Assembly: GCF_009906835.1 (NCBI RefSeq)
Contig: NZ_CP047652.1
Span: forward strand, 939,001 to 1,003,000
Length of the DNA stretch: 64,000 bases
Reading direction: 5' to 3'
Source: Aristophania vespae
GTDB taxonomy: Bacteria > Pseudomonadota > Alphaproteobacteria > Acetobacterales > Acetobacteraceae
The notes under the pieces were generated by a model. That model was not told the DNA's origin. It ran no database searches and worked only from the letters and a program-made list of their open reading frames with translations. This document shows positions 1 to 64,000 of the stretch, in pieces (within the stretch, counting starts at the first letter, position 1; every line of letters starts with the position of its first letter). The position numbers and the translations under genes were made by a program.

Positions 1-1
1 C

Positions 2-1000
2 AAATTAACCGGCACAGACATGGAAATTGCCGTTGTTGAGGAAATTCCCGCCCCTGGTGGTGAAAAGGGATCAACCACTGTTCCGGCATCTGTTCTTTTT
101 GAAATTGTGCGCAAATTGCCAGATAGTGAGTCCATCGAATTTACACAGGGCGAAACTGACACACCCTTGACCTTAAGAGCAGGACATTATGCGACTGAGC
201 TTAATGTCCTTCCAATAGATGATTTTCCTGCCATGGTTGCAGGAGAATTACCGCATAATTTTAAAATTCCCGTTTTGGCCTTACGGTCTCTCATTGATCG
301 CACAAAATTTGCGATGTCCAATGAAGAAACACGTTATTATCTAAATGGCATTTATCTGCACGTTAAAGATGATAACGGCACAAAAAAACTTCGCTCCGTT
401 GCAACAGATGGCCATAGATTGGCACTTGTTGATGCTGAGTTACCTGAAGGGGCAAGCACCATCCCCGGTGTTATTATCCCTCGTAAAACAGTGACAGAAC
501 TCAGAAAACTTCTGGACGAAAATGATGCAGAAGTGGAAGTAGCACTTTCTGACACACGCATTCAGTTTAAAGTCTCTTCCGTGCTTCTTACATCTAAACT
601 CATAGATGGTAATTTTCCAGAATATGAGCGCGTCATACCAAAAGATAATAAACGCTGCCTTCGTATTTCAAAGCAAGCTCTGGCCTCTGCTGTTGGCCGT
701 GTTGCGGCCATTAGTCAGGAACGCTCACGCCCTATCAAATTAACTTTAGGGCAAAATCGCCTTACTCTTTCTGCTACCAGCCCAGATCAGGGCATTGCGC
801 AGGAAGAATTGGGTGAAAATAGCGTCACTTACAATTCCGAACCATTGGAAATTGGCTTCCAGGCACGTTATTTAACTGACATAACAGACCAAATTGATGC
901 AGAGGCCGAGTTCTCATTTGCTGATAACGCCTCTCCAACACTTATTCAGGATACGCAGCATTTATCAGCACTTTTTGTGCTGATGCCAATTCGCGTATAA
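2..1000 (+). CDS. dnaN: DNA polymerase III beta clamp, 5' end outside window
   Basis: Sliding clamp that tethers the replicative DNA polymerase to DNA as a ring-shaped dimer. The frame is already open at base 2 (K-L-T-G-T-D before the first Met at 20), and these residues fit the family's conserved T-D-x-E-I stretch, so the Met at 20 is internal and the true start lies upstream. About 332 residues are visible of a usual 366-375, so roughly 40 N-terminal residues are missing. The conserved clamp segments ATDGHRLA (near residue 130) and the C-terminal YLTD and VLMPIRV are present. recF follows after 21 bases, the normal order in many bacteria. Identity is very secure. Confidence 0.97.
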   Translation, partial: KLTGTDMEIAVVEEIPAPGGEKGSTTVPASVLFEIVRKLPDSESIEFTQGETDTPLTLRAGHYATELNVLPIDDFPAMVAGELPHNFKIPVLALRSLIDRTKFAMSNEETRYYLNGIYLHVKDDNGTKKLRSVATDGHRLALVDAELPEGASTIPGVIIPRKTVTELRKLLDENDAEVEVALSDTRIQFKVSSVLLTSKLIDGNFPEYERVIPKDNKRCLRISKQALASAVGRVAAISQERSRPIKLTLGQNRLTLSATSPDQGIAQEELGENSVTYNSEPLEIGFQARYLTDITDQIDAEAEFSFADNASPTLIQDTQHLSALFVLMPIRV

Positions 1001-1021
1001 CTTACTCTTTATGAGAGACTA

Positions 1022-2164
1022 TTGAGGCTTAAACGTCTTACCTTAACTGACTTTCGCAATTATGAAAGATGCGTATGGGAGCCTAAAGCTCCCATCGCTG
1101 TCCTTACAGGCGAGAATGGAAGCGGGAAGACAAACCTCTTAGAGGCTATTTCGCTTTTATCTCCCGGGCGGGGGTTGCGTAACGCGCCTTTAAACCAATT
1201 TTACCGACAAAATGCGCCGCACTCTCAAACAGTACAATGGGGCATTGCAGCACAGCTTGAAAATAGGGGGCAAGAATTTTCGCTCTCAACTGGCTCTCAA
1301 CCGCGTGCCACAACGCAGCTTTCACACACTAAAAATGCCAGACGTGTTTTTTTAATTGATGGTGAAGCCAAACGGAACCAAAGCGAAATAGCCGCAATAG
1401 CCAGATGCGTTTGGCTAACGCCTCAAATGGACCGCTTATTTACAGAAACAACCTCTGGGCGAAGACGCTTTTTTGACAGGCTTGTAATGGGCTTATACCC
1501 TGACCATGCCTCTCAAATGGCCGCACATGAGCGTTCTGTTATGAGCCGGAACCGACTATTAACAACGCCTCATCCCGATGCGCTATGGCTTAATTCTATT
1601 GAGGAATCAATAAGCCGCCATGCCGTTGCGGCTACGGCAGCACGCATGTCCTTTATAGAACGCATGAATGGTCTCTCTCTTTTTGAAAAAGACTTTCCCT
1701 GCACAAATATCATTATTCATTGCGAAATTGCAGCACTTTTAAAAAATCATCCTGCTTTATATGTTGAGGACTGGTTACGTGAGCAGCTAAAAACCTCACG
1801 CGAGACAGATGCCGAAAAAGCTTCAACCTCGTACGGGGTTCATAAAAGCGACTTTTCATTAATTGACAGAGCAACAAAGCGATCTGCTGCATTATCCAGC
1901 TCTGGACAACAAAAATTAATGCTTCTTGGCGTTATTTTACATCAAGCTTTGTTAGTGCATGAAACATGGGGAACAATGCCTTTTCTCTTGCTTGATGAAC
2001 CTTTGGTGCATTTGGATAAAAGCAAAAGAGGCGCTTTGCTCACCACGCTCACTCACCTAAAAAGCAACGTCTTTTTAACCGGCACTGAATATGAAAATTT
2101 TGAGCCAATAAAATCACAAGCCGCATTTTACACCGTTAAAAATGGTTTTATTCAGTCTCGATAA
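1022..2164 (+). CDS. recF: DNA replication and repair protein RecF
   Basis: SMC-like ATPase that helps load RecA at single-strand gaps through RecFOR. The 380-residue length is normal. Walker A is GENGSGKT at residues 30-37, the ABC-type signature is SSSGQQK near residue 292, and Walker B is LLLDEP near 322-327 followed by the D-loop. The N-terminal LTLTDFRNY is typical of RecF. The start is TTG at 1022, only 21 bases after dnaN, with GAGAG just upstream; no in-frame ATG fits the conserved N-terminus. It is probably cotranscribed with dnaN. The gene is normally followed closely by gyrB, but here 4.8 kb of repeat-rich DNA separates them. Confidence 0.96.
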   Translation: MRLKRLTLTDFRNYERCVWEPKAPIAVLTGENGSGKTNLLEAISLLSPGRGLRNAPLNQFYRQNAPHSQTVQWGIAAQLENRGQEFSLSTGSQPRATTQLSHTKNARRVFLIDGEAKRNQSEIAAIARCVWLTPQMDRLFTETTSGRRRFFDRLVMGLYPDHASQMAAHERSVMSRNRLLTTPHPDALWLNSIEESISRHAVAATAARMSFIERMNGLSLFEKDFPCTNIIIHCEIAALLKNHPALYVEDWLREQLKTSRETDAEKASTSYGVHKSDFSLIDRATKRSAALSSSGQQKLMLLGVILHQALLVHETWGTMPFLLLDEPLVHLDKSKRGALLTTLTHLKSNVFLTGTEYENFEPIKSQAAFYTVKNGFIQSR

Positions 2165-2377
2165 GATATTTATCGCTGCTCTAACCCCCTTAAAAATTAA
2201 AGGGAAAATTAGCTTTTTCACCCCCTTAGCCTTTGCAAAATTCAGACTCATCTTACGAACTTAATTTTTTAAAACTCACTTCGTTAAGAAGAAATTTCAA
2301 CTTTCTTTATAGCTGATAACAGCCTTAATCCTGCAAAATATCTGCCTTAAAAACAGGCAAAATAATCGGTAACTTTC

Positions 2378-2407
2378 TTGACAAGGAATTTCCCTTTATA
2401 TAACAAT
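2378..2407 (+). promoter_or_regulatory. Putative CRISPR leader promoter
   Basis: A perfect -35 hexamer TTGACA (2378-2383) is followed by an AT-rich stretch giving TATAAC at 2399-2404 (15-bp spacing) or TAACAA at 2401-2406 (17-bp spacing). Transcription would begin close to 2413, just before the first repeat at 2422. The surrounding 2165-2421 is AT-rich and has no gene, as expected for a CRISPR leader. The position is seen in the sequence; the promoter function is inferred. Confidence 0.5.
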
Positions 2408-2421
2408 AATTTCCAGCAAGA

Positions 2422-2754
2422 GTGTTCCCCGCGCGTGCGGGGATGAACCGGGTAACGATCAGGAGCGCGGGAGTTTGTAGAGGTGTTCCCCGCGCGTGCG
2501 GGGATGAACCTTTCTGTGCCAATAGTGATGCGTTGTATTGAGCGTGTTCCCCGCGCGTGCGGGGATGAACCACTGACACTAGACGCAACGGAAGACGCGC
2601 TCTGGTGTTCCCCGCGCGTGCGGGGATGAACCTTTAATCCGTTTTTCTCCCGGTAATCCTCAAAAGTGTTCCTCGCGCATGCGGGGATGAACCAAACTCA
2701 TTGCTGGTTACGCGTCCACAACTGGCATGTTTTTCGCTTATGCGATGATGAATC
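2422..2754 (+). CRISPR. Short type I-E-like CRISPR array, no cas genes in window
   Basis: Five repeats start at 2422, 2483, 2544, 2605 and 2666, exactly 61 bases apart. The 28-29 bp unit begins GTGTTCCCC, contains the GCGCGTGC loop and ends GGGGATGAACC, forming the CCCCGC/GCGGGG hairpin typical of type I-E repeats. Spacers are 32-33 bases and all different. Repeats 1-4 are identical over 28 bases, repeat 5 has two changes (CCCC to CCTC, CGTG to CATG), and a sixth, strongly decayed copy lies in register at 2727-2754 (18 of 28 matches). Decay at the right end and the promoter-like left flank place the leader on the left. No cas1, cas2, cas3 or Cascade gene is visible within 61 kb downstream, so the array is remote from, or has lost, its cas operon. 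Confidence 0.95.
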
Positions 2755-2978
2755 TTTTTCACTGGAAAATGGGTTAAATCCCTCATCATGTTCTAAATTA
2801 CCATTTTTATTTTGCTATACATAAACAAGTTTCATAGTTTGAACAAACAGACCACGAGCAGAGTGGCCTAAAGAAGCTGCTATAATTTATGTCTGACAAA
2901 ATATTTTTTAAATCTCGCAAAAAACAAAGGTAAATAGCTATTTTTATGGCCATAATTTAATGGCCTTATGTGTAATGA

Positions 2979-3055
2979 AAAGCACAAAGCACAAAGCACA
3001 AAGCACAAAGCACAAAGCACAAAGCACAAAGCACAAAGCACAAAGCACAAAGCAC
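2979..3055. repeat. 11 perfect copies of heptamer AAAGCAC
   Basis: A perfect head-to-tail 7-bp array of 11 units with unrelated AT-rich sequence on both sides. It lies between the CRISPR array and the 135-bp repeats. The heptamer length would shift any frame, and no gene covers it. Perfect short arrays like this change copy number by slippage. Confidence 0.97.
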
Positions 3056-3177
3056 AAGAATAAAATGCTTAAAACTAATTAAAAGCAACAAATTACTGAA
3101 AAGCAGCTACAAAAAAGCTTCTGAAAAACAACTCTAAATCACATTTTTTTGCACTAAAAGAATCAGCCAAAACTAAA

Positions 3178-4115
3178 CTGTTGCCCGCACATTTTGCAGA
3201 GCCATTTACCTGCCTGACAAAACCATCTTTCACGTTTCAAATCAGGAAACGAAGTAGCACTTTGAGCTAGCGAAAATAATACCAGCTTTTAAAAAGAACT
3301 ACCCTAAACCTAGCTGTTGACCGCACATTTTGCGGGGCTATTTACCCGCCTGACAAAACCATCTTCCACGTTTCAAATCAGGAAACGAAGCAGCACTTTG
3401 ATCTAGCAAAATTATTACCAGCTCTAAAAAGAATTAGCCTTAACTTAGCTGTTAATTGCACATTTTGCAGAGCCATTTACCTGCTTGGAAAAACTAACCT
3501 CCACGTTTCAAATCAGGAAACGAAGCAGTGCATTGAGCTAGCGAAAATAATACCAGCTCTAAAAGAGCTACCCTAAACTCACCTGTTAACCGCACATTTT
3601 GCAGGGCTATTTACCCACCTGACAAAACCATCTTCCACGTTCCAAATCAGGAAACGAAGTAGCACTTTGAGCTAGCGAAATTACTACCAGCTCTAAAAAG
3701 AACTACCCTAAACCTAGCTGTTGACCGCACATTTTGCGGGGCTATTTACCCGCCTGACAAAACCATCTTTCACGTTTCAAATCAGGAAACGAAGCAGCAC
3801 TTTGATCTAGCAAAATTATTACCAGCTCTAAAAAGAGCTACCCTAAACTCACCTGTTGACCGCATATTTTGCAGGGCTATTTACTCGCTTAATAAAACTA
3901 ACCTCCACGTTCCAAATCAGGAAACAACGCAGCGCATTGAGCTAGCAAAATTATTACCAGCTTTAAAAAGAACTGGCCTAAACTTAGCTGTTAATTGCAC
4001 ATTTTGCAGGGCCATTTACCTGCCTGATAAAACTAACTCACACGTTCCAAATCAAAAAATAACGCAGCACTTTGACCTAGCAAAAATTATTACTAGCTTT
4101 ATTGGGCCAGAATAA
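3178..4115 (+). repeat. Seven tandem copies of a ~135-bp unit with periodic open frame
   Basis: Units begin with CTGTT at 3178, 3314, 3449, 3583, 3718, 3853 and 3988 (spacings 136, 135, 134, 135, 135, 135). Each contains the landmark CACATTTTGC or a near copy, the hairpin CGTTTC-AAATCAG-GAAACG, and GAGCTAGC or GATCTAGC. Copies differ by scattered substitutions, so the array is old. Because 135 is 45 codons, one plus-strand frame runs open through successive units. From 3663 to the TAA at 4113-4115 it is stop-free for 150 codons and reads as 45-residue repeats containing TFCRAIY and DLAKLLPALKR. No ATG, GTG or TTG starts this frame, and TAG interrupts units 1 and 4 at the same codon. I do not recognise the repeat. 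It is either the remains of a repeat-protein gene or a non-coding satellite. Confidence 0.9.
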
Positions 4116-4649
4116 TTTTTGAATTTTTTATAAAACAAAAATGGAATATTCATTTGATGGCGATGATTTATGAGTCATTTTCAAAAGAAAACCCCAAAAG
4201 AGGGAGTTTTCAAAACAAGCGATAATTAATTACGAAAAATTCAGCCTCCAAAATTGGAGCTGCAAAAAACAAAACACTAAAAAGTGATATTCAAAAAACA
4301 GCAAAAAACAGACCCGAGTACATCATTCATAAAAAAATGAGAATTTTATAAAACACAAAAAACAGGCAGCTTAACATTGGCAACATCAAAGCTTTTTTAG
4401 ACATATTTGTTCTTGAAATAAAAAAGACTTGGGCTGTGTAGGGGGTGTTTTTGAGGTGTTTTATAATGTGGTTTTTATCTGCCATGCCGAGTTAATTTTT
4501 TGCACGAATCGGTATGTTTTTGGATGTTTAGCAAATTTTTAATAATGACCGCTAAGTATAATTCTAATAAAAATAATTTATGATTTGTTAATTTTAAAAA
4601 GAAAAAACGCTCTTGACGGATATGAAGTAATAGTTCTATCCAAAAAGCA
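4116..4649. other. AT-rich non-coding stretch
   Basis: No gene, RNA or clear repeat was recognised here. It is very AT-rich with many A-runs and lies between the 135-bp array and the first hairpin element. A 66-residue minus-strand open frame crosses it but has no family resemblance. Confidence 0.5.
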
Positions 4650-4691
4650 GGCCGCAAGAGTGTTGACGCACTCAAGCGGCCCTAACCGCAA
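4642..4691 (-). terminator. Terminator-like hairpin element, left copy
   Basis: On the minus strand this reads TTGCGGTTAG, then a stem GGCCGC-TT-GAGTG with a 6-base loop, CACTC-TT-GCGGCC, then TGCTTTTT. Stem arms are at 4650-4655 and 4676-4681 (outer), 4658-4662 and 4669-4673 (inner). The hairpin plus T-run suggests Rho-independent termination of leftward transcripts. The same element, inverted, recurs at 6642-6692. It lies 30 bases upstream of the start of the unknown gene at 4721. Confidence 0.6.
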
Positions 4692-4720
4692 CCGTCCTTT
4701 GGAATAGAAAGGAACTGGCC

Positions 4721-5137
4721 ATGGCTAACCCTGGTGGTAGCATGTCTTATAGTGTCATTTCTAGTGGCTTTTCACCATTAGAACGCTATTCATCACAATT
4801 TTACGATGCCCCTGCAAATTTATTTTCCTATTACGTAACAATTTATATTAAGACACGCATCTACTTCCGAACGAAAAAAGAGGTTTTAGAAAGGCGCTAT
4901 GGTCGCGGCGCAATCTCTTTATTTCGGTTTCTTCGGAAGTCAGACATAATCCCACATTCATCTTTTTCAACTCATGGTTGTAAAATGGCAAGCCACTTTA
5001 CCAAACTCGCTGTTCAAGCCATTAGCGCAGGCTCGTTTGGTGTTTGGCAAGACTCTTATAGAAGGCTCTACTTCTCTAAGATTTTTGAGCCATTTAAGGC
5101 CTATGAGCAAAAAAAGATGATGAAAGGAATTTCATAA
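4721..5137 (+). CDS. Hypothetical protein, 138 residues
   Basis: I do not recognise this protein. It is 138 residues, basic and rich in aromatic residues (Tyr and Phe), with no signal peptide, no clear membrane segment and no catalytic motif. Support for a real gene is a good ribosome binding site, AAAGGA at 4708-4713, seven bases before the ATG, and an open frame longer than expected in AT-rich DNA. The stop codon sits on the left edge of a nested stem-loop (5137-5215) that could end the transcript. It is isolated: the nearest genes are recF and gyrB, each nearly 2 kb or more away. It lies between two inverted copies of a hairpin element, which could mark it as inserted DNA, but I see no transposase motif. 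Confidence 0.5.
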   Translation: MANPGGSMSYSVISSGFSPLERYSSQFYDAPANLFSYYVTIYIKTRIYFRTKKEVLERRYGRGAISLFRFLRKSDIIPHSSFSTHGCKMASHFTKLAVQAISAGSFGVWQDSYRRLYFSKIFEPFKAYEQKKMMKGIS

Positions 5138-5215
5138 GATAAGGCGGTTATCGTAAAATTGGGCCATGAGAGATAGTCTCTCTCATGGTCTGGGTTGCTG
5201 ATAAACGCCTTATCT
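5137..5215 (+). other. 79-nt nested stem-loop after the 4721 gene
   Basis: The outer arms AGATAAGGCG (5137-5146) and CGCCTTATCT (5206-5215) are perfectly complementary. They continue imperfectly (GTTATC with GATAAA). Inside is a perfect 10-bp hairpin, CCATGAGAGA (5164-5173) with TCTCTCATGG (5179-5188) around a 5-base loop. No strong T-run follows, so it is not a textbook terminator. It may be a structured 3' end, a small RNA or a cruciform site. The structure is seen directly; the function is unknown. Confidence 0.6.
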
Positions 5216-6130
5216 GGACTGAAAAATCATTCTGAATTGAAAAAGAATGATGCCGTTTTTTAAGACAAATTTTTCTCAAAATTAAAGTGGTTTTCAACCA
5301 CCACAAAAATTATCACTATTACTGCTCAGTAATACGTCAGCTTTGAAAAAATGTTTAGCTTTTCACGTTAGGTGTGAGTTTCGCTAAGCTTGAACGAGTG
5401 AATACGAAGTTAGAACCATATATTTCTTATAGCTGAGATAGTTCTTAGATATAAAAAAATCACCATCGCTTTTTAACCCGAGTGGTCTTCGAAAAAAGCG
5501 TTAGCTTTGGCGAAGTAAGTTTAGATTTTGCAAAGCTTGAGCGGGTGAAAAAAGCTATTTTACACCTTTTATTTTTTTACTAAATTAAACTAGTAATAAA
5601 TATTCTATTACACTAAATAAAAAAGTTTTTTTACAATGTAAAATGTGGAATGCGTTTCATGTAAAAATTTTATTTTAATATAGGTTAATATCACGCTGTT
5701 TTTTACAGTAGAGAATTCTAATTTAACGAAGTTAAGTCATTTAAAATAAGGAATTTTGAGCAGAATAACAGTTTTTTCCTTTATGTAGTCTGTGTTGACA
5801 CTAAAAGGCTAAAATAAAAGATCGATGATAAAAAATTATATTTATAAAAAAGAATTATCCTAAACTTCCATAACTGGCTCTTTTTGTTTTTATATGCCGA
5901 TAAAAGAAACAATGTCAGCGCGTGAGGCAAGAGCTAAGACAAATTGAGTAATTAGCGGCTATAGAAGTTCCACGATGTTTTATATCTAAAATGAAATGCG
6001 GCCCATTTAATGGGAAGTGGGATATAAGATGTAAGATATGGGATATACTGGTTATCCGACCTCCTATGAGACCGGCTCCAATTATTGGAGCTTTGAGGAT
6101 AGCAGTTCTAAAATTTAAGCGACTATAGAG
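5216..6130. other. AT-rich non-coding stretch
   Basis: No gene was recognised. Two similar 17-base words, AAGCTTGAACGAGTGAA (5386-5402) and AAGCTTGAGCGGGTGAA (5533-5549), lie about 147 bases apart inside weakly similar surroundings, suggesting an old direct duplication. The rest is very AT-rich. Confidence 0.4.
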
Positions 6131-6206
6131 TATGGATTCCAAAGAAATTGAGGTGGCAGGGCTTCTGGTAATTTGGTTAATCTCATTTTAGCCCAGGAGC
6201 GTTGCG
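6131..6206 (+). pseudogene. Short duplicated fragment of gyrB
   Basis: This stretch matches gyrB 9092-9166 closely: TATGGATTCCAAAGA, then TGGTAATTTGGTTAATC and TCATTTTAGCCCAGG are shared. It carries a 2-base insertion (GGGCTTCTGG against GGGCCTGG) and several substitutions, so it cannot encode the GyrB segment. It lies 0.73 kb upstream of the gyrB start and ends shortly before the octamer array. It is a relic of a rearrangement or partial duplication of the gyrB 3' region. Confidence 0.85.
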
Positions 6207-6249
6207 ATTTGGTTTTGGCTTTTATTAAAGCAATGCACAAGCAAGGTAA

Positions 6250-6503
6250 GGGTATAAGGGTATAAGGGTATAAGGGTATAAGGGTATAAGGGTATAAGGG
6301 TATAAGGGTATAAGGGTATAAGGGTATAAGGGTATAAGGGTATAAGGGTATAAGGGTATAAGGGTATAAGGGTATAAGGGTATAAGGGTATAAGGGTATA
6401 AGGGTATAAGGGTATAAGGGTATAAGGGTATAAGGGTATAAGGGTATAAGGGTATAAGGGTATAAGGGTATAAGGGTATAAGGGTATAAGGGTATAAGGG
6501 TAA
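6250..6503. repeat. 31 copies of octamer GGGTATAA
   Basis: A perfect head-to-tail array of 31 full 8-bp units (6250-6497) plus a partial unit. On the minus strand it keeps a frame open that would read LIPLYPYT repeatedly, but this follows simply from the period and is not evidence of a gene. A second array at 16229-16380 has the unit GGCTATAA, one base different. Confidence 0.97.
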
Positions 6504-6641
6504 GGCAATAGGTGAAAAAGCTTTTTAATCAAAAATAATATTATTTCTTTTAAATAAAAATAAAGTACTAGAAACGTCTTTGTGAAAATGCTAACAATAT
6601 TGTTAGCCGCAATGATATATATATTTAAAATCGAGAGAAGA

Positions 6642-6692
6642 TTGCGGTTAGGGCCGCTTGAGTGTTGCTGCACTCTTGCAGGCCTGTTTTTT
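6642..6692 (+). terminator. Terminator-like hairpin element, right copy
   Basis: The plus strand reads TTGCGGTTAG, stem GGCCGC (6652-6657) and GAGTG (6660-6664), loop TTGCTG, CACTC (6671-6675), GCAGGCC (6678-6684), then TGTTTTTT. It looks like a Rho-independent terminator shielding gyrB from upstream transcription. It is an inverted near-copy of 4642-4691: flank, both stems and T-run are conserved while the loop differs. Confidence 0.7.
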
Positions 6693-6939
6693 ATAAATTT
6701 ATTGCTTAATAGTCAGTGAGTGGCTAATGCTTTTTTCTCTTACCTGATTTTAAAAATATTTTTACTAGGGCCATATTTGCCGACATCATGGCGGCTTTGT
6801 CATACTGACAGGCCAAATGAGACATTAAGTTGCGTTATGAAAGCCGGCTTAATTAAGCGGGCGAACAGACTGGCTAAAATATAAAAATCACTCTATATTG
6901 AGCGTAATTTTTGGACCGTTATTGGAGTGATGCGCAGGC

Positions 6940-9383
<2,444 letters not shown>

Positions 9384-9423
9384 GCCACAGCATTAGGGTT
9401 TAACTAGTTCGATACCAAAAAAC

Positions 9424-9698
9424 ATGCTCTGTGAGACAATGTCAAAAGGACTAATGGAAGAGCTTAATAAAGTTCTGAAATTAGGCCTGTTAGGCTGTTA
9501 TCTTGCGGAGCCTTTTATAGATTATGGCACTCTCTTTAATCTACCCCGCTGGCCTTACCTGGCTAAATGTTAAAAGACATGTTCTGTAAGGCTAGCTTAA
9601 AGAGACTGATGGACTTACTTAAGAATAAAGTTTTGAAACTGGACTTATTAGGCGGTTATCTTGCGGGATTCTTTATAGATTTCGGTGCTGTTTTTTAA
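9424..9698 (+). pseudogene. Two decayed tandem copies of the N-terminal leader of the next gene
   Basis: Copy 1 (open frame 9424-9573, 49 codons) and copy 2 (9567-9698, 43 codons) resemble the first 40 or so codons of the gene at 9726. All share the pattern ML(C/F)..., LKN(K)VLKL, LGCYLAG or LGGYLAG. Aligned ATGs fall at 9424, 9579 and 9738, so the unit is about 155-159 bases. Copies 1 and 2 then run into stops (TAA at 9571 and 9696) instead of continuing into the mature protein. Each unit boundary has the same TAAATGTTAAAAG junction. These look like tandem duplications of the signal-peptide region, not separate proteins, although both short frames are still open. Confidence 0.75.
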
Positions 9699-9725
9699 TC
9701 TGGCTAGCTGGCCTTATTCGGTTAA

Positions 9726-10712
9726 ATGTTAAAAGACATGCTTTGCAAGGCGACTTTAAAAGGACTAACGGAAGTGCTTAAAAATAAAGTTCTGAAATTA
9801 AGCCTATTTGGCTGTTATCTTGCAGGGTCTTTTATGGCTTCAGCTGCTGTGTCTCGCAGTTTTGCACAGACGATGCCCGCTCATATAACAAATTCAAAAG
9901 TTCCAGAGACAGACTCACAAACTAAAAATAGTGCTGTCACATTACGCTATGCAGTATTTGTGCATGGCCTTCATGTTTTGGATGCAGAAGGCGCTTATGT
10001 TCTCAAGCCTTGGGGATATGGCGGTAATGCACATTTAAAAACTGTTGGTTTAGCAAGCTGGTTTTTACAGCTAAATATTTCTGCTCAGGTTGAAGGACGG
10101 TTTGACGGTACTATGGCTGTACCGCTTGATTATAAAGCTCATGGTCTTTCACGCAAAAAAGAACGTAGCGTTCATATTAAATTTGACGATTCCGGCCCTC
10201 ATATCGTTAGTCTGGAGCCCAAGGACAAAGAGCGTGATCCTTTGCCAGAAGCAGAGCTAAAGCATTCCATTGATATGCTTAGCGGTCTTGCGACCCTGTT
10301 CCAGTCTTTAGCCGTAACGGGCAAGTGTGATCTTTCTGGTACTTTATATGATGGTTTGCGTTTAACTCATATAGAGGCGCATGGTCCTTTTGCTGATAAA
10401 GTTCCCGATAGTCATGGGTCTTATTATTCGGGCAAAGAAGCGCAAAGATGTGATTTTGAAGGTCATCAAATTGCAGGATTTGTAAAAACCTCTCATCACA
10501 AAGATCTTTTACGCACGCCACAACCTGGAAAAGCCTGGTTTTTAACCTTAAAAGATTATGGCATTGTGCCAGTAAAAATTGAATTTCATCATCCTAAAAT
10601 TGGGAATGTTGAAATGGTTATGCAATCAGTTCCGTCTTCGGCCAAAATGGATGTTCCTGGCAAAAAAGGGCAGATGACATCTCCTTCTGAAAAGCCTCAG
10701 ACAAAGCCCTAA
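9726..10712 (+). CDS. Secreted DUF3108-like protein
   Basis: Probable exported protein of 328 residues (324 from the second ATG at 9738). The N-terminus has basic residues, a hydrophobic stretch (about residues 24-45, LSLFGCYLAGSF then ASAAV) and a likely cleavage after SFAQ. The mature part (LRYAVFVHGLHV..., a long beta-rich middle, then a C-terminal P-V-K-I-E-F stretch) resembles the DUF3108 family of periplasmic proteins common in alphaproteobacteria; this is a pattern match only. No catalytic motif is visible and the function is unknown. It lies 27 bases upstream of glmU on the same strand and may share its transcript. Two decayed copies of its leader precede it. Confidence 0.75.
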   Translation: MLKDMLCKATLKGLTEVLKNKVLKLSLFGCYLAGSFMASAAVSRSFAQTMPAHITNSKVPETDSQTKNSAVTLRYAVFVHGLHVLDAEGAYVLKPWGYGGNAHLKTVGLASWFLQLNISAQVEGRFDGTMAVPLDYKAHGLSRKKERSVHIKFDDSGPHIVSLEPKDKERDPLPEAELKHSIDMLSGLATLFQSLAVTGKCDLSGTLYDGLRLTHIEAHGPFADKVPDSHGSYYSGKEAQRCDFEGHQIAGFVKTSHHKDLLRTPQPGKAWFLTLKDYGIVPVKIEFHHPKIGNVEMVMQSVPSSAKMDVPGKKGQMTSPSEKPQTKP

Positions 10713-10739
10713 ATTTTCTTCGCTAAAAGGATGAGAGTT

Positions 10740-12071
10740 ATGACGCCTTCTTTAACCGCTGTTATTTTGGCTGCTGGTAAAGGCACGCGCATGCGGTCAT
10801 CTAAGCCAAAAGCTATGCAGCCTTTGGCACATAAACCGATGGTAGCGTATCTTATTGACTCAGTTGCCCGCCTGACTGACAAAATTATAGTTGTTATTGG
10901 CCCGGATATGGCTGATTTGGAGCAGGCTGTAGCGCCCCATAAAGTCATTATTCAGACTGAGCGAAAAGGCACAGGACATGCAGCCCTCACAGCTTCTGAA
11001 GCATTTGGTGAGGGAGATGTCATTATCTTAAATGCTGATAATCCTCTTGTATCTTCTGAGACGCTAGCCTCTCTGGTTAAATTACGCCGCACTGAAAAAG
11101 CGGCTCTGACCGTCATTGGAATGAATTTAGACGACCCTGCGCAATATGGTCGTTTGGTTCAAAATCAGCATGGCGAGATAGAGCGTATTGTTGAATATAA
11201 AGATGCGACAGAGCAGGAACGGTCTATCACGCTTTGTAATGCTGGCATGATTTGTGCACCGGCGTCTTCTCTACGGAAGTGGCTGAAAGACATTACACCA
11301 CATAATGCCCAAAATGAGCTTTATTTAACTGACATTGTCGGCTTTGCCGCTAAAGAAGGTTCTGTACTCTGCCTACAAGCAGATCAAGATGAATTAGTTG
11401 GCATTAATTCCAGGGCAGAATTAGCCCGCGCTGAGCAGTTATTACAAAAAAAGCTTCGCTTAAGGGCCATGGATAATGGTGTAACCCTCATTGATCCTTC
11501 GAGTGTTTATTTTAGTGCTGACACCATTATTGAGCCAGACGTACTCATAGAACCTAATGTTTTTATAGGGCCCGGCGTTACTATTAAAACAGGAGCGCAT
11601 ATAAAAGCTTTTTCACATCTTGAAGGGTGTGTTGTGGGAGAAAATTCCCTTATTGGCCCTTATGCGCGCCTGCGACCTGGCACAATTTGCGAAGAAGGCA
11701 CACATATTGGCAATTTTGTTGAATTAAAAAATACAACTCTTGGTAGAAAGAGCAAAGCTAATCATCTTACTTATTTGGGTGATAGTGAAATTGGCCCCAA
11801 TGTTAATATAGGTGCCGGCACCATTACGTGTAATTATGATGGTTACTTTAAGCACAAAACCACAATTGGTGCTCATTCTTTTATTGGGTCTAATACCATA
11901 ATGGTTGCCCCACTAAAAATTGATGACAATACGCTTATTGCAGCAGGAAGTGTCTTGACCAAAGATGTTCCTTCGGGTGCTATGGCTTTTGGTAGAGCGC
12001 AACAGGTTAATATTGAAGGGCGCGGTTCAGCCTATAAAGAAAGGCTGAAAGCTAAAAAGGATCAAAGCTAA
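10740..12071 (+). CDS. glmU: Bifunctional UDP-GlcNAc pyrophosphorylase / GlcN-1-P acetyltransferase
   Basis: Makes UDP-GlcNAc for peptidoglycan and lipid A in two steps: acetylation of glucosamine-1-phosphate, then uridylylation. The N-terminal nucleotidyltransferase motif LAAGKGTRM is at residues 10-18. The C-terminal left-handed beta-helix has hexapeptide repeats ([43 protein letters not shown]). Two ATGs are close: 10731 directly abuts AAAGG, while 10740 has AAGGA (10727-10731) eight bases upstream, so I take 10740. Length, 443 residues, is normal. glmS follows after one base, giving a dedicated UDP-GlcNAc operon. Confidence 0.97.
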
Positions 12072-12072
12072 T

Positions 12073-13898
12073 ATGTGTGGTATTTGTGGAGTTATAGGTC
12101 ACCGTCCGGCAACGCCTCTTGTTTTTGAAGCTTTAAGGCGGTTGGAATATAGAGGCTATGATTCAGCGGGTATTGCTACGCTTGACAACGCAAAACATAT
12201 TACACGCTGTCGCGCAGCCGGTAAGTTAGATAATTTAGAAAATGCCCTCAAAGAAACGCCTCTCGAAGGTTCAATTGCCATAGGTCACACAAGATGGGCC
12301 ACTCATGGTTTACCCACAACCAATAATGCTCATCCTCATCAGGTAGGGAAGGTAGCCATTGTTCATAATGGCATTATTGAAAATTTTGCCTCTCTCAAAA
12401 AAGAACTGGAATCTTTAGGGCGTCATTTTACAACTGAGACAGATTCCGAAGTCATTGCCCATCTTCTTGATCTTTATCTTCAGGAAGAAAATGACCCCAA
12501 AAGGCTGCTTTCAGGACATTAAAACGCCTGGAAGGGGCATATGCCCTGGCCATGATTTTTGAGGATTATGATAATCTTCTCATTGGTGCCCGTCATGGTG
12601 CTCCTTTAGCCATAGGTTACGGCGAGGGTGAAATGTTTTTGGGCTCTGACAGCCTTGCTCTTGCTCCTTTATCTTGCCAGATCACCTATTTAGAAGATGG
12701 CGATTGGTGTGTGCTAACCCGCGAGGCTGTTCAGATTTTTGATTTTGATGGTCAAAAGGTTGAACGCCCTATTCAAACAGCCTCTTTCTCTTCTGGCTCA
12801 ATTGGCAAAGACGGCTATAAGCATTTTATGGAGAAAGAACTTCATGAACATCCTGTTGCTATTGGCCAGACCCTCCAGCGTATTATAGACCCTGTCACAA
12901 GGCGTATTACTTTACCTAGCCCTCCATTTGACCCTGCCTCTTTACCACGCATTACCATTACGGCATGCGGCTCAGCATATTATGCAGGGCTCGTTGGGCG
13001 CTATTGGCTTGAATCAATTGCAAAGCTACCTGTTGAAAGTGATGTTGCCTCTGAACTTCGCTATCGCGATGTGCCGCAACCCAATCAGGGCATGGCGTTG
13101 TTAATTTCTCAGTCAGGTGAAACGGCTGATACTTTGGGCGTTTTACGTTCCCTAAAAGCTCAGAACCAGCATATTGTTTCCATATTAAATGTTGAGCACT
13201 CCACAATGGGACGCGAAAGCGATGTTGTGCTTGGCATGGTTGCTGGCCCTGAAATTTCAGTTGCTTCAACTAAAGCTTTTACAGCACAATTATCAGTTAT
13301 AGCGGCTCTAACAATTACCCTTGCGCGCCTGCGCGGTACTATTGATGACAAGAGAGAGGCTGAGCTTACATCTCATTTATTGGATTTACCTTCTAAAGTT
13401 GTAGATGTTCTAAGCCATATTGACTCTATTAAATCTATGGCGCGTGTTATTTCACAGGCGAGAGATGTTTTATTTTTAGGACGTGGCAGCTGTATGCCCA
13501 TCGCCCAGGAAGGTGCCCTCAAATTAAAAGAAATTACGTATATTCATGCTGAGGCCTATCCTGCAGGGGAATTAAAGCATGGTCCCATAAGTCTTATTGA
13601 TCAGACTGTTCCGGTGGTGGCTATTGCTCCTTCAAACATTCTTTTTGATAAAATGATCTCTAATTTGCAGGAAGCAAAAGCAAGAGGAGGGCGCATTCTT
13701 GCCTTTACTGATGAGGCAGGTGCATCTCGCTTAGAGGCAATAGCTGATGAAATGGTAATTTTACCAACTGTTGATGCTTTTGTTGCACCAATTCTTTATG
13801 CCGTTCCTGTGCAATATCTTGCTTATGAAGTGGCCCTTCTTAAAGGCACTGATGTTGATCAGCCCCGTAATTTAGCCAAATCCGTGACAGTGGAGTAA
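12073..13898 (+). CDS. glmS: Glutamine-fructose-6-phosphate aminotransferase (one apparent frameshift)
   Basis: Makes glucosamine-6-phosphate from fructose-6-phosphate and glutamine, the first step towards UDP-GlcNAc. It begins MCGICGVIG, with the nucleophilic Cys exposed after Met removal, then the glutaminase motifs GYDSAGIA and GHTRWATHG. The isomerase part has two SIS domains ([37 protein letters not shown]) and ends [15 protein letters not shown], which is canonical. Frame is lost near 12503: adding a G to the GG there reads [20 protein letters not shown]. Total about 608 residues, normal. No glmS ribozyme is evident, since only one base separates it from glmU. Confidence 0.95.
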
Positions 13899-13956
13899 AT
13901 GAGGCGCTCTTCAGCTCAAATACTGAGAACTAACAAAGCAGCTCTAACAAGTTAGA

Positions 13957-14004
13957 CAAAAAAGTCCGGCCATATCGTAAAATTGGATATGATCGGACTT
14001 TTTT
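13957..14004 (+). terminator. Rho-independent terminator after glmS
   Basis: AAAAGTCCG.CCATATC pairs with GATATG.TCGGACTTTT across a short loop, followed by TTTTTT. The A-run on the left makes it bidirectional, so it could also serve leftward transcripts from the LysE-type gene at 14069. Confidence 0.85.
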
Positions 14005-14068
14005 ATAAGAAAATCTCACTGATTAATTTTTAAGCATCAGATTAGTCGTCGGAAAATTATTTTTAAAG

Positions 14069-14680
14069 TCAAAAATTAAATATTAAGACGGCACTTAAAA
14101 ACAGCATAAATAATGCAGTCGCTGCATCGAGCAATTGCCAGGCTGCGGGCTTACGGAATATTGGCTGAAGAAACCGTGCTCCAAATGTGAGAGCGGTAAA
14201 CCAGACGACACTAGCAATACAGGCGCCTAATCCGAACATCCATTTACCGGCTCCTGCATAATGTGTGGAAAGACTTCCAACAAGCACCATAGTATCCAGA
14301 TAGACATGAGGATTAAGAAAAGTGAAAGCCATACAGGTTAACAACACTTTTTTACGGCTACCGGCACTTTCATTAGCTGGTTTAAGTGCGTCAGCTCCTA
14401 TAATAGCCCGTCTAGCGGCCATGAGGCCGTATATAGCCAAAAACGCAGCACCGGCAAATCTGAGCACTGGTAAAATAACTGGCCATGTCCGCACAAGGTG
14501 ACCCATTCCGGCCACACCTGAAAAGATAAGAACAATATCGCCCAAAGAGCAAATTGCTACAACCAGCCATACAAAATTACGTTGGATTCCTTGCCGGAGG
14601 ATAAATGCGTTTTGGGCACCAATAGCCATGATGAGGCCAGCACCGGTAACAAAACCAGCTAAAATTGCAGATAAATACAT
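14069..14680 (-). CDS. LysE/ArgO-family amino acid exporter
   Basis: Inner-membrane exporter of 203 residues with about six hydrophobic segments. The N-terminus LSAILAGFVTGAGLIMAIG followed by AQNAFILRQGIQRN is the conserved LysE/ArgO start (GAQNAFVLRQG). The family exports basic amino acids such as lysine and arginine; the substrate here is inferred. The usual divergent LysR-type regulator (argP/lysG) is absent. It converges on glmS through the shared terminator at 13957-14004. It starts with ATG at 14680; the preceding 274 bases up to the GNAT gene contain nothing recognised. Confidence 0.9.
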   Translation of the reverse strand: MYLSAILAGFVTGAGLIMAIGAQNAFILRQGIQRNFVWLVVAICSLGDIVLIFSGVAGMGHLVRTWPVILPVLRFAGAAFLAIYGLMAARRAIIGADALKPANESAGSRKKVLLTCMAFTFLNPHVYLDTMVLVGSLSTHYAGAGKWMFGLGACIASVVWFTALTFGARFLQPIFRKPAAWQLLDAATALFMLFLSAVLIFNF

Positions 14681-14954
14681 AAACCCCTATTTAATAAAAT
14701 AAGCAAAAAACAAGTATTTTTAGGCAGTTACAACGCTCTTAGAGACAAAGCCGATAAGAAACAACCGCCAACAAATTGTCGCTAAGTGGCTCAGGCAGAA
14801 TTTTTGGAAAAATACGCATTTCGATTAGGAACATTTAAACTCATTCTCACGCTCCCTATCACACACAAAGGCATATATTTTCATAGGCGATAAGTAAAGC
14901 TACTCTTAATGAAGCTCTCTAACGATGAGACAATAATTTTTTGCGTTTTTTCCT

Positions 14955-15662
14955 TTACGGTTTCACTCTGGCAAGAGGTGTTTTTTGCTGGCCATTATCA
15001 TCAAAATTTGAGGGGTCAAGCCAGTTATTATAAGCCTTGGAGATCTCTGGATATTCACTATCTAGCATAGAAAACCAAGCTGTATCTCTGTTACAGCCTT
15101 TTGTAACCAAAGCTTGACGAAAAATGCCTTCAAAAGAAAAGCCAAAACGTAATGCGGCTGCGCGAGAAGGTGCATTAAAGGAATTACATTTCCATTCCAA
15201 ACGGCGGTAACCAAGTTCTTTAAATACGTAATGAGATAAGAGGGCCATCACTTCAGTCGATATACGGGTGCGCTGCATTTTACGAGAATAAGTAACGCTT
15301 CCTATCTCTACCACGCCATTAGCAGGATCTATTCTCATAAGAGCCACGGTGCCGACTGGCTTTTTCGTTTCAGCGTCAATGACTGCGTAATGAATTGCAT
15401 CTTTTAAATGCTCGTTTTGACGAACAAAACTGACATAACTTTCTAAATCAGGAAAAGGACCGTAAGGAAGATAAGTCCAATCACGCTGATCTTCTGCCTC
15501 TTGATATGCATTAAAAAGTTCACTTGCATGTTTTTGGGCAATAAGAGGCTCTAAAATAGAATAATTACCAATTAATGATCGACGATCAGGATATTTTGCG
15601 CCTTTCCATTTGGGAAGAGCAGCACCTATAGGCTGATTAAATTCATTAAAATGAGTAGTCAT
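14955..15662 (-). CDS. GNAT-family N-acetyltransferase (RimJ/RimL-like)
   Basis: Acetyl-CoA-dependent acetyltransferase of 235 residues. The segment VGTVALMRIDPANGVVEIG, then YSRKMQRTRISTEV, then LGYRRLEWKC and an ASRAAALRFGFSFEGIFR ending match the RimJ/RimL-type GNAT group, including the A-x-R-x-A-L-R-F-G-F motif near the C-terminus. Members acetylate ribosomal protein N-termini, small peptides or amines; the substrate cannot be told. The coding sequence is a stand-alone minus-strand gene with AT-rich DNA on both sides. Confidence 0.9.
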   Translation of the reverse strand: MTTHFNEFNQPIGAALPKWKGAKYPDRRSLIGNYSILEPLIAQKHASELFNAYQEAEDQRDWTYLPYGPFPDLESYVSFVRQNEHLKDAIHYAVIDAETKKPVGTVALMRIDPANGVVEIGSVTYSRKMQRTRISTEVMALLSHYVFKELGYRRLEWKCNSFNAPSRAAALRFGFSFEGIFRQALVTKGCNRDTAWFSMLDSEYPEISKAYNNWLDPSNFDDNGQQKTPLARVKP

Positions 15663-16228
15663 TTCGGTTCCTGGTTTTTTAAACTAAACTGTAAAATTTT
15701 AAGCCGTAAAATATATTAGACTAAATTTTAAAATTATCACATTAACCAAAAATCATATAAAGAGAACATTTTATACTATGTTACTAAAAGCTATTTTTAA
15801 AATAGGCTTATTAAGTAATGACCATTTTTCAGCGTTAAGAAGAATATTATATTGTGATTTTAATTAGGAAACAGACATAGTATTACAAAAAATATTTTAA
15901 ATAATTCTATCTCAATTTTTTAAAATTTTATTACAATGAAATTTCTGATTTTGAATATTGTTGTATATTTTTAATCTGTAAATTTATTTTTGGTAATTTC
16001 AATTTATTACTATGATTATAAATGATATTGATATTCATTCTTTCTTTTAATCTAAAGCCTAAACTTACTATTTTGTTGCTCTTTATATTCACGGTTAATT
16101 TAGCATCAAGATATAATTATAAACCCTTGTCATAGTTATTATCTTTATTTTTCTGCTAATTTCTAAAATAACCAGAGGCTAATTTAACTCTAACCTTGGC
16201 GCTTCTGACATATTCAAGCATGCATTAA
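15663..16228. other. Very AT-rich intergenic stretch
   Basis: It separates the divergent GNAT and Fsr-type genes. No gene, RNA or conserved motif was recognised; promoters for both genes are expected here but none stands out. Confidence 0.4.
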
Positions 16229-16380
16229 GGCTATAAGGCTATAAGGCTATAAGGCTATAAGGCTATAAGGCTATAAGGCTATAAGGCTATAAGGCTATAA
16301 GGCTATAAGGCTATAAGGCTATAAGGCTATAAGGCTATAAGGCTATAAGGCTATAAGGCTATAAGGCTATAAGGCTATAA
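16229..16380. repeat. 19 copies of octamer GGCTATAA
   Basis: A perfect array of 19 head-to-tail 8-bp units. It is the same octamer as the 6250-6503 array except for C in place of G at position 3. It lies 170 bases upstream of the Fsr-type transporter start, where copy-number change could alter promoter spacing, though there is no direct evidence of that. Confidence 0.97.
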
Positions 16381-16549
16381 AAACGCAAATTTTCTTTAAT
16401 GCAACTAGCCTGCTGAAATATTTTGCAAAAAGTTAATTTTATAATATCGCCATATCTATCTTAAATTTTCCTTTTAATTTAAATAACACTCGATTTGGAG
16501 CTTAAGCATCCTCTTCCTGCGTTTTATCTGCCATTAAAAGGTTACATCT

Positions 16550-17785
16550 TTGTCCTCGAACAATATAAATCAGCCAGATTTCACTACTACGCAGGGCGAA
16601 CATGATGATGCAAATAAGCTTATTGTTTCAGTTCTTGTTGGTGTGGCTGTTACCCATGCATGTAGTGACTTTATCCAATCGGTCTTACCGTCAATTTATC
16701 CATTATTAAAAGATAATTATGCCCTGACCTATGCACAAATAGGTATGATTTCGCTTATCTACCAGCTTGTTGCTTCTATCCTACAGCCATGGATAGGGCT
16801 TTATGCAGATAAACATTCAATGCCTTTTCTTCTACCAGGTGGTATGATTATCACCCTTTTAGGTATAGGCTTATTGGCTGTTGCACCTACTTATCATATT
16901 TTACTTCTTGCCTGTGCCCTAATTGGGGTAGGTTCGGCTACATTCCATCCTGAAGTATCGCGCATTGCCCGCATGGCCTCCGGGGGGCGATTTGGTACGG
17001 CTCAGTCTGTCTTTCAGGTTGGTGGGTATGTAGGTAATGCATGTGGCCCTCTTGCTGCAGCTCTTATAATCATTCCTTATGGGCAAGTTTCAGTATCATG
17101 GCTGATGCTGGTAGCTCTTTTGGCTATTTTTATACTTCATTATATGAGCCGCTGGGCCAAAACCCATGGCCATGCCAAAATGAAAAAACATATCAGCTCT
17201 AATTTACGTCAACTTTCACGTAAAGAAATATGGACAGCTTTAAGTGTTGTCGGGCTTTTAATGTTTGCAAAATTTACCTATATCGCTTCGATAAGTAATT
17301 ACTACACTTTTTATCTTCTTGAACGCTTTAAAACACCGCTTCCTACAGCGCAGCTTTATCTTTTTACTTTTCTCACATCTGTAGCTGTTGGCACAGTCAT
17401 AGGCGGTCCTATTGGCGACCGCATTGGTCGGAAAGCAGTCATTTGGGTTTCCTTTATTGGGGTTATTCCTTTTTCAATCCTTATGCCGCACGCTAACTTA
17501 TTTTGGACAGTAATTTTAACAGTCTGTATTGGTTTGGTAATCTCATCCGCTTTTTCTGCTTTGCTCGTTTATGCTCAGGATGTTTTTCCTACCCGCATTG
17601 GTATGGTAGCAGGAATGATGTTTGGCACTATGTTTGGTATTAGTGGAATTTCTGCGGCAGCACTCGGTAAATTTGCAGATTATTACGGCATTGTTACTGT
17701 TTATGATGCCTGTGGTTTTTTACCATTTTTGGGTTTTGCAACATATTTAATGCCAGAAACTCATATCAAAAAGATAAAACTGTAA
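16550..17785 (+). CDS. MFS efflux transporter, fosmidomycin-resistance (Fsr) family
   Basis: Twelve-helix major facilitator pump of 411 residues. The N-terminal THACSDFIQSVLPSIYPLLK and the helix 4-5 region GVGSATFHPEVSRIARMASG followed by GTAQSVFQVGG are hallmarks of the Fsr group, which exports fosmidomycin and related compounds in E. coli. The MFS loop motif is seen as GLYADKHS and again as GPIGDRIGRKA in the second half. The start is TTG at 16550 with AAAGG about eight bases upstream; no in-frame ATG fits. Natural substrate unknown. A weak hairpin (17799-17821) follows. Confidence 0.9.
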   Translation: MSSNNINQPDFTTTQGEHDDANKLIVSVLVGVAVTHACSDFIQSVLPSIYPLLKDNYALTYAQIGMISLIYQLVASILQPWIGLYADKHSMPFLLPGGMIITLLGIGLLAVAPTYHILLLACALIGVGSATFHPEVSRIARMASGGRFGTAQSVFQVGGYVGNACGPLAAALIIIPYGQVSVSWLMLVALLAIFILHYMSRWAKTHGHAKMKKHISSNLRQLSRKEIWTALSVVGLLMFAKFTYIASISNYYTFYLLERFKTPLPTAQLYLFTFLTSVAVGTVIGGPIGDRIGRKAVIWVSFIGVIPFSILMPHANLFWTVILTVCIGLVISSAFSALLVYAQDVFPTRIGMVAGMMFGTMFGISGISAAALGKFADYYGIVTVYDACGFLPFLGFATYLMPETHIKKIKL

Positions 17786-17798
17786 AATTTTAGGACAT

Positions 17799-17821
17799 GC
17801 TGCCAAAATATAATTGGCAGC
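17799..17821 (+). terminator. Hairpin after the Fsr-type gene, possible terminator
   Basis: GCTGCCAA (17799-17806) and TTGGCAGC (17814-17821) form a perfect 8-bp stem with a 7-base loop 14 bases after the stop codon. The T-rich tail is displaced (TTCCTTTTTC), so termination is probable but not ideal. Confidence 0.55.
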
Positions 17822-18036
17822 AAAATTCCTTTTTCTTATTTTAGTAAAAAGAAAATGTTCTTTACATACAGAATTAAACAATAGACTACTAATTCACATT
17901 TAAATTTAGTTTAAAAATAATAAAGTTATTTTAATTTCTTATTTTATTCATTGTCAGACCATTGCTCGCAAAAACGTGTATAGTTTTTATAAAGACTATC
18001 TTTATAAATTACTCATATGAAAAGGAGAACATTTGA

Positions 18037-18540
18037 ATGAAAAAAACTGCTTTGGCTTTAATATTCGCTGCTAGTTCGTTTGGATCAGCATACGCCGCTT
18101 CTGGGGTTGTCAATATTCCTAGCATCGAGGCTAATATTGCAAACAAGCTTGTTGCAGAAGCTGTTAACGCTTGTGCGGCAAAACATTTAGCGGTTACGGC
18201 AACTGTTGTTAATGCAGCAGGACAACGTGTTGCTATGCTAAGCGGTAATGGCGCGCCAATCGATACAGCTTCCATCTCCTATCGCAAAGCTTACACAATT
18301 TATTCATGGGGAACAGCAAAACATAAAAATACAACAAGTGAATTATTAGCTGCTAAATTAGTTGGACCAGAAGATGGCTCACTGACAACAGTAGCCGGTA
18401 TTCTTGTATTACCAGGTGGCGTCATTCTTAAAAGCAATGGTCATACAATAGGTGGGTTAGGGGTATCTGGCGCTCCTGATGGTATGGATGATGAAGGTTG
18501 CGCCAAAGCTGCTGTCGAAAAATACAAAAGTCAGTTTTAA
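18037..18540 (+). CDS. Secreted GlcG/HbpS-like (DUF336) heme-binding-type protein
   Basis: A 167-residue exported protein. The N-terminus MKKTALALIFAASSFGSAYA is a clear signal peptide with an AYA cleavage site. The mature domain (LVAEAVNACAAKHLAVTATV, then SYRKAYTIYSW..., PGGVILK, GGLGVSGAP and a C-terminal DEGCAKAAVEKY) is the GlcG/HbpS fold, some members of which bind heme or act as accessory sensors. The conserved GxxGVSG loop near the C-terminus is intact. It is monocistronic: it has its own ribosome binding site (AAAGGAG, 18020-18026) and a strong terminator after it. The exact role is unknown. Confidence 0.85.
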   Translation: MKKTALALIFAASSFGSAYAASGVVNIPSIEANIANKLVAEAVNACAAKHLAVTATVVNAAGQRVAMLSGNGAPIDTASISYRKAYTIYSWGTAKHKNTTSELLAAKLVGPEDGSLTTVAGILVLPGGVILKSNGHTIGGLGVSGAPDGMDDEGCAKAAVEKYKSQF

Positions 18541-18584
18541 TTATTTTTCAAAAGTTTGTGTTTCATTTTTTAATGTAACATAAT

Positions 18585-18619
18585 AAAAACTGGCTTGTTT
18601 AAAAATAAGCCAGTTTTTT
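18585..18619 (+). terminator. Rho-independent terminator after HbpS-like gene
   Basis: AACTGGCTT and AAGCCAGTT form a perfect stem with a loop of about 10 bases, followed by TTTTT. A-run before, T-run after. Confidence 0.9.
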
Positions 18620-18683
18620 GTTATGAAAAATATATTTATTTTTTAAAAATTATTAAGAAGTTCTTTTTAAAAGAGACCATATT

Positions 18684-20759
18684 ATGAAAGCCAGAGAAAC
18701 CAATCTCCTTAATTTATTAAAAAATACACCTCAATTTATTATACCCATTTATCAAAGAACATATTCATGGACTGAAAAACAATGTGAGCAGCTATGGAAT
18801 GATATTATTGATGCTGGCTCAGATGAAAAAATATTATCTCACTTTATTGGTTCAATTGTATATATTGAGAGTGATTTACAACAAATATCGAGCCAATCTT
18901 CTTACCTAATCATAGATGGTCAGCAAAGACTAACAACATGTGTATTATTGTTAGAGGCTTTGTCACGTCACCTTAATAATAACGAACCTTTGGATGGTTT
19001 TTCATCCAAAAAAATACGCAATTACTATCTTCTAAACCCATTAGAAGATAATGATATGGCATTTAAATTAATCCTGACACAGCTTGATAAAGAGACTTTA
19101 TTAACATTATTGGAGCAAAAGCCTTTACCTAAAGATTGTTCTATAAATATAGCCAATAATTTTTCTTTTTTTGACAAAAAAATTAAATCTTTAGACGGAA
19201 ATTTAAAGGCTGTTTGTAAAGGTTTATCGAAGTTAGTCATTGTTGATGTCGCCTTGGATCGCAGGCAAGATAATCCTCAGTTAATATTTGAGAGCATGAA
19301 CTCCACAGGAAAGGCACTCAGTCAGGCAGATTTAATTCGTAACTATATCTTAATGGATTTAGACCAGAAGAAGCAAAAATATTCATATGAACAATACTGG
19401 CATCCAATGGAAACTGCTTTTGGACAAGAAAATTACAACAATTATTTTGATAGTTTCATGCGTCATTATCTTACTATGAAAACAGGGAAAATTCCTAAAA
19501 TTGATGACGTTTATGAAGAGTTCAAAATTTATGCCAGAAAAAAGAAATTTGCCTCAGTTACAAATGAGTTGCTGTTAGAAGATATAAAATTATTTTCTGA
19601 TTATTATTGCGCAATGGCTCTAGGACGAGAAGAAAATAAGGATTTATCTCTTAGTTTTCGTAATTTACGAGAGCTTAAAGTAGATGTTGTGTATCCATTT
19701 CTTCTTGAGCTTTATGATGACTATAAGTCTAAAATATTATCTTATGAAGATTTTTTAGAATCTTTGCGTCTTATTGAGTCTTATTTATTCCGCCGTTCAG
19801 TCTGCGGTTTGGCTGCCAATTTTCTTAATAAGGCTTTTGCCTCATTTGGAAAATCTCTTAAAAAACATAAATACCTTGAAAGCATCAAGGCTCACCTTCT
19901 TCAATTAACGTCGCAGCAGCGTTTTCCCACTGATGCAGAATTTAAGGAATGTTTTTCAACCAGAGACCTTTATAAATTTAGAAATAAAAATTACTGGCTT
20001 CGTCGGCTTGAAAATTTTGGCCGTAAAGAATGCATCTTTGATGAAGAATATAGTATCGAGCATATTATGCCACAGAATAAAAATTTATCTATTCAATGGC
20101 AAAAGGACCTTGGTCCAGATTGGCAAGTAATCCAAGAATTATGGCTTCATAATGCAGGTAATTTAACACTTACAGCTTATAATTCAGAATTTAGTGACCG
20201 ACCTTTTCTTGAAAAGCGCGAGATGGAAGGGGGATTTCGACATAGTCCGTTATGGTTAAATCAGGGTTTAGGTCAGGTCGAAGTCTGGAATGAAAATGAA
20301 ATTAAAAAAAGAGGGAAGAGGCTTGCAGAGCGTGCTGCAACATTATGGCCTTATCCTTTTTTAAAAGAAGATATTTTAAAAACTTATCAGAAAAAAAATG
20401 CCGCATATAGCCTGGATGACTTTAACTCTCTAACAGAAGGATCTTTTACCCGTTCTTTATTTGATCAACTACGTAAAGAAATTTTACTCATTGATCCAAG
20501 AGTAAAAGAAAAAATTTGCAAAATTTATATTGCTTACAAAGCCAAAACGAATTTTGTTGACATTGAAGCTGATTCAAAAAAATTACGATTATGCTTAAAT
20601 ATGAAATTTGAAGATTTAATTGATCCTAAAAATATGGCCCGAGATGTTACTCATATAGGCCACCATGGAAATGGTGATGTTGAAATTTTATATAACTCAC
20701 CATCAGAGCTAGATGATGTAATGAAGCTTATCAGGCAATCTTTTGAACGAAATAGTTAA
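18684..20759 (+). CDS. DUF262/DUF1524 GmrSD-type nuclease-like protein with DUF5655-like tail
   Basis: Single-chain relative of the GmrSD type IV restriction family, which cuts modified phage DNA. The N-terminal DUF262 has IPIYQRTYSW and the signature DGQQRLTT (residues 78-85), followed by ESMNSTGKALSQADLIRNY. The middle DUF1524 has the His-Me finger start SIEHIMPQN and the matching W-LHNAGNLTLTAYNSEF segment. The last 90 or so residues (YKAKTNFVDI..., KFEDLIDP) resemble DUF5655, often found at the end of such proteins. At 691 residues it is full length. The DNA is more AT-rich than the flanking core genes and the gene stands alone between large AT-rich gaps, which suggests horizontal acquisition. 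Antiphage function is inference. Confidence 0.88.
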   Translation: MKARETNLLNLLKNTPQFIIPIYQRTYSWTEKQCEQLWNDIIDAGSDEKILSHFIGSIVYIESDLQQISSQSSYLIIDGQQRLTTCVLLLEALSRHLNNNEPLDGFSSKKIRNYYLLNPLEDNDMAFKLILTQLDKETLLTLLEQKPLPKDCSINIANNFSFFDKKIKSLDGNLKAVCKGLSKLVIVDVALDRRQDNPQLIFESMNSTGKALSQADLIRNYILMDLDQKKQKYSYEQYWHPMETAFGQENYNNYFDSFMRHYLTMKTGKIPKIDDVYEEFKIYARKKKFASVTNELLLEDIKLFSDYYCAMALGREENKDLSLSFRNLRELKVDVVYPFLLELYDDYKSKILSYEDFLESLRLIESYLFRRSVCGLAANFLNKAFASFGKSLKKHKYLESIKAHLLQLTSQQRFPTDAEFKECFSTRDLYKFRNKNYWLRRLENFGRKECIFDEEYSIEHIMPQNKNLSIQWQKDLGPDWQVIQELWLHNAGNLTLTAYNSEFSDRPFLEKREMEGGFRHSPLWLNQGLGQVEVWNENEIKKRGKRLAERAATLWPYPFLKEDILKTYQKKNAAYSLDDFNSLTEGSFTRSLFDQLRKEILLIDPRVKEKICKIYIAYKAKTNFVDIEADSKKLRLCLNMKFEDLIDPKNMARDVTHIGHHGNGDVEILYNSPSELDDVMKLIRQSFERNS

Positions 20760-21894
20760 GCCATCAGAAAAGTTTTTGATTATATAGCCCTTTTTCATAT
20801 TAAGGCTGTAAAAATAATTATAGTTATTTATAATATTTTTTTTGCGTAATATGAAAAAGTTGTTATTTAATAAAATATATATGACAGACAAGCTAAAGAT
20901 GCGATATTTTTTTATTATATAACTGTAGGATTTTTCAAATTACGCATTACAAAATTAGTCTTACTTTAACTTTTACCTGACGATTTAAATCTGATTTCTG
21001 TCTATAACATTACCATAATAAGGGTAACATAATCTTTTTCTAACTTAATACTCTAAATTCTTGTTCTGAGGAGAGCATTAATTTTAGGCTGTTTCTTTAA
21101 AAGCTATTTTTGTGTTATTTCAGTATATATTTTAAACTTACAAAGCAGACTCAAATAAAAAAATATTTTATTTATAGAAGAATTATATAATCTGTTCAGA
21201 ATGAAAATTGGTGAAAAACAGTATATATATATTGAACTCTAAAATATAACATAAAATTCTAACAATATAGAATAATAAATCTTGCTTCACATTATACAAA
21301 ATTGCAAATGTCTTTATGGTTGAGACAAAAATTTGCTATATTTTTGGCTATATAACAAAATTGATATTTTAAAGAAACTACAACACATTGATAAAATTCT
21401 TGTTTTATTATTCATTTTTACTACAAAGTCTAAGATGAAAGAAACGTTAAATCTTTTCCATCTTTAAAAGTTGTATCTAGCCTCAATGAAAAATTTTTGA
21501 TAGCTCATCACATATTAGAATTATTCATTCATAACAAAGGTTAGTAAGAGCAAAAAGTACTTGATTTTTTTAGCATAAATGTCAAAATTGCTGTGACTAA
21601 ATGTTAAGGCTTGCTGGATGGTTTGGTCGCATAAAATAAACTAATTTTTGTCAGAAAAGATTTTTTCTGTGAACTGGAAAGAACATGTTAACACAGAGCT
21701 GTTAGCAACTGGCTTATTGCATTGTTGCCAAACCATAAGAGTAGCATAGGACTTCATATTATATCTTGTGCGACTTTTAGACTATTATAGAGAAAATGAA
21801 CTAAAATTATCATTTTCTAACGTCTTATAAACGATAAAATGTGTTATAAGGCTGATGTAATTGAATTAAAAAAAACTGCGAAAGAGAGCACATA
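20760..21894. other. 1.1 kb AT-rich gap with no recognised gene
   Basis: No coding frame, RNA gene or clear repeat was recognised between the DUF262 gene and the antiporter. The only structure noted is a small CAGAAAA-GATT-TTTTCTG hairpin near 21653. Foreign-looking composition continues from the DUF262 gene, so both may have arrived together. Confidence 0.4.
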
Positions 21895-24431
21895 ATGGAA
21901 ACAGGACTGGCAGCTATCATTCTTACGCTTGCATTCCTGCTTTTATTGGTAAGCTTCATTCAGCCTCTTGCAAAAAAAATTCATATGCCCGACACGGTGC
22001 TTATTGCAATTGTGGGCATTATTTTAGGTGCTGTAGCCTCAATTGTGGTTAACTCAATGGGACTAGACCTATTTGAGGGGGCCGCAGAAACTCTCATCTC
22101 ATTCCCTATTAATAGTGAAGGGTTTCTCCTTATTTTCTTGCCTATTCTGGTTTTTCAGGGAGCCATGAATATTGATGTAAGGAGCTTAGCCCATGAAACA
22201 GCAACCGTGCTGCTTTTGGCCGTTGTTGCTGTAGTTGTGTCAACTGCGACAATTGGCTTGGCACTTTATCCTTTCGCTCAGCAATCACTTACGGTCTGCC
22301 TTTTATTAGGTGCAATTGTTGCGACAACTGACCCATCTGCTGTAGCAGGTATTTTTAGAGAAATTGGCGCAGCTTCGCGGTTAAATCGTTTGGTTGAGGG
22401 TGAGGCGCTTCTTAACGATGCGGCGGCCATTGCTATTTTTTCTATTTTAGTAACAGCTGTTTCAGCACATCATCAGATACAATTTGAAGAAGCTATTATA
22501 GATTTCTTTAGTGAATTTGTGGGCGCTATGATTGTTGGCGTTGCTGTAGCTCGTCTTACCTTATTAGTTATATCAGCCATAAACGGTTTTCCTGCAGCCG
22601 AGGCCACGCTCACCATTGTTCTTCCTTATGCCGTTTATATTTTGTGCGATGATATGTTTGGATTTTCTGGCGTCGTCGCAACAGCCACAGCAGGCTTGAC
22701 CGTCTCTGCTTATGGTCCTTCAACCTTTAGACCGCAAATCTGGAACTTTATTAAAGAATTATGGGAGCAGTTAGTATTTTGGGCTAGCTCTCTGGTCTTT
22801 ATTTTATCGACCATGCTTGTCCCTAAGCTCATGTTTGGGATAACAAAATGGGACGTAATATTAATTCTCATAGTTACGTTCGCGGCTATTTTTGCTCGGG
22901 CTGCCGTTATTTTTGGTCTTTTGCCAGTACTTAGCTTTACGCGCCTTTCTCCACCAGTTCCAACACGGTTTAAAACTACTATGGTTTGGGGTGGCTTAAG
23001 AGGGGCTATTACCCTGGCTCTTGCACTGGCTGTTACTGAAAACCCTAATATTAATTCTCCGATCACCCATTTTATTGGGATTATTGCAACTGGCTACGTG
23101 CTGATCACCTTATTGGTAAACGGCACAACATTGCGGTGGCTTGTAATCTTTTTGAAACTTGACCGCCTTTCACCAGTTGATGAGGCTATGCGCCACCAGA
23201 TTATTGGTATTGGCTTGGGTCATGTTGCAAAAAGAGTTGAGGAAGTTTCTAACGAACTTGGTTTTAGCAAGCGTACTCGTAATGGCGTTATTGGTCAGTT
23301 AGAACGCAGAGCAGAAAAAGAAAAAGCTGCTAATGAATTTGAAACAGCTTTAAGTGACCGTAACAGGGTTACTGTTGCGCTCATTACCATTGCTAACCAA
23401 GAACGAACCATATTACTCGATCTTTTTAGAGTACAGGGCCTTTCAAGCCGTCGGGTAATGGAAACATTACTCCGCACTGCTGAAGCCATGATTGACGGGG
23501 CTCGCCTGGAAGGACGTTATGGCTATGTAAGAGCTCGTAAAAAACGCTTACCTCCTTCATATCGCTTTCAGATAGCACAATTTTTACATCAGCATTTTCA
23601 TATTGATCGTCCTCTCATGTACTGCATGATGGAACGTTTCGAAATGCTTATCATTGCTCACTTGGTGTCAACGTCATTAATACGCTTTGTACATGAACGT
23701 ATGGAACCTATTCTTGGGCTTCGTATTACCGAAATTGTGTCTGAAGTTTTAGGAAGACAGGGAAAATTAATTGACGATGCGCTTGAAGCCTTAAGATTGC
23801 ATTATTCTGGTTATTCAGAAGCTCTTGAAAGTCGTATTTTACGTCAGGTTGCTCTGCGTTTTGAAGATGATGAATATAATACCCTTTCTCGTGAAAATTT
23901 AATCTCTGACGAATTATTACGTGAATTGCATAAGTCCATTGAGCAACATAAAGCCCGTTTACAAACACCTTTACGCTTTAATTTACGTAGTGGTATTGAG
24001 CAGCGTTTAAGAGCATTTCCAGCTTTTAATGGCGTCCCTGATGCCGCTCTTCACAAGCTTGCTGACAAAGTTTCTATCAATTTTCTTTCTCCTGGGGAAT
24101 TGCTATTAAAAGACAAGCAGCGTGTCACGACTATTTATGCACAGGTGGCTGGCATGATGGAGTTTCATTATGAGGGTCGTGATATACGCTTAGGGGCGGG
24201 GACCTTGTTGGAGCTGCAAGTTTATTGCGCGGTGACAGAGCCGTTGCTTCTGTTCATTCTCTGCAATTTTCTCACCTTTTGGCTATTCCAAGAGCTGATT
24301 TTGAACAATTAATGAACGATTATCCCATTGTTAAACGACAAGTCATCAAACGTGATGATATGCGTTTGGAAGGGAAACTCACTCCCAAAGTGCTTGTCAC
24401 AGATAATGGCCAGGCCATAGAAGCGGCTTAA
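21895..24431 (+). CDS. CPA1/NhaP-type Na+/H+ antiporter with cyclic-nucleotide-binding domain (one apparent frameshift)
   Basis: Sodium/proton antiporter in the inner membrane. About twelve helices occupy residues 1-410, including GAIVATTDPSAVAGIF and the ion-binding-region EGEALLNDAAAIAIF, both typical of CPA1. A long cytoplasmic region follows, rich in charged helices. The C-terminus has a CNMP-binding fold (AFPAFNGVPDAALHKLADKV, then SPGELLL, and IPRADFEQLM). The frame breaks at 24210: adding a G after TTGTTG continues as GTLLGAASLLRGDRAVASV. About 845 residues joined. The last portion, ending at TAA 24431, is read from the second frame. The combination suggests ligand-regulated ion exchange; the ligand is unknown. 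Confidence 0.9.
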
Positions 24432-24440
24432 TAGCCTGTG

Positions 24441-25826
24441 CTAAGAAACATTTTTGGGAATTAAAAGCTTTTTGAAATAAAGAGCACAAAACAAAAATAT
24501 TAGCGTTGCGCATAACGCTGCCATGGCGTGTATAAACCAAAATAAAATCCCTGGCATGACAGCAACTTGCGACGCTAATTTTCCTACCATAAGATTGGAA
24601 AAGGTAAGGTGAAGCGTAAAAAATGACACAAGTAGGGTATTTAAGCTCACCGGAGCAACGCGAGAAAATAAAGCGAGCCCGATAGAAAATACCATTGAAA
24701 AACCAATATCGTTAATTGTATGAAAAACTACACCCCACCAAAGGCTAATGGTATGAGGGGCGGGGTAGAAAAATTGAGCTAACACAAGGCAAAGCGGGCC
24801 CAAACTAGCAATCAAACTTCCCCAAAAAACCTTCCAAATTTCGGCTACCGGATTATGTTTTTTCTCGAAAAAACGCCAGAACCATAAGACAAAAATGGCA
24901 GTTGCTGAACTTATAAGCCCGTCAAGTGACAATAAAGTACTTACAGGAAAGTCATAGCCCCAAAAAGTCAGCTGATAATGCTCTTTTCCCCAAAGAAGAT
25001 ATCCGTCAAATATTTCTTCATTGGGAATGGCTCCGATAGCAAAAACAAAAACGAGCATTATGAGTAAAAATACGCGTTTTTTTTCTATCGCTGATAAAAT
25101 AATAACCTCTTTTTTATGCTGTTTTTTCGTTTCTGGTGGCAACCATTTTCGCCCCATTAAATAGCATATCAATCCCGCAGCCATCCCTATGCCAGCAGCT
25201 AAAAACCCCCAATGCCATGCTATTTTCCCTAAAAATGCGCAAAGAATGGGAGAGATAATAACTGCAATTTGCACGCCCAAAGAATAAAGCTGATAAGCAT
25301 CAGCGCGCCTTTTATCATCTTGCGCATAAAGGGCACCGACCTGTGCTTTCATAGTGCTGCTACAGCTACTGCCTATTAAAAGACATAAAAGAGCAAAAAC
25401 AAAGCTACTTTCAAAGCTCATGAGTCCATGGCCAAAAGTCATAAGAACGGCACCAATAATTATGATGCGTGTTCGACCTATAAAACGATCAGCAAGCCAG
25501 CCACCAAGAAGAGGTAAAGCCGAAACGGCAGCCATAAACAGCCCCATAATACTAGCTGCAAGAGCAGGGAGGCCTATAGGATTATAAAGATATTTAATTA
25601 ATGTAAGGAGGGGATTTATGCCCCATACATGTTCTAAATGTTCTGGCTTAAGAATATAATCTTGCATGTAAATGACAAGAAGAGCCAGCATTCCATAAAG
25701 AGAAAAAGCTACCCATGCTTCAGCAGCAACAATAACCCACAAACCTTTTGGATGACCCCATAAAACTGTAGCTTGAGGCAATGTAGTTTCTTCTGGATCA
25801 GGCAAATTTTCAAAAGTTTGAGTCAC
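24441..25826 (-). CDS. POT/PTR2-family proton-dependent peptide transporter
   Basis: Twelve-or-more-helix symporter of 461 residues that imports di- and tripeptides with protons. The N-terminal GHPKGLWVIVAAEAWVAFS then YGMLALLVIYM is the family signature (E-x-W-E/F-x-x-x-YGMRALL), with Ala replacing Glu at one position. The segment GGWLADRFIGRTRIIIIGA is the conserved loop 2-3 motif. Internal loop and C-terminal helices are normal. It converges with the antiporter, nine bases apart. It starts at ATG 25826, and the intergenic space to bfr contains a Fur-like motif. Confidence 0.9.
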   Translation of the reverse strand: MTQTFENLPDPEETTLPQATVLWGHPKGLWVIVAAEAWVAFSLYGMLALLVIYMQDYILKPEHLEHVWGINPLLTLIKYLYNPIGLPALAASIMGLFMAAVSALPLLGGWLADRFIGRTRIIIIGAVLMTFGHGLMSFESSFVFALLCLLIGSSCSSTMKAQVGALYAQDDKRRADAYQLYSLGVQIAVIISPILCAFLGKIAWHWGFLAAGIGMAAGLICYLMGRKWLPPETKKQHKKEVIILSAIEKKRVFLLIMLVFVFAIGAIPNEEIFDGYLLWGKEHYQLTFWGYDFPVSTLLSLDGLISSATAIFVLWFWRFFEKKHNPVAEIWKVFWGSLIASLGPLCLVLAQFFYPAPHTISLWWGVVFHTINDIGFSMVFSIGLALFSRVAPVSLNTLLVSFFTLHLTFSNLMVGKLASQVAVMPGILFWFIHAMAALCATLIFLFCALYFKKLLIPKNVS

Positions 25827-25920
25827 AATCTCTTATCTTTCGTCTCAAAAATAAGTTTTAGTCCAAGGAAACAGAAATATTAACAAGTAATTAAAAATAT
25901 AAATTCCATTATTCTCAATT

Positions 25921-25944
25921 GATAGTAATTATGATAATTATTCT
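25921..25944. promoter_or_regulatory. Possible Fur-type iron box
   Basis: The sequence reads as stacked hexamers GATAGT-AATTAT-GATAAT-TATTCT, similar to the classical GATAAT-based Fur box. It sits between the divergent peptide transporter and bacterioferritin genes, where iron control would make sense. Alphaproteobacteria often use Irr or RirA instead, and the area is AT-rich, so chance similarity is possible. Confidence 0.3.
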
Positions 25945-26067
25945 TAACTAGTAAGATGTAATGTATTTTTTATTATTTTTATGGACAAATAACAATTGAT
26001 GTTTTAACTATAATAAAAATTAGCTCCTTATTTTGAAATTCTTGTCTTGACGCTATGAGAGGGTATT

Positions 26068-26556
26068 ATGGCCATTAGAGACCCAAAAGTTATTGAATAT
26101 CTTAACACTCAGCTAACAAATGAGCTTACGGCTATCAATCAATATTTCCTTCATGCTCGCACCTTGCAACATTGGGGTGTGACTCTGCTTGGGAAAAAAG
26201 AATATGCCGAATCTATTGAGGAAATGAAACATGCTGATTGGTTAATTGAACGTATTTTATTTCTTGGTGGCTTACCAAACGTTCAACGTTTAAACTCAAT
26301 TTTGATTGGGCAATCTGTCGAAGAAATTCTTAAATGTGACCTAAAATTAGAAGAAAAGGCCATAGCAGATTTAAGAGAGGGAATCGCATATTGCGAAAAA
26401 GTCCAAGATTACGTTTCAAGAGATCTTCTATTAACCATCCTTAAAAATGAGGAAGAGCACGAAGACTTCATTGACCGTCAATTTGATCTTATTAAACAAG
26501 TTGGGATTGAACGTTACATTCAAAAAAATTCAGCCCCGGCAACCGAACAAGAATAA
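26068..26556 (+). CDS. bfr: Bacterioferritin
   Basis: Heme-containing 24-mer that oxidises and stores iron. At 162 residues it is of normal length. Ferroxidase ligands are visible: E19 (TNELTAINQYF), E52 and H55 in EEMKHAD, and the E-x-x-H pair in the EEEHEDF segment near residue 128. The heme-ligating Met is M53. One small oddity is GGLPN in place of the common EGLPN at the end of helix B. The ribosome binding site GAGAGGG precedes the ATG at 26068. bfd lies tail to tail with it, only one base between stop codons, as a functional pair for iron release. Confidence 0.97.
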   Translation: MAIRDPKVIEYLNTQLTNELTAINQYFLHARTLQHWGVTLLGKKEYAESIEEMKHADWLIERILFLGGLPNVQRLNSILIGQSVEEILKCDLKLEEKAIADLREGIAYCEKVQDYVSRDLLLTILKNEEEHEDFIDRQFDLIKQVGIERYIQKNSAPATEQE

Positions 26557-26557
26557 A

Positions 26558-26818
26558 CTACCGCTCTTTGTCGTGAACGATACACGGCGAGGCGGGTTTA
26601 ACAGCATGATTATCGTAAAGTTCAATAGGCGCACCATTTATTATGGTGCGCTTTTTTTGTAATTCTTCCTTAAAAAGGCATTTCACATTTTTAAGGCAGT
26701 TGCCACACTTAACCTGACATTTCTTGCGTGCATATAATTCAGCAAGCTTCGAGGCACCATCGTGAATGACAGTTTCGATATCACGATCTGACAAGCCATT
26801 GCATGAGCAAATGATCAT
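26558..26818 (-). CDS. bfd: Bacterioferritin-associated [2Fe-2S] ferredoxin
   Basis: Delivers electrons to bacterioferritin so that stored iron can be mobilised. Cysteines C4, C6, C38 and C41 fit the Bfd pattern C-x-C then C-x2-C, with MIICSCNGLSD at the start. At 86 residues it is about 20 longer than the usual 64. The extra C-terminal part (KKRTIINGAPIE onward) is encoded across the hairpin of the bfr terminator, so the tail is probably a by-product of overlap with that terminator. It is convergent with bfr. Confidence 0.92.
   Translation of the reverse strand: MIICSCNGLSDRDIETVIHDGASKLAELYARKKCQVKCGNCLKNVKCLFKEELQKKRTIINGAPIELYDNHAVKPASPCIVHDKER
26629..26658 (+). terminator. Terminator of bfr, lying inside the bfd coding sequence
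   Basis: GCGCACCAT (26629-26637) and ATGGTGCGC (26643-26651) form a perfect 9-bp stem with a 5-base loop, followed by TTTTTTT. It acts on the plus strand for bfr, yet falls within the 3' part of the opposing bfd frame. Confidence 0.85.
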
Positions 26819-26963
26819 TAGATTGCCTTAAACAAACTTGAATGCTTTATATTTAATGCAACTAATAATTGTTCGCAAGAAATTTTAATGATTTCTTTAA
26901 AAAAATATCGCAGAAAGAGCCATCACTAAAAGTCGTATAATATTTATTATGCCAACTCATATT

Positions 26964-27076
26964 CTTTGAACCTTAGCTTTGAACCTTAGCTTTGAACCTT
27001 AGCTTTGAACCTTAGCTTTGAACCTTAGCTTTGAACCTTAGCTTTGGGCTTTGGGCTTTGGGCTTTGGGCTTTGGG
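26964..27076. repeat. Compound tandem array: 6 x 13 bp then 5 x 7 bp
   Basis: Six perfect copies of CTTTGAACCTTAG (26964-27041) continue without a gap into five copies of CTTTGGG (27042-27076). Both units start with CTTTG, so the shorter array seems to have grown out of the edge of the longer one. It ends nine bases from the alr stop codon, so it would be in the alr 3' untranslated region. Confidence 0.95.
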
Positions 27077-27085
27077 CTCAAATAG

Positions 27086-28168
27086 CTAGTTTCTATATAT
27101 ACGGTCAAATCTATGGCCTAATGATGTCAAAATCTCATACCCAATTGTATCAGCACTAGCGGCTAATTGATCCAGGTTTTGGTTAGGCCCCAAAATTGCT
27201 ACATAATCCCCTTCTTCTAATTTGACTGTTTCTAATTGACCAATATCAACCGTCACACTATCCATTGAAACACGGCCTATAATTGGCAAAGCCTTATTAT
27301 GAAGCCAAAAAGATCCTTTTGAGCTTAAATATCTAAATAACCCATCTGCATAACCTATTCCTATCGTCGCTAATTTTGTCTCTTTCTGAGCCTGCCAAGT
27401 AAGACCATATCCAACAGAAGCACCTTTTGAAATTTGCCTAATTTGGCAAATCGGTGCTTCTAGCGTCACAACTTGAGAAAAAGGCTGAAAACCTTTTTGC
27501 GGTGCTATTCCATATAACGCTGCACCAGGACGCACTAGGTCATAATGATAATCTTGTCCTAAAAATATTCCTGACGAGGCTGATAGTGACCGTGGAATTT
27601 TAGGAAAATAGGACGACAACTCGTCAAAAAGTTTTTTTTGCGCCTCATTTGCAGGATGCTCAGCAATATCAGCGCAAGCTAAATGACTCATGACAACAAT
27701 AAGAGGTAATTCTTTCAGCCATTTTTCCTGTTTAATATCTTGCTCTGACAAACCAAAACGAGACATGCCCGTATCAAACTGTAAAGCAGCCGGAAATGCT
27801 TTTTTCCGCAGCCTACAGATCTCAAGCCACTCTTTCGCTTGGCTAAGCGTATTAATAACTGGAATAAGCCCCTCTTCTGCCAGATAGTCTCCTTGACCTA
27901 ACAAAAAACCATTAAGAACAAAAATGCGTGCTTTAGGCGTAATTTTTTTTAGCTGTACACCTTCTTTTGGTAAGGCGACAAAAAAACTATCAACATAACC
28001 ACTAAGTGTTTCTGCAACTGGCTCAATGCCTAACCCGTAAGCATTGGCTTTTAGCACCGCACCACATTCAGCATTATGGGCTAAAGAACGCAGTTTTACA
28101 TAATTTTGTCTTAACGCAGAAAGATCTATCGTTAACCGTGCCGCATTAGATTCAAAATTATATTCCAC
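27086..28168 (-). CDS. alr: Alanine racemase
   Basis: PLP enzyme that makes D-alanine for peptidoglycan. The catalytic lysine is K40 in VLKANAYGLG, the PLP-binding motif. Further family landmarks are FDTGMSRFGL, MSHLACAD, RPGAALYG and GYGLTW (with the second catalytic Tyr region), then IGRVSMDSVTVDIG. The 360-residue length is normal. It starts at ATG 28168. No operon partner; a compound tandem array lies directly downstream. Confidence 0.96.
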   Translation of the reverse strand: MEYNFESNAARLTIDLSALRQNYVKLRSLAHNAECGAVLKANAYGLGIEPVAETLSGYVDSFFVALPKEGVQLKKITPKARIFVLNGFLLGQGDYLAEEGLIPVINTLSQAKEWLEICRLRKKAFPAALQFDTGMSRFGLSEQDIKQEKWLKELPLIVVMSHLACADIAEHPANEAQKKLFDELSSYFPKIPRSLSASSGIFLGQDYHYDLVRPGAALYGIAPQKGFQPFSQVVTLEAPICQIRQISKGASVGYGLTWQAQKETKLATIGIGYADGLFRYLSSKGSFWLHNKALPIIGRVSMDSVTVDIGQLETVKLEEGDYVAILGPNQNLDQLAASADTIGYEILTSLGHRFDRIYRN

Positions 28169-28238
28169 AAAAGACCTTTTTTAACTTATAATAGTCCGCG
28201 ATAGTGAGAAGGACACTCAGAATCATGGATAATAGTGT

Positions 28239-28321
28239 TTGACAATGTTTAGATTTTAAAAATTATCTTTTAAAAGATTGAAAAATCCTGACAAGTCATA
28301 AAGTTTCTTACTTTATATAAT
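28239..28321 (+). promoter_or_regulatory. Candidate promoter elements ahead of the sphingolipid genes
   Basis: TTGACA (28239-28244) is followed 16 bases later by AATTAT (28261-28266), and a perfect -10 hexamer TATAAT lies at 28316-28321, without a good -35 at normal spacing. Either could drive the ligase-ACP-spt operon. Composition is AT-rich, so confidence is low. Confidence 0.3.
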
Positions 28322-28459
28322 GAAAAGCCTCTGATCTGCCTTGAGCTTGAGAGGGTTTATGTATTAGAGACATTTCAGAAAATGGAACTTTCTTCGTTTG
28401 AAGGGTTGTTTGCTTTTTACCCATGAGGGTAAAAGGCCGTATTAGATTTTAGTATAAGG

Positions 28460-28476
28460 TCCACTTTTAGAGTGGA
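28460..28476 (+). promoter_or_regulatory. Hairpin covering the ligase GTG start
   Basis: TCCACT (28460-28465) and AGTGGA (28471-28476) form a perfect 6-bp stem with loop TTTAG, and the GTG start codon (28472) is in the right arm. It could lower translation initiation. Short, so possibly chance. Confidence 0.3.
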
Positions 28477-30253
28477 TCAATTTGGAGCTAGTCAAGGTTT
28501 GACAGAGGCTAAGCACACTTCCACTAGCCCTCTTTGTGCAACACCAAGCCGGTCAGGTTTAGTGCGGCGCTATGGGGATTTTTCAAGCTTTCCAGAAGCA
28601 TTAGATTATGCTGCCCAGGGTAAAACAGGCTTTAACATTTACTCCGGTAAAGGAACTTTACTGGAAGCGCTGCCGTACAGTCTGCTTCGCAGCCAAGCGC
28701 TCTCTGTGGCTAAGCGCCTTCTAAATCAAGGGTTAAAGCCGGGTGATAGAGTTGCTTTAGTCGCTGAAAGTGACGGGGACTTTGCTCGAATTTTCTTTGG
28801 CTGCCAATATGCAGGCCTCGTTCCCGTCCCTCTTCCTCTCCCCGTCGCTTTTGGCGGAAAAGAGGGTTATATACAAACCCTGCGTGGCATGATTGAATCT
28901 GCTCAGGCAAAAGCAGTTATCGTGCCAGATATCATTGGAAGCTGGCAAGACGAGATACTTGCTGATTTAAAGCTTATTTTTGGTGGCTCTCCAGCAAAAC
29001 TTCTTGCCCTACCAGATGCAGATATTGCTTTGCCAACAATCAAAGCTGAGGATCTTTCTTACCTACAATTTTCCTCAGGAAGCACACGGTTTCCAATGGG
29101 CGTCAGTGTCACACAAAAGGCTGGAATGGCCAATGTGTCAGGCATAGCCCGTGACGGCTTAAAGGTTTTTCCTTCAGAATCTACAGAAGATGACCGATGT
29201 GTGTCCTGGCTACCACTTTATCATGATATGGGGCTTGTCGGATTTTTCTTAACCCCGATGACATGCCAACTTAGTGTTGATTTGCTTCCAACGCGTGAGT
29301 TTGCAAGACGTCCTCATATATGGCTCGAACTGATATCACGCAATAAAGGTACCCTCGCCTATAGTCCTTCTTTTGGGTACGAGCTATGTGCAAAACGCGG
29401 TGCCCGTGAAGATATTGATTTATCAAAATGGCGGGTCGCTGGAATTGGTGGCGATATGATAAGGCCACAAATTCTAGCCGAATTTGCTAAAACCTTTAGT
29501 AATAAAGGGTTTGACAAAAGAGCTTTTGTCGCAAGTTATGGCATGGCTGAAACTACGCTCGCCATCAGTTTTGCTCCTCTTAATAGAGGGATTGAAACAG
29601 ACACAATCGATTTACGTTATCTTGAGGAAAATAATTTAGCACGTCCAGTTTCTGCTGAGACAGAAACATCTCGTACTTTTGTACTTTGCGGTGAAGCACT
29701 TCCTGGTCACAAAATTGAAGTTCGTTCACCAGAAGGCAAAGTCCTACCCGAAAGAGCAGTCGGGACAATTTTTGTACATGGGCCAAGCCTCATGTGCGGT
29801 TATTTTAACAGACCAGACGAGACAAAATCTGTTTTAGCCGATGATGGTTGGTTAAATACCGGAGATCTTGGTTATTCTCTTAAAGGTCAAATCGTTGTTA
29901 CAGGTCGTGCCAAAGATTTAATTATCATTAATGGTCGTAACATTTGGCCACAAGACCTCGAATGGTCTGCCGAGCATGAAATAAATTCTCTTCGCTCACG
30001 TGACGTTGCTGTTTTTTCAGTTAATAACGCCGATAAAGGTGAGGAGGTTGTCGCTCTTATTCAATGCAGGCTAAGTGAAGAAGAAACACGTGCTGCGCTT
30101 AAAGCTGACGTAACAAGCCTCTTCCGGCGTCTTCATGGCGTGGATGTAAATGTCATTTTAGTTCCGCCACGCACTTTGCCTCAAACTTCATCTGGCAAAT
30201 TAACCCGTGCAAAAGCAAAGGCCATGTTGCTTGCAGGTGATTTTGGCAAATAG
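28472..30253 (+). CDS. Fatty acyl-AMP ligase / acyl-ACP synthetase of sphingolipid locus
   Basis: Adenylate-forming enzyme that activates a fatty acid and probably loads it on the ACP encoded next door, for use by serine palmitoyltransferase. AMP-binding motifs: LQFSSGSTRFPMGV (near residue 193), YGMAETTLAIS (near 357), LNTGDLGY (near 464) and KDLIIINGRNIWPQDLE (near 487). The conserved final lysine region SSGKLTRAKAK is present. The overall form is that of the FadD32/FAAL class, lacking a CoA preference signature. The start is GTG at 28472, which sits in the right arm of a small hairpin (28460-28476). 593 residues. The downstream acp and spt genes confirm the context, as known from Caulobacter-type sphingolipid clusters. 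Confidence 0.9.
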   Translation: MDQFGASQGLTEAKHTSTSPLCATPSRSGLVRRYGDFSSFPEALDYAAQGKTGFNIYSGKGTLLEALPYSLLRSQALSVAKRLLNQGLKPGDRVALVAESDGDFARIFFGCQYAGLVPVPLPLPVAFGGKEGYIQTLRGMIESAQAKAVIVPDIIGSWQDEILADLKLIFGGSPAKLLALPDADIALPTIKAEDLSYLQFSSGSTRFPMGVSVTQKAGMANVSGIARDGLKVFPSESTEDDRCVSWLPLYHDMGLVGFFLTPMTCQLSVDLLPTREFARRPHIWLELISRNKGTLAYSPSFGYELCAKRGAREDIDLSKWRVAGIGGDMIRPQILAEFAKTFSNKGFDKRAFVASYGMAETTLAISFAPLNRGIETDTIDLRYLEENNLARPVSAETETSRTFVLCGEALPGHKIEVRSPEGKVLPERAVGTIFVHGPSLMCGYFNRPDETKSVLADDGWLNTGDLGYSLKGQIVVTGRAKDLIIINGRNIWPQDLEWSAEHEINSLRSRDVAVFSVNNADKGEEVVALIQCRLSEEETRAALKADVTSLFRRLHGVDVNVILVPPRTLPQTSSGKLTRAKAKAMLLAGDFGK

Positions 30254-30319
30254 AAAAATTAGGTCTAATATAATACGTAATAACTAAATTATGAGTTGAG
30301 ACCGAAAAGGTTTAAAAAC

Positions 30320-30568
30320 ATGACAGACAGCGTAGCCGATCTTGCCGAGATGATTACACAAAAACTTTTGGCTAACCCTAAAGTTCCACGAGATATTAAT
30401 GGGAACAGCCGTATCGTAGAAGATCTTGCTTTTGACAGTCTAGCAGTGATGAACTTTGTCATGGAAATTGAAGACACGCTTGACGTTTCAGTTCCCCTAG
30501 ACAAACTTGCTGATATTCGCACGATTAATGATCTTGCTGCTTGTCTGCATGACATTAAGGCTCAATAA
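30320..30568 (+). CDS. Dedicated acyl carrier protein for sphingolipid synthesis
   Basis: Carrier of the acyl group for serine palmitoyltransferase. The phosphopantetheine site is S40 in LAFDSLAVMNFV. I choose the ATG at 30320, with AAAAGG at 30305-30310, over an in-frame TTG at 30296; this gives 82 residues, the usual ACP size. It is distinct from the housekeeping acpP at 43839. Sandwiched between the acyl-activating enzyme and spt, with only two bases to spt, it is almost certainly translationally linked. Confidence 0.93.
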   Translation: MTDSVADLAEMITQKLLANPKVPRDINGNSRIVEDLAFDSLAVMNFVMEIEDTLDVSVPLDKLADIRTINDLAACLHDIKAQ

Positions 30569-30570
30569 AT

Positions 30571-31770
30571 ATGACCAAGCTTTTTGAGAAGCACGCTGCC
30601 CTGAAAGCTGCTTATGACAGCTTAAATAAGCTTAGCCCGCGTAACCCTTTCGGTGTTGTCATTGACCGTCCTCTTTCCGCAAGTGTTGGACTTATTGAAG
30701 GGCGAGAAACCCTTCTCTTTGGTACTAACAACTATCTTGGGCTTAGCCAATCAACCAAAGCGCAGGAAGCAGCTATTGAAACTGTGCGCACAATGGGCGT
30801 GGGTACAACAGGCTCTCGGATAGCCAACGGGACTTTCTCACTCCATCAAAAGCTTGAACAAAAATTAGCTGAAGTGTTTCAACGTCGTCATGCCATGGTT
30901 TTTTCAACCGGCTATCAGGCTAATCTTGGCACAATTTCAGCATTAGTAAATAAAGATGATACACTTTTTTTAGATGCTGATAGTCATGCCAGCATTTATG
31001 ATGGGGCCAAATTATCTGGTGCTCAGATCATACGCTTTCGTCATAATGACCCTGCTGATCTGGACCGTCGTCTAACCCGCGCTAAAGATACACCAGGTGC
31101 CAAGCTTGTTATCGTTGAAGGTATTTATTCAATGACTGGCAACGTTGCACCATTAAATGAGTTTGTCGAAATCAAAAAGCGCCATAATGTAGCTCTTATG
31201 GTTGATGAAGCTCACTCTTTTGGTGTGTTAGGCGAGAATGGTCGTGGCGTTGCAGAAATGCAAAACTGCGAAAAAGACATAGATTTTATTGTCGGAACCT
31301 TCTCTAAATCATTGGGCACTGTTGGTGGCTATTGTGTCACTGACTATGATGAAGTTGATCTTATGCGACTTTGCTCTCGCCCTTATATGTTTACAGCGTC
31401 TTTACCTCCCGAGATCATGGCTGCGACACTTTCTGCCCTAGATGAGATTCGCACACGCCCTCACCTTCGTCAGCAATTACAGCTAAATGCTGCAAGGCTT
31501 CACTCAGGGTTTAAAGAGCTTGGTTTACCGACGGGTGAATCTGTTTCTCCTGTTGTTGCCGTTACATTAGAAGATGTTCCAACAGCAATCACTTTTTGGA
31601 ATATGCTTTTGGAAGCAGGAGTTTACGTCAACCTCTCGCTTCCGCCTGCCACACCAGACAACCGTCCTTTACTCCGCTGCTCTGTCATGGCAGCTCATAG
31701 TTATGGACAAATTGAACAGGCATTAGAAGCTTTTGGAGATATAGCCCGTAAGCTCAACGTTATATCCTGA
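30571..31770 (+). CDS. spt: Serine palmitoyltransferase
   Basis: PLP enzyme of the alpha-oxoamine synthase family that condenses serine with a long-chain acyl thioester to give 3-ketosphinganine, the first committed step of sphingolipid synthesis. PLP lysine is K246 in GTFSKSLGT; D212 and H215 lie in VDEAHSFGV, and the stacking His is H139 in DADSHAS. The glycine-rich GTTGSRIANGTFSLH is characteristic. Length, 399 residues, is that of soluble bacterial SPT. Relatives KBL and BioF share the fold, but the neighbouring acyl-ACP ligase and ACP argue strongly for SPT. A strong terminator follows at 31790. Confidence 0.93.
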   Translation: MTKLFEKHAALKAAYDSLNKLSPRNPFGVVIDRPLSASVGLIEGRETLLFGTNNYLGLSQSTKAQEAAIETVRTMGVGTTGSRIANGTFSLHQKLEQKLAEVFQRRHAMVFSTGYQANLGTISALVNKDDTLFLDADSHASIYDGAKLSGAQIIRFRHNDPADLDRRLTRAKDTPGAKLVIVEGIYSMTGNVAPLNEFVEIKKRHNVALMVDEAHSFGVLGENGRGVAEMQNCEKDIDFIVGTFSKSLGTVGGYCVTDYDEVDLMRLCSRPYMFTASLPPEIMAATLSALDEIRTRPHLRQQLQLNAARLHSGFKELGLPTGESVSPVVAVTLEDVPTAITFWNMLLEAGVYVNLSLPPATPDNRPLLRCSVMAAHSYGQIEQALEAFGDIARKLNVIS

Positions 31771-31789
31771 TTTTTGCTTAAATATTTTT

Positions 31790-31835
31790 ATAATGCGGCC
31801 TGAATCTTTATTAAGGTTTCAGGCCGCATTATTTT
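31790..31835 (+). terminator. Rho-independent terminator after spt
   Basis: ATAATGCGGCCTGAA pairs with TTCAGGCCGCATTAT around a loop of about 13 bases, followed by TTT. The stem is perfectly complementary over 15 bases and could act in both directions, between spt and the convergent gene at 31899. Confidence 0.9.
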
Positions 31836-31898
31836 ACAATTGCGTTACTATATGAATAACGCTGGCGTTACGTAATTTTGTGCAAATTCAAAAAATTA

Positions 31899-32831
31899 TT
31901 ATGTTTGTGAGCGCAATTTTCTGAGACGCCAAATGATTAAAGGCAAACAAATTATAGGGTGTTTTTTTTCAAAATCAGAAACTATAATTTTCTTGCCCGT
32001 ATGACGTTCTATTTTCCATAAAATATAAGATAAACCATTCTCAAATGTAAAAGCCGCTTTTATCAGACGCATTACATTAAGAGGACGCCCCAATCTCTCA
32101 ATACGATTCCAGGATTTTTTAGCCTTTAACCGATTTCGTTTAGTAATATAAGGTTGCAGCTCAGCGCTGTGAAATTCGACACTAATATGCGCCTGCTTCC
32201 AGGCCGCTAAAAGGCACTCAGCAAAGCGGGCCTCTTGTCCTTGTAAAATATTATGGCTTCTTCCTTTTTTTTCTACACGCAACTCAGCTTTGTAGGTATG
32301 CGCAAAAAGGGTATGCCAGTAAATTTCTGCTGGGGCTCTCTCTGGCCCTAACAAAGCTGCCCAGCATGAAGCCGTAATAATGCAGCGTTCAATGGCTTCT
32401 AAAATCTTATCTGCGGAATGGGTATCACGAACCCAAAGGAGCCTGACTGGTTGGCAAAAACGTGCCCAAATGGTGGTATCAGTTGTTGAAAAAGAACTAC
32501 GTGCTAAAAATTGTTCATAAGATAATGTGGCAATTTTAGCCCTATATATTTTTCCCTGATGAGTTGTTTCTGCATAACGAACATTAGGAGGAAGGATTTT
32601 ATTAGCATATTGATTAAGCGAGGAACCTGAAAAATCCGCGCTTGATTCTGTAATAATATAAAAATCCAAAATCCCTGTTGGGTCAGAATCTCTTAAAAGA
32701 GAGCCGTAAAAAAGAACCCCCATGGGCAATTTTGGCAGCTCATTAGCTAAGGCCTCAGCAAAAAGAGCTACAGGCTCAGCTACAGAAGTCGTAAGCTCGC
32801 TAACTAAAATTTCTTTTAACAAATTAGACAT
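31899..32831 (-). CDS. Nucleotidyltransferase-fold protein in sphingolipid locus
   Basis: A 310-residue protein with no certain family. GVLFYGSLLRDSDPTGILD followed by FYII resembles the G-S-x(10)-D-x-D signature of the nucleotidyltransferase fold, with LDF replacing the usual DxD, so activity is uncertain. The C-terminal half is basic with amphipathic helices. Its start overlaps the stop of the lipid kinase at 32824 by eight bases, so the two are translationally coupled. The position next to spt, and a ceramide-phosphoglycerate pathway in Caulobacter that pairs a ceramide kinase with further head-group genes, suggest a role in head-group addition. That is inference. Confidence 0.6.
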   Translation of the reverse strand: MSNLLKEILVSELTTSVAEPVALFAEALANELPKLPMGVLFYGSLLRDSDPTGILDFYIITESSADFSGSSLNQYANKILPPNVRYAETTHQGKIYRAKIATLSYEQFLARSSFSTTDTTIWARFCQPVRLLWVRDTHSADKILEAIERCIITASCWAALLGPERAPAEIYWHTLFAHTYKAELRVEKKGRSHNILQGQEARFAECLLAAWKQAHISVEFHSAELQPYITKRNRLKAKKSWNRIERLGRPLNVMRLIKAAFTFENGLSYILWKIERHTGKKIIVSDFEKKHPIICLPLIIWRLRKLRSQT

Positions 32832-33786
32832 GAAGAAACCTGAAGCTAGGCCCCTGCTCTAAAAGCAATTTCGAATCAGAAGGTGGATGAAAAACCTCAC
32901 CATCCAACACGAAATCACTATCAGTTTCAATGCTCATCGAGGTGGTCATCTGACTAATATAATCGGGATGTTGTCTTAACCATTGTGGCGCTTTACCGCG
33001 CAAAAGATTACAGATTGCCGAAGGCAGGTTAGCAGGAAAGCATGACACATTTAAAAAATGAAACCCCTTGGCGTTTCCACCGGGACTCCAGAAAGGCCAT
33101 ATACCATGAGAAATTTTTTCTAAGCCTGTTGCCAGAAAAAGGAAACTTGCATCATCATGTGTCAGCAATCCTTCTGAAGTCTGGGCTGACCAGCTCAATT
33201 TGTTACCATTAAGCCATTTTTGCCTAGATTTTTTTATAAATAAGCTCGCCACACTCGATAAAATAGTCAAAAAAACAGCCAAATCATGCGGGGCAAATTT
33301 TAATACGGTTGGAGAATGGGCAATACGAACGGCTCGAGCATATCCCGTGCAGCCTCCAAACATACCTAATACAGGCGTACGATCATCACCTGGCCAGGAA
33401 AGACGAAGAGGTGAACGCCTTTTATAAGCTAATGATTGCGGTTTGAAGAGACGATCAAGAGCCTCGGTTCCTCTTTTTCCAAACCCGACATCACCAGCAA
33501 TTAAGTTTGTATTACCCGAAGGGATAACAGCAATATTAGGAAGATTTTCTTTGGGGTAAACGGACTCAATCGCCGTTAAACACCCACTAACAGTGCCATC
33601 ACCGCCATTAATCACAATTGTCGTCACACCCTGCTCATAAAGAGCACGCATGTCTCTAACAAGATGTTCATCGTGATGAGACCGAATACAGAAATCTCCA
33701 AAGATGTTTTTTGCTTTGGAAAGAAACTGCTCGCCATCAATGCGATTTTTACGACTGTTCGGATTATGTATAAAAGCAGGCTTCAC
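32824..33786 (-). CDS. Diacylglycerol/ceramide-kinase-family lipid kinase
   Basis: DAGK-catalytic-domain protein of 320 residues, which phosphorylates a lipid hydroxyl with ATP. The N-terminus AFIHNPNSRKNR is the P-N-(S/A) motif of the family, and INGGDGTVSG near residue 79 is the nucleotide-binding GGDGT signature. VIPSGNTNLIAGDVGFG also fits. Substrates in the family include diacylglycerol, sphingosine and ceramide. Its neighbourhood (spt, and the coupled nucleotidyltransferase-fold gene) makes a sphingolipid substrate attractive, comparable to the Caulobacter ceramide kinase; this is not proven. It is divergent from the metallophosphoesterase at 33935. Confidence 0.88.
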   Translation of the reverse strand: MKPAFIHNPNSRKNRIDGEQFLSKAKNIFGDFCIRSHHDEHLVRDMRALYEQGVTTIVINGGDGTVSGCLTAIESVYPKENLPNIAVIPSGNTNLIAGDVGFGKRGTEALDRLFKPQSLAYKRRSPLRLSWPGDDRTPVLGMFGGCTGYARAVRIAHSPTVLKFAPHDLAVFLTILSSVASLFIKKSRQKWLNGNKLSWSAQTSEGLLTHDDASFLFLATGLEKISHGIWPFWSPGGNAKGFHFLNVSCFPANLPSAICNLLRGKAPQWLRQHPDYISQMTTSMSIETDSDFVLDGEVFHPPSDSKLLLEQGPSFRFLHV

Positions 33787-33934
33787 GTGGCGATAAGTCT
33801 TTATTCTTAAAAGGATCCAAAAAAGTAAGGGAAGTCATACCCTGCCTGCTCCATAAAAGCTAGGTGACTTGATCTATCATAACCTTGCTATAACAGCTAG
33901 AAAGGATCTGTCTATGGTTTAGTAAATATTTTAA

Positions 33935-34876
33935 GTGATCCGTACCATGCTTACCGATTCATCCGCCTCACTACCGTTACCCAAGCAAGAGGCAAGTGTA
34001 CGTTTTGCCCATATTTCCGACCCTCACCTCCCTTTGCCCAATATTCCCATAGGGTCCTTTTTCAATAAACGTTTATTTAGTCTTGCCCTATGGAAAGGCG
34101 AGCGACAAAAACAGCATCTTTTTGAAATCACCCAGAAAATTATTGCAAATATTAAGAAGCAAGCAAATATAGACTCAATTCTTATAAGCGGTGACCTCAC
34201 AAATTTTGGTACAAAACAAGAATTTTTATCATGTTCAAACTGGCTTCAAAGCTTACCTATTGAGCCAATTTTGGTTCCAGGTAATCACGATGCCATGATG
34301 CCTGAAAATTTTGATAATAGTCTCTCTCTATGGACAAAATGGACAGGCCCTCAATTTCCTTTCGTGCGCTGTATAAAAAATGTAGCTATTATCGGCCTTA
34401 ATTCGGCTGTACCGACACCTCTTTTTAAAGCATATGGCCGTTTGGACCAAAGCCAGATTAGAAAACTCTCTTATTTACTTGAGGATCTCGGACAATCTGG
34501 CTATTGCCGTATTGTAATGATACATCATCCTCCTCATTCTAAACTTATGTCCAATTCTAAGTCTTTGCGAGAAACCCACGAATTTTCCGAAGTTCTTAGG
34601 AGCAAAGGTGCAGAGCTTGTTTTACACGGGCACAGCCATAAAGCGACATTCACACACGTAGAAGGATGCAATGTACCCCTACTTGGCACTAGCTCTGTCT
34701 CTATGAAACGAGAAGATGAGTTGCATGAAGCAAGTTGGAATAAAATCGAATGTACCAAAATTCCTGATGGCTGGAATTTAAAACTTACGCGTATAAATAT
34801 AAAAGGGGACTCTCTTTGGGAGCATCAATGGAACACTTATAATCAGACTGCCTCCAGCTTTCAGGAGTCTTGTTAG
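33935..34876 (+). CDS. Calcineurin-like metallophosphoesterase
   Basis: Binuclear-metal phosphoesterase of 313 residues. The metal and catalytic blocks occur in order: FAHISDPHLP (D-x-H), ISGDLTNFG (GDxx), VPGNHDAM (GNHD), then HHPPHSK and LHGHSHKATF (GHxH). The family includes cyclic nucleotide phosphodiesterases and lipid-head-group phosphatases such as LpxH. The start is GTG at 33935; an in-frame ATG at 33947 is an equal candidate. It overlaps the LptF-like gene by one base at 34876. It may remove a phosphate from a lipid or nucleotide intermediate in this locus; the substrate is unknown. Confidence 0.88.
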   Translation: MIRTMLTDSSASLPLPKQEASVRFAHISDPHLPLPNIPIGSFFNKRLFSLALWKGERQKQHLFEITQKIIANIKKQANIDSILISGDLTNFGTKQEFLSCSNWLQSLPIEPILVPGNHDAMMPENFDNSLSLWTKWTGPQFPFVRCIKNVAIIGLNSAVPTPLFKAYGRLDQSQIRKLSYLLEDLGQSGYCRIVMIHHPPHSKLMSNSKSLRETHEFSEVLRSKGAELVLHGHSHKATFTHVEGCNVPLLGTSSVSMKREDELHEASWNKIECTKIPDGWNLKLTRINIKGDSLWEHQWNTYNQTASSFQESC

Positions 34877-36033
34877 TGAACCGCCTACCCACCCTCGATC
34901 GCTATCTCTTTAGGCAGCTTGTACCGCCATTTGTGGTAGCTTTAGCAACAATGCTCATTGCGTTATTGCTTGAGCGTCTTTTGGTTTTGTTTAACCACCT
35001 TGCTAGCGCGGGAAGTTCTCTGGCAACTTTGGTGAGCCTGCTCACTGATCTTTTGCCTCATTATATGGGATTAGCATTACCAGCCGCTCTTTGTATCTCG
35101 GTTTTTTTAACTATTCACAAAATGAGTGAAGGCAATGAAATAGATGCACTAGCTGCGGCACAAGTTCCTTTATTGCGTGTAACGACTCTCTATATAAAAG
35201 TGGGTGTAGTATTAGGAATTCTAAGTGTTTTCCTTTATGGATACATACAACCCGTGGCACGATATGATTACCGCCAGGGATTTTATTTCGCACGCCATAC
35301 AGGCTGGGCGCCACATCTACAAACAAAGATGTTTGCTACCACCTCAAAAAAAGCAATGCTTACTGCTGATTTTGTAGATCATGGAGGATCATATCTCCAT
35401 CATGTTTTCATTCGAGACGTAAAAAATGACGGCAGCACCCAGCTTATTACAGCAGCAAAGGGCATTTTAACGATATCAGAGCAGGTTCGGGCCACCCAGC
35501 TTGATTTATGGAACGGCCAAATTATGACAATTAAAGAATCAAATACTATTGATTCTCCTGTCACTATCACCCATTTCGACCATGTTACGCGTGTTCTTGA
35601 TAGGGCTAAATCTACAAAATCTTTTCGTGTTCGAGGGCGTGATGAGCGTGAACTAACGATGTTTGAGCTTGTTCATGACCTTCGAAATGGAAATAAAACA
35701 ATCTCGCACTTATCTCTACGCTCTGAGCTTGATTTTAGGCTAACGCGTGCGCTTGCCATACCATTCCTACCGCTTATTTCAGCAGCCTTTGCTGTAGGAC
35801 AAAAAAGGCGGCGTTCCGCACTTGGTCAGATTATTTTAGCGCTTATATTAGTGGGGTTTGATGAGATATTACTTTTTGGTCATAGTTTAGCAGCAGAGGG
35901 TGTAATTCCCGTTTGGCTTGCTCTATGGGTCCCTGAATTTATTTTTTGCACGGGCTGTGTTGTTGCTTTACTCTCTCGTTCGCAATTAACATGGCGAAAA
36001 TCAAAGCAACCTCAGAATAAGGCTGCGTCGTGA
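34876..36033 (+). CDS. LptF-like YjgP/YjgQ permease
   Basis: Inner-membrane subunit of an LptB2FG-type lipid extractor: DRYLFRQLVPPFVVALATML starts helix 1, about six helices in total, with a periplasmic beta-jellyroll between them (roughly residues 130-270). Start choice: GTG at 34876 has AGGAG (34863-34867) eight bases upstream, preferred over TTG at 34870. 385 residues. Next gene LptG-like begins within its last codons (GTGA overlap). Canonical lptFG in relatives lie next to lptD, surA and ksgA; here the neighbours are sphingolipid-type genes, so this may be a specialised second pair or simply a relocated one. The ATPase LptB is not in the window. Confidence 0.85.
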   Translation: MNRLPTLDRYLFRQLVPPFVVALATMLIALLLERLLVLFNHLASAGSSLATLVSLLTDLLPHYMGLALPAALCISVFLTIHKMSEGNEIDALAAAQVPLLRVTTLYIKVGVVLGILSVFLYGYIQPVARYDYRQGFYFARHTGWAPHLQTKMFATTSKKAMLTADFVDHGGSYLHHVFIRDVKNDGSTQLITAAKGILTISEQVRATQLDLWNGQIMTIKESNTIDSPVTITHFDHVTRVLDRAKSTKSFRVRGRDERELTMFELVHDLRNGNKTISHLSLRSELDFRLTRALAIPFLPLISAAFAVGQKRRRSALGQIILALILVGFDEILLFGHSLAAEGVIPVWLALWVPEFIFCTGCVVALLSRSQLTWRKSKQPQNKAAS

Positions 36034-37118
36034 TTTTATATAAACACCATGTACTCACTAAAGCGTTTGTTAAGCCGCTTTTGGGACGCATTTTACTATG
36101 TTGTGGCGTTTTAACAGCATTGCTTGAGGTACTTGCCCTTTTGGATGAAGCCTCAGATATTTTAGGGCGACATTTAGGTATTCAGGGTATTTTAAAATTT
36201 CTTATTTACCATTTACCTGCTTTAGCTACAGAAATAATGCCTCTTTCTGTAATGATTGGCGCGCTTTTTACGTTACTTCAAATGGCCCTTTCCAATGAAA
36301 TAGCCGTAATGCGCGCTTCTGGGCTTTCAACTTTTGAAATGTACAAATATCTTTTACCAGCTCCTATAATAGTTGGTATTTTAACCACTATAGTTCAATT
36401 TTGGGTCGTCCCGCCCTGTGAACAGGCTCTTAACACCTGGTGGAATGTAACTGATATAGCTGGAGATGACATTCCAAACCTTTGGTTTAGAGACCAAAAA
36501 AACATTGTACGAGTTGAACAAATTACAAAAGGCGGGGAAATTTTAAAAGAAGTTACATTTTATCAACGCAACCCAAAAACCGGCATCTTATCTAAAACAA
36601 TTTACTATCATCAGCTTTTAAGACAAGATGGTATTTGGGTCGCTTCTGAAAAGGGATTATCAACTTTTGTTGACCAATCGCAAAATAGTGCACAAGTTGT
36701 CAGTTATGAAGGAAAAATACCACTGCTTGCCACTCCAAAACAGATTATGAATATGACACTTAAAGATGCCTATTACACACCTGGGCAAATCTGGCGTGCC
36801 ATAACGCATAAATCGCCCAGTAGCTTGCCACCTTCAAATTATTTGATGGCTTTTTTCTCAGCAATTTTTCTTCCCGTTGAAATGGCTGTAATGCTTTTAA
36901 TTGCCTTTCCCGTAACCTACATCCCCCCGCGTGCCGGGCTAAGAAATCCTCTTCCAGTTTATGTTATGGCAGCAGGTTTAGGGATTGTTATTTTACAAGG
37001 TATGATCTCCGCCTTGGGCAACGCAGGTTCACTCCCTATATTTATTGCAGTTTCTGCCGGTCCCGTTATTGCCACTCTATTCAGTCTTGCCTGGATCTTA
37101 AGATTGGAGGAAAGATGA
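36030..37118 (+). CDS. LptG-like YjgP/YjgQ permease
   Basis: Second permease of the pair, 362 residues, same topology as LptF: N-terminal helix after LTKAFVKPLLGRILLC, helices near 50-100 (LPALATEIMPLSVMIGALFT then LLQMALSNEIAVMRASG, the conserved N-E-I-x-x-x-R-A-x-G coupling motif), a periplasmic jellyroll, and two C-terminal helices. NEIAVMRASG is the expected LptB contact. GTG at 36030 overlaps the previous stop by four bases, and ATGA at 37115 couples it to the hydroxylase. The overlap chain of four genes means the permease pair is produced together with the modifying enzymes. Confidence 0.85.
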   Translation: MILYKHHVLTKAFVKPLLGRILLCCGVLTALLEVLALLDEASDILGRHLGIQGILKFLIYHLPALATEIMPLSVMIGALFTLLQMALSNEIAVMRASGLSTFEMYKYLLPAPIIVGILTTIVQFWVVPPCEQALNTWWNVTDIAGDDIPNLWFRDQKNIVRVEQITKGGEILKEVTFYQRNPKTGILSKTIYYHQLLRQDGIWVASEKGLSTFVDQSQNSAQVVSYEGKIPLLATPKQIMNMTLKDAYYTPGQIWRAITHKSPSSLPPSNYLMAFFSAIFLPVEMAVMLLIAFPVTYIPPRAGLRNPLPVYVMAAGLGIVILQGMISALGNAGSLPIFIAVSAGPVIATLFSLAWILRLEER

Positions 37119-37921
37119 GCACGCTAAAAACTTTTTTACAAAATACCACTTTGCTTCGTAAAGGTCGGAGCTATGATTTAGGCAAAATGAACCTGACTCA
37201 ATTATGGGCGGCTTATCTTACCTATCCGACTATTTTACTATATTTTGCTCTCATTCTTTTGACAGCTTACCTAAGCTTAAAAGATATAAGCAATATATGG
37301 TTGTCTCTCATACCCATTCCTGTTGTTGTGGTGATTTATCCTTTAGCCTGGTATCTCATCCATAAGTACCTGCTTCATGGTCGTCTTTTTTATCGCAATC
37401 CCTTGACCGCCTCTTTGTGGAAAAGAGTTCATTTTGATCACCATCAGGATCCCCACCTTTTAGAAGTGCTTTTTGGATCTCCATTTAATACTGTGCCCAC
37501 TATGGCAGTTATTACAATGCCTGTAGGAGCGTTAATTGGAGGATGGAGCGGTGCCTGGTCTGCTCTTTCGACTGCTCTGGTCATGACCTGTATTTACGAA
37601 TTCTTCCACTGCATTCAGCATTTAGCATACAAACCGCGCTGGAATTGGGTCGTCTATATCAAGCAGCTTCATGTCCTTCACCATTTTCATGATGAAGATG
37701 GCAATTATGGCATCACTAATTACCTGCCTGACAGACTTTTCAAAACTTTTTATCGCGAGGCCAAAGAACGGCCCAAAAGCCCTTATGTTTTTAACCTTGG
37801 CTACACAATTGAAGAAGCCAAACGGTATCCTTGGGTTATGAAAAAAACGGGCTCTCCTCCTCGTGATAAACCCGATCCAGCACGTGCTCCCAAAAAAGAT
37901 GAACTGTCTAAAAGAGCATGA
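37115..37921 (+). CDS. Sterol-desaturase/fatty-acid-hydroxylase family membrane enzyme
   Basis: Diiron membrane hydroxylase of 268 residues. The histidine boxes are visible: HKYLLH, HFDHHQDPH, HCIQH and HVLHHFHD, spaced as in the fatty acid hydroxylase superfamily, with four hydrophobic segments. In eukaryotes such enzymes hydroxylate sphingoid bases or the ceramide fatty acid (Sur2, Scs7/FA2H types). Next to a bacterial SPT, the likeliest substrate is the sphingoid base or ceramide. ATGA overlap with the LptG-like gene upstream and with the NTP transferase downstream. Good ribosome binding site GGAGGAAAG. Confidence 0.88.
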   Translation: MSTLKTFLQNTTLLRKGRSYDLGKMNLTQLWAAYLTYPTILLYFALILLTAYLSLKDISNIWLSLIPIPVVVVIYPLAWYLIHKYLLHGRLFYRNPLTASLWKRVHFDHHQDPHLLEVLFGSPFNTVPTMAVITMPVGALIGGWSGAWSALSTALVMTCIYEFFHCIQHLAYKPRWNWVVYIKQLHVLHHFHDEDGNYGITNYLPDRLFKTFYREAKERPKSPYVFNLGYTIEEAKRYPWVMKKTGSPPRDKPDPARAPKKDELSKRA

Positions 37922-38673
37922 AACTTCCAGTTATTATTCTTGCAGGGTCACGCTCAGGTGAGCGTGATCCTCTAGCTCTTCATGGAAATGTCACGCATAA
38001 AGCTTTGTTAAATGTGGGTGGAAAACCCATGATTGAGCGTGTTGTAGAGACAATTGAGACGATTGATGAGCTAGGGCCAATTTGGGTCAGTATTGAAAAT
38101 ACAGAATGTTTAAATTTTCTGGGCAATCGAATTAACATCATTAAATCTCAACCCTCTCCTAGTGAAAGCGTGTTAGACGCACTTACTAAGGTAGGCTTTC
38201 CATGCCTTATCACGACGGCTGATCATGCTTTATTACAAAAAGAATGGGTGAAAGAATTTCTTGATAAAAGCGCCAAATCTGAGGGTGACTTAACTGTCGG
38301 CATTGCCACAGAAAAAGTTATTAAACGCGACGTACCGGGGACTAAAAGAACTTACATCCCTCTTTCTAATTTTTCATTTTCAGGGTGTAATCTGTTCTGG
38401 ATGAGGTCTGAAAAAGCCAGTGCTGTAGTTGCTTTATGGAAGAAACTCCAGCAAAACCGCAAACATCCTTTTAAAATGGCATCTACGCTTGGTTTTTTGA
38501 CATTATTTAAAGCCCTAATTCGGTGCTTGAGCTCTAAAGGACTGGAGAAGCGTCTTTACCATTTAACGGGAGCATCCGTCCGACTAATTACCTTATCAGA
38601 CGGACGAGCTGCTGTAGATGTTGATAAAGTTGAAGATTTGCAACTTGCTGAAAAACTCTTAGCTAAGCTTTAA
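37918..38673 (+). CDS. MobA-like NTP transferase
   Basis: A 251-residue nucleotidyltransferase of the GT-A-like NTP_transf_3 family. The start PVIILAGSRSGERDPLAL then KALLNVGGKPMIERV is the family's nucleotide-binding signature (L-A-G-x-R-x-x-x-D ... K-x-L-x-x-x-G-x-P-M). Relatives activate sugars or polyol phosphates such as inositol or glycerol phosphates as CDP or GDP derivatives. In this operon it may activate a sphingolipid head group; the substrate is unknown. ATG at 37918 overlaps the previous stop by four bases. Its 3' end overlaps the convergent gene by 15 bases. Confidence 0.8.
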   Translation: MKLPVIILAGSRSGERDPLALHGNVTHKALLNVGGKPMIERVVETIETIDELGPIWVSIENTECLNFLGNRINIIKSQPSPSESVLDALTKVGFPCLITTADHALLQKEWVKEFLDKSAKSEGDLTVGIATEKVIKRDVPGTKRTYIPLSNFSFSGCNLFWMRSEKASAVVALWKKLQQNRKHPFKMASTLGFLTLFKALIRCLSSKGLEKRLYHLTGASVRLITLSDGRAAVDVDKVEDLQLAEKLLAKL

Positions 38674-39548
38674 GGCCTTTTTGAAAAGATTGACGCTTTT
38701 ACGCAAAGAATATCTTTCTTTTTTAACATCGACCAACGTCACGGACCCGGCCGCAGATAGAGTATGCATACCATCGGGATAAGCAGGCTCTAAACTGGGA
38801 GGTAACCCTAAAGACCGCCCTCCTATTAATAGAGGCCGTGTATTACCAAAGCCTTCAAAACGCAAAAACCTCAGTCCGCCACCTTCTGTGCGTCTATTTT
38901 GTCTTACAGGAAGCAAAAGAGCATCTTCATCAATAATAGGAGATCCACCAGGAAGGGCACCACCCAAATCAGTTAAGAAACATCCCATATCTGCCCATGG
39001 CCCTAATAAATCTTCGGCAATGGCTATATGAAGACTGTCACGTTTTTTCTTAACTGACATTGCAGGTGACCAGAACATCCACCACCGACCTGCATGGTGT
39101 AAAATAGTGGCATTCATCACACTAAGGGGAAAATTAAAGCCTTCTAATTTTTCCCATTCATAGGGAAAATTCTGTGCACGATAAAGAGTTAACCTTCCTG
39201 ATTCATGTGCATCGGGCAGCATATAAATCTCGCCTTTATGTTCAAATACATAAGGATAGGCAAGGTTCCATTTTTCTTCTAAAACACTACGCGTTTCGAG
39301 CAAATTAAAAGCTGAGTCGTAGATTAAAACATAAATCCCACTTTTAAATGTCTGCTCATTCAAGGCTTTGACAAATACATATAATTTGTCATCTTGCCAT
39401 ATACCAAAAGGGTCTGAAAACGAACACCCTTCTCTACTTTCAGGCAATAGCGATAAAGGTAACCCCCAAAGCCATATTGAGAGATAATTTCTTTCATAGG
39501 AGCATTGATAATGGCACTACGCCAGTGATCAGCTTTGTAAAACGACAT
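38659..39548 (-). CDS. GINT1-N-domain-like protein (one apparent frameshift)
   Basis: About 296 residues when joined. The pattern DPFGIWQDDKLYVFVKAL, then LEEKWNLAYPYVFEHKGE plus IYMLPDAHES, LYRAQNFPYEWEKL and GRWWMFWSP matches the N-terminal beta-propeller-like domain of plant glucosamine inositolphosphorylceramide transferase and of many bacterial homologues with that annotation. No glycosyltransferase 64 domain is attached. Frame break: adding a base to the five-C run at 39463-39467 gives QYGFGGLPLSLLPESREGC. Its role is not known; the adjacency to an inositol-phosphatase-type gene and to sphingolipid genes fits glycan or inositol head-group handling. Convergent with the NTP transferase. 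Confidence 0.7.
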
Positions 39549-39653
39549 AACGAGCTTTCCTTATGTAATAATCCAGAATGCCACTAAATGCTTTTATCGT
39601 TACCTATAGTCTATTAATGATCATAACAGATTGATAATTATGGTGGCAAATTC

Positions 39654-40463
39654 ATGAAAAAAACTGAATTTTTTGAAAAAAATGAGATTTCTCTTCGATT
39701 TTATGCCGCTAAGGCTATCATTGAAGAGGCTGCTAGTCTTGCTTTATCCATGCGTCCATCTCCAGGAGGACCCTCAGCAACATTAAAGGGGCGTCAAGAT
39801 TACGTCACAGAAGCTGACCGTGCTGTAGAACTCATGGTCTATAATCGTCTTTCAACACTTTTCCCTGATGATGGTTTTATCGGGGAAGAACGTGGTGAGC
39901 AAGCCCAGGGTACTTATAGATGGGTTTTAGATCCTATTGATGGGACTTCCAATTATGCTCGCGGTCGTAATCGCTGGTGTATTTCTCTTGGTCTTATGAA
40001 AAACGATCTTCCTGTAGCAGGTATTATTAATGCCCCTGCTCTAAAAGAAATATTTACTGCGATTCGTGGGGAGGGCGCTTTTTTAAATGGCAAACCAATA
40101 TACGCTGCCAAAACCAAAAACTTAGACGAATCTATGGTAGAAATTGGATGGTCGCCTTTTGTTCCTCTGGAATGGTGGCAGGAGAAAACAACAGCTATTT
40201 TAAATCTTGGCTCTATGCCTCGATCATTAGGATCTGGAGCTCTTGCATTAGCTGATGTAGCTTGTGGGCGTTCTGATGGTTATTTAGAAAAAGTAATATA
40301 TATCTGGGATGTTGCCGCTGCACTTGTTATTCTAGAAGAAGCTGATGCAAGAATATCACCTTTTATAAAAATGGGTGGCATCGAAAAACGCACAACCATT
40401 TTAGCTACAGCCCCTAATATAGCTTCGCAGCTATCTAAAGCACTTGGCGTTGAACTCGGATAA
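39654..40463 (+). CDS. Inositol-monophosphatase-family enzyme
   Basis: Magnesium-dependent, lithium-sensitive phosphatase fold of 269 residues. The metal-binding blocks are present: ERGEQ (E-E), WVLDPIDGTSNYARG (D-P-I-D-G-T) and IWDVAAALVILEEADA (W-D-x-A-A). The family includes SuhB, histidinol phosphatase, CysQ and true inositol monophosphatases; substrate cannot be told from motifs. The setting after sphingolipid head-group genes suggests inositol-phosphate metabolism, but a general housekeeping role is equally possible. ATG at 39654 with AATTC upstream rather than a strong ribosome binding site. Confidence 0.88.
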   Translation: MKKTEFFEKNEISLRFYAAKAIIEEAASLALSMRPSPGGPSATLKGRQDYVTEADRAVELMVYNRLSTLFPDDGFIGEERGEQAQGTYRWVLDPIDGTSNYARGRNRWCISLGLMKNDLPVAGIINAPALKEIFTAIRGEGAFLNGKPIYAAKTKNLDESMVEIGWSPFVPLEWWQEKTTAILNLGSMPRSLGSGALALADVACGRSDGYLEKVIYIWDVAAALVILEEADARISPFIKMGGIEKRTTILATAPNIASQLSKALGVELG

Positions 40464-40514
40464 AGTCTAATATTTTATTAAACTTTAAAAACTTTTTTTT
40501 AAAAGAGGATCGCA

Positions 40515-41246
40515 ATGTCTCGCCTGAAAACTCCTTTATGGCTGGGTACTGTTTTGTTTGCGGGATTACCTGTGTTATCCGCCTGTTCGTCTGAAACGCA
40601 GACTTCTGCTGCCGAGCAACAAATTCTTGTTGACCAGGCTACTGTTACGGTACAGAGTTTTTTTGTAAGTAATTCAACAAATTCACGCACACACACTTTG
40701 CTTAAAAAAGCCAAAGCTGTGATGATATGCCCTTCAATTACCCATATGTCAGTAGTTTTTGGTGGTTCTGGGGGAAAGTGCGTTTTACTTAGTCGTGACG
40801 CACGTAATTCATGGTCTGACCCTGCTTTTTACAGCTTAAGTTCTGGTTCTTTTGGACTTCAGCTAGGTTACCAAAATTCTCAGATAATATTTTTTATCAT
40901 GACACTTAAGGGCTTACAGGCCTTATTAGATCATCAGTTTAAATTTGATGCCAGTGCAGGAGTGTCTTTCACAAGCTTTAGCAGTAATGCTCAAAGCGGC
41001 GGAACAAGTGCTATAAAAAATGATATTTACGCCGCACAAAAAGCTAATGGCATTTTTGCTGGTCTTGCACTTGGAGGAACTAAATTATCCGTCGATAGTG
41101 CTGCCAATCGTGCTTATTATAGCCAAATTGTCGGTCCAGAAGATATTGTTATTAATATGCGCGTTAATAACACTTCTGCTGACCCCTTAAGACGCGTTTT
41201 AATGAGTTCCAGCTCCGCTACATCTTCTGAAACAGACGAGAAATAA
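40515..41246 (+). CDS. SYLF-domain lipoprotein
   Basis: Outer-membrane-type lipoprotein of 243 residues: signal peptide with lipobox LSAC (Cys23 or thereabouts, VLSACSSE) and no retention signal evident. The rest is the SYLF (Ysc84/DUF500) domain: LLKKAKAVMICPSITHM, VVFGGSGGKC and SFGLQLGYQNSQ are the family blocks. SYLF domains bind phosphoinositides in eukaryotes; bacterial roles are unclear. A lipid-binding lipoprotein directly after the sphingolipid-type genes is notable. RBS AAGAGGA at 40502-40508. It ends before a bidirectional terminator. Confidence 0.87.
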   Translation: MSRLKTPLWLGTVLFAGLPVLSACSSETQTSAAEQQILVDQATVTVQSFFVSNSTNSRTHTLLKKAKAVMICPSITHMSVVFGGSGGKCVLLSRDARNSWSDPAFYSLSSGSFGLQLGYQNSQIIFFIMTLKGLQALLDHQFKFDASAGVSFTSFSSNAQSGGTSAIKNDIYAAQKANGIFAGLALGGTKLSVDSAANRAYYSQIVGPEDIVINMRVNNTSADPLRRVLMSSSSATSSETDEK

Positions 41247-41314
41247 AATTCATCACAAAAATTAGTGCTGATAATGTAAATGAGAAAGAATTAAGGATCT
41301 AAAGCTGAATTTAA

Positions 41315-41353
41315 ACAGAAAAGCCTAATGCGAAGATATTAAGGCTTTTCTGT
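41315..41353. terminator. Bidirectional terminator between SYLF lipoprotein and mltG
   Basis: ACAGAAAAGCCT (41315-41326) and AGGCTTTTCTGT (41342-41353) are perfectly complementary. T-rich tails are weak (ATGCTTTTA on plus). Serves the convergent genes on both sides. Confidence 0.75.
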
Positions 41354-41359
41354 ATGCTT

Positions 41360-42393
41360 TTATGTAATGAATATGCTCTTTAAGAGTTTTAGCAAAGTAA
41401 TGGCCACCCTGCCCGTAGCCACAAAATAAAGCTCGTCTCCATTCGCAGGATGAGCCGCTGCCTGCAAAGATGCAACACCGGGGGAACAAATTGGACCAGG
41501 AGGTAAGCCAGCAACCTGGTAAGTGTTATATGGACTTTGGAACTGTAAATCACGACGTGTAAGAGAATGATCCAGGCCCTCTTTTCCTTGATTAAGGGCA
41601 TAAATAACAGTGGGATCAGTCTGTAGCTTCATATTTTTTTTCAGGCGGTTTAAAAATACCCGTGCAACACGTGGTCTCTCTTCAGGTAAAGACGTTTCAC
41701 GTTCTATAATGGAAGCAAGCGTCACAAGTTCCTGAGGTGAATGAACAAGCCCTTCCAAAGCAATTTTGTCTCGTTCATTCCAAATTTTGTCTAATGTAAT
41801 ATCCATAAGACGTTGCATTCTTTGCAACAAAGCAGAACGTTGTGTATTTTTTAAATAATAAAAAGTTTGCGGCAGTACACTTCCTTCTCTAAAAGGCTGT
41901 ACTTCTCCATCTAGTAATTCATCATTTTGCAATATTGCCCGAATTTGGACCGCTGTAAGACCTTCTGCAATAGTAATACTATGCTTAATGGCTTTCCCAT
42001 GCCGCAAAATAGCTAAGCTATGAGCAATCGAAACACGCTTTGGAAAAGAAAATTCTGCGGCCTGAATAGGACCTTCTTTTGAAGTTAGTCGAACAATGAT
42101 TTGAAAAAATAACGAAGATATTCGGCCAGGACTAATTATATTTTCTTTTTGCAGCGTATTTATAACACTTTTCATTCCTCCATGCGGAATGACTACATTT
42201 TTTGTCTCTTGAAGCGGGCCTGGATCAGTATAATGTCCATAGCCTGCAATGACCGTTGATAAAACCAACAGGAAAAAGAGAAAAACCCCATATTTGGCTT
42301 TAAAAAAACGCCGCCACGATGCCTTCCCTCTGATGGTTCTAATAAATCATGAGAGATATTCTCTCGTTTATCACCAGAAGGAGAAGGCTTCAT
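41360..42393 (-). CDS. mltG: Endolytic murein transglycosylase MltG (one apparent frameshift)
   Basis: Inner-membrane YceG-like enzyme that cleaves growing glycan strands and sets their length. About 345 residues. After a short cytoplasmic part, one membrane segment (YGVFLFFLLVLSTVIAG) precedes the LysM-like and catalytic domains. Catalytic Glu lies in SIIERETSLPEER, followed by VFLNRLKKNMKLQTDPTVIY and the active-site end SPYNTYQVAGLPPGPICSPG. Frame break: one base short in the seven-A run at 42302-42308 (plus strand); adding one rejoins the N-terminus (FFKAKYGVF). I prefer the ATG at 42393, with GAGGTGAG just upstream. Last gene of the fab operon. Confidence 0.88.
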
Positions 42394-42440
42394 TTTGAGG
42401 CTCACCTCACTTTTTTAGCTGTCAGTAAGTGACTGTAACT

Positions 42441-43733
42441 TTATCCAACAAACCGTTTTAGCACGATGCTTGCATTCGTCCCGCCAAAACCAAAGCTGTT
42501 AGATAAGGCAAAGTCAACTTTACGTTGCTGTGCTTCATGGGCGACACGATCAATAACGCTTGTTGTTTGCGGATTATCCAGATTAAGCGTGGGAGGCACA
42601 ACTCCATCTCTAATAGCCTGTAAACAGAAAATAGCTTCAACCGCACCAGCCGCACCCAGCAAATGGCCTATGGCTGACTTTGTCGATGACATTGCTAGCT
42701 TACGGGCATCATCACCAAATAAACGTTCTGTTGCTGCAAGTTCAAGGTCATCAGCCATAGTAGACGTACCATGCGCATTGACATACTGAATGTCAGCCGC
42801 CGTAACACGCGCATCTTTCAAAGCCGCAACCATGGCTCTGTACGCCCCCTCATGATTTTCAGCTGGGGCTGTAATATGGTGTGCATCGCCTGAAAGACCA
42901 TAACCACCAATTTCGCCGTAAATTTTGGCGCCACGCTTTTTGGCATGTTCATACTCTTCAAGCACAACAACACCAGCGCCCTCACCCATAACAAACCCAT
43001 CACGATCCTTATCCCAAGGACGAGAGGCCTGTTGAGGGTTGTCATTGAAACCTGTTGATAAAGCACGTGCTGAGCAAAAACCTGCAATACCTAACGCACA
43101 AATAGCAGCTTCTGCACCGCCAGCAATCATAACATCAGCATCACCATGCTGAATTAAGCGTGAAGCATCACCAATAGCATGCACACCGGTCGCACAAGCA
43201 GTCACCGCTGCATGGTTAGGGCCCTTAAATCCATAACGGATGGATAAATGCCCAGAAATCAGGTTAATCAGTGCTGAAGGGATAAAGAAAGGAGATAACC
43301 GCCTTGCTTTACCACTCGAAACAGTGAGTGATGCTTCATAAATTGTTTGCAGTCCGCCAATACCAGAGCCAATCATCACACCTGTAGCACAACGATCTTC
43401 TTCATTCTCTGGCTTCCAGCCCGAATCTTCTACTGCCTGAACAGCCGCAGCAAGCCCAAGATGGATAAACCGATCCATCTTTTTCTGATCTTTTACCGGT
43501 ACCCAGTCCGATAGGGTTAGTTTCCCTTCCGAAGTAGGACCTTCAGGCACCTGCCCTGCAACTTTAGCCGGCAAGTCAGAAGGACTATTTGGGTCAAAAT
43601 GGGTAATGCGATCAATGCCCGAGTGGGACTCAATAAGGCGTTTCCAGGTGAGTTCCGCACCGACAGCAAGTGGGCTTACAACCCCTATACCCGTGACAAC
43701 AACACGTTTTTTATTTGTTCCAGCCCCGCTCAT
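42441..43733 (-). CDS. fabF: 3-oxoacyl-ACP synthase II
   Basis: Elongating ketosynthase of fatty acid synthesis, including the palmitoleate to cis-vaccenate step. 430 residues, of normal size. Nucleophile Cys lies in VTACATGVHAIGDA, and the two catalytic His are in NAHGTSTMADDLE and KSAIGHLLGAAG. C-terminal FGFGGTNASIVLK is standard. Preceded by acpP, followed by mltG, an arrangement common in proteobacteria. Confidence 0.97.
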   Translation of the reverse strand: MSGAGTNKKRVVVTGIGVVSPLAVGAELTWKRLIESHSGIDRITHFDPNSPSDLPAKVAGQVPEGPTSEGKLTLSDWVPVKDQKKMDRFIHLGLAAAVQAVEDSGWKPENEEDRCATGVMIGSGIGGLQTIYEASLTVSSGKARRLSPFFIPSALINLISGHLSIRYGFKGPNHAAVTACATGVHAIGDASRLIQHGDADVMIAGGAEAAICALGIAGFCSARALSTGFNDNPQQASRPWDKDRDGFVMGEGAGVVVLEEYEHAKKRGAKIYGEIGGYGLSGDAHHITAPAENHEGAYRAMVAALKDARVTAADIQYVNAHGTSTMADDLELAATERLFGDDARKLAMSSTKSAIGHLLGAAGAVEAIFCLQAIRDGVVPPTLNLDNPQTTSVIDRVAHEAQQRKVDFALSNSFGFGGTNASIVLKRFVG

Positions 43734-43838
43734 CGACGCCCCATCCTGTACTCATCTTGGAAGGCGGAGCTGTTTTTAAACGGCCCCGCTTTAATTAAAC
43801 TGGGAGTATAAAACTCCCTTCCTCTAACTTTAGAGAAA

Positions 43839-44081
43839 TTAAGCAGCTTTTTGCTTGCTGATATAGTCAATTGCATCTGAAACCGTAGCAATTTTCTCTG
43901 CTGCATCTTCAGGAATTTCGACTGAAAAAGCTTCTTCAAAAGCCATTACCAACTCAACTGTATCGAGGCTGTCTGCACCAAGATCATCAATGAAAGAAGC
44001 CTCAGCTGTGACTTTGCTTTCTTCAACGCCGAGATGTTCAACGACGATTTTTTTTACTTTGTCAGCAATTTCGTTGCTCAT
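43839..44081 (-). CDS. acpP: Acyl carrier protein (housekeeping)
   Basis: 80-residue acidic carrier for fatty acid synthesis. Phosphopantetheine site S38 in [15 protein letters not shown], the canonical motif. Lies between fabG and fabF, with an AT-rich gap of about 160 bases to fabG, which may hold its own promoter, as is common since acpP is needed in large amounts. Distinct from the specialised ACP at 30320. Confidence 0.98.
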
Positions 44082-44240
44082 TTGCCATTAATCCTTAACT
44101 ACCCTTGAAGGGTTCTGAGAAAAAACTCTGTCCGCTATCAATTAAGATAAAGATAGCATCGTTGCGTGACGGAGCGAAAAGGGCCCTATCAAGCAAAGCT
44201 GCACGCGCTTAGCACGCTTTACCCACAAAGGCCAATCTTT

Positions 44241-44984
44241 TCAGACCATCGCCATGCCACCATTGACATGAAGTGTGGTACCAGTGACCCACGAAGCCTC
44301 GTTAGAAGCAAGGTAAAGCACCGCTGAAGCAATATCTTCAGGTTTACCCATCCGCCCCAAAGGAATCGAGTCTAAAAGTTTCTGCTTAACAGAATCAGGT
44401 AAGACATCGGTCATGGGTGTTTCTACAAATCCGGGAGCAACTACATTGACAGTAACACCCCGAGACCCAGCTTCTTGCGCTAATGCTTTACTCATACCAA
44501 TGAGACCCGCCTTAGCCGCAACATAGTTTGCCTGACCTGGATTGCCCGTTACACCAACAATTGATGAAATTGAAATAATACGCCCTGAGCGCCTGCGTAA
44601 CATTCCTTTTAATGCGGCACGCGCTAAACGGAATGGACTTTCAAGGTCCAATGTAATGACATCGGTCCAATCTTTATCTTTCATTCGAATAGCAAGCGTA
44701 TCACGGGTCAATCCGGCATTATTCACCAAAATATCAAGTTTCTGGCCCGCCAATTCTTCGGCACGGTCGAGCAGATTATCTGCTTGCTCTGCCTCTGACA
44801 GATTGGCAGCCAGGCAAAAAATCCGTTCCCCTCCCAAAGAATCAGCCAAATCTTTAAGGGCGTTTTCTCTCGTGCCTGTAATAACGACATGAGCACCAGC
44901 TTGGTGAAGCTGTTTTACAATTGCAGCACCAATACCGCCAGTTGCGCCAGTCACTAAGGCGAGTTTTCCAGAAAGTGAAAACAT
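44241..44984 (-). CDS. fabG: 3-oxoacyl-ACP reductase
   Basis: NADPH-dependent short-chain reductase of the fatty-acid cycle, 247 residues. Cofactor motif TGATGGIG near residue 14, NNAGLTRD, catalytic Ser in ISISSIVGVTGNPGQ and Tyr-Lys in YVAAKAGL. C-terminal TGTTLHVNGGMAMV is the FabG ending. Twelve bases from fabD. Confidence 0.96.
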   Translation of the reverse strand: MFSLSGKLALVTGATGGIGAAIVKQLHQAGAHVVITGTRENALKDLADSLGGERIFCLAANLSEAEQADNLLDRAEELAGQKLDILVNNAGLTRDTLAIRMKDKDWTDVITLDLESPFRLARAALKGMLRRRSGRIISISSIVGVTGNPGQANYVAAKAGLIGMSKALAQEAGSRGVTVNVVAPGFVETPMTDVLPDSVKQKLLDSIPLGRMGKPEDIASAVLYLASNEASWVTGTTLHVNGGMAMV

Positions 44985-44996
44985 GACAGTTAATCC

Positions 44997-45941
44997 TTAA
45001 AGCGTTTTCAACATTGTTTCAATTTCGGCAGGGGTGCCTGCAAAATCGGTCGTTAGATCAGGAGCAATACGGCGCGCCAGACCTGTCAAAACTTTTCCTG
45101 CCCCTAATTCATGGTGATGCGTTATACCAGACTGTGCAAAAAGTGACACTGTCTCGCGCCATCTTACCTGCCCTGTTACCTGCTCAACCAAACGGGTACG
45201 GAAAATTTTTGCCTCTCGTGTAAATTCTACACTTACATTGGGAACGACATCAATTTTAGCATCTTTTAAATCTGCCCCCTCAAGAGCTTCTGCCATTTCT
45301 TTTGCAGCTGGCTGCATGAGAGAACTATGAAATGGTGCAGAGACTGGTAATTTGACAGCACGGCGTATGCCCTTGGCCTTTGCCAGCTCAATAACCCGAT
45401 CAATAGCCTCTATTGATCCAGAGACAACAATTTGTCCCCCTCCATTGTCATTCGCAATTTCTAAAATAGAGTTCTGAGCTGCCTCTAGACATAATTCTTT
45501 TGCCTGCTCTGTCTCAACACCCAGTAAGGCAGCCATTCCCCCCTTACCTGCCGGGACAGCACGTTGCATTGCCTGGCCTCTCAAACGTAATAAACGAGCT
45601 CCCTCTGCAATGGTCAGAACCCCTGATGCAGCAAGAGCAGAATATTCTCCTAGTGAATGACCAGCTACATAGTCGGCTTTTTCACTCAATTGAAAACCGC
45701 CCTGCTCCTCAAGAGCACGCACTGTTGCAAGAGAGACAGCAAAAAGAGCCGGCTGAGCATTTTCTGTTGCTGTAAGCTCCGAAGCATCGCCTTCAAACAT
45801 TAAGCGAGAAAGATGTTGATTTAGGGCATCATCAATTTCATCAAAAACAGATTTTGACACGGGAAAGGCTTTAGCAAGCTCAAGCCCCATACCAATAAAC
45901 TGACTACCCTGTCCTGGGAAAACAAAAGCGTGACGTGTCAT
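44997..45941 (-). CDS. fabD: Malonyl-CoA:ACP transacylase
   Basis: Loads malonyl groups on ACP. 314 residues. N-terminal FVFPGQGSQFIGMG and nucleophile motif GHSLGEYSALAASG (Ser about residue 94), with the Arg of LLRLRGQAMQ. First gene of the fabD-fabG-acpP-fabF run on the minus strand. Confidence 0.96.
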   Translation of the reverse strand: MTRHAFVFPGQGSQFIGMGLELAKAFPVSKSVFDEIDDALNQHLSRLMFEGDASELTATENAQPALFAVSLATVRALEEQGGFQLSEKADYVAGHSLGEYSALAASGVLTIAEGARLLRLRGQAMQRAVPAGKGGMAALLGVETEQAKELCLEAAQNSILEIANDNGGGQIVVSGSIEAIDRVIELAKAKGIRRAVKLPVSAPFHSSLMQPAAKEMAEALEGADLKDAKIDVVPNVSVEFTREAKIFRTRLVEQVTGQVRWRETVSLFAQSGITHHHELGAGKVLTGLARRIAPDLTTDFAGTPAEIETMLKTL

Positions 45942-45977
45942 GCCATTCCTTGCTTTAAAGCTTTTTTAAAAAATTAA

Positions 45978-46703
45978 TTATCGCCCGATTAAGCGTCCAC
46001 GCTGCCATGATTCTGCGGCGCTTTCAGGATCAGTTCCATCAACTGAAATAGCATAATCCAAAGCACTCATCACACGATTACCAAGCATCATACCAGAAAG
46101 TTCATGAAACAAATCATCATCCATATTCTGCCTTATACCAGCTCTTAAAACAAATTGAGCTTTTAATTCTTCGCCCAGCAGAGATGTGTCATCAGGCAAT
46201 ATTTTCAGCAAATCCGTATGAAAAATAGCATGAGGCTGCCAGGTAATAATCAATGGGTTTTGATGATCATTTTGAGCCTGTTGTACTTTTTCAATCAAAG
46301 CCCCTTCACCTATGACCTCTAAGGGTAAAGCTTTTAGGTCATCTCGTGAAGAAAAAGCAGTTTTGGCTTGTTCTAGTGCTTCGTTAGTCACAATGATTTT
46401 AGAAAAATCAGATGCGTTCCATTTACTTTCAGTTTTATGCCGCTCTAAAGCAGCAAAAACAGCTTTAGGTCGATAAACATCGCCAAAAAATTCTCCACCC
46501 CCTTCACCTAATGCATTATCGCGTGGTGTCCAGGCAGATATAAGAAGATCAATTTCAGCATTTTCCAGAGCTTCCTGACGCTCATCTTCGCTCAAATCTA
46601 CGTAAGATACTTCTAATCCATGCGCTTCAATAATACGGGCCACTGCACTCGCACAGGCTGCATGAAGAGCAGTATAGAGGTGACCAATTGAAAGATGAGA
46701 CAT
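45978..46703 (-). CDS. OpuAC-like substrate-binding-type protein without signal peptide
   Basis: 241 residues resembling the glycine betaine/choline binding domain (OpuAC/ProX class): IGHLYTALHAACASAVARI at the start, LLISAWTPRDNA, and IITWQPHAIFHTDLLKILPD, which fits the domain's W-x-P-H motif. There is no signal peptide, no lipobox and no membrane segment, and no permease or ATPase beside it. So it is either a cytoplasmic relative with a different job or a solo binding domain. 36 bases upstream of fabD on the same strand, possibly its transcript leader. Confidence 0.65.
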   Translation of the reverse strand: MSHLSIGHLYTALHAACASAVARIIEAHGLEVSYVDLSEDERQEALENAEIDLLISAWTPRDNALGEGGGEFFGDVYRPKAVFAALERHKTESKWNASDFSKIIVTNEALEQAKTAFSSRDDLKALPLEVIGEGALIEKVQQAQNDHQNPLIITWQPHAIFHTDLLKILPDDTSLLGEELKAQFVLRAGIRQNMDDDLFHELSGMMLGNRVMSALDYAISVDGTDPESAAESWQRGRLIGR

Positions 46704-46734
46704 GAAGGCCTCTCCTGATTTTAAAAACTTTTAT

Positions 46735-46762
46735 GAGGGATAAACGTCTTATCCCTCTTTTT
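46735..46762. terminator. Terminator between the M13 peptidase and OpuAC-like genes
   Basis: GAGGGATAA (46735-46743) and TTATCCCTC (46749-46757) flank a 5-base loop, with TTTTT after it on the plus strand and ATAAAAG then TTTTT on the minus strand. Its position after the minus-strand peptidase gene suggests it mainly ends that transcript. Confidence 0.75.
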
Positions 46763-46820
46763 GTAAAGCCTCTTAAATTTAAAACATTAAATGGACTCTG
46801 TCTTAAAACGCGCTATCGAC

Positions 46821-48926
46821 TTACCAAATTGTTACACGTTCTGTCTTTGGAAGATAAAGTTTTTGATCAGGCTTTACACCAAAAGCAGAATACCAAGAGT
46901 CAATGTTACGAACAGGAATATTTACACGTAAAATAGCTGGAGAATGCTCATTAGATAACACCTGACGTTTTAAAGCGTCGGGTCTGTCTTTTTCTCTCCA
47001 TACCTGCGCCCAACCAAGATAAACTCTTTGAATACCCGTTAAGCCATGTCTGATGTCAGGATTTTTATTGTGAGCTGACTCCTGATAAGCCTGTAAAGCC
47101 AGATTTAGCCCTCCCAAATCAGCAATATTTTCTCCCATTGTCATGGTTGGATTAACATGCAAACCAGGCAATATCTCAGGAGCAGCATATTCTTTGCCCA
47201 AACGCTGCGCTAATTTATCAAAAGCATCAGCCGATTTTTTTGTCCACCAATCATGTAAACGGCCTGTTTCATCAAAATGACGGCCTTGGTCATCAAAACC
47301 ATGGCTCATTTCATGTCCTATCACACCGCCAATAGCTCCAAAATTGACAGCCATATCACCTTTAGGATCAAAAAAGGGTGGTTGTAATATAGCTGCCGGA
47401 AAAACAACCTCGTTCATTGTAGGGTTATTGTAAGCATTGACCGTCTGAGGCGTCATATCCCATTCATCACGATCGACCGGACGATCCAAACGCTCAAGGC
47501 GATGTTGCCAATTAAAGACAGCAGCGCGCTTTACATTGCCGTAAACATCATTTTTTTGAACAGAAAGCTTGCTATAGTCCCACCATTTTACTGGATAACC
47601 AACCTGAATGGCAAAATGGTCCAATTTATTTAAAGCTGCTTTACGCGTTGTCTCGTCCATCCAACGATTACGCTCTAAACGCTTTTTGAAAGCAGATTTT
47701 AAATTTTCTGCCATTGCCGTAATTTGTTCTTTGGCACTGGCAGGGAAATATTCTTTTACATAAAGTCGGCCGAGAGCCCAGCCCATCGCCTCGTTGGTAG
47801 CTCTAACAGCCCTCTTCCATCTTACAGGCTGTTCCTTGATGCCAAGAAGCGTTTTACCGTTAAAGTCAAATGAAGCTTTTGCAAAGTTTTGAGAGAGATA
47901 GGGAGCTGCATTATCAATTAAGTGAAATGCTAACCATGATTTTAAGGTAGGCATATCTGTTTGCGCCAAAACATCGCTCATAGCAGCAATGGCTTTTGGT
48001 TCCCGAACGTCAATTTCTCTTTTATCGAGATCTTTTTTCGGTATGCCCATTGAAGTGAGAAGCATATCCCAATCAAATTTAGGAGCGAGCTTTTTAAGCT
48101 GACTGACTGTCATGGGGTTAAAAGTTTTAATTGGATCTCTTGTTTGGTCACGTGGCAGCTCAACCCGTGCCAATTTTGTTTCTAATGCCAAAATAGCTGC
48201 TGCATTTTTTTCGGGGTCTGGCCAGTTAGCAAGAGCAAGCATATGCGATATATAATCCTGATATGCTTTTTTCTTATCCGCTAATTTAGGATCCGTATAA
48301 TAAGAGATATCCGGCAAACCTAAACCACCACTAACGCCTATGCTCATTCCCTGATCAATTAAAAGCATATAACGGCTAGGGTCGCGCTGATCCTGCTCAA
48401 TATCTACAGCAAATGTGCTGAACATAAGAGAATGAGCTGCCTCACCGAAAATCTTTGCAATATCATTACGGGATGTAAGGGCTTTAAGGCGAATAAGATC
48501 AGGATTTAAGGGCTGAATACCTAAATGATCTATTTTATCCTGATCCATAAAGCTTGCATAATAAACGCCTAATTTTTCCATTTCGGAAGAAGAAGCATTA
48601 GATGTAGAGGCAGCTTTTTCTAATAATGACTTTTGTCGTGACAGAGACAGTTCTGCCAAAATATGAAAAGCACCATAGCTGCTCATATCATCGGGAATTT
48701 TTAAATGATCAATATAAGTACCATTAGCGAAATTATAAAAATCATTCCCCGGTAAAATATTAAGCTTCATACCGGACTGATCGAAACCCCAGCCATTTTG
48801 GTAAGGACGAGCCTCGTCCAGCGGCTGAGGTGCCGCCTCTACCAATGGTGCTGCAAAGGCGAGCCCTGCGCCAAGAGCTAAAAAACTACAACCATGCTTT
48901 AAAGAACGCTTAAAATAGCTAAACAT
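46821..48926 (-). CDS. M13-family (neprilysin/PepO-type) metallopeptidase
   Basis: Zinc endopeptidase of 701 residues, probably exported: the N-terminus has a hydrophobic segment (SFLALGAGLAFAAPLVEAA) typical of a signal peptide. Zinc motif HEMSH at 538-542 within GVIGHEMSHGFDDQG, third ligand in the ENIADLGG block near 597. NAYNNPTMNEVVFPAAILQP is the conserved substrate-binding segment. The C-terminal end VTIW replaces the usual C-x-V-W, so the final disulfide Cys is absent. Degrades small peptides, likely in the periplasm. Confidence 0.93.
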   Translation of the reverse strand: MFSYFKRSLKHGCSFLALGAGLAFAAPLVEAAPQPLDEARPYQNGWGFDQSGMKLNILPGNDFYNFANGTYIDHLKIPDDMSSYGAFHILAELSLSRQKSLLEKAASTSNASSSEMEKLGVYYASFMDQDKIDHLGIQPLNPDLIRLKALTSRNDIAKIFGEAAHSLMFSTFAVDIEQDQRDPSRYMLLIDQGMSIGVSGGLGLPDISYYTDPKLADKKKAYQDYISHMLALANWPDPEKNAAAILALETKLARVELPRDQTRDPIKTFNPMTVSQLKKLAPKFDWDMLLTSMGIPKKDLDKREIDVREPKAIAAMSDVLAQTDMPTLKSWLAFHLIDNAAPYLSQNFAKASFDFNGKTLLGIKEQPVRWKRAVRATNEAMGWALGRLYVKEYFPASAKEQITAMAENLKSAFKKRLERNRWMDETTRKAALNKLDHFAIQVGYPVKWWDYSKLSVQKNDVYGNVKRAAVFNWQHRLERLDRPVDRDEWDMTPQTVNAYNNPTMNEVVFPAAILQPPFFDPKGDMAVNFGAIGGVIGHEMSHGFDDQGRHFDETGRLHDWWTKKSADAFDKLAQRLGKEYAAPEILPGLHVNPTMTMGENIADLGGLNLALQAYQESAHNKNPDIRHGLTGIQRVYLGWAQVWREKDRPDALKRQVLSNEHSPAILRVNIPVRNIDSWYSAFGVKPDQKLYLPKTERVTIW

Positions 48927-48959
48927 TATAGATATTGCCTTTTTATAAAATTGTTTAAA

Positions 48960-49787
48960 TTACGCTGCCAAACCAACTTTGCGGGCATATGATTTTTGCC
49001 TCCATTTCATGAGACGAAAAACAATATGGGCTATCATTTTCTGTATTTTAGAATGAGGGGTAATGCCTGTTGTTTTAAAAATCATGGCTGTAACCCGATC
49101 CAAATGTTTTTGCTGATAAAATTTCATCGCACGGGCCATATAGGCAGCAATATAGCGCTTATGATCATAAGCTACATTAGAGGATTTATTTGTTATATAA
49201 TAAGCCGTTGCCAGCTCGTCATCTTCGCTTTCCATAACGCGACTGAGAGCAATTTTTAACCGGGACCATCTACCGAGATTTTCACGATCAAGATATCTGT
49301 GCATGTGGTCATAAAAAAGCTTAAAGTGACGATATTCATCAGCGGCGATCTGTTTACATAAGGCTTTTAACACAGGCTCATCAGTCGCATCAGCTAATGA
49401 CGTATAAAATGAAGATGTACCTGTTTCCACCATACAACGTGCAATCAACTCACCTGAGCGCGATCCACGAATAGAGGAAGAGACATCTGTATCAATCTTA
49501 TAAGCAGTGCGATAACGCTCAAAAGCGTCTTTATAATCCCAAGATGGATCTGCTAAAGACGCCCATTTTCCCAATGCATCACCATGTTGAATTTCTTCTT
49601 CTGCCCAATGTTCTGCTGCTTTGCTAAAATCAGGATCCTCTGAAAAAACATGTTTGAGATATTCTGTGTAATCACGTGCATTACGCTCAACGACAGAAGC
49701 TGCCTTAATGAGGGAAACAATATCAGGATTTACTTTTGTGGGATCAAAAGCTTCCCAGTTCATTTGTTCAATACGCCAATGTTTCAT
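48960..49787 (-). CDS. Ferritin-like diiron domain protein
   Basis: 275 residues, largely helical. EEEIQHGDALG near residue 61 and ADEYRHFKLFYDHM near 148 give the paired E-x-x-H motifs of a diiron four-helix bundle, with additional Glu (VETGTSSFY). The arrangement recalls acyl-ACP desaturases and related ferritin-like oxygenases; I cannot assign a substrate. It is followed 33 bases later on the same strand by the M13 peptidase gene, possibly cotranscribed. ATG at 49787. Confidence 0.75.
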   Translation of the reverse strand: MKHWRIEQMNWEAFDPTKVNPDIVSLIKAASVVERNARDYTEYLKHVFSEDPDFSKAAEHWAEEEIQHGDALGKWASLADPSWDYKDAFERYRTAYKIDTDVSSSIRGSRSGELIARCMVETGTSSFYTSLADATDEPVLKALCKQIAADEYRHFKLFYDHMHRYLDRENLGRWSRLKIALSRVMESEDDELATAYYITNKSSNVAYDHKRYIAAYMARAMKFYQQKHLDRVTAMIFKTTGITPHSKIQKMIAHIVFRLMKWRQKSYARKVGLAA

Positions 49788-49920
49788 AAAATTTCCCTCA
49801 TTTTAAAACTCACTTAAATTATGACAAATCACGCTGTTTTTGTGCTAGGCACTGCTTTTCTACTGACATAATACAACAATTTTAGGTAAGTGTAGGCCCT
49901 CAAATGGAGACAATCTTTTC

Positions 49921-50928
49921 ATGACTTCTGATTCACCCAGTTTGGTAAAATTAAAAGACACGCTTCGCCATGACTGGAGCCGTGCCGAGATAAACGCTAT
50001 TTTTACACTTCCCTTTCCCGAGTTAATTTTTAAAGCTCAACAAGTTCATCGTCAGCATTTTGACCCAACAAAAATACAAATATCTACCTTACTTTCTATC
50101 AAAACAGGTGGGTGTCCTGAGGATTGTGCCTATTGCCCGCAAAGCGCACATCATGAAAAATCTGTAGAACGTGAAAATTTAATGGCTCTGGATAAAGTCA
50201 TCACCGAAGCCAAAGCCGCTAAAAAAGCAGGCGCTGAACGTTTTTGCATGGGCGCCGCCTGGAAAGCACCTAAAGACCGTGATCTTGACCCTGTTTGTGA
50301 GATGGTTAGGGAGGTTAAAGCTCTTGGACTTGAAACATGCTTAACCATAGGAATGCTAACTCCCACTCAATCAGCGCGTCTCAAAGAGGCAGGTCTAGAT
50401 TATTATAATCATAATCTAGATACATCCGAAGAATTTTATGGCTCTATCATTTCAACACGCACTTATCAGGATCGTCTAGACACACTTTCTAACGTGCGCG
50501 ATGCCGGTATTAATGTCTGTTGCGGGGGCATTATTGGCATGGGTGAAAATGAAGAAGACCGCGTGGGTCTGTTAATGACACTCGCTAACTTACCCAAACA
50601 TCCTGAAAGTGTACCTATTAATCTGTTAGTACGCGTTGAGGGTACTCCTCTTCAGGATGCCTCTAGCGTAGATATCATTACCTTCGTAAGGGTTATCGCA
50701 ACTGCACGTATTTTAATGCCAGCCAGCCATGTGCGCCTTGCGGCCGGTCGTGAAACCATGTCAGAGGCAGATCACGCCCTTTGTTTTCTTGCTGGGGCAA
50801 ATTCTATTTTTTGGGGTGAAAAATTACTTACCACACCCAACCCTGTAAAAAATAAAGATCAACGCTTATTAGATCTTTTAGGCATGAACCCTGTTGAGCC
50901 TTCATGTGCAAGCTCTGCCCACGCCTAA
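49921..50928 (+). CDS. bioB: Biotin synthase
   Basis: Radical SAM enzyme that inserts sulfur into dethiobiotin. 335 residues. The SAM-cluster motif CPEDCAYC gives C65, C69 and C72; the second-cluster Cys and Arg are in the conserved [21 protein letters not shown] and RVEGTPLQD blocks. No other bio genes are nearby. ATG at 49921 after GGAGA. Ends at a hairpin (50937-50964). Confidence 0.97.
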
Positions 50929-50936
50929 AACTATCT

Positions 50937-50964
50937 CCTCTCTCTAATCAAGAAATGAGAGAGG
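50937..50964 (+). terminator. Hairpin after bioB
   Basis: CCTCTCTC (50937-50944) and GAGAGAGG (50957-50964) form a perfect 8-bp stem with a 12-base loop. T-run after it is poor (AAAATTTATA). Convergent genes on both sides make bidirectional termination plausible. Confidence 0.55.
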
Positions 50965-50969
50965 AAAAT

Positions 50970-51740
50970 TTATAGGGGCTTTTCGTCCCTATCCTGACTA
51001 TCTTTAATTTGTTGACGCACACGATCTGCCTCTTGCGACTGACCATTACCGCTAAAGGCTTTAGCCTGTAACTCTAAAGCCCGACGCATCGCTATATAAT
51101 CTCCACTAACCTGCCGGTAACGTGTAAGATTTTGAGCTAAGGTCAAAGCCTGAGACCATTGCTGATGCGACAGCGCATAAAGTGTCTGTAACTCCATAAG
51201 ATTAGCCTGGTTGCGTTTCTTCTCAGCCTTAGACAGCCTATGAATAGCATTTAAAAGATGGGTATCATCTTTTAAGGCCGCTGCATTATAACCTTCAAAA
51301 GCAATTGCTTCTTCTTGCGTCGGTTTATCGGATGATTTCTGAGCAGTTTTTGCTGCCCGTAAAGATTCCTGATAATTTTTTTGCCTATAAAGCGCCGCTG
51401 TTTTTATGAGATATAAATCTTCTATGTGATGATAGTGCCTGGTTTTTAAAGCATCTATGGCCTTATCAATGGTCTTTAAAGCCTGCGTTACATGGTTTTG
51501 ACGTAACTGTGATGTTGCTAAATTAAAGCCAGCATCATGAATTGAGCCTTCATCATCAATCAAAAAAGCCCTTTGAAAAGCTGAATCATATTTAAATTCA
51601 GCCTGAGCTAGTCGCCCATTTTCAAACACTGTGCGCCCGACTTCCATATCATTGACATAGTCTGAATCTTCCCACGGTCCAGAAGAATGGCTACAGCCAA
51701 AAAGAAAAAAAGGCACTATTAATAAGGCTGCTCGCTTCAT
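50970..51740 (-). CDS. TPR-like lipoprotein of the mla-type operon
   Basis: 256 residues with a lipoprotein signal peptide (FFLFGCSHSS; lipobox Cys at residue 16 or so). The rest is helical with TPR-like repeats (residues about 35-240: GRLAQAEFKYDSAFQRAFL, HVTQALKTIDKAIDAL and others). It overlaps the MlaD-like gene by four bases, the last gene of this coupled operon. A lipoprotein partner of MCE systems is often outer-membrane-attached (VacJ/MlaA in E. coli), but this is not MlaA. Role inferred from position. Confidence 0.75.
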   Translation of the reverse strand: MKRAALLIVPFFLFGCSHSSGPWEDSDYVNDMEVGRTVFENGRLAQAEFKYDSAFQRAFLIDDEGSIHDAGFNLATSQLRQNHVTQALKTIDKAIDALKTRHYHHIEDLYLIKTAALYRQKNYQESLRAAKTAQKSSDKPTQEEAIAFEGYNAAALKDDTHLLNAIHRLSKAEKKRNQANLMELQTLYALSHQQWSQALTLAQNLTRYRQVSGDYIAMRRALELQAKAFSGNGQSQEADRVRQQIKDSQDRDEKPL

Positions 51741-52693
51741 GGACGCACCTCTTTTGCAGGCAGACGGTGAGAGACTTTCGCGCCGTCACCCCCTCCTAAT
51801 AACCAAAGCCCGCGCAATTGTTCCATAAGCTTTCTCAAACTCGTGGCACTTGCTTCTGCTTCAATAATAAGATCAGGCAGGTCTTCAGAGGTTAGACTTG
51901 CATTATGCAAAATTTTCTTAACATCAGGCGTGGAAGATTTAAGATCACCCGACATTTTGTGCACATTTTTCATGGTGCCATTAGCTTCATTAAGCGCTAC
52001 GTGCAGCTTTTTTTCCAAAGGCTGAATATTATCTATCGCCTTATTCAAACTACCCAACACCAAATTCGCACGGTCATAAACCTGACGTTCTGTAATAAAG
52101 GCTCCGGCAGACCCTTTACCTGCACGTAAATCTTTTATTAGCCCATCGACCTGCGCCGTAATATCTTCGACATTATTCATGGCAGGAACAAGACGCTCAC
52201 GAATGTCAGATACTATTTTGGCAATTTGATCGGCCGGGTTAGCTTCTACATTGGCATGTACAACAGCATAACCCCAGTCCAAATTCTCTTTATGGCCACG
52301 TGTTAATTCAATATAACTTGCCCCAGCTACGATAAATCGGCGCCGGATTGTAGCAACACTATCCTTGCGAATAAAGCGCTTAAATTGCGGTTCAATCGTT
52401 CCTTCTGCATACATACGTCCGGAAGGATTAAGCTCTAAGGCACGAATTTCACCAGCATGCACACCCATAACTTCAATATCATTTCCAACCGCCAAGCCAG
52501 CAACGCCGCTTCTGGGTAAGACAAAATGAATTTTTAAAGATGGTGCAAGCCACTGCTTTAAAAGACCTGTTTCAATAACTGCCGCAGCAAAAATAACAAT
52601 TGCTGCAAGCACAAGCAGCCCCACCCATTCATCAGTATACCGATTACGAAACAGGGATTTTGCTGTATCAGAGTCTTTACGTAAACGGAGCAT
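51737..52693 (-). CDS. mlaD: MCE-domain protein (MlaD-like)
   Basis: 318 residues. One N-terminal helix (WVGLLVLAAIVIFAAAVIE) anchors the periplasmic MCE domain: LPRSGVAGLAVGNDIEVMG, VHAGEIRALEL and the C-terminal part IELTRGH. A helical C-terminal part (about 150-300) follows, as in MCE proteins that form tunnels for phospholipid transport. Two bases from the ATPase-like gene. Confidence 0.88.
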   Translation of the reverse strand: MLRLRKDSDTAKSLFRNRYTDEWVGLLVLAAIVIFAAAVIETGLLKQWLAPSLKIHFVLPRSGVAGLAVGNDIEVMGVHAGEIRALELNPSGRMYAEGTIEPQFKRFIRKDSVATIRRRFIVAGASYIELTRGHKENLDWGYAVVHANVEANPADQIAKIVSDIRERLVPAMNNVEDITAQVDGLIKDLRAGKGSAGAFITERQVYDRANLVLGSLNKAIDNIQPLEKKLHVALNEANGTMKNVHKMSGDLKSSTPDVKKILHNASLTSEDLPDLIIEAEASATSLRKLMEQLRGLWLLGGGDGAKVSHRLPAKEVRP

Positions 52694-52695
52694 AA

Positions 52696-53409
52696 CTAAC
52701 CTCTCATCGTGATAAGGCCACTATCACTTAGGCGAAATTTTTGCATGTCACTTTGCTCATAATCTTTCCAGACACTCGCGTCAGAAGAGATCCATATAAC
52801 GGCACAGCCACGTTCGCGCACAGCTGTTAACTCACCGAGAAAAGCATCATAAAGTTCACTCGGCTCTATTGTGACAGGTTCTTCCAAAAGCATTAATGAC
52901 GGATTACCCATAAAGGCTCTGACATATTCTGCACGACGCAAGTCCAAACTGGATAATTTACCCGGAAGCTGGGTAGGTAACCCAGGTAAACCAAAGCGAA
53001 TTGAAAGTTTCACGGCTTCTTTAATAAGCTCATTTAAACTCGTTTTTGAGTGATAAAGGCGCTGCCATAGGATATTCATCTGCATTGGATAAAGCTCTAT
53101 CCATTCATTGCCCTGAAATATTCGCCCTATACGCCCCCTCAAGGCCGAAGCACGCCTATCTTCCAGATCTTTCCATTCCAGACCCAGGCATCTTACGCGT
53201 CCTTCTCCTATTGGAGCCAAACCAGAACATATATCTGTAAAAAGAGAAGCTTGCTGTAAATCACGACACTGGATTAATGCGCATTCACCAGCATTAAGAC
53301 TTAAATTATAGCGCGCATAAGAAAGGCCAATTTCATTGAGAACAGGCCTTGCATCATTTAGCTCAAGAACAGGTCCCAAAAACTGCAATGAGGATAATGG
53401 ATTTGTCAT
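52696..53409 (-). CDS. MlaF-like ABC ATPase with degenerate catalytic motifs
   Basis: 237 residues from ATG at 53409 (AGGA six bases upstream; a longer frame from 53442 overlaps the permease and is less likely). Position and fold are those of MlaF, the ATPase of the phospholipid transporter. But the Walker A stretch reads ALIQCRDLQQASLF (about residues 44-57) where GxSGxGK(S/T) is expected, with no Gly-rich loop and no Lys-Ser. The signature reads LSSLD instead of LSGGQ, and Walker B ends LLEEP rather than LLDEP. These are seen in the sequence. The protein probably cannot hydrolyse ATP. Confidence 0.8.
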   Translation of the reverse strand: MTNPLSSLQFLGPVLELNDARPVLNEIGLSYARYNLSLNAGECALIQCRDLQQASLFTDICSGLAPIGEGRVRCLGLEWKDLEDRRASALRGRIGRIFQGNEWIELYPMQMNILWQRLYHSKTSLNELIKEAVKLSIRFGLPGLPTQLPGKLSSLDLRRAEYVRAFMGNPSLMLLEEPVTIEPSELYDAFLGELTAVRERGCAVIWISSDASVWKDYEQSDMQKFRLSDSGLITMRG

Positions 53410-53416
53410 AACAGTC

Positions 53417-54225
53417 CTAAAAAACCATATCCAGGACCACATTAATGGCCATGACTGACATAATTCCCCGTGAGAACCCTCTGGGTAGTAAAGTGGTCAA
53501 ATTATCTTCAGTGGTAATATCCATTCCTGATAGGCAACAACTTAGGCCAACAGCAAAACCGCTCAGTAAAAATTTTAGAGGAATACTAATATAATCTGTA
53601 GGATGAACCGAATTAATGACCTGGAACATAAAAGACCAAATGGGCATTGTTACGATGTTTTTCAGCCAACAAACAACATAGCCTGTCCCAAGCGCGATGA
53701 CGCTAAAGATCATTCCTAGCGTAAAGCCGCTAACAGTCATGGCTAGACTACGGGGTAAAATAAACGCAATAAATGGATCAATTCCCTGACCATTTAAAAT
53801 GCGCAGCTGGCCTTGCAATGTCAGGTTCCCAAGGTCGGTGAGAATAAGCATTCCTGAACGACCTAGCAAAATAATACCAACTAAAACGGGCGCAATTTCT
53901 CTGACCAGCACGGTAGAAAGAATACTACCTGTCATTTGGGCTATGCCGGCAAAACCAAGCCAGAAAATAGCTTGAGCCACAATACCTAACCCGGTGAGAA
54001 CAGCCACAACAAGTACGCTCGTCAGCCCCCTCCTGTCATCTGACGCAAATTACGCCAAAACTCCATTTGAACCGGGCGCCGCCAGTTTGAAGGGAAAGAC
54101 GCCTCTTTTAAAACACCCCAGGCTGCACCAACCATAATTAACATAAAACGGGGCATGCCACGCGTTACATGACCTATAGTCGCTAAAGTGCGCTGTATGA
54201 GGAAAAAACGCTCCGAATTATTCAT
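53417..54225 (-). CDS. mlaE: MlaE-like permease (one apparent frameshift)
   Basis: About 269 residues joined. N-terminal cytoplasmic helix then five or so membrane segments: FMLIMVGAAWGVL..., QAIFWLGFAGIAQMTGSILS, IAPVLVGIILLGRSG, and the final DITTEDNLTTLLPRGFSRG with VMAINVVLDMVF. The frame is lost after RQMTGGG; adding one base to the five-C run at 54026-54030 gives GGGLTSVLVVAVLTGLGIV. It overlaps the cyclase-like gene by four bases (ATGA) and the MlaF-like gene begins seven bases after its stop. Membrane core of a phospholipid transporter. Confidence 0.87.
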
Positions 54226-56572
54226 CTCCGGCCCGCCATAATGTAACTGCGTGTAATACCCTTGTTAGGGAGATAAAAATCACCTCTTGGCCTAAAGAGG
54301 AAATATTCTCTCAACAATCTGTAAGCCTGCTCTGAAACCTGTATTTGTCCTCCGTCCGGAGCATTATGTGCCATCAAATCAGCGACCGAAAGAGCATCTC
54401 CCCACACATTAAAGACGCTTGGATTTTCACCAATCTGAGCAGCGATCACCGGACCAACATCTATACCGATGCGAAACATTAATCTTGTTGACAAACCGGT
54501 CAACGCATTAAGACAGATTTCACGAATATTTACCGCTGCATCAGCAAGGCGTAACACACTACCTATATCGAGTTCCTGACTACAGCTACCCAGTAAATTC
54601 AATCTATTGCCAGCAACCTGCATTGAAAAAAGACCGGCATCTTTCGCAGCATTTTGGATCTGCTTGGAAAGATCATTAATCAAATCGAGATTACGCTGGG
54701 CCGTATCTTTCTGGGTTGTATAAGATTCAACAAATTCCAAAACCATTAGAGGAACAAGCGGATAAAGACCATCTTGCGGCAAACCATCTTCCTGGTCTTT
54801 TGGATCTAAAAGAAAACCCTTGTCGATTTTAAGAATATTAGCTTCATGAGAGGCACTGGCTTCTTCAAAGCTCTTCTGTTCTTTGTAATTATTTTTGTTG
54901 AATCTTTTATTGCGCTCGGTAAAGCGCACTGCCTCAATTGATGAAACAAGGGCTATTGTACGCTCCAGCATATTATGATCTTCAGGATCCTCAATCATTA
55001 TAGCCCAACGGGATTATGCTGGTCCAGAATGGGAACAAAAAGAAGATGGCTGGAATCGATCGTTCTCATTACAACGCGTTGGACAGACCGAAACCTATCA
55101 TCTTCCTCTGCATTAGGAACATCAATGAGCTGTGAATCTCTTAAACACTCAAATAAAGCTGGATGAGAATGCTTTGCTAGCTCAATGCCCGAGCCATGAA
55201 TATCTTCTGTACGATCAAACATATCTTCACACAGTAAGCGCTGCCCATCGGGTAATAAACGCCAGAGGCTTGTCCTTTTTGCCTTTGCCCGCTCAGCCAG
55301 AACTTCAGTCATGGCGGGAATTTCTTTTTCAGGATTCAATAAAGAAGGCGTATTAGCAATCGCCAAAAGACCAGCACTTTCTTCGCGAATCTTTTTCTGG
55401 CCTTTTTTCAATCTTTTTTGAAAAAAGACCACACGCCGGCCCTGATAAATAAAGCCTACAGCAAGCAAGAGAGACAAAACTATAACAATTAATGAAAAGT
55501 AAATATTTTGCTTTTGAACAATTTGAGCAAAATTGGCAAAATCACTTTCCGGCGCATTAATTAGCAAAACCCACGATTTTTTTGCCAAAGCCATGGCAGA
55601 AGCGATTGTGACGTAATTTTGATCCTTAATATGTACTAGCCCCGTGCCAGGTCCTTGAATTTTAAAAATATTTAGAGCGCGTATGAATACTGACTGTGTT
55701 GCGGGATCTAGCTTTACTTTTGTAGTATCAAACTTGGCAGCTCTCATTGCCTCCATATTATGGCCGGCAATGATATGACCACCAACATCAACAATAACAG
55801 CTTGCCCATTTTTGCCAATTTTCAAGCTATTTACAAAATGTGAAAGCTGGTTCAGTGCGATATTGATCGCAAAAACCATACGGCGCCCATCAATTGTTTT
55901 AAACGTTGTAGAAGCCGTTATGATAAATTGATTAGTAGAAAGATAGGGCACAGGGTCACGCCAAAAAAGACTTAGTTTTCCTGGTTGCTGTTCTTTTTTT
56001 AACGCTCCTAAATACCAGTTTTGTCCTCTAGGATCATAAGGATCAGTTTTTAAATCATCCTCACTAACAAAGCGTCCTTCAGAATCCCTGATTTCATGAT
56101 GAAAAACGTGTTGCCCATTTTCTATTTTATAGGTCGTTTCTTCATAATTTCCATCACGCGGGGCCATCATCCAAAAATGTCCCTCGTCATCAGCTAAATA
56201 AAAGCTGGCTACTTGTGGAACATTTTTAAGTACAGAACGCCCCAAAAGCATGAAATTAATGACGTCTTTATCAATATCAGGGCCGTTTAAAAGGTCTTTC
56301 GCCACAACTGAAGATGAGCGCGCGGGGGAAAGATAATTACTCACTTCTTGAGTGATATAACGTTGCTCACTATTCAGCAGACTTCTAGAAAGCTGGATAG
56401 CCCCCTCTCTTGTAGAGTGATAATTATGGAGAGAAACCAAAATTATCGCACCAATAACAAGGACAACCCCAAAAATGGGCGCTAGGAATTGGGCAATCTG
56501 CCACCGTCTGTTAGACGGACTTGACATAGGATTGACGATCTCTTCACTCGACAAGAGCCTTATTCCCCTCAA
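54222..56572 (-). CDS. Cyclase-like sensor: Cache, GAF and degenerate class III cyclase domains (one apparent frameshift)
   Basis: About 783 residues. Order: signal anchor (about residues 27-48 of the TTG-started frame), extracytoplasmic Cache-type sensor domain, second membrane helix (FSLIVIVLSLLLAVGFIYQG), GAF-like domain (SLWRLLPDGQRLLCEDMF...), then a class III cyclase homology domain (GIDVGPVIAAQIG and VWGDALSVADLM). In the cyclase part the metal-binding aspartates of typical enzymes look replaced: LEFVESYT where D-I-V-G-F-T is usual, and AGNRLNL where G-D-A-Y is usual. Frame break near 55004: adding a base to CCC gives GAIMIEDP. TTG at 56572 or ATG at 56527 (MSSPSNRR). Overlaps mlaE by four bases. 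Confidence 0.8.
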
Positions 56573-56628
56573 AATGGATAACAGTTTCTAAGCGGGCCAC
56601 TATAAAATTTAAATAATTTGCCCTTCTG

Positions 56629-57489
56629 ATGAACTTAATTATCATAATATACCTAATGAATAGCAACCATCTTTCCCATCGCCGCGTTCTTTCTGTAACT
56701 GGAAAAGATCGATTTACCTTTCTTCAGGGGCTAGTTACCGCCGATATTTTGGCTCTTAAGCCCGGTGAAATGAGTTTTTCGGCCTTTCTGACGCCTCAGG
56801 GCAAAATAAGAACGCTTTTTTATGTTTTTCATGCACAAGAGACTCTTTATCTCGACTGCTCGACTCATGAGGCTGATTCTTTTTTAAAACATTTGAGTCT
56901 TTTTAAATTAAGAGCTGATATTTCTCTTACTTTAACGGAACTTCATGTTTATGCCGGCGGACCAGCAGACACACCGCCCCACGATGCCATTATTACGTCC
57001 CCAGATAAAAGGGCCCCTTCAGCAGGATGGCGCTCTTTAAGTGCGACCACTCCTTCAAAATTAGGGGGCGGAGATCAAAACTGGCTGGAACGACGTTTGG
57101 AAAATGGCCTGCCAGAAAATGAAGACATTATTTTAGGTAAAACCATAGCTTTGGAAGCTAATTTGGATGGTCTCAACGCTGTTTCCTGGAGCAAGGGATG
57201 CTATATGGGGCAAGAAGTGACTGCACGTTCACATTATAGAGGGCTGATCAAAAGAAGAATTATTCCTGTCACCCTTCAAAGCGGTGCGTTTCCACCAGAA
57301 GGCGGGTACCTTTCTCTAAAAGATTCAGAAGATATTCCTCTTCTTTCTAGAAAAGAAAATAAGGCGTTAGTTATGTTACGAAGAGATTTCTGGACAAGTG
57401 AGTCTATCTCTTTCAACCATATTCCGGTTAAGGTCACGCCTGCCGACTGGTTCTTTAAAATCGTGTCTTCTGAAAGTTCTTCTTCATGA
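56629..57489 (+). CDS. ygfZ: YgfZ/CAF17-like tetrahydrofolate-binding protein
   Basis: 286 residues (277 from ATG at 56656). Signature SKGCYMGQEVTARSHYRG is the K-G-C-Y-x-G-Q-E motif of the GcvT-like family involved in iron-sulfur cluster enzyme maintenance. The N-terminus LSVTGKDRFTFLQGLVTADI is also typical. Neither start has a convincing ribosome binding site; 56656 gives a more usual N-terminus. Overlaps hisI by four bases. Confidence 0.88.
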   Translation: MNLIIIIYLMNSNHLSHRRVLSVTGKDRFTFLQGLVTADILALKPGEMSFSAFLTPQGKIRTLFYVFHAQETLYLDCSTHEADSFLKHLSLFKLRADISLTLTELHVYAGGPADTPPHDAIITSPDKRAPSAGWRSLSATTPSKLGGGDQNWLERRLENGLPENEDIILGKTIALEANLDGLNAVSWSKGCYMGQEVTARSHYRGLIKRRIIPVTLQSGAFPPEGGYLSLKDSEDIPLLSRKENKALVMLRRDFWTSESISFNHIPVKVTPADWFFKIVSSESSSS

Positions 57490-57911
57490 CCTGGCAAGCC
57501 CCCGATGAAATGAGCCTAAATTCCATTTTGCAAAATGTCAGATTTGACCAAAATGGTCTTATAGCAGCCATAGCTCAGGACGAAAATAAGACAATACTTA
57601 TGCTTGCCTGGATGAATTTGGAGGCTTTGAAAGAAACATTATTAACGGGACGCGTCTGCTATTATTCAAGAAGCAGACAGACATTATGGCGCAAGGGTGA
57701 AAGCTCAGGCCAGGTGCAAAAGTTACTTTCCGCTGCGCTTGATTGCGATGGCGATGCTTTACTTATGACTGTTATGCAAAAAGGTGTCGCCTGCCATACA
57801 GGACGCAAAAGCTGTTTTTATCAGGAAATTACCTCTCGCGGCCTAAAAGCTAACACAGCTCCAGAAATTGACCCCTCTGAACTTTATGGTTCAGAGGACA
57901 TCAAAAGGTAA
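57486..57911 (+). CDS. hisI: Phosphoribosyl-AMP cyclohydrolase
   Basis: Third step of histidine synthesis. 141 residues. Metal-binding motifs DCDGDALL (as D-x-D-x-D) and C-H-T-G-R-K-S-C-F-Y are present, and MLAWMNLEALKETL and YYSRSRQTLWRKGE with SSG are standard. Monofunctional, as in alphaproteobacteria; no HisE domain. Coupled to ygfZ by ATGA. Confidence 0.95.
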   Translation: MTWQAPDEMSLNSILQNVRFDQNGLIAAIAQDENKTILMLAWMNLEALKETLLTGRVCYYSRSRQTLWRKGESSGQVQKLLSAALDCDGDALLMTVMQKGVACHTGRKSCFYQEITSRGLKANTAPEIDPSELYGSEDIKR

Positions 57912-57931
57912 CAATCAAAACGACATCGTCA

Positions 57932-58795
57932 TTATAAAGCCGTTAATATGGAAGCATGATGGGCTATATGCTCTTCTATAAAACTTTGCACAAACCAATA
58001 TGAATGGTCATAATTTTGATGCCGCCGCAACGTTAATGGCTGGTTCACCTGGCGTGCTGTTTCTTCAAGAGCCTCTGGCTGAAGAATGGTAAGAAATTCA
58101 TCATTCAGCCCTTGATCAACCAGTATTTTACAAGGGTGACTATGCCCTGCTTTGAGCAATAAACAGGGGTCATAATGCTGCCATTCCTGTTTATTACCGC
58201 CAAAATAGGCTGCTGTTACTTTTTGCCCCCACTCTGTACGTGACGGTAAGCAAATAGGTGCAAAGGCTGAAACGCTTTTCCACTTTTCTGGTTGACGTAG
58301 GGCAAAGCCAAGAGCCCCCATTCCTCCCATTGAATGGCCCATTATACCGCATAATGCCGGATCTAAGGGGAAATTTTCTTCCAGAATTTTGGGTAATTCA
58401 TGCCCCACAAAGCTGGCCATTTTATAATGATGTGCCCAGGGCTCGGCCGTAGCATCAAGATAAAATCCAGCCCCTGTCCCCAGGTCAGAACTTTCATTTT
58501 CTTCTTTAATGTTTGTATCACGTGGAGATGTGTCAGGCGCTACAAGTGCTATACCCCATTTGGCAGCAAAACGTAGGGCATTTGCCTTAACCAGAAAATT
58601 CTCATAATTACTGGTCAACCCGGCAAGGGCATAAATCACTGGTACCTTATGACCATCTTGCGCCTGGGGTGGGAGATAAAGGCCAAAATTAGTTTTTACG
58701 CCCAAAGTTTTTGAGTTGAAGCGCAAAAATTGAAGCGTTCCGCCAAAACTAAAATGAGATTCAATAATTTCAAAATTATGCCTATTCATGATCAA
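57932..58795 (-). CDS. fghA: S-formylglutathione hydrolase
   Basis: Esterase-D-type alpha/beta hydrolase that releases formate from S-formylglutathione. 287 residues. Nucleophile Ser in [11 protein letters not shown] near residue 150, with [13 protein letters not shown] (oxyanion region) and the C-terminal catalytic His in NYDHSYWF. It overlaps the dehydrogenase gene by four bases and forms a formaldehyde detoxification operon. Confidence 0.95.
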
Positions 58796-59907
58796 TACTC
58801 CACGACTGTACGAATACCCTCACCGCGCTCCATCATGTCAAAGCCTTTATTAATATTGTCCAAAGTCAGTTTCTGGGTGATTAAATCATCAATATTGATG
58901 CGCCCTTCCATATACCAGTCAACAATTTTTGGTACATCAGTGCGCCCTCTTGCTCCACCAAAAGCCGAGCCAATCCAACGTCGCCCCGTTATAAGCTGAA
59001 ATGGTCTTGTACTAATTTCCTGTCCTGCGCCAGCAACACCAATTACACAAGACACTCCCCACCCTCTATGAGCACTCTCAAGAGCCTGGCGCATGAGCTT
59101 TACATTTCCGACACACTCAAATGTATAATCCAGCCCACCATTTGTCATCTCTATGAGATGGCCTACTAATTCATCTTCACTGTTCAGATCTTTAGGATTT
59201 ACAAAATCTGTAAGGCCAAATTTACGCGCTATGGCTTCACGCTCTGGGTTTGTATCTATGCCAATAATACGTTTGGCCCCAGCCATTTTAGCGCCCTGAA
59301 TAACGTTAAGGCCAATACCGCCAAGTCCAAAAACAGCCACGCTAGACATAGGTTCAACCTTTGCTGTGAAAAGTACAGCACCGATACCTGTCGTAACGCC
59401 ACAACCAATATAACATACTTTGTCAAACGGAGCGTCGGAACGGATTTTTGCCAAAGCAATTTCGGGCATTACGGTGTAATTAGCAAATGTGGAGCAGCCC
59501 ATATAATGGTGCACCGGCTTACCTTTATAGGAAAAACGCGTCGTGCCATCGGGCATTACACCCTTTCCCTGGGTAGAGCGAATCGCAGTACATAAATTTG
59601 TTTTTCGCGACAAGCAGGAAGGGCACCCCCTGCATTCAGGGGTATAAAGCGGAATAACATGATCACCTGGCTTTAACGCCTTCACACCAGCACCAACCTC
59701 ACGGACAATTCCAGCACCTTCATGACCCAGAATTGAAGGAAACAAGCCTTCCGGATCTTTTCCTGAAAGCGTGAATTTATCTGTGTGACACAAGCCTGTT
59801 GCTTTAATTTCGACAAGAACCTCACCCTCTTGGGGACCTTCGAGCTGGACCGTATCAATAATTAGAGGTTTTCCGGCTTCAAGAGCCAGAGCTGCACGTA
59901 CGTCCAT
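58792..59907 (-). CDS. frmA: S-(hydroxymethyl)glutathione dehydrogenase / class III alcohol dehydrogenase
   Basis: 371 residues. Oxidises the glutathione adduct of formaldehyde. Zinc ligands: structural Cys cluster [15 protein letters not shown], catalytic [12 protein letters not shown] and [13 protein letters not shown] motif [12 protein letters not shown]. The signature [19 protein letters not shown] is class III. No frmR-type regulator nearby. Confidence 0.95.
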
Positions 59908-60008
59908 AAATTGCTTTCCTTTCCGATATGTAACTATTGATAAAGGCCTTCTGCGTGTAAGCTACAGACCTGTTCATATAAACTGATAACATAGAGAGGA
60001 GAGCGCAT

Positions 60009-60884
60009 TTGGTTGTTAAACGTCGTTATGGGCTGACAATTCTCATCAAAGAAACACTACCCTCTCTCATAATACTAGCATTATGGGACTTTGTTGTGGT
60101 GATTCTCTTTCAGATTTACCACCAAACTTGGATGGAACAACCCGCCCTTCCCATCTCTCTTATGGGATCAGCTTTGGCTTTGTTTCTCGGTATTAGAAAT
60201 AATGCAGCATATGCCCGCTGGTGGGAGGGTCGAACCTTATGGGGTTCCATTACAAATAACTGCCGCTCTTTTGGGCGAGAGGTTGCTTCGCTTCTTAACG
60301 GACGGCCTGACCTTGCAAAAGCTATGGCAGCCTATCCTTACCTTTTAAAAGCCGCCCTTAGTGAAAGTGAAATTGGTGAAGAGGTGGGCACTTTATTATC
60401 CAAAGATATGCAACAACGGGTTTTTTCTTGCTCTAACAAGGCAAATGCTCTGCTTTATGAAATTGGAATAGAGGTCAGGAAAGAAGTTGATAAATACCAC
60501 ATAGATGGCGCTGTGCATGGCACGATTGATCGTATTTTATCCGACCTTGCCAATGCCCAAGGAGGGCTGGAGCGTATTCAGAAAACACCCCTGCCCATAC
60601 AGTACTCGGTATTACCTAACATTGTAACACATCTTTTTTGCATTATGTTGCCAATTACAGCAGTGCAAACTTTGGGATGGATTACTCCTTTAGGCTCAAG
60701 CATCATTGGTCTTTTATTCCAAATGCTTGATAGAAGTGGCCGTGATTTACAGGAACCTTTTAAAAGCACATCCCATGCCTTGCCGATGCTCAATATGTCA
60801 CGAACCATAGAACGTGACCTTCTGGAACCTCTAGGTTTAAAATCTCATCCTATGATACAACCACGCAACGGGGTACTACCATAA
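60009..60884 (+). CDS. Bestrophin-like (UPF0187) membrane protein
   Basis: 291 residues with four helix groups; RNNAAYARWWEGRTLWG and NNCRSFGREV are hallmarks of the bestrophin/UPF0187 family, whose members are pentameric ion channels. The start is TTG at 60009, supported by GAGGAGAG seven bases upstream. Stand-alone. Ion unknown. Confidence 0.88.
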   Translation: MVVKRRYGLTILIKETLPSLIILALWDFVVVILFQIYHQTWMEQPALPISLMGSALALFLGIRNNAAYARWWEGRTLWGSITNNCRSFGREVASLLNGRPDLAKAMAAYPYLLKAALSESEIGEEVGTLLSKDMQQRVFSCSNKANALLYEIGIEVRKEVDKYHIDGAVHGTIDRILSDLANAQGGLERIQKTPLPIQYSVLPNIVTHLFCIMLPITAVQTLGWITPLGSSIIGLLFQMLDRSGRDLQEPFKSTSHALPMLNMSRTIERDLLEPLGLKSHPMIQPRNGVLP

Positions 60885-60953
60885 AAGTAGTTTTGGTAAA
60901 GTACGAATAACCATTATGCAGACAAGACCCAATTTTTTTGCTATAAAGGCACA

Positions 60954-61544
60954 ATGAACAGCAATTTTAGAATGCCTCAAAGAGGCGGTGTAACCGAAGC
61001 TATGGCCCGCGCTGCTGCTGAACATACGGCACAACAAAAAGATCCCGGCCTAAAAAGCGATCCCTTTCAGGTTGGGGATTCGATTGTCTATGCGGCCCAT
61101 GGTGTTGGGCGCGTTGAGAGTATTGGTCAAGTCGAAGTTGCAGACACCATGATTGAGATGATTGAGATCTCTTTTCCTGGTAACCAGATGACCCTGCGTA
61201 TCCCTTTAGCCAAAGCGCGCAAATCCGGCCTACGCAAGATAGCTTCACGCGCTATTGTTGATAAAGCTATGGCTGTTGTGAAGGGCAAACCACATGTCAG
61301 CCGTGGTATGTGGGCACGCCGTGCAATTGCCTATCAAGAGAAAATTAACTCCGGTGATCTTATACAGATTGCAGAAGTTTTACGCGACCTAAGACGTAAC
61401 GTTGATAGTCTCGATGGTAGTTTTTCTGAACGCAAACTTTTTGAGGCTGCACAGGAACGTTTTGTTGCTGAGCTTGCCGTCCTAGAAAATAAAGACCCGG
61501 ACACGGTTTTAAGAGACCTAACAGAGACCATGAAAAGCGCCTAA
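60954..61544 (+). CDS. carD: CarD-family transcription regulator
   Basis: 196 residues. The N-terminal RNA polymerase interaction domain begins FQVGDSIVYAAHGVGRVESI and has IEMIEISFPGNQM then RIPLAK; the C-terminal helical domain ends in EKINSGDLIQIAEVLRDL then KLFEAAQERFVAELA. It stabilises RNA polymerase open complexes at housekeeping promoters. The ATG at 60954 follows AAAGGCAC; an N-terminal extension of about 45 residues precedes the domain, common in alphaproteobacteria. Confidence 0.92.
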   Translation: MNSNFRMPQRGGVTEAMARAAAEHTAQQKDPGLKSDPFQVGDSIVYAAHGVGRVESIGQVEVADTMIEMIEISFPGNQMTLRIPLAKARKSGLRKIASRAIVDKAMAVVKGKPHVSRGMWARRAIAYQEKINSGDLIQIAEVLRDLRRNVDSLDGSFSERKLFEAAQERFVAELAVLENKDPDTVLRDLTETMKSA

Positions 61545-61635
61545 ATTGTGCTTAGAGGTTGTGCCTTTTTACTGTGATCAGAATTATATTTGGCTTCTAA
61601 AATAACCTTTATCGGACTAAGGAGATTTTATCGCT

Positions 61636-62435
61636 ATGACGCTTTCTTTAAAGCCACGATTTAAAGGCCAAAAAGTTCTGATCACGGGTTCTTCTCAAGG
61701 AATTGGTGAAGCTATAGCGCATTTTTTCGCGAAAGAAGGTGCGCGCGTCGCCCTGAATGCGCGTCAGGAAGATAAACTTCTTGCTCTTAGAAAAAAGCTG
61801 GCCAAAGTACCAGAAGGTGAACATGTCATTGCTGCAGGTGACATATCTAAAGAAAAAGATGTAGAAGCCCTTTTTGCTAAAGCAATTAAAGAGCTTGGTG
61901 GTTTAGATATCATCATTAATAATGCCGGTTTTCTTATTAACGCCCCTTCTGATGAAATGACCTTATCAGACTTTGAAAGCGTCATGGCTGTTAATGTGAC
62001 CGGCGTGATGCTTTCTTCCCGCTATGCTCTTCAATATTGGCTCAAACACAACGTCAAAGGGCGTATTGTCGTAACGTCTTCAGTACATGAAACGATACCA
62101 AAACCAGGTTATTTGGGATATTCAGCCTCTAAGGGGCTGTAGGAAATATGGTCAGAACTTTGGCACTTGAATATGCCAGCCGTGGCATAAGGGTAAATAG
62201 CGTTGCCCCTGGAGCTATTGTAACACCCATGAATGATGCTTGGACAAAGGATCCAGAGCAATATAAAGCTGTTTCAGATCATATTCCAATGAAAAGACCT
62301 GGTAATAGTGACGAAATTGCAGCTGCTGTCGCCTTTCTGGCTTCAGAAGAAAGTAGCTATATAACAGGTCAAACACTTTATGTTGATGGTGGTTTGACGC
62401 TTTATGGTGATTTTGAGAAAAACTGGTCTTCATAA
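61636..62435 (+). CDS. SDR-family glucose 1-dehydrogenase-like oxidoreductase (one apparent frameshift)
   Basis: About 266 residues joined. Cofactor motif TGSSQGIGEAIA near residue 19, NNAGFL, catalytic Ser in TSSVHETIPKPG, Tyr-Lys in YSASKG, and the ending TGQTLYVDGGLTLYGDF. The S-S-V-H-E-x-I-P element points to the glucose 1-dehydrogenase branch; acetic acid bacteria have many such enzymes. The frame is lost at 62133: one more base in the four-G run gives SKGAVGNMVRTLALEYA. Ribosome binding site AAGGAGA precedes 61636. Confidence 0.88.
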
Positions 62436-62452
62436 TAATAGCAAAGACCTGG

Positions 62453-64000
62453 ATGGACTCTCATTTTTCAAATAATAACGTTTTAACTGCTCAAATTTCG
62501 TCTTTATTACATGACGGCCAAAAAGAGAGAGCCTCGATCTTAATAGAGCGCATTCCCCAGGAAGAAATACGCTCTTACTGGGAAGCCTGCCTGTTCTTTT
62601 ATGAAAATTCCTATCACAAAGCCGCTCAACATTTTAGAGCGGCCTCTCAATCAGGGTTTTCTTCGCCTTTAAAACATCTTCAACAACAGTTACAAAATAA
62701 CAATGAAGAGGAAGATTTTTTAAAGCTATTAGAGCATATTGAGGCTTCTGATGATATTTCACCTCACCTTATTGAACTAAAAGCAATGTCACTTATTCAG
62801 CTTCATCATCTTGAAGAGGCTGAAACTCTGATAAGACGTTCATTGAAGACTGGAAAATCCTCTTATCTTTTTCAGAGTGTTTTAGTCAGAATCTTGTGTG
62901 AAGAGGGTGCTTTTGGTGAAGCAATTTACCTACTCAATAAAATGCGGCAAGAACTCCCCCTTAATTGGGAAATACTTAATAATTTAGCCTGTATTTATAA
63001 TAATATTGGCAAGATGGAAGTAGCTCTTACGCTGTACGGCCACGCTATTCCTCTTGCGCCACAAGAAGCTCAATTAAGGCTTAATCATTCTATTGCCTTA
63101 TTAAAATCTGGACGTTTCTCTCAGGGATGGCAAGAACATGAATGGCGCCTGAAACTGCCATTTCATTCTAATCTTCCTCGAAAGAAAATTTTGCCTACCT
63201 TGTTGCCTGGGCAATCTTTGGCACATAAAAAAGTTCTTGTAACACAAGAAGAAGGGCTCGGTGACGGGCTCATGTATGCACGCTACCTCCCTCTTTTAGC
63301 TCAGACCGGCGCTATTATTCATGTTTGGGGAAGCGATCAGCTAGCTTCTTTAATTGAGCGCATTGAAGGTGTTTCTGTTTCGCAGGTTGGAGGCACCTGC
63401 CCGCCTTATGATTATCATTGCCCTTTTATCAGTTTGCCAAGGGCACTAAGTTTATATCCGTCAATGCCTTTTAATATATCTACGCCCTATCTTACCCTTT
63501 CTTCAAAGAAGAAAAATTATTGGCAAAAGAAGCTGCATTCAGTTCCAAAACACAAATTGCGTGTAGGGCTCGTATGGGCGGGCGGGATCCATAAAGATGA
63601 CCGCGCTTCCAGATTACTCGATTATCACCGTTCCATAGATTTAAAAACGCTTAAGCCCCTTTTTGGTGATCCTCTTATCCAGTTTTTTAGTCTACAAAAA
63701 GGCGAAAGAGCTTGCCAGCAGGCAGAATTCTCGGATCATATCATTGATTATATGAGTGAGTGTGAAACAATGGAGGATACCGCGGCCTTTATTGAAGCAC
63801 TTGATATTGTAATTACAGTCGATACCTCAATAGTTCACCTTGCCGGCGCCTTAGGTAAAGAAACTTTTTTAATGGATCGCTTTTGTAACTGTTGGCGCTG
63901 GGGATTTAACCAATCTCAAACCCCTTGGTATCCTTCTGTAAAAATATACCGCCAACCATATTTTAATGACTGGCCTAGTGTCGTAAACCTCATTAGCGCT
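62453..64000 (+). CDS. TPR plus glycosyltransferase-like protein, 3' end outside window
   Basis: The frame is open from ATG 62453 to the window edge, 516 codons without a stop. The first half is helical with TPR-like repeats (WEILNNLACIYNNIGKMEVA, YGHAIPLAPQEAQLRLNHS). The second half has the fold of heptosyltransferase-like GT-B enzymes: VLVTQEEGLGDGLMYARYLP, LRVGLVWAGG, ITVDTSIVHLAGALGK. These motifs are shared with GT9/ADP-heptose-LPS transferases and with the TPR-fused family common in proteobacteria. The C-terminus is missing. Acceptor and donor unknown; a role in envelope glycan or protein glycosylation is likely. Confidence 0.85.
   Translation, partial: MDSHFSNNNVLTAQISSLLHDGQKERASILIERIPQEEIRSYWEACLFFYENSYHKAAQHFRAASQSGFSSPLKHLQQQLQNNNEEEDFLKLLEHIEASDDISPHLIELKAMSLIQLHHLEEAETLIRRSLKTGKSSYLFQSVLVRILCEEGAFGEAIYLLNKMRQELPLNWEILNNLACIYNNIGKMEVALTLYGHAIPLAPQEAQLRLNHSIALLKSGRFSQGWQEHEWRLKLPFHSNLPRKKILPTLLPGQSLAHKKVLVTQEEGLGDGLMYARYLPLLAQTGAIIHVWGSDQLASLIERIEGVSVSQVGGTCPPYDYHCPFISLPRALSLYPSMPFNISTPYLTLSSKKKNYWQKKLHSVPKHKLRVGLVWAGGIHKDDRASRLLDYHRSIDLKTLKPLFGDPLIQFFSLQKGERACQQAEFSDHIIDYMSECETMEDTAAFIEALDIVITVDTSIVHLAGALGKETFLMDRFCNCWRWGFNQSQTPWYPSVKIYRQPYFNDWPSVVNLISA

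Follow-up and report, generated by a model that had tools for sequence, protein, structure and literature searches.

The nearest described kind of sequence to the array analysed here appears to be the VNTR-type repeat of Wolbachia, where VNTR-141 and VNTR-105 are intergenic head-to-tail arrays of 141- and 105-bp units, according to PMC3287509. There VNTR-141 reaches up to 7.3 copies and varies in copy number between strains, its units are approximately 99% identical, with 15-bp repeats inside them and a hairpin whose stem is 9 bp long, and slippage and concerted evolution are invoked to explain it (PMC3287509). Within the window, by which we mean the whole 64,000-nucleotide stretch of Aristophania vespae DNA that was analysed, seven tandem 135-bp units may be set beside VNTR-141 by description. 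The likeness lies in an intergenic, head-to-tail arrangement in an alphaproteobacterium and in unit lengths of 141, 105 and 135 bp that are all multiples of three. In contrast to VNTR-141, the copies here are more diverged, are known from one strain, and have no more than a short palindrome, which three of them have lost, where VNTR-141 has its hairpin and 15-bp repeats. We read the array as a non-coding intergenic minisatellite of the VNTR type, with a probability of close to 87%, and its long open frame as a by-product. It is undescribed among the matches listed for the literature on bacterial minisatellites and on tandem repeats in insect-associated Acetobacteraceae.

The array consists of head-to-tail copies of a unit longer than about 10 bp and lies outside genes, between recF and gyrB. 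TRF reports it at 3156-4098 with a period of 135, 7.0 copies and 83% matches, and also calls it there with periods of 269 and 404. Anchoring on an 11-mer common to the copies places seven units of approximately 135 bp over 3177-4110, plus a scrap from 3156, with copy-to-copy spacings of 136, 135, 134, 135, 135 and 135 bp. Such an array is far beyond chance. Both the TRF call and the anchored copies bear out the seven tandem repeats of the preliminary description, and the first three spacings confirm the one-base length changes it placed between copies 1 and 2 and between copies 3 and 4. The features are as follows.

3156-3176: scrap of a further unit before copy 1 (TRF start at 3156; 3155-3175 against the unit tail is 76% identical over 21 nt)
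3177-3312: copy 1, 136 bp, with a TAG in the register of the 150-codon frame
3313-3447: copy 2, 135 bp, sharing 99% identity with copy 5 across the first 112 alignment columns
3448-3581: copy 3, 134 bp, a run having one A fewer
3582-3716: copy 4, 135 bp, with a TAG at the codon equivalent to that of copy 1
3717-3851: copy 5, 135 bp
3852-3986: copy 6, 135 bp
3987-4110: copy 7, 3′ end missing, approximately 112 of 135 columns kept
3663-4115, plus strand: stop-to-stop open frame of 150 codons without ATG, GTG or TTG, judged coincidental in view of its lack of coding signal

Pairwise identity among the copies is 79-99% over the first 112 columns, with copies 2 and 5 the closest pair. Three internal indels, of one base each, all fall in A or T runs. 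The array is a single locus in its own genome and no started ORF of at least 60 codons lies over it.

The open frame invites a coding interpretation. As previously noted, 3663-4115 is open from stop to stop, it lacks a start (no ORF of at least 20 codons beginning with ATG, GTG or TTG occurs within it), and copies 1 and 4 share a TAG at one codon. A second stretch in the same register, absent from that earlier account, is open over 3280-3576 for 98 codons. Two stops interrupt this register in the seven copies, and the consensus of the other frames contains 2-7 stops per unit. However, the open frame in the array is not beyond chance, since at least one of the six circular frames is open in 32.5% of 20,000 shuffled 135-mers of consensus composition. 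The counterpoints to a non-coding reading are that this frame has fewer stops than the other five and that the unit length is divisible by three, but both properties are within chance.

Differences between the copies give no indication of coding constraint. The 405 pairwise differences are distributed over codon positions 1, 2 and 3 as 169, 111 and 125, with the first position the highest, and 14 of the 49 distinct changes are synonymous against 16.6 expected. At a dN/dS of 0.3, 14 or fewer synonymous changes of 49 has a probability of approximately 1e-6, and at 0.6 of approximately 0.01, figures that are to be read with the non-independence of the copies in mind, as inter-unit copying weakens the synonymous test. 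Pooled pN/pS (NG86) in the frame of 3663-4115 is 0.65, a value which alone resembles mild constraint, but the frame controls and a permutation null remove that impression. The other five frames give 0.44, 0.95, 0.65, 1.34 and 0.78. When alignment columns are permuted among positions of equal consensus base (1000 permutations), the mean is 0.62 with a 5-95% range of 0.39-0.96, 65.5% of permutations lie at or below the observed value, and 2.7 stop codons are expected where 2 are observed. The lowest ratio, 0.44, belongs to another plus-strand frame that was considered and rejected: its consensus has four stops per unit and its synonymous changes number 19 against 17.2 expected. In copies 1, 2, 5 and 6 that frame repeats a 29-residue reading that begins with TTG.

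Codon usage of the repeat is also unlike that of the genes of the window. The consensus has a codon log-odds of -0.12, within the -0.27 to -0.02 of the other frames, and that of 3663-4112 itself is -0.05. Gene segments have a median of 0.25 and only 2.6% of 190 score down to the level of the consensus, as measured on 45-codon segments from the same 20 window ORFs that trained the score; 38% of 950 wrong-frame segments score as high as the consensus. On codon positions, synonymous counts, NG86 ratios with their controls and log-odds, a coding gene or pseudogene in repeated form is rejected, and the array was very probably no gene while its copies diverged.

That the array is instead a live repeat-protein gene, with an unusual start codon and with indels that are assembly errors in A/T runs, is scarcely credible. 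The position of all three indels in A or T runs is in its favour, and single-base errors in runs may exist in this assembly, where gyrB (6940-9383) falls into two frames, with the break at or close to six consecutive G (7822-7827). As gyrB is essential, that break is probably a homopolymer assembly error, else a real break. For these reasons the single-base indels are the weakest of the non-coding arguments. The substitution tests, however, are independent of the indels and detect no constraint, both TAG codons are themselves substitutions (CAG to TAG), and a TAA at 3174-3176 stands immediately 5′ of copy 1 and in its register, with no start codon.

Neither the DNA nor the peptide appears to have a convincing relative outside this genome in the collections searched. 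Among 100 genomes searched, the DNA of the repeat matches its own and none of the 99 others, and it has no match in plasmids or phages. Of 147 genomes searched, the 45-residue repeat matches none of the 146 besides its own, and it has no match by tblastn in phages or plasmids and none in viral contigs. A five-copy profile run against 294 genomes returns its own genome and only two matches in one other (G279). These are 19-residue matches on one contig with identical matched letters, at E 0.006 and 0.007 per genome, and are not counted as relatives because two to three such matches are expected by chance among 294 genomes. The preliminary description knew of no family with this repeat, and likewise nothing in Pfam passes the cut-off (best E 0.009), NCBIfam gives no match at E up to 1, and neither PHROGs (best E 0.005) nor PDB (best E 0.98) gives a convincing one.

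Within the genome itself, a sequence model of the seven copies, for which 150 of 430 first-look candidates were scored, finds besides the seven a segment at C1:329016-329112 (E 0.011) and another at E 0.445. The former was considered as a diverged copy and taken as chance; it lies in a region that appears on inspection to be coding. With copy 5 as a blastn query at E up to 10, nine extra matches of 14-20 bases are obtained at E 0.24 or worse, and no coding parent of the array was found in the genome.

These results bear on the view that the array is a decayed gene, which we consider unlikely. In that view a 135-bp unit of 45 residues, or else a short repeat protein, would have been coding at first and would have drifted after losing its start. 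One frame is open in all copies save for the two TAG codons and the one-base shifts, and the neighbourhood offers a precedent. A 159-bp array at 9408-9884, beside gyrB, resembles a series of decayed duplicates of the opening portion of the gene at 9726. The final copy in that array forms the start of this apparently intact ORF, whose first part is a signal peptide as judged by eye and which is 66% identical over 298 aligned residues to a gene of Acetobacteraceae bacterium ESL0709. The two arrays are alike in being intergenic, with a long unit divisible by three and a partly open frame. They differ in that the 159-bp array adjoins its apparent coding parent. Against decay stand the divergence of the 135-bp copies without synonymous excess, which leaves the repeated form under no detectable coding constraint, and the lack of a convincing homologue of the unit in 293 other genomes, phages, plasmids and viral contigs or of a convincing match in the four family and structure collections. 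The earlier proposals of a decayed repeat-protein gene or of a gene whose start was lost are thus not sustained, given no synonymous excess, un-gene-like codons and no convincing homologue. The comparison of synonymous with non-synonymous change and the database search of the 45-residue repeat, both of which the earlier account had called for, instead favour its third proposal, a satellite whose open frame reflects shared ancestry, for which it had named the absence of synonymous excess and of an intact homologue as the distinguishing outcome; both absences are what we find within the collections searched. The one unit that founded the array might still have been coding in origin, though nothing here supports this. 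Specifically, it is decidedly unlikely that this unit came from a lineage-restricted protein of approximately 45 residues (AVDRTFCRAIY...LAKLLPALKR), in which case the array would be the relic of an orphan gene.

A functional DNA or RNA element, be it a protein-binding site, a structured RNA, transcription signals or part of a CRISPR locus, is very improbable. A short CGTTTC-GAAACG palindrome is present in copies 1-3 and 5, but it is broken in copies 4, 6 and 7, and the longest invariant run among the copies is 8 columns (p 0.90). The RNA consensus fold of the copies has 22 pairs, two of which are changed on both sides; the RNAalifold covariation term is nevertheless unfavourable (+0.51), the structured RNA is rejected on this fold, and no Rfam family is found in the window at the gathering threshold. 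Terminator-like sites are about three times as frequent in 2100-7000 as in shuffles (14 against 4.3 ± 2.0), three of them on the minus strand inside the array, and a minus-strand promoter-like site with 9 of 12 matches recurs in copies 1, 2, 4 and 5. Promoter-like sites overall show no excess in the same interval (11 against 13.3 expected), and recurrence of such a site is what common ancestry of the copies gives. As consensus matches in repeated, AT-rich DNA, these sites are given little weight, yet they are not explained away and may leave some room for transcription. The CRISPR part of this reading is suggested by a type I-E-like CRISPR array at 2422-2757, approximately 400 bp upstream of the 135-bp array. 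It comprises five repeats and a worn sixth and lies far from the Cse1 gene (C1:405102); four more exact repeats occur at C1:1691481-1692354.

The minisatellite occupies a gap of approximately 4.8 kb, flanked on the left by dnaN and recF and on the right by gyrB in its two pieces, as identified by Pfam domains, in a genome of 2,022,239 bases in two contigs. By RecF, the closest named relative in the genome_contigs collection is ESL0709, at 65% in its best segment. A study of the gut bacteria of stingless bees (PMC10128065) names it together with one other Acetobacteraceae strain, and its text contains neither a description of the array nor the term 'tandem repeat'. Among the first 43 (L006-L048) of 80 fetched RecF loci, the recF-gyrB gap is 76-165 bp in 38, no gyrB is seen in four, and in ESL0709 it is 6,574 bp with other ORFs. 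The spacer thus appears enlarged in both members of the genus compared, with differing contents, and ESL0709 lacks the array, its DNA matches being no longer than 14-24 bases. The array was also considered as a remnant of genes in the recF-gyrB gap of ESL0709 or of other relatives. A tblastn search of the gap and array with 12,360 stop-to-stop frames of at least 40 residues, drawn from relatives' loci up to L048, eleven genome-set loci (L087-L096, L098) and an own-genome stretch (L100), gave a best E of 2.8e-4 (35 residues, 31%), which is at chance level for that number of query frames.

The gap contains further repeated material. A 690-bp segment at 4560-5249 recurs at C1:848790 with 97% identity and has a 138-codon ORF without Pfam, NCBIfam or PHROGs match at E up to 1. 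Two 55-nt segments (4642-4696 and 6637-6691), mutually inverted at 78%, frame a stretch with the 690-bp segment and an octamer array. Units related to an old array of approximately 148 bp at C1:849.6-850.4 kb (L158 9646-10375) occur as two at 5335-5574 and one, inverted, at 2190-2293. This family is much more diverged; it adjoins both copies of the 690-bp segment, and its lone inverted unit lies behind recF. Perfect short arrays are found in the window at 2979-3057, 6247-6502, 16226-16380 and 26964-27078, the units reported by TRF being AAAGCAC x11, TAAGGGTA x32, TAAGGCTA x19, CTTTGAACCTTAG x6 and GCTTTGG x5. More 7- and 8-mer arrays with differing units occur in sampled stretches of the genome. 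These 7- and 8-base units, each with its own sequence, have grown very cleanly.

In the stretches of this genome that were sampled, intergenic tandem growth is common, as several other long-unit arrays occur there. In 606 kb, window included, six others lack a covering ORF of at least 100 aa, with units of 173, 204, 118, 80, 124 and 159 bp, the 124-bp array lying at the edge of a sampled stretch, where an ORF that continues past the edge could be missed. Four of these six have units not divisible by three; counting the 135-bp array, divisibility holds for three of seven, which is close to chance. ORFs contain two more arrays, of 108 and 351 bp.

Across 800-1060 kb, the walked GC skew reaches its peak at C1:963,798 (approximately 24,800 in the window), and sampled skew flips sign on either side. 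This suggests that the replication terminus may lie in the window although dnaN, recF and gyrB are close by. No site within 6 mismatches of a dif consensus occurs in 800-1060 kb, and two 7-mismatch sites are taken as chance. We claim no tie between the array and the terminus, as long arrays are also present at 1.60-1.72 Mb.

Our results are consistent with a model in which a 135-bp stretch was duplicated head to tail and the array then grew and was re-copied in blocks, the machinery presumably being slippage or unequal recombination. Identical tracts of 76 and 66 columns are found at a lag of three units, the longer of which is reached by none of 2000 within-column permutations; among the other five of the six lags tested, only lag 4 stands out, and weakly (p 0.03). 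It is therefore probable that copying or conversion has acted on blocks of units, or that these descend from a common block, and the lag-three tracts do not tell slippage, unequal crossing over and gene conversion apart. The copies would then have drifted as neutral DNA to their present identity. The open frame would persist because all copies descend from one unit that was open by chance in one frame and whose length is a multiple of three. The array is most likely without function for the cell and may survive since the recF-gyrB spacer of this lineage tolerates insertions.

The array stands as a caution that a periodic open frame of 150 codons can result from tandem copying. Together with the 7-, 8- and 13-bp arrays of the window, it may provide markers for strain typing. 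More broadly, as the 159-bp array suggests, this genome may be a fair place to watch the birth of intergenic arrays.
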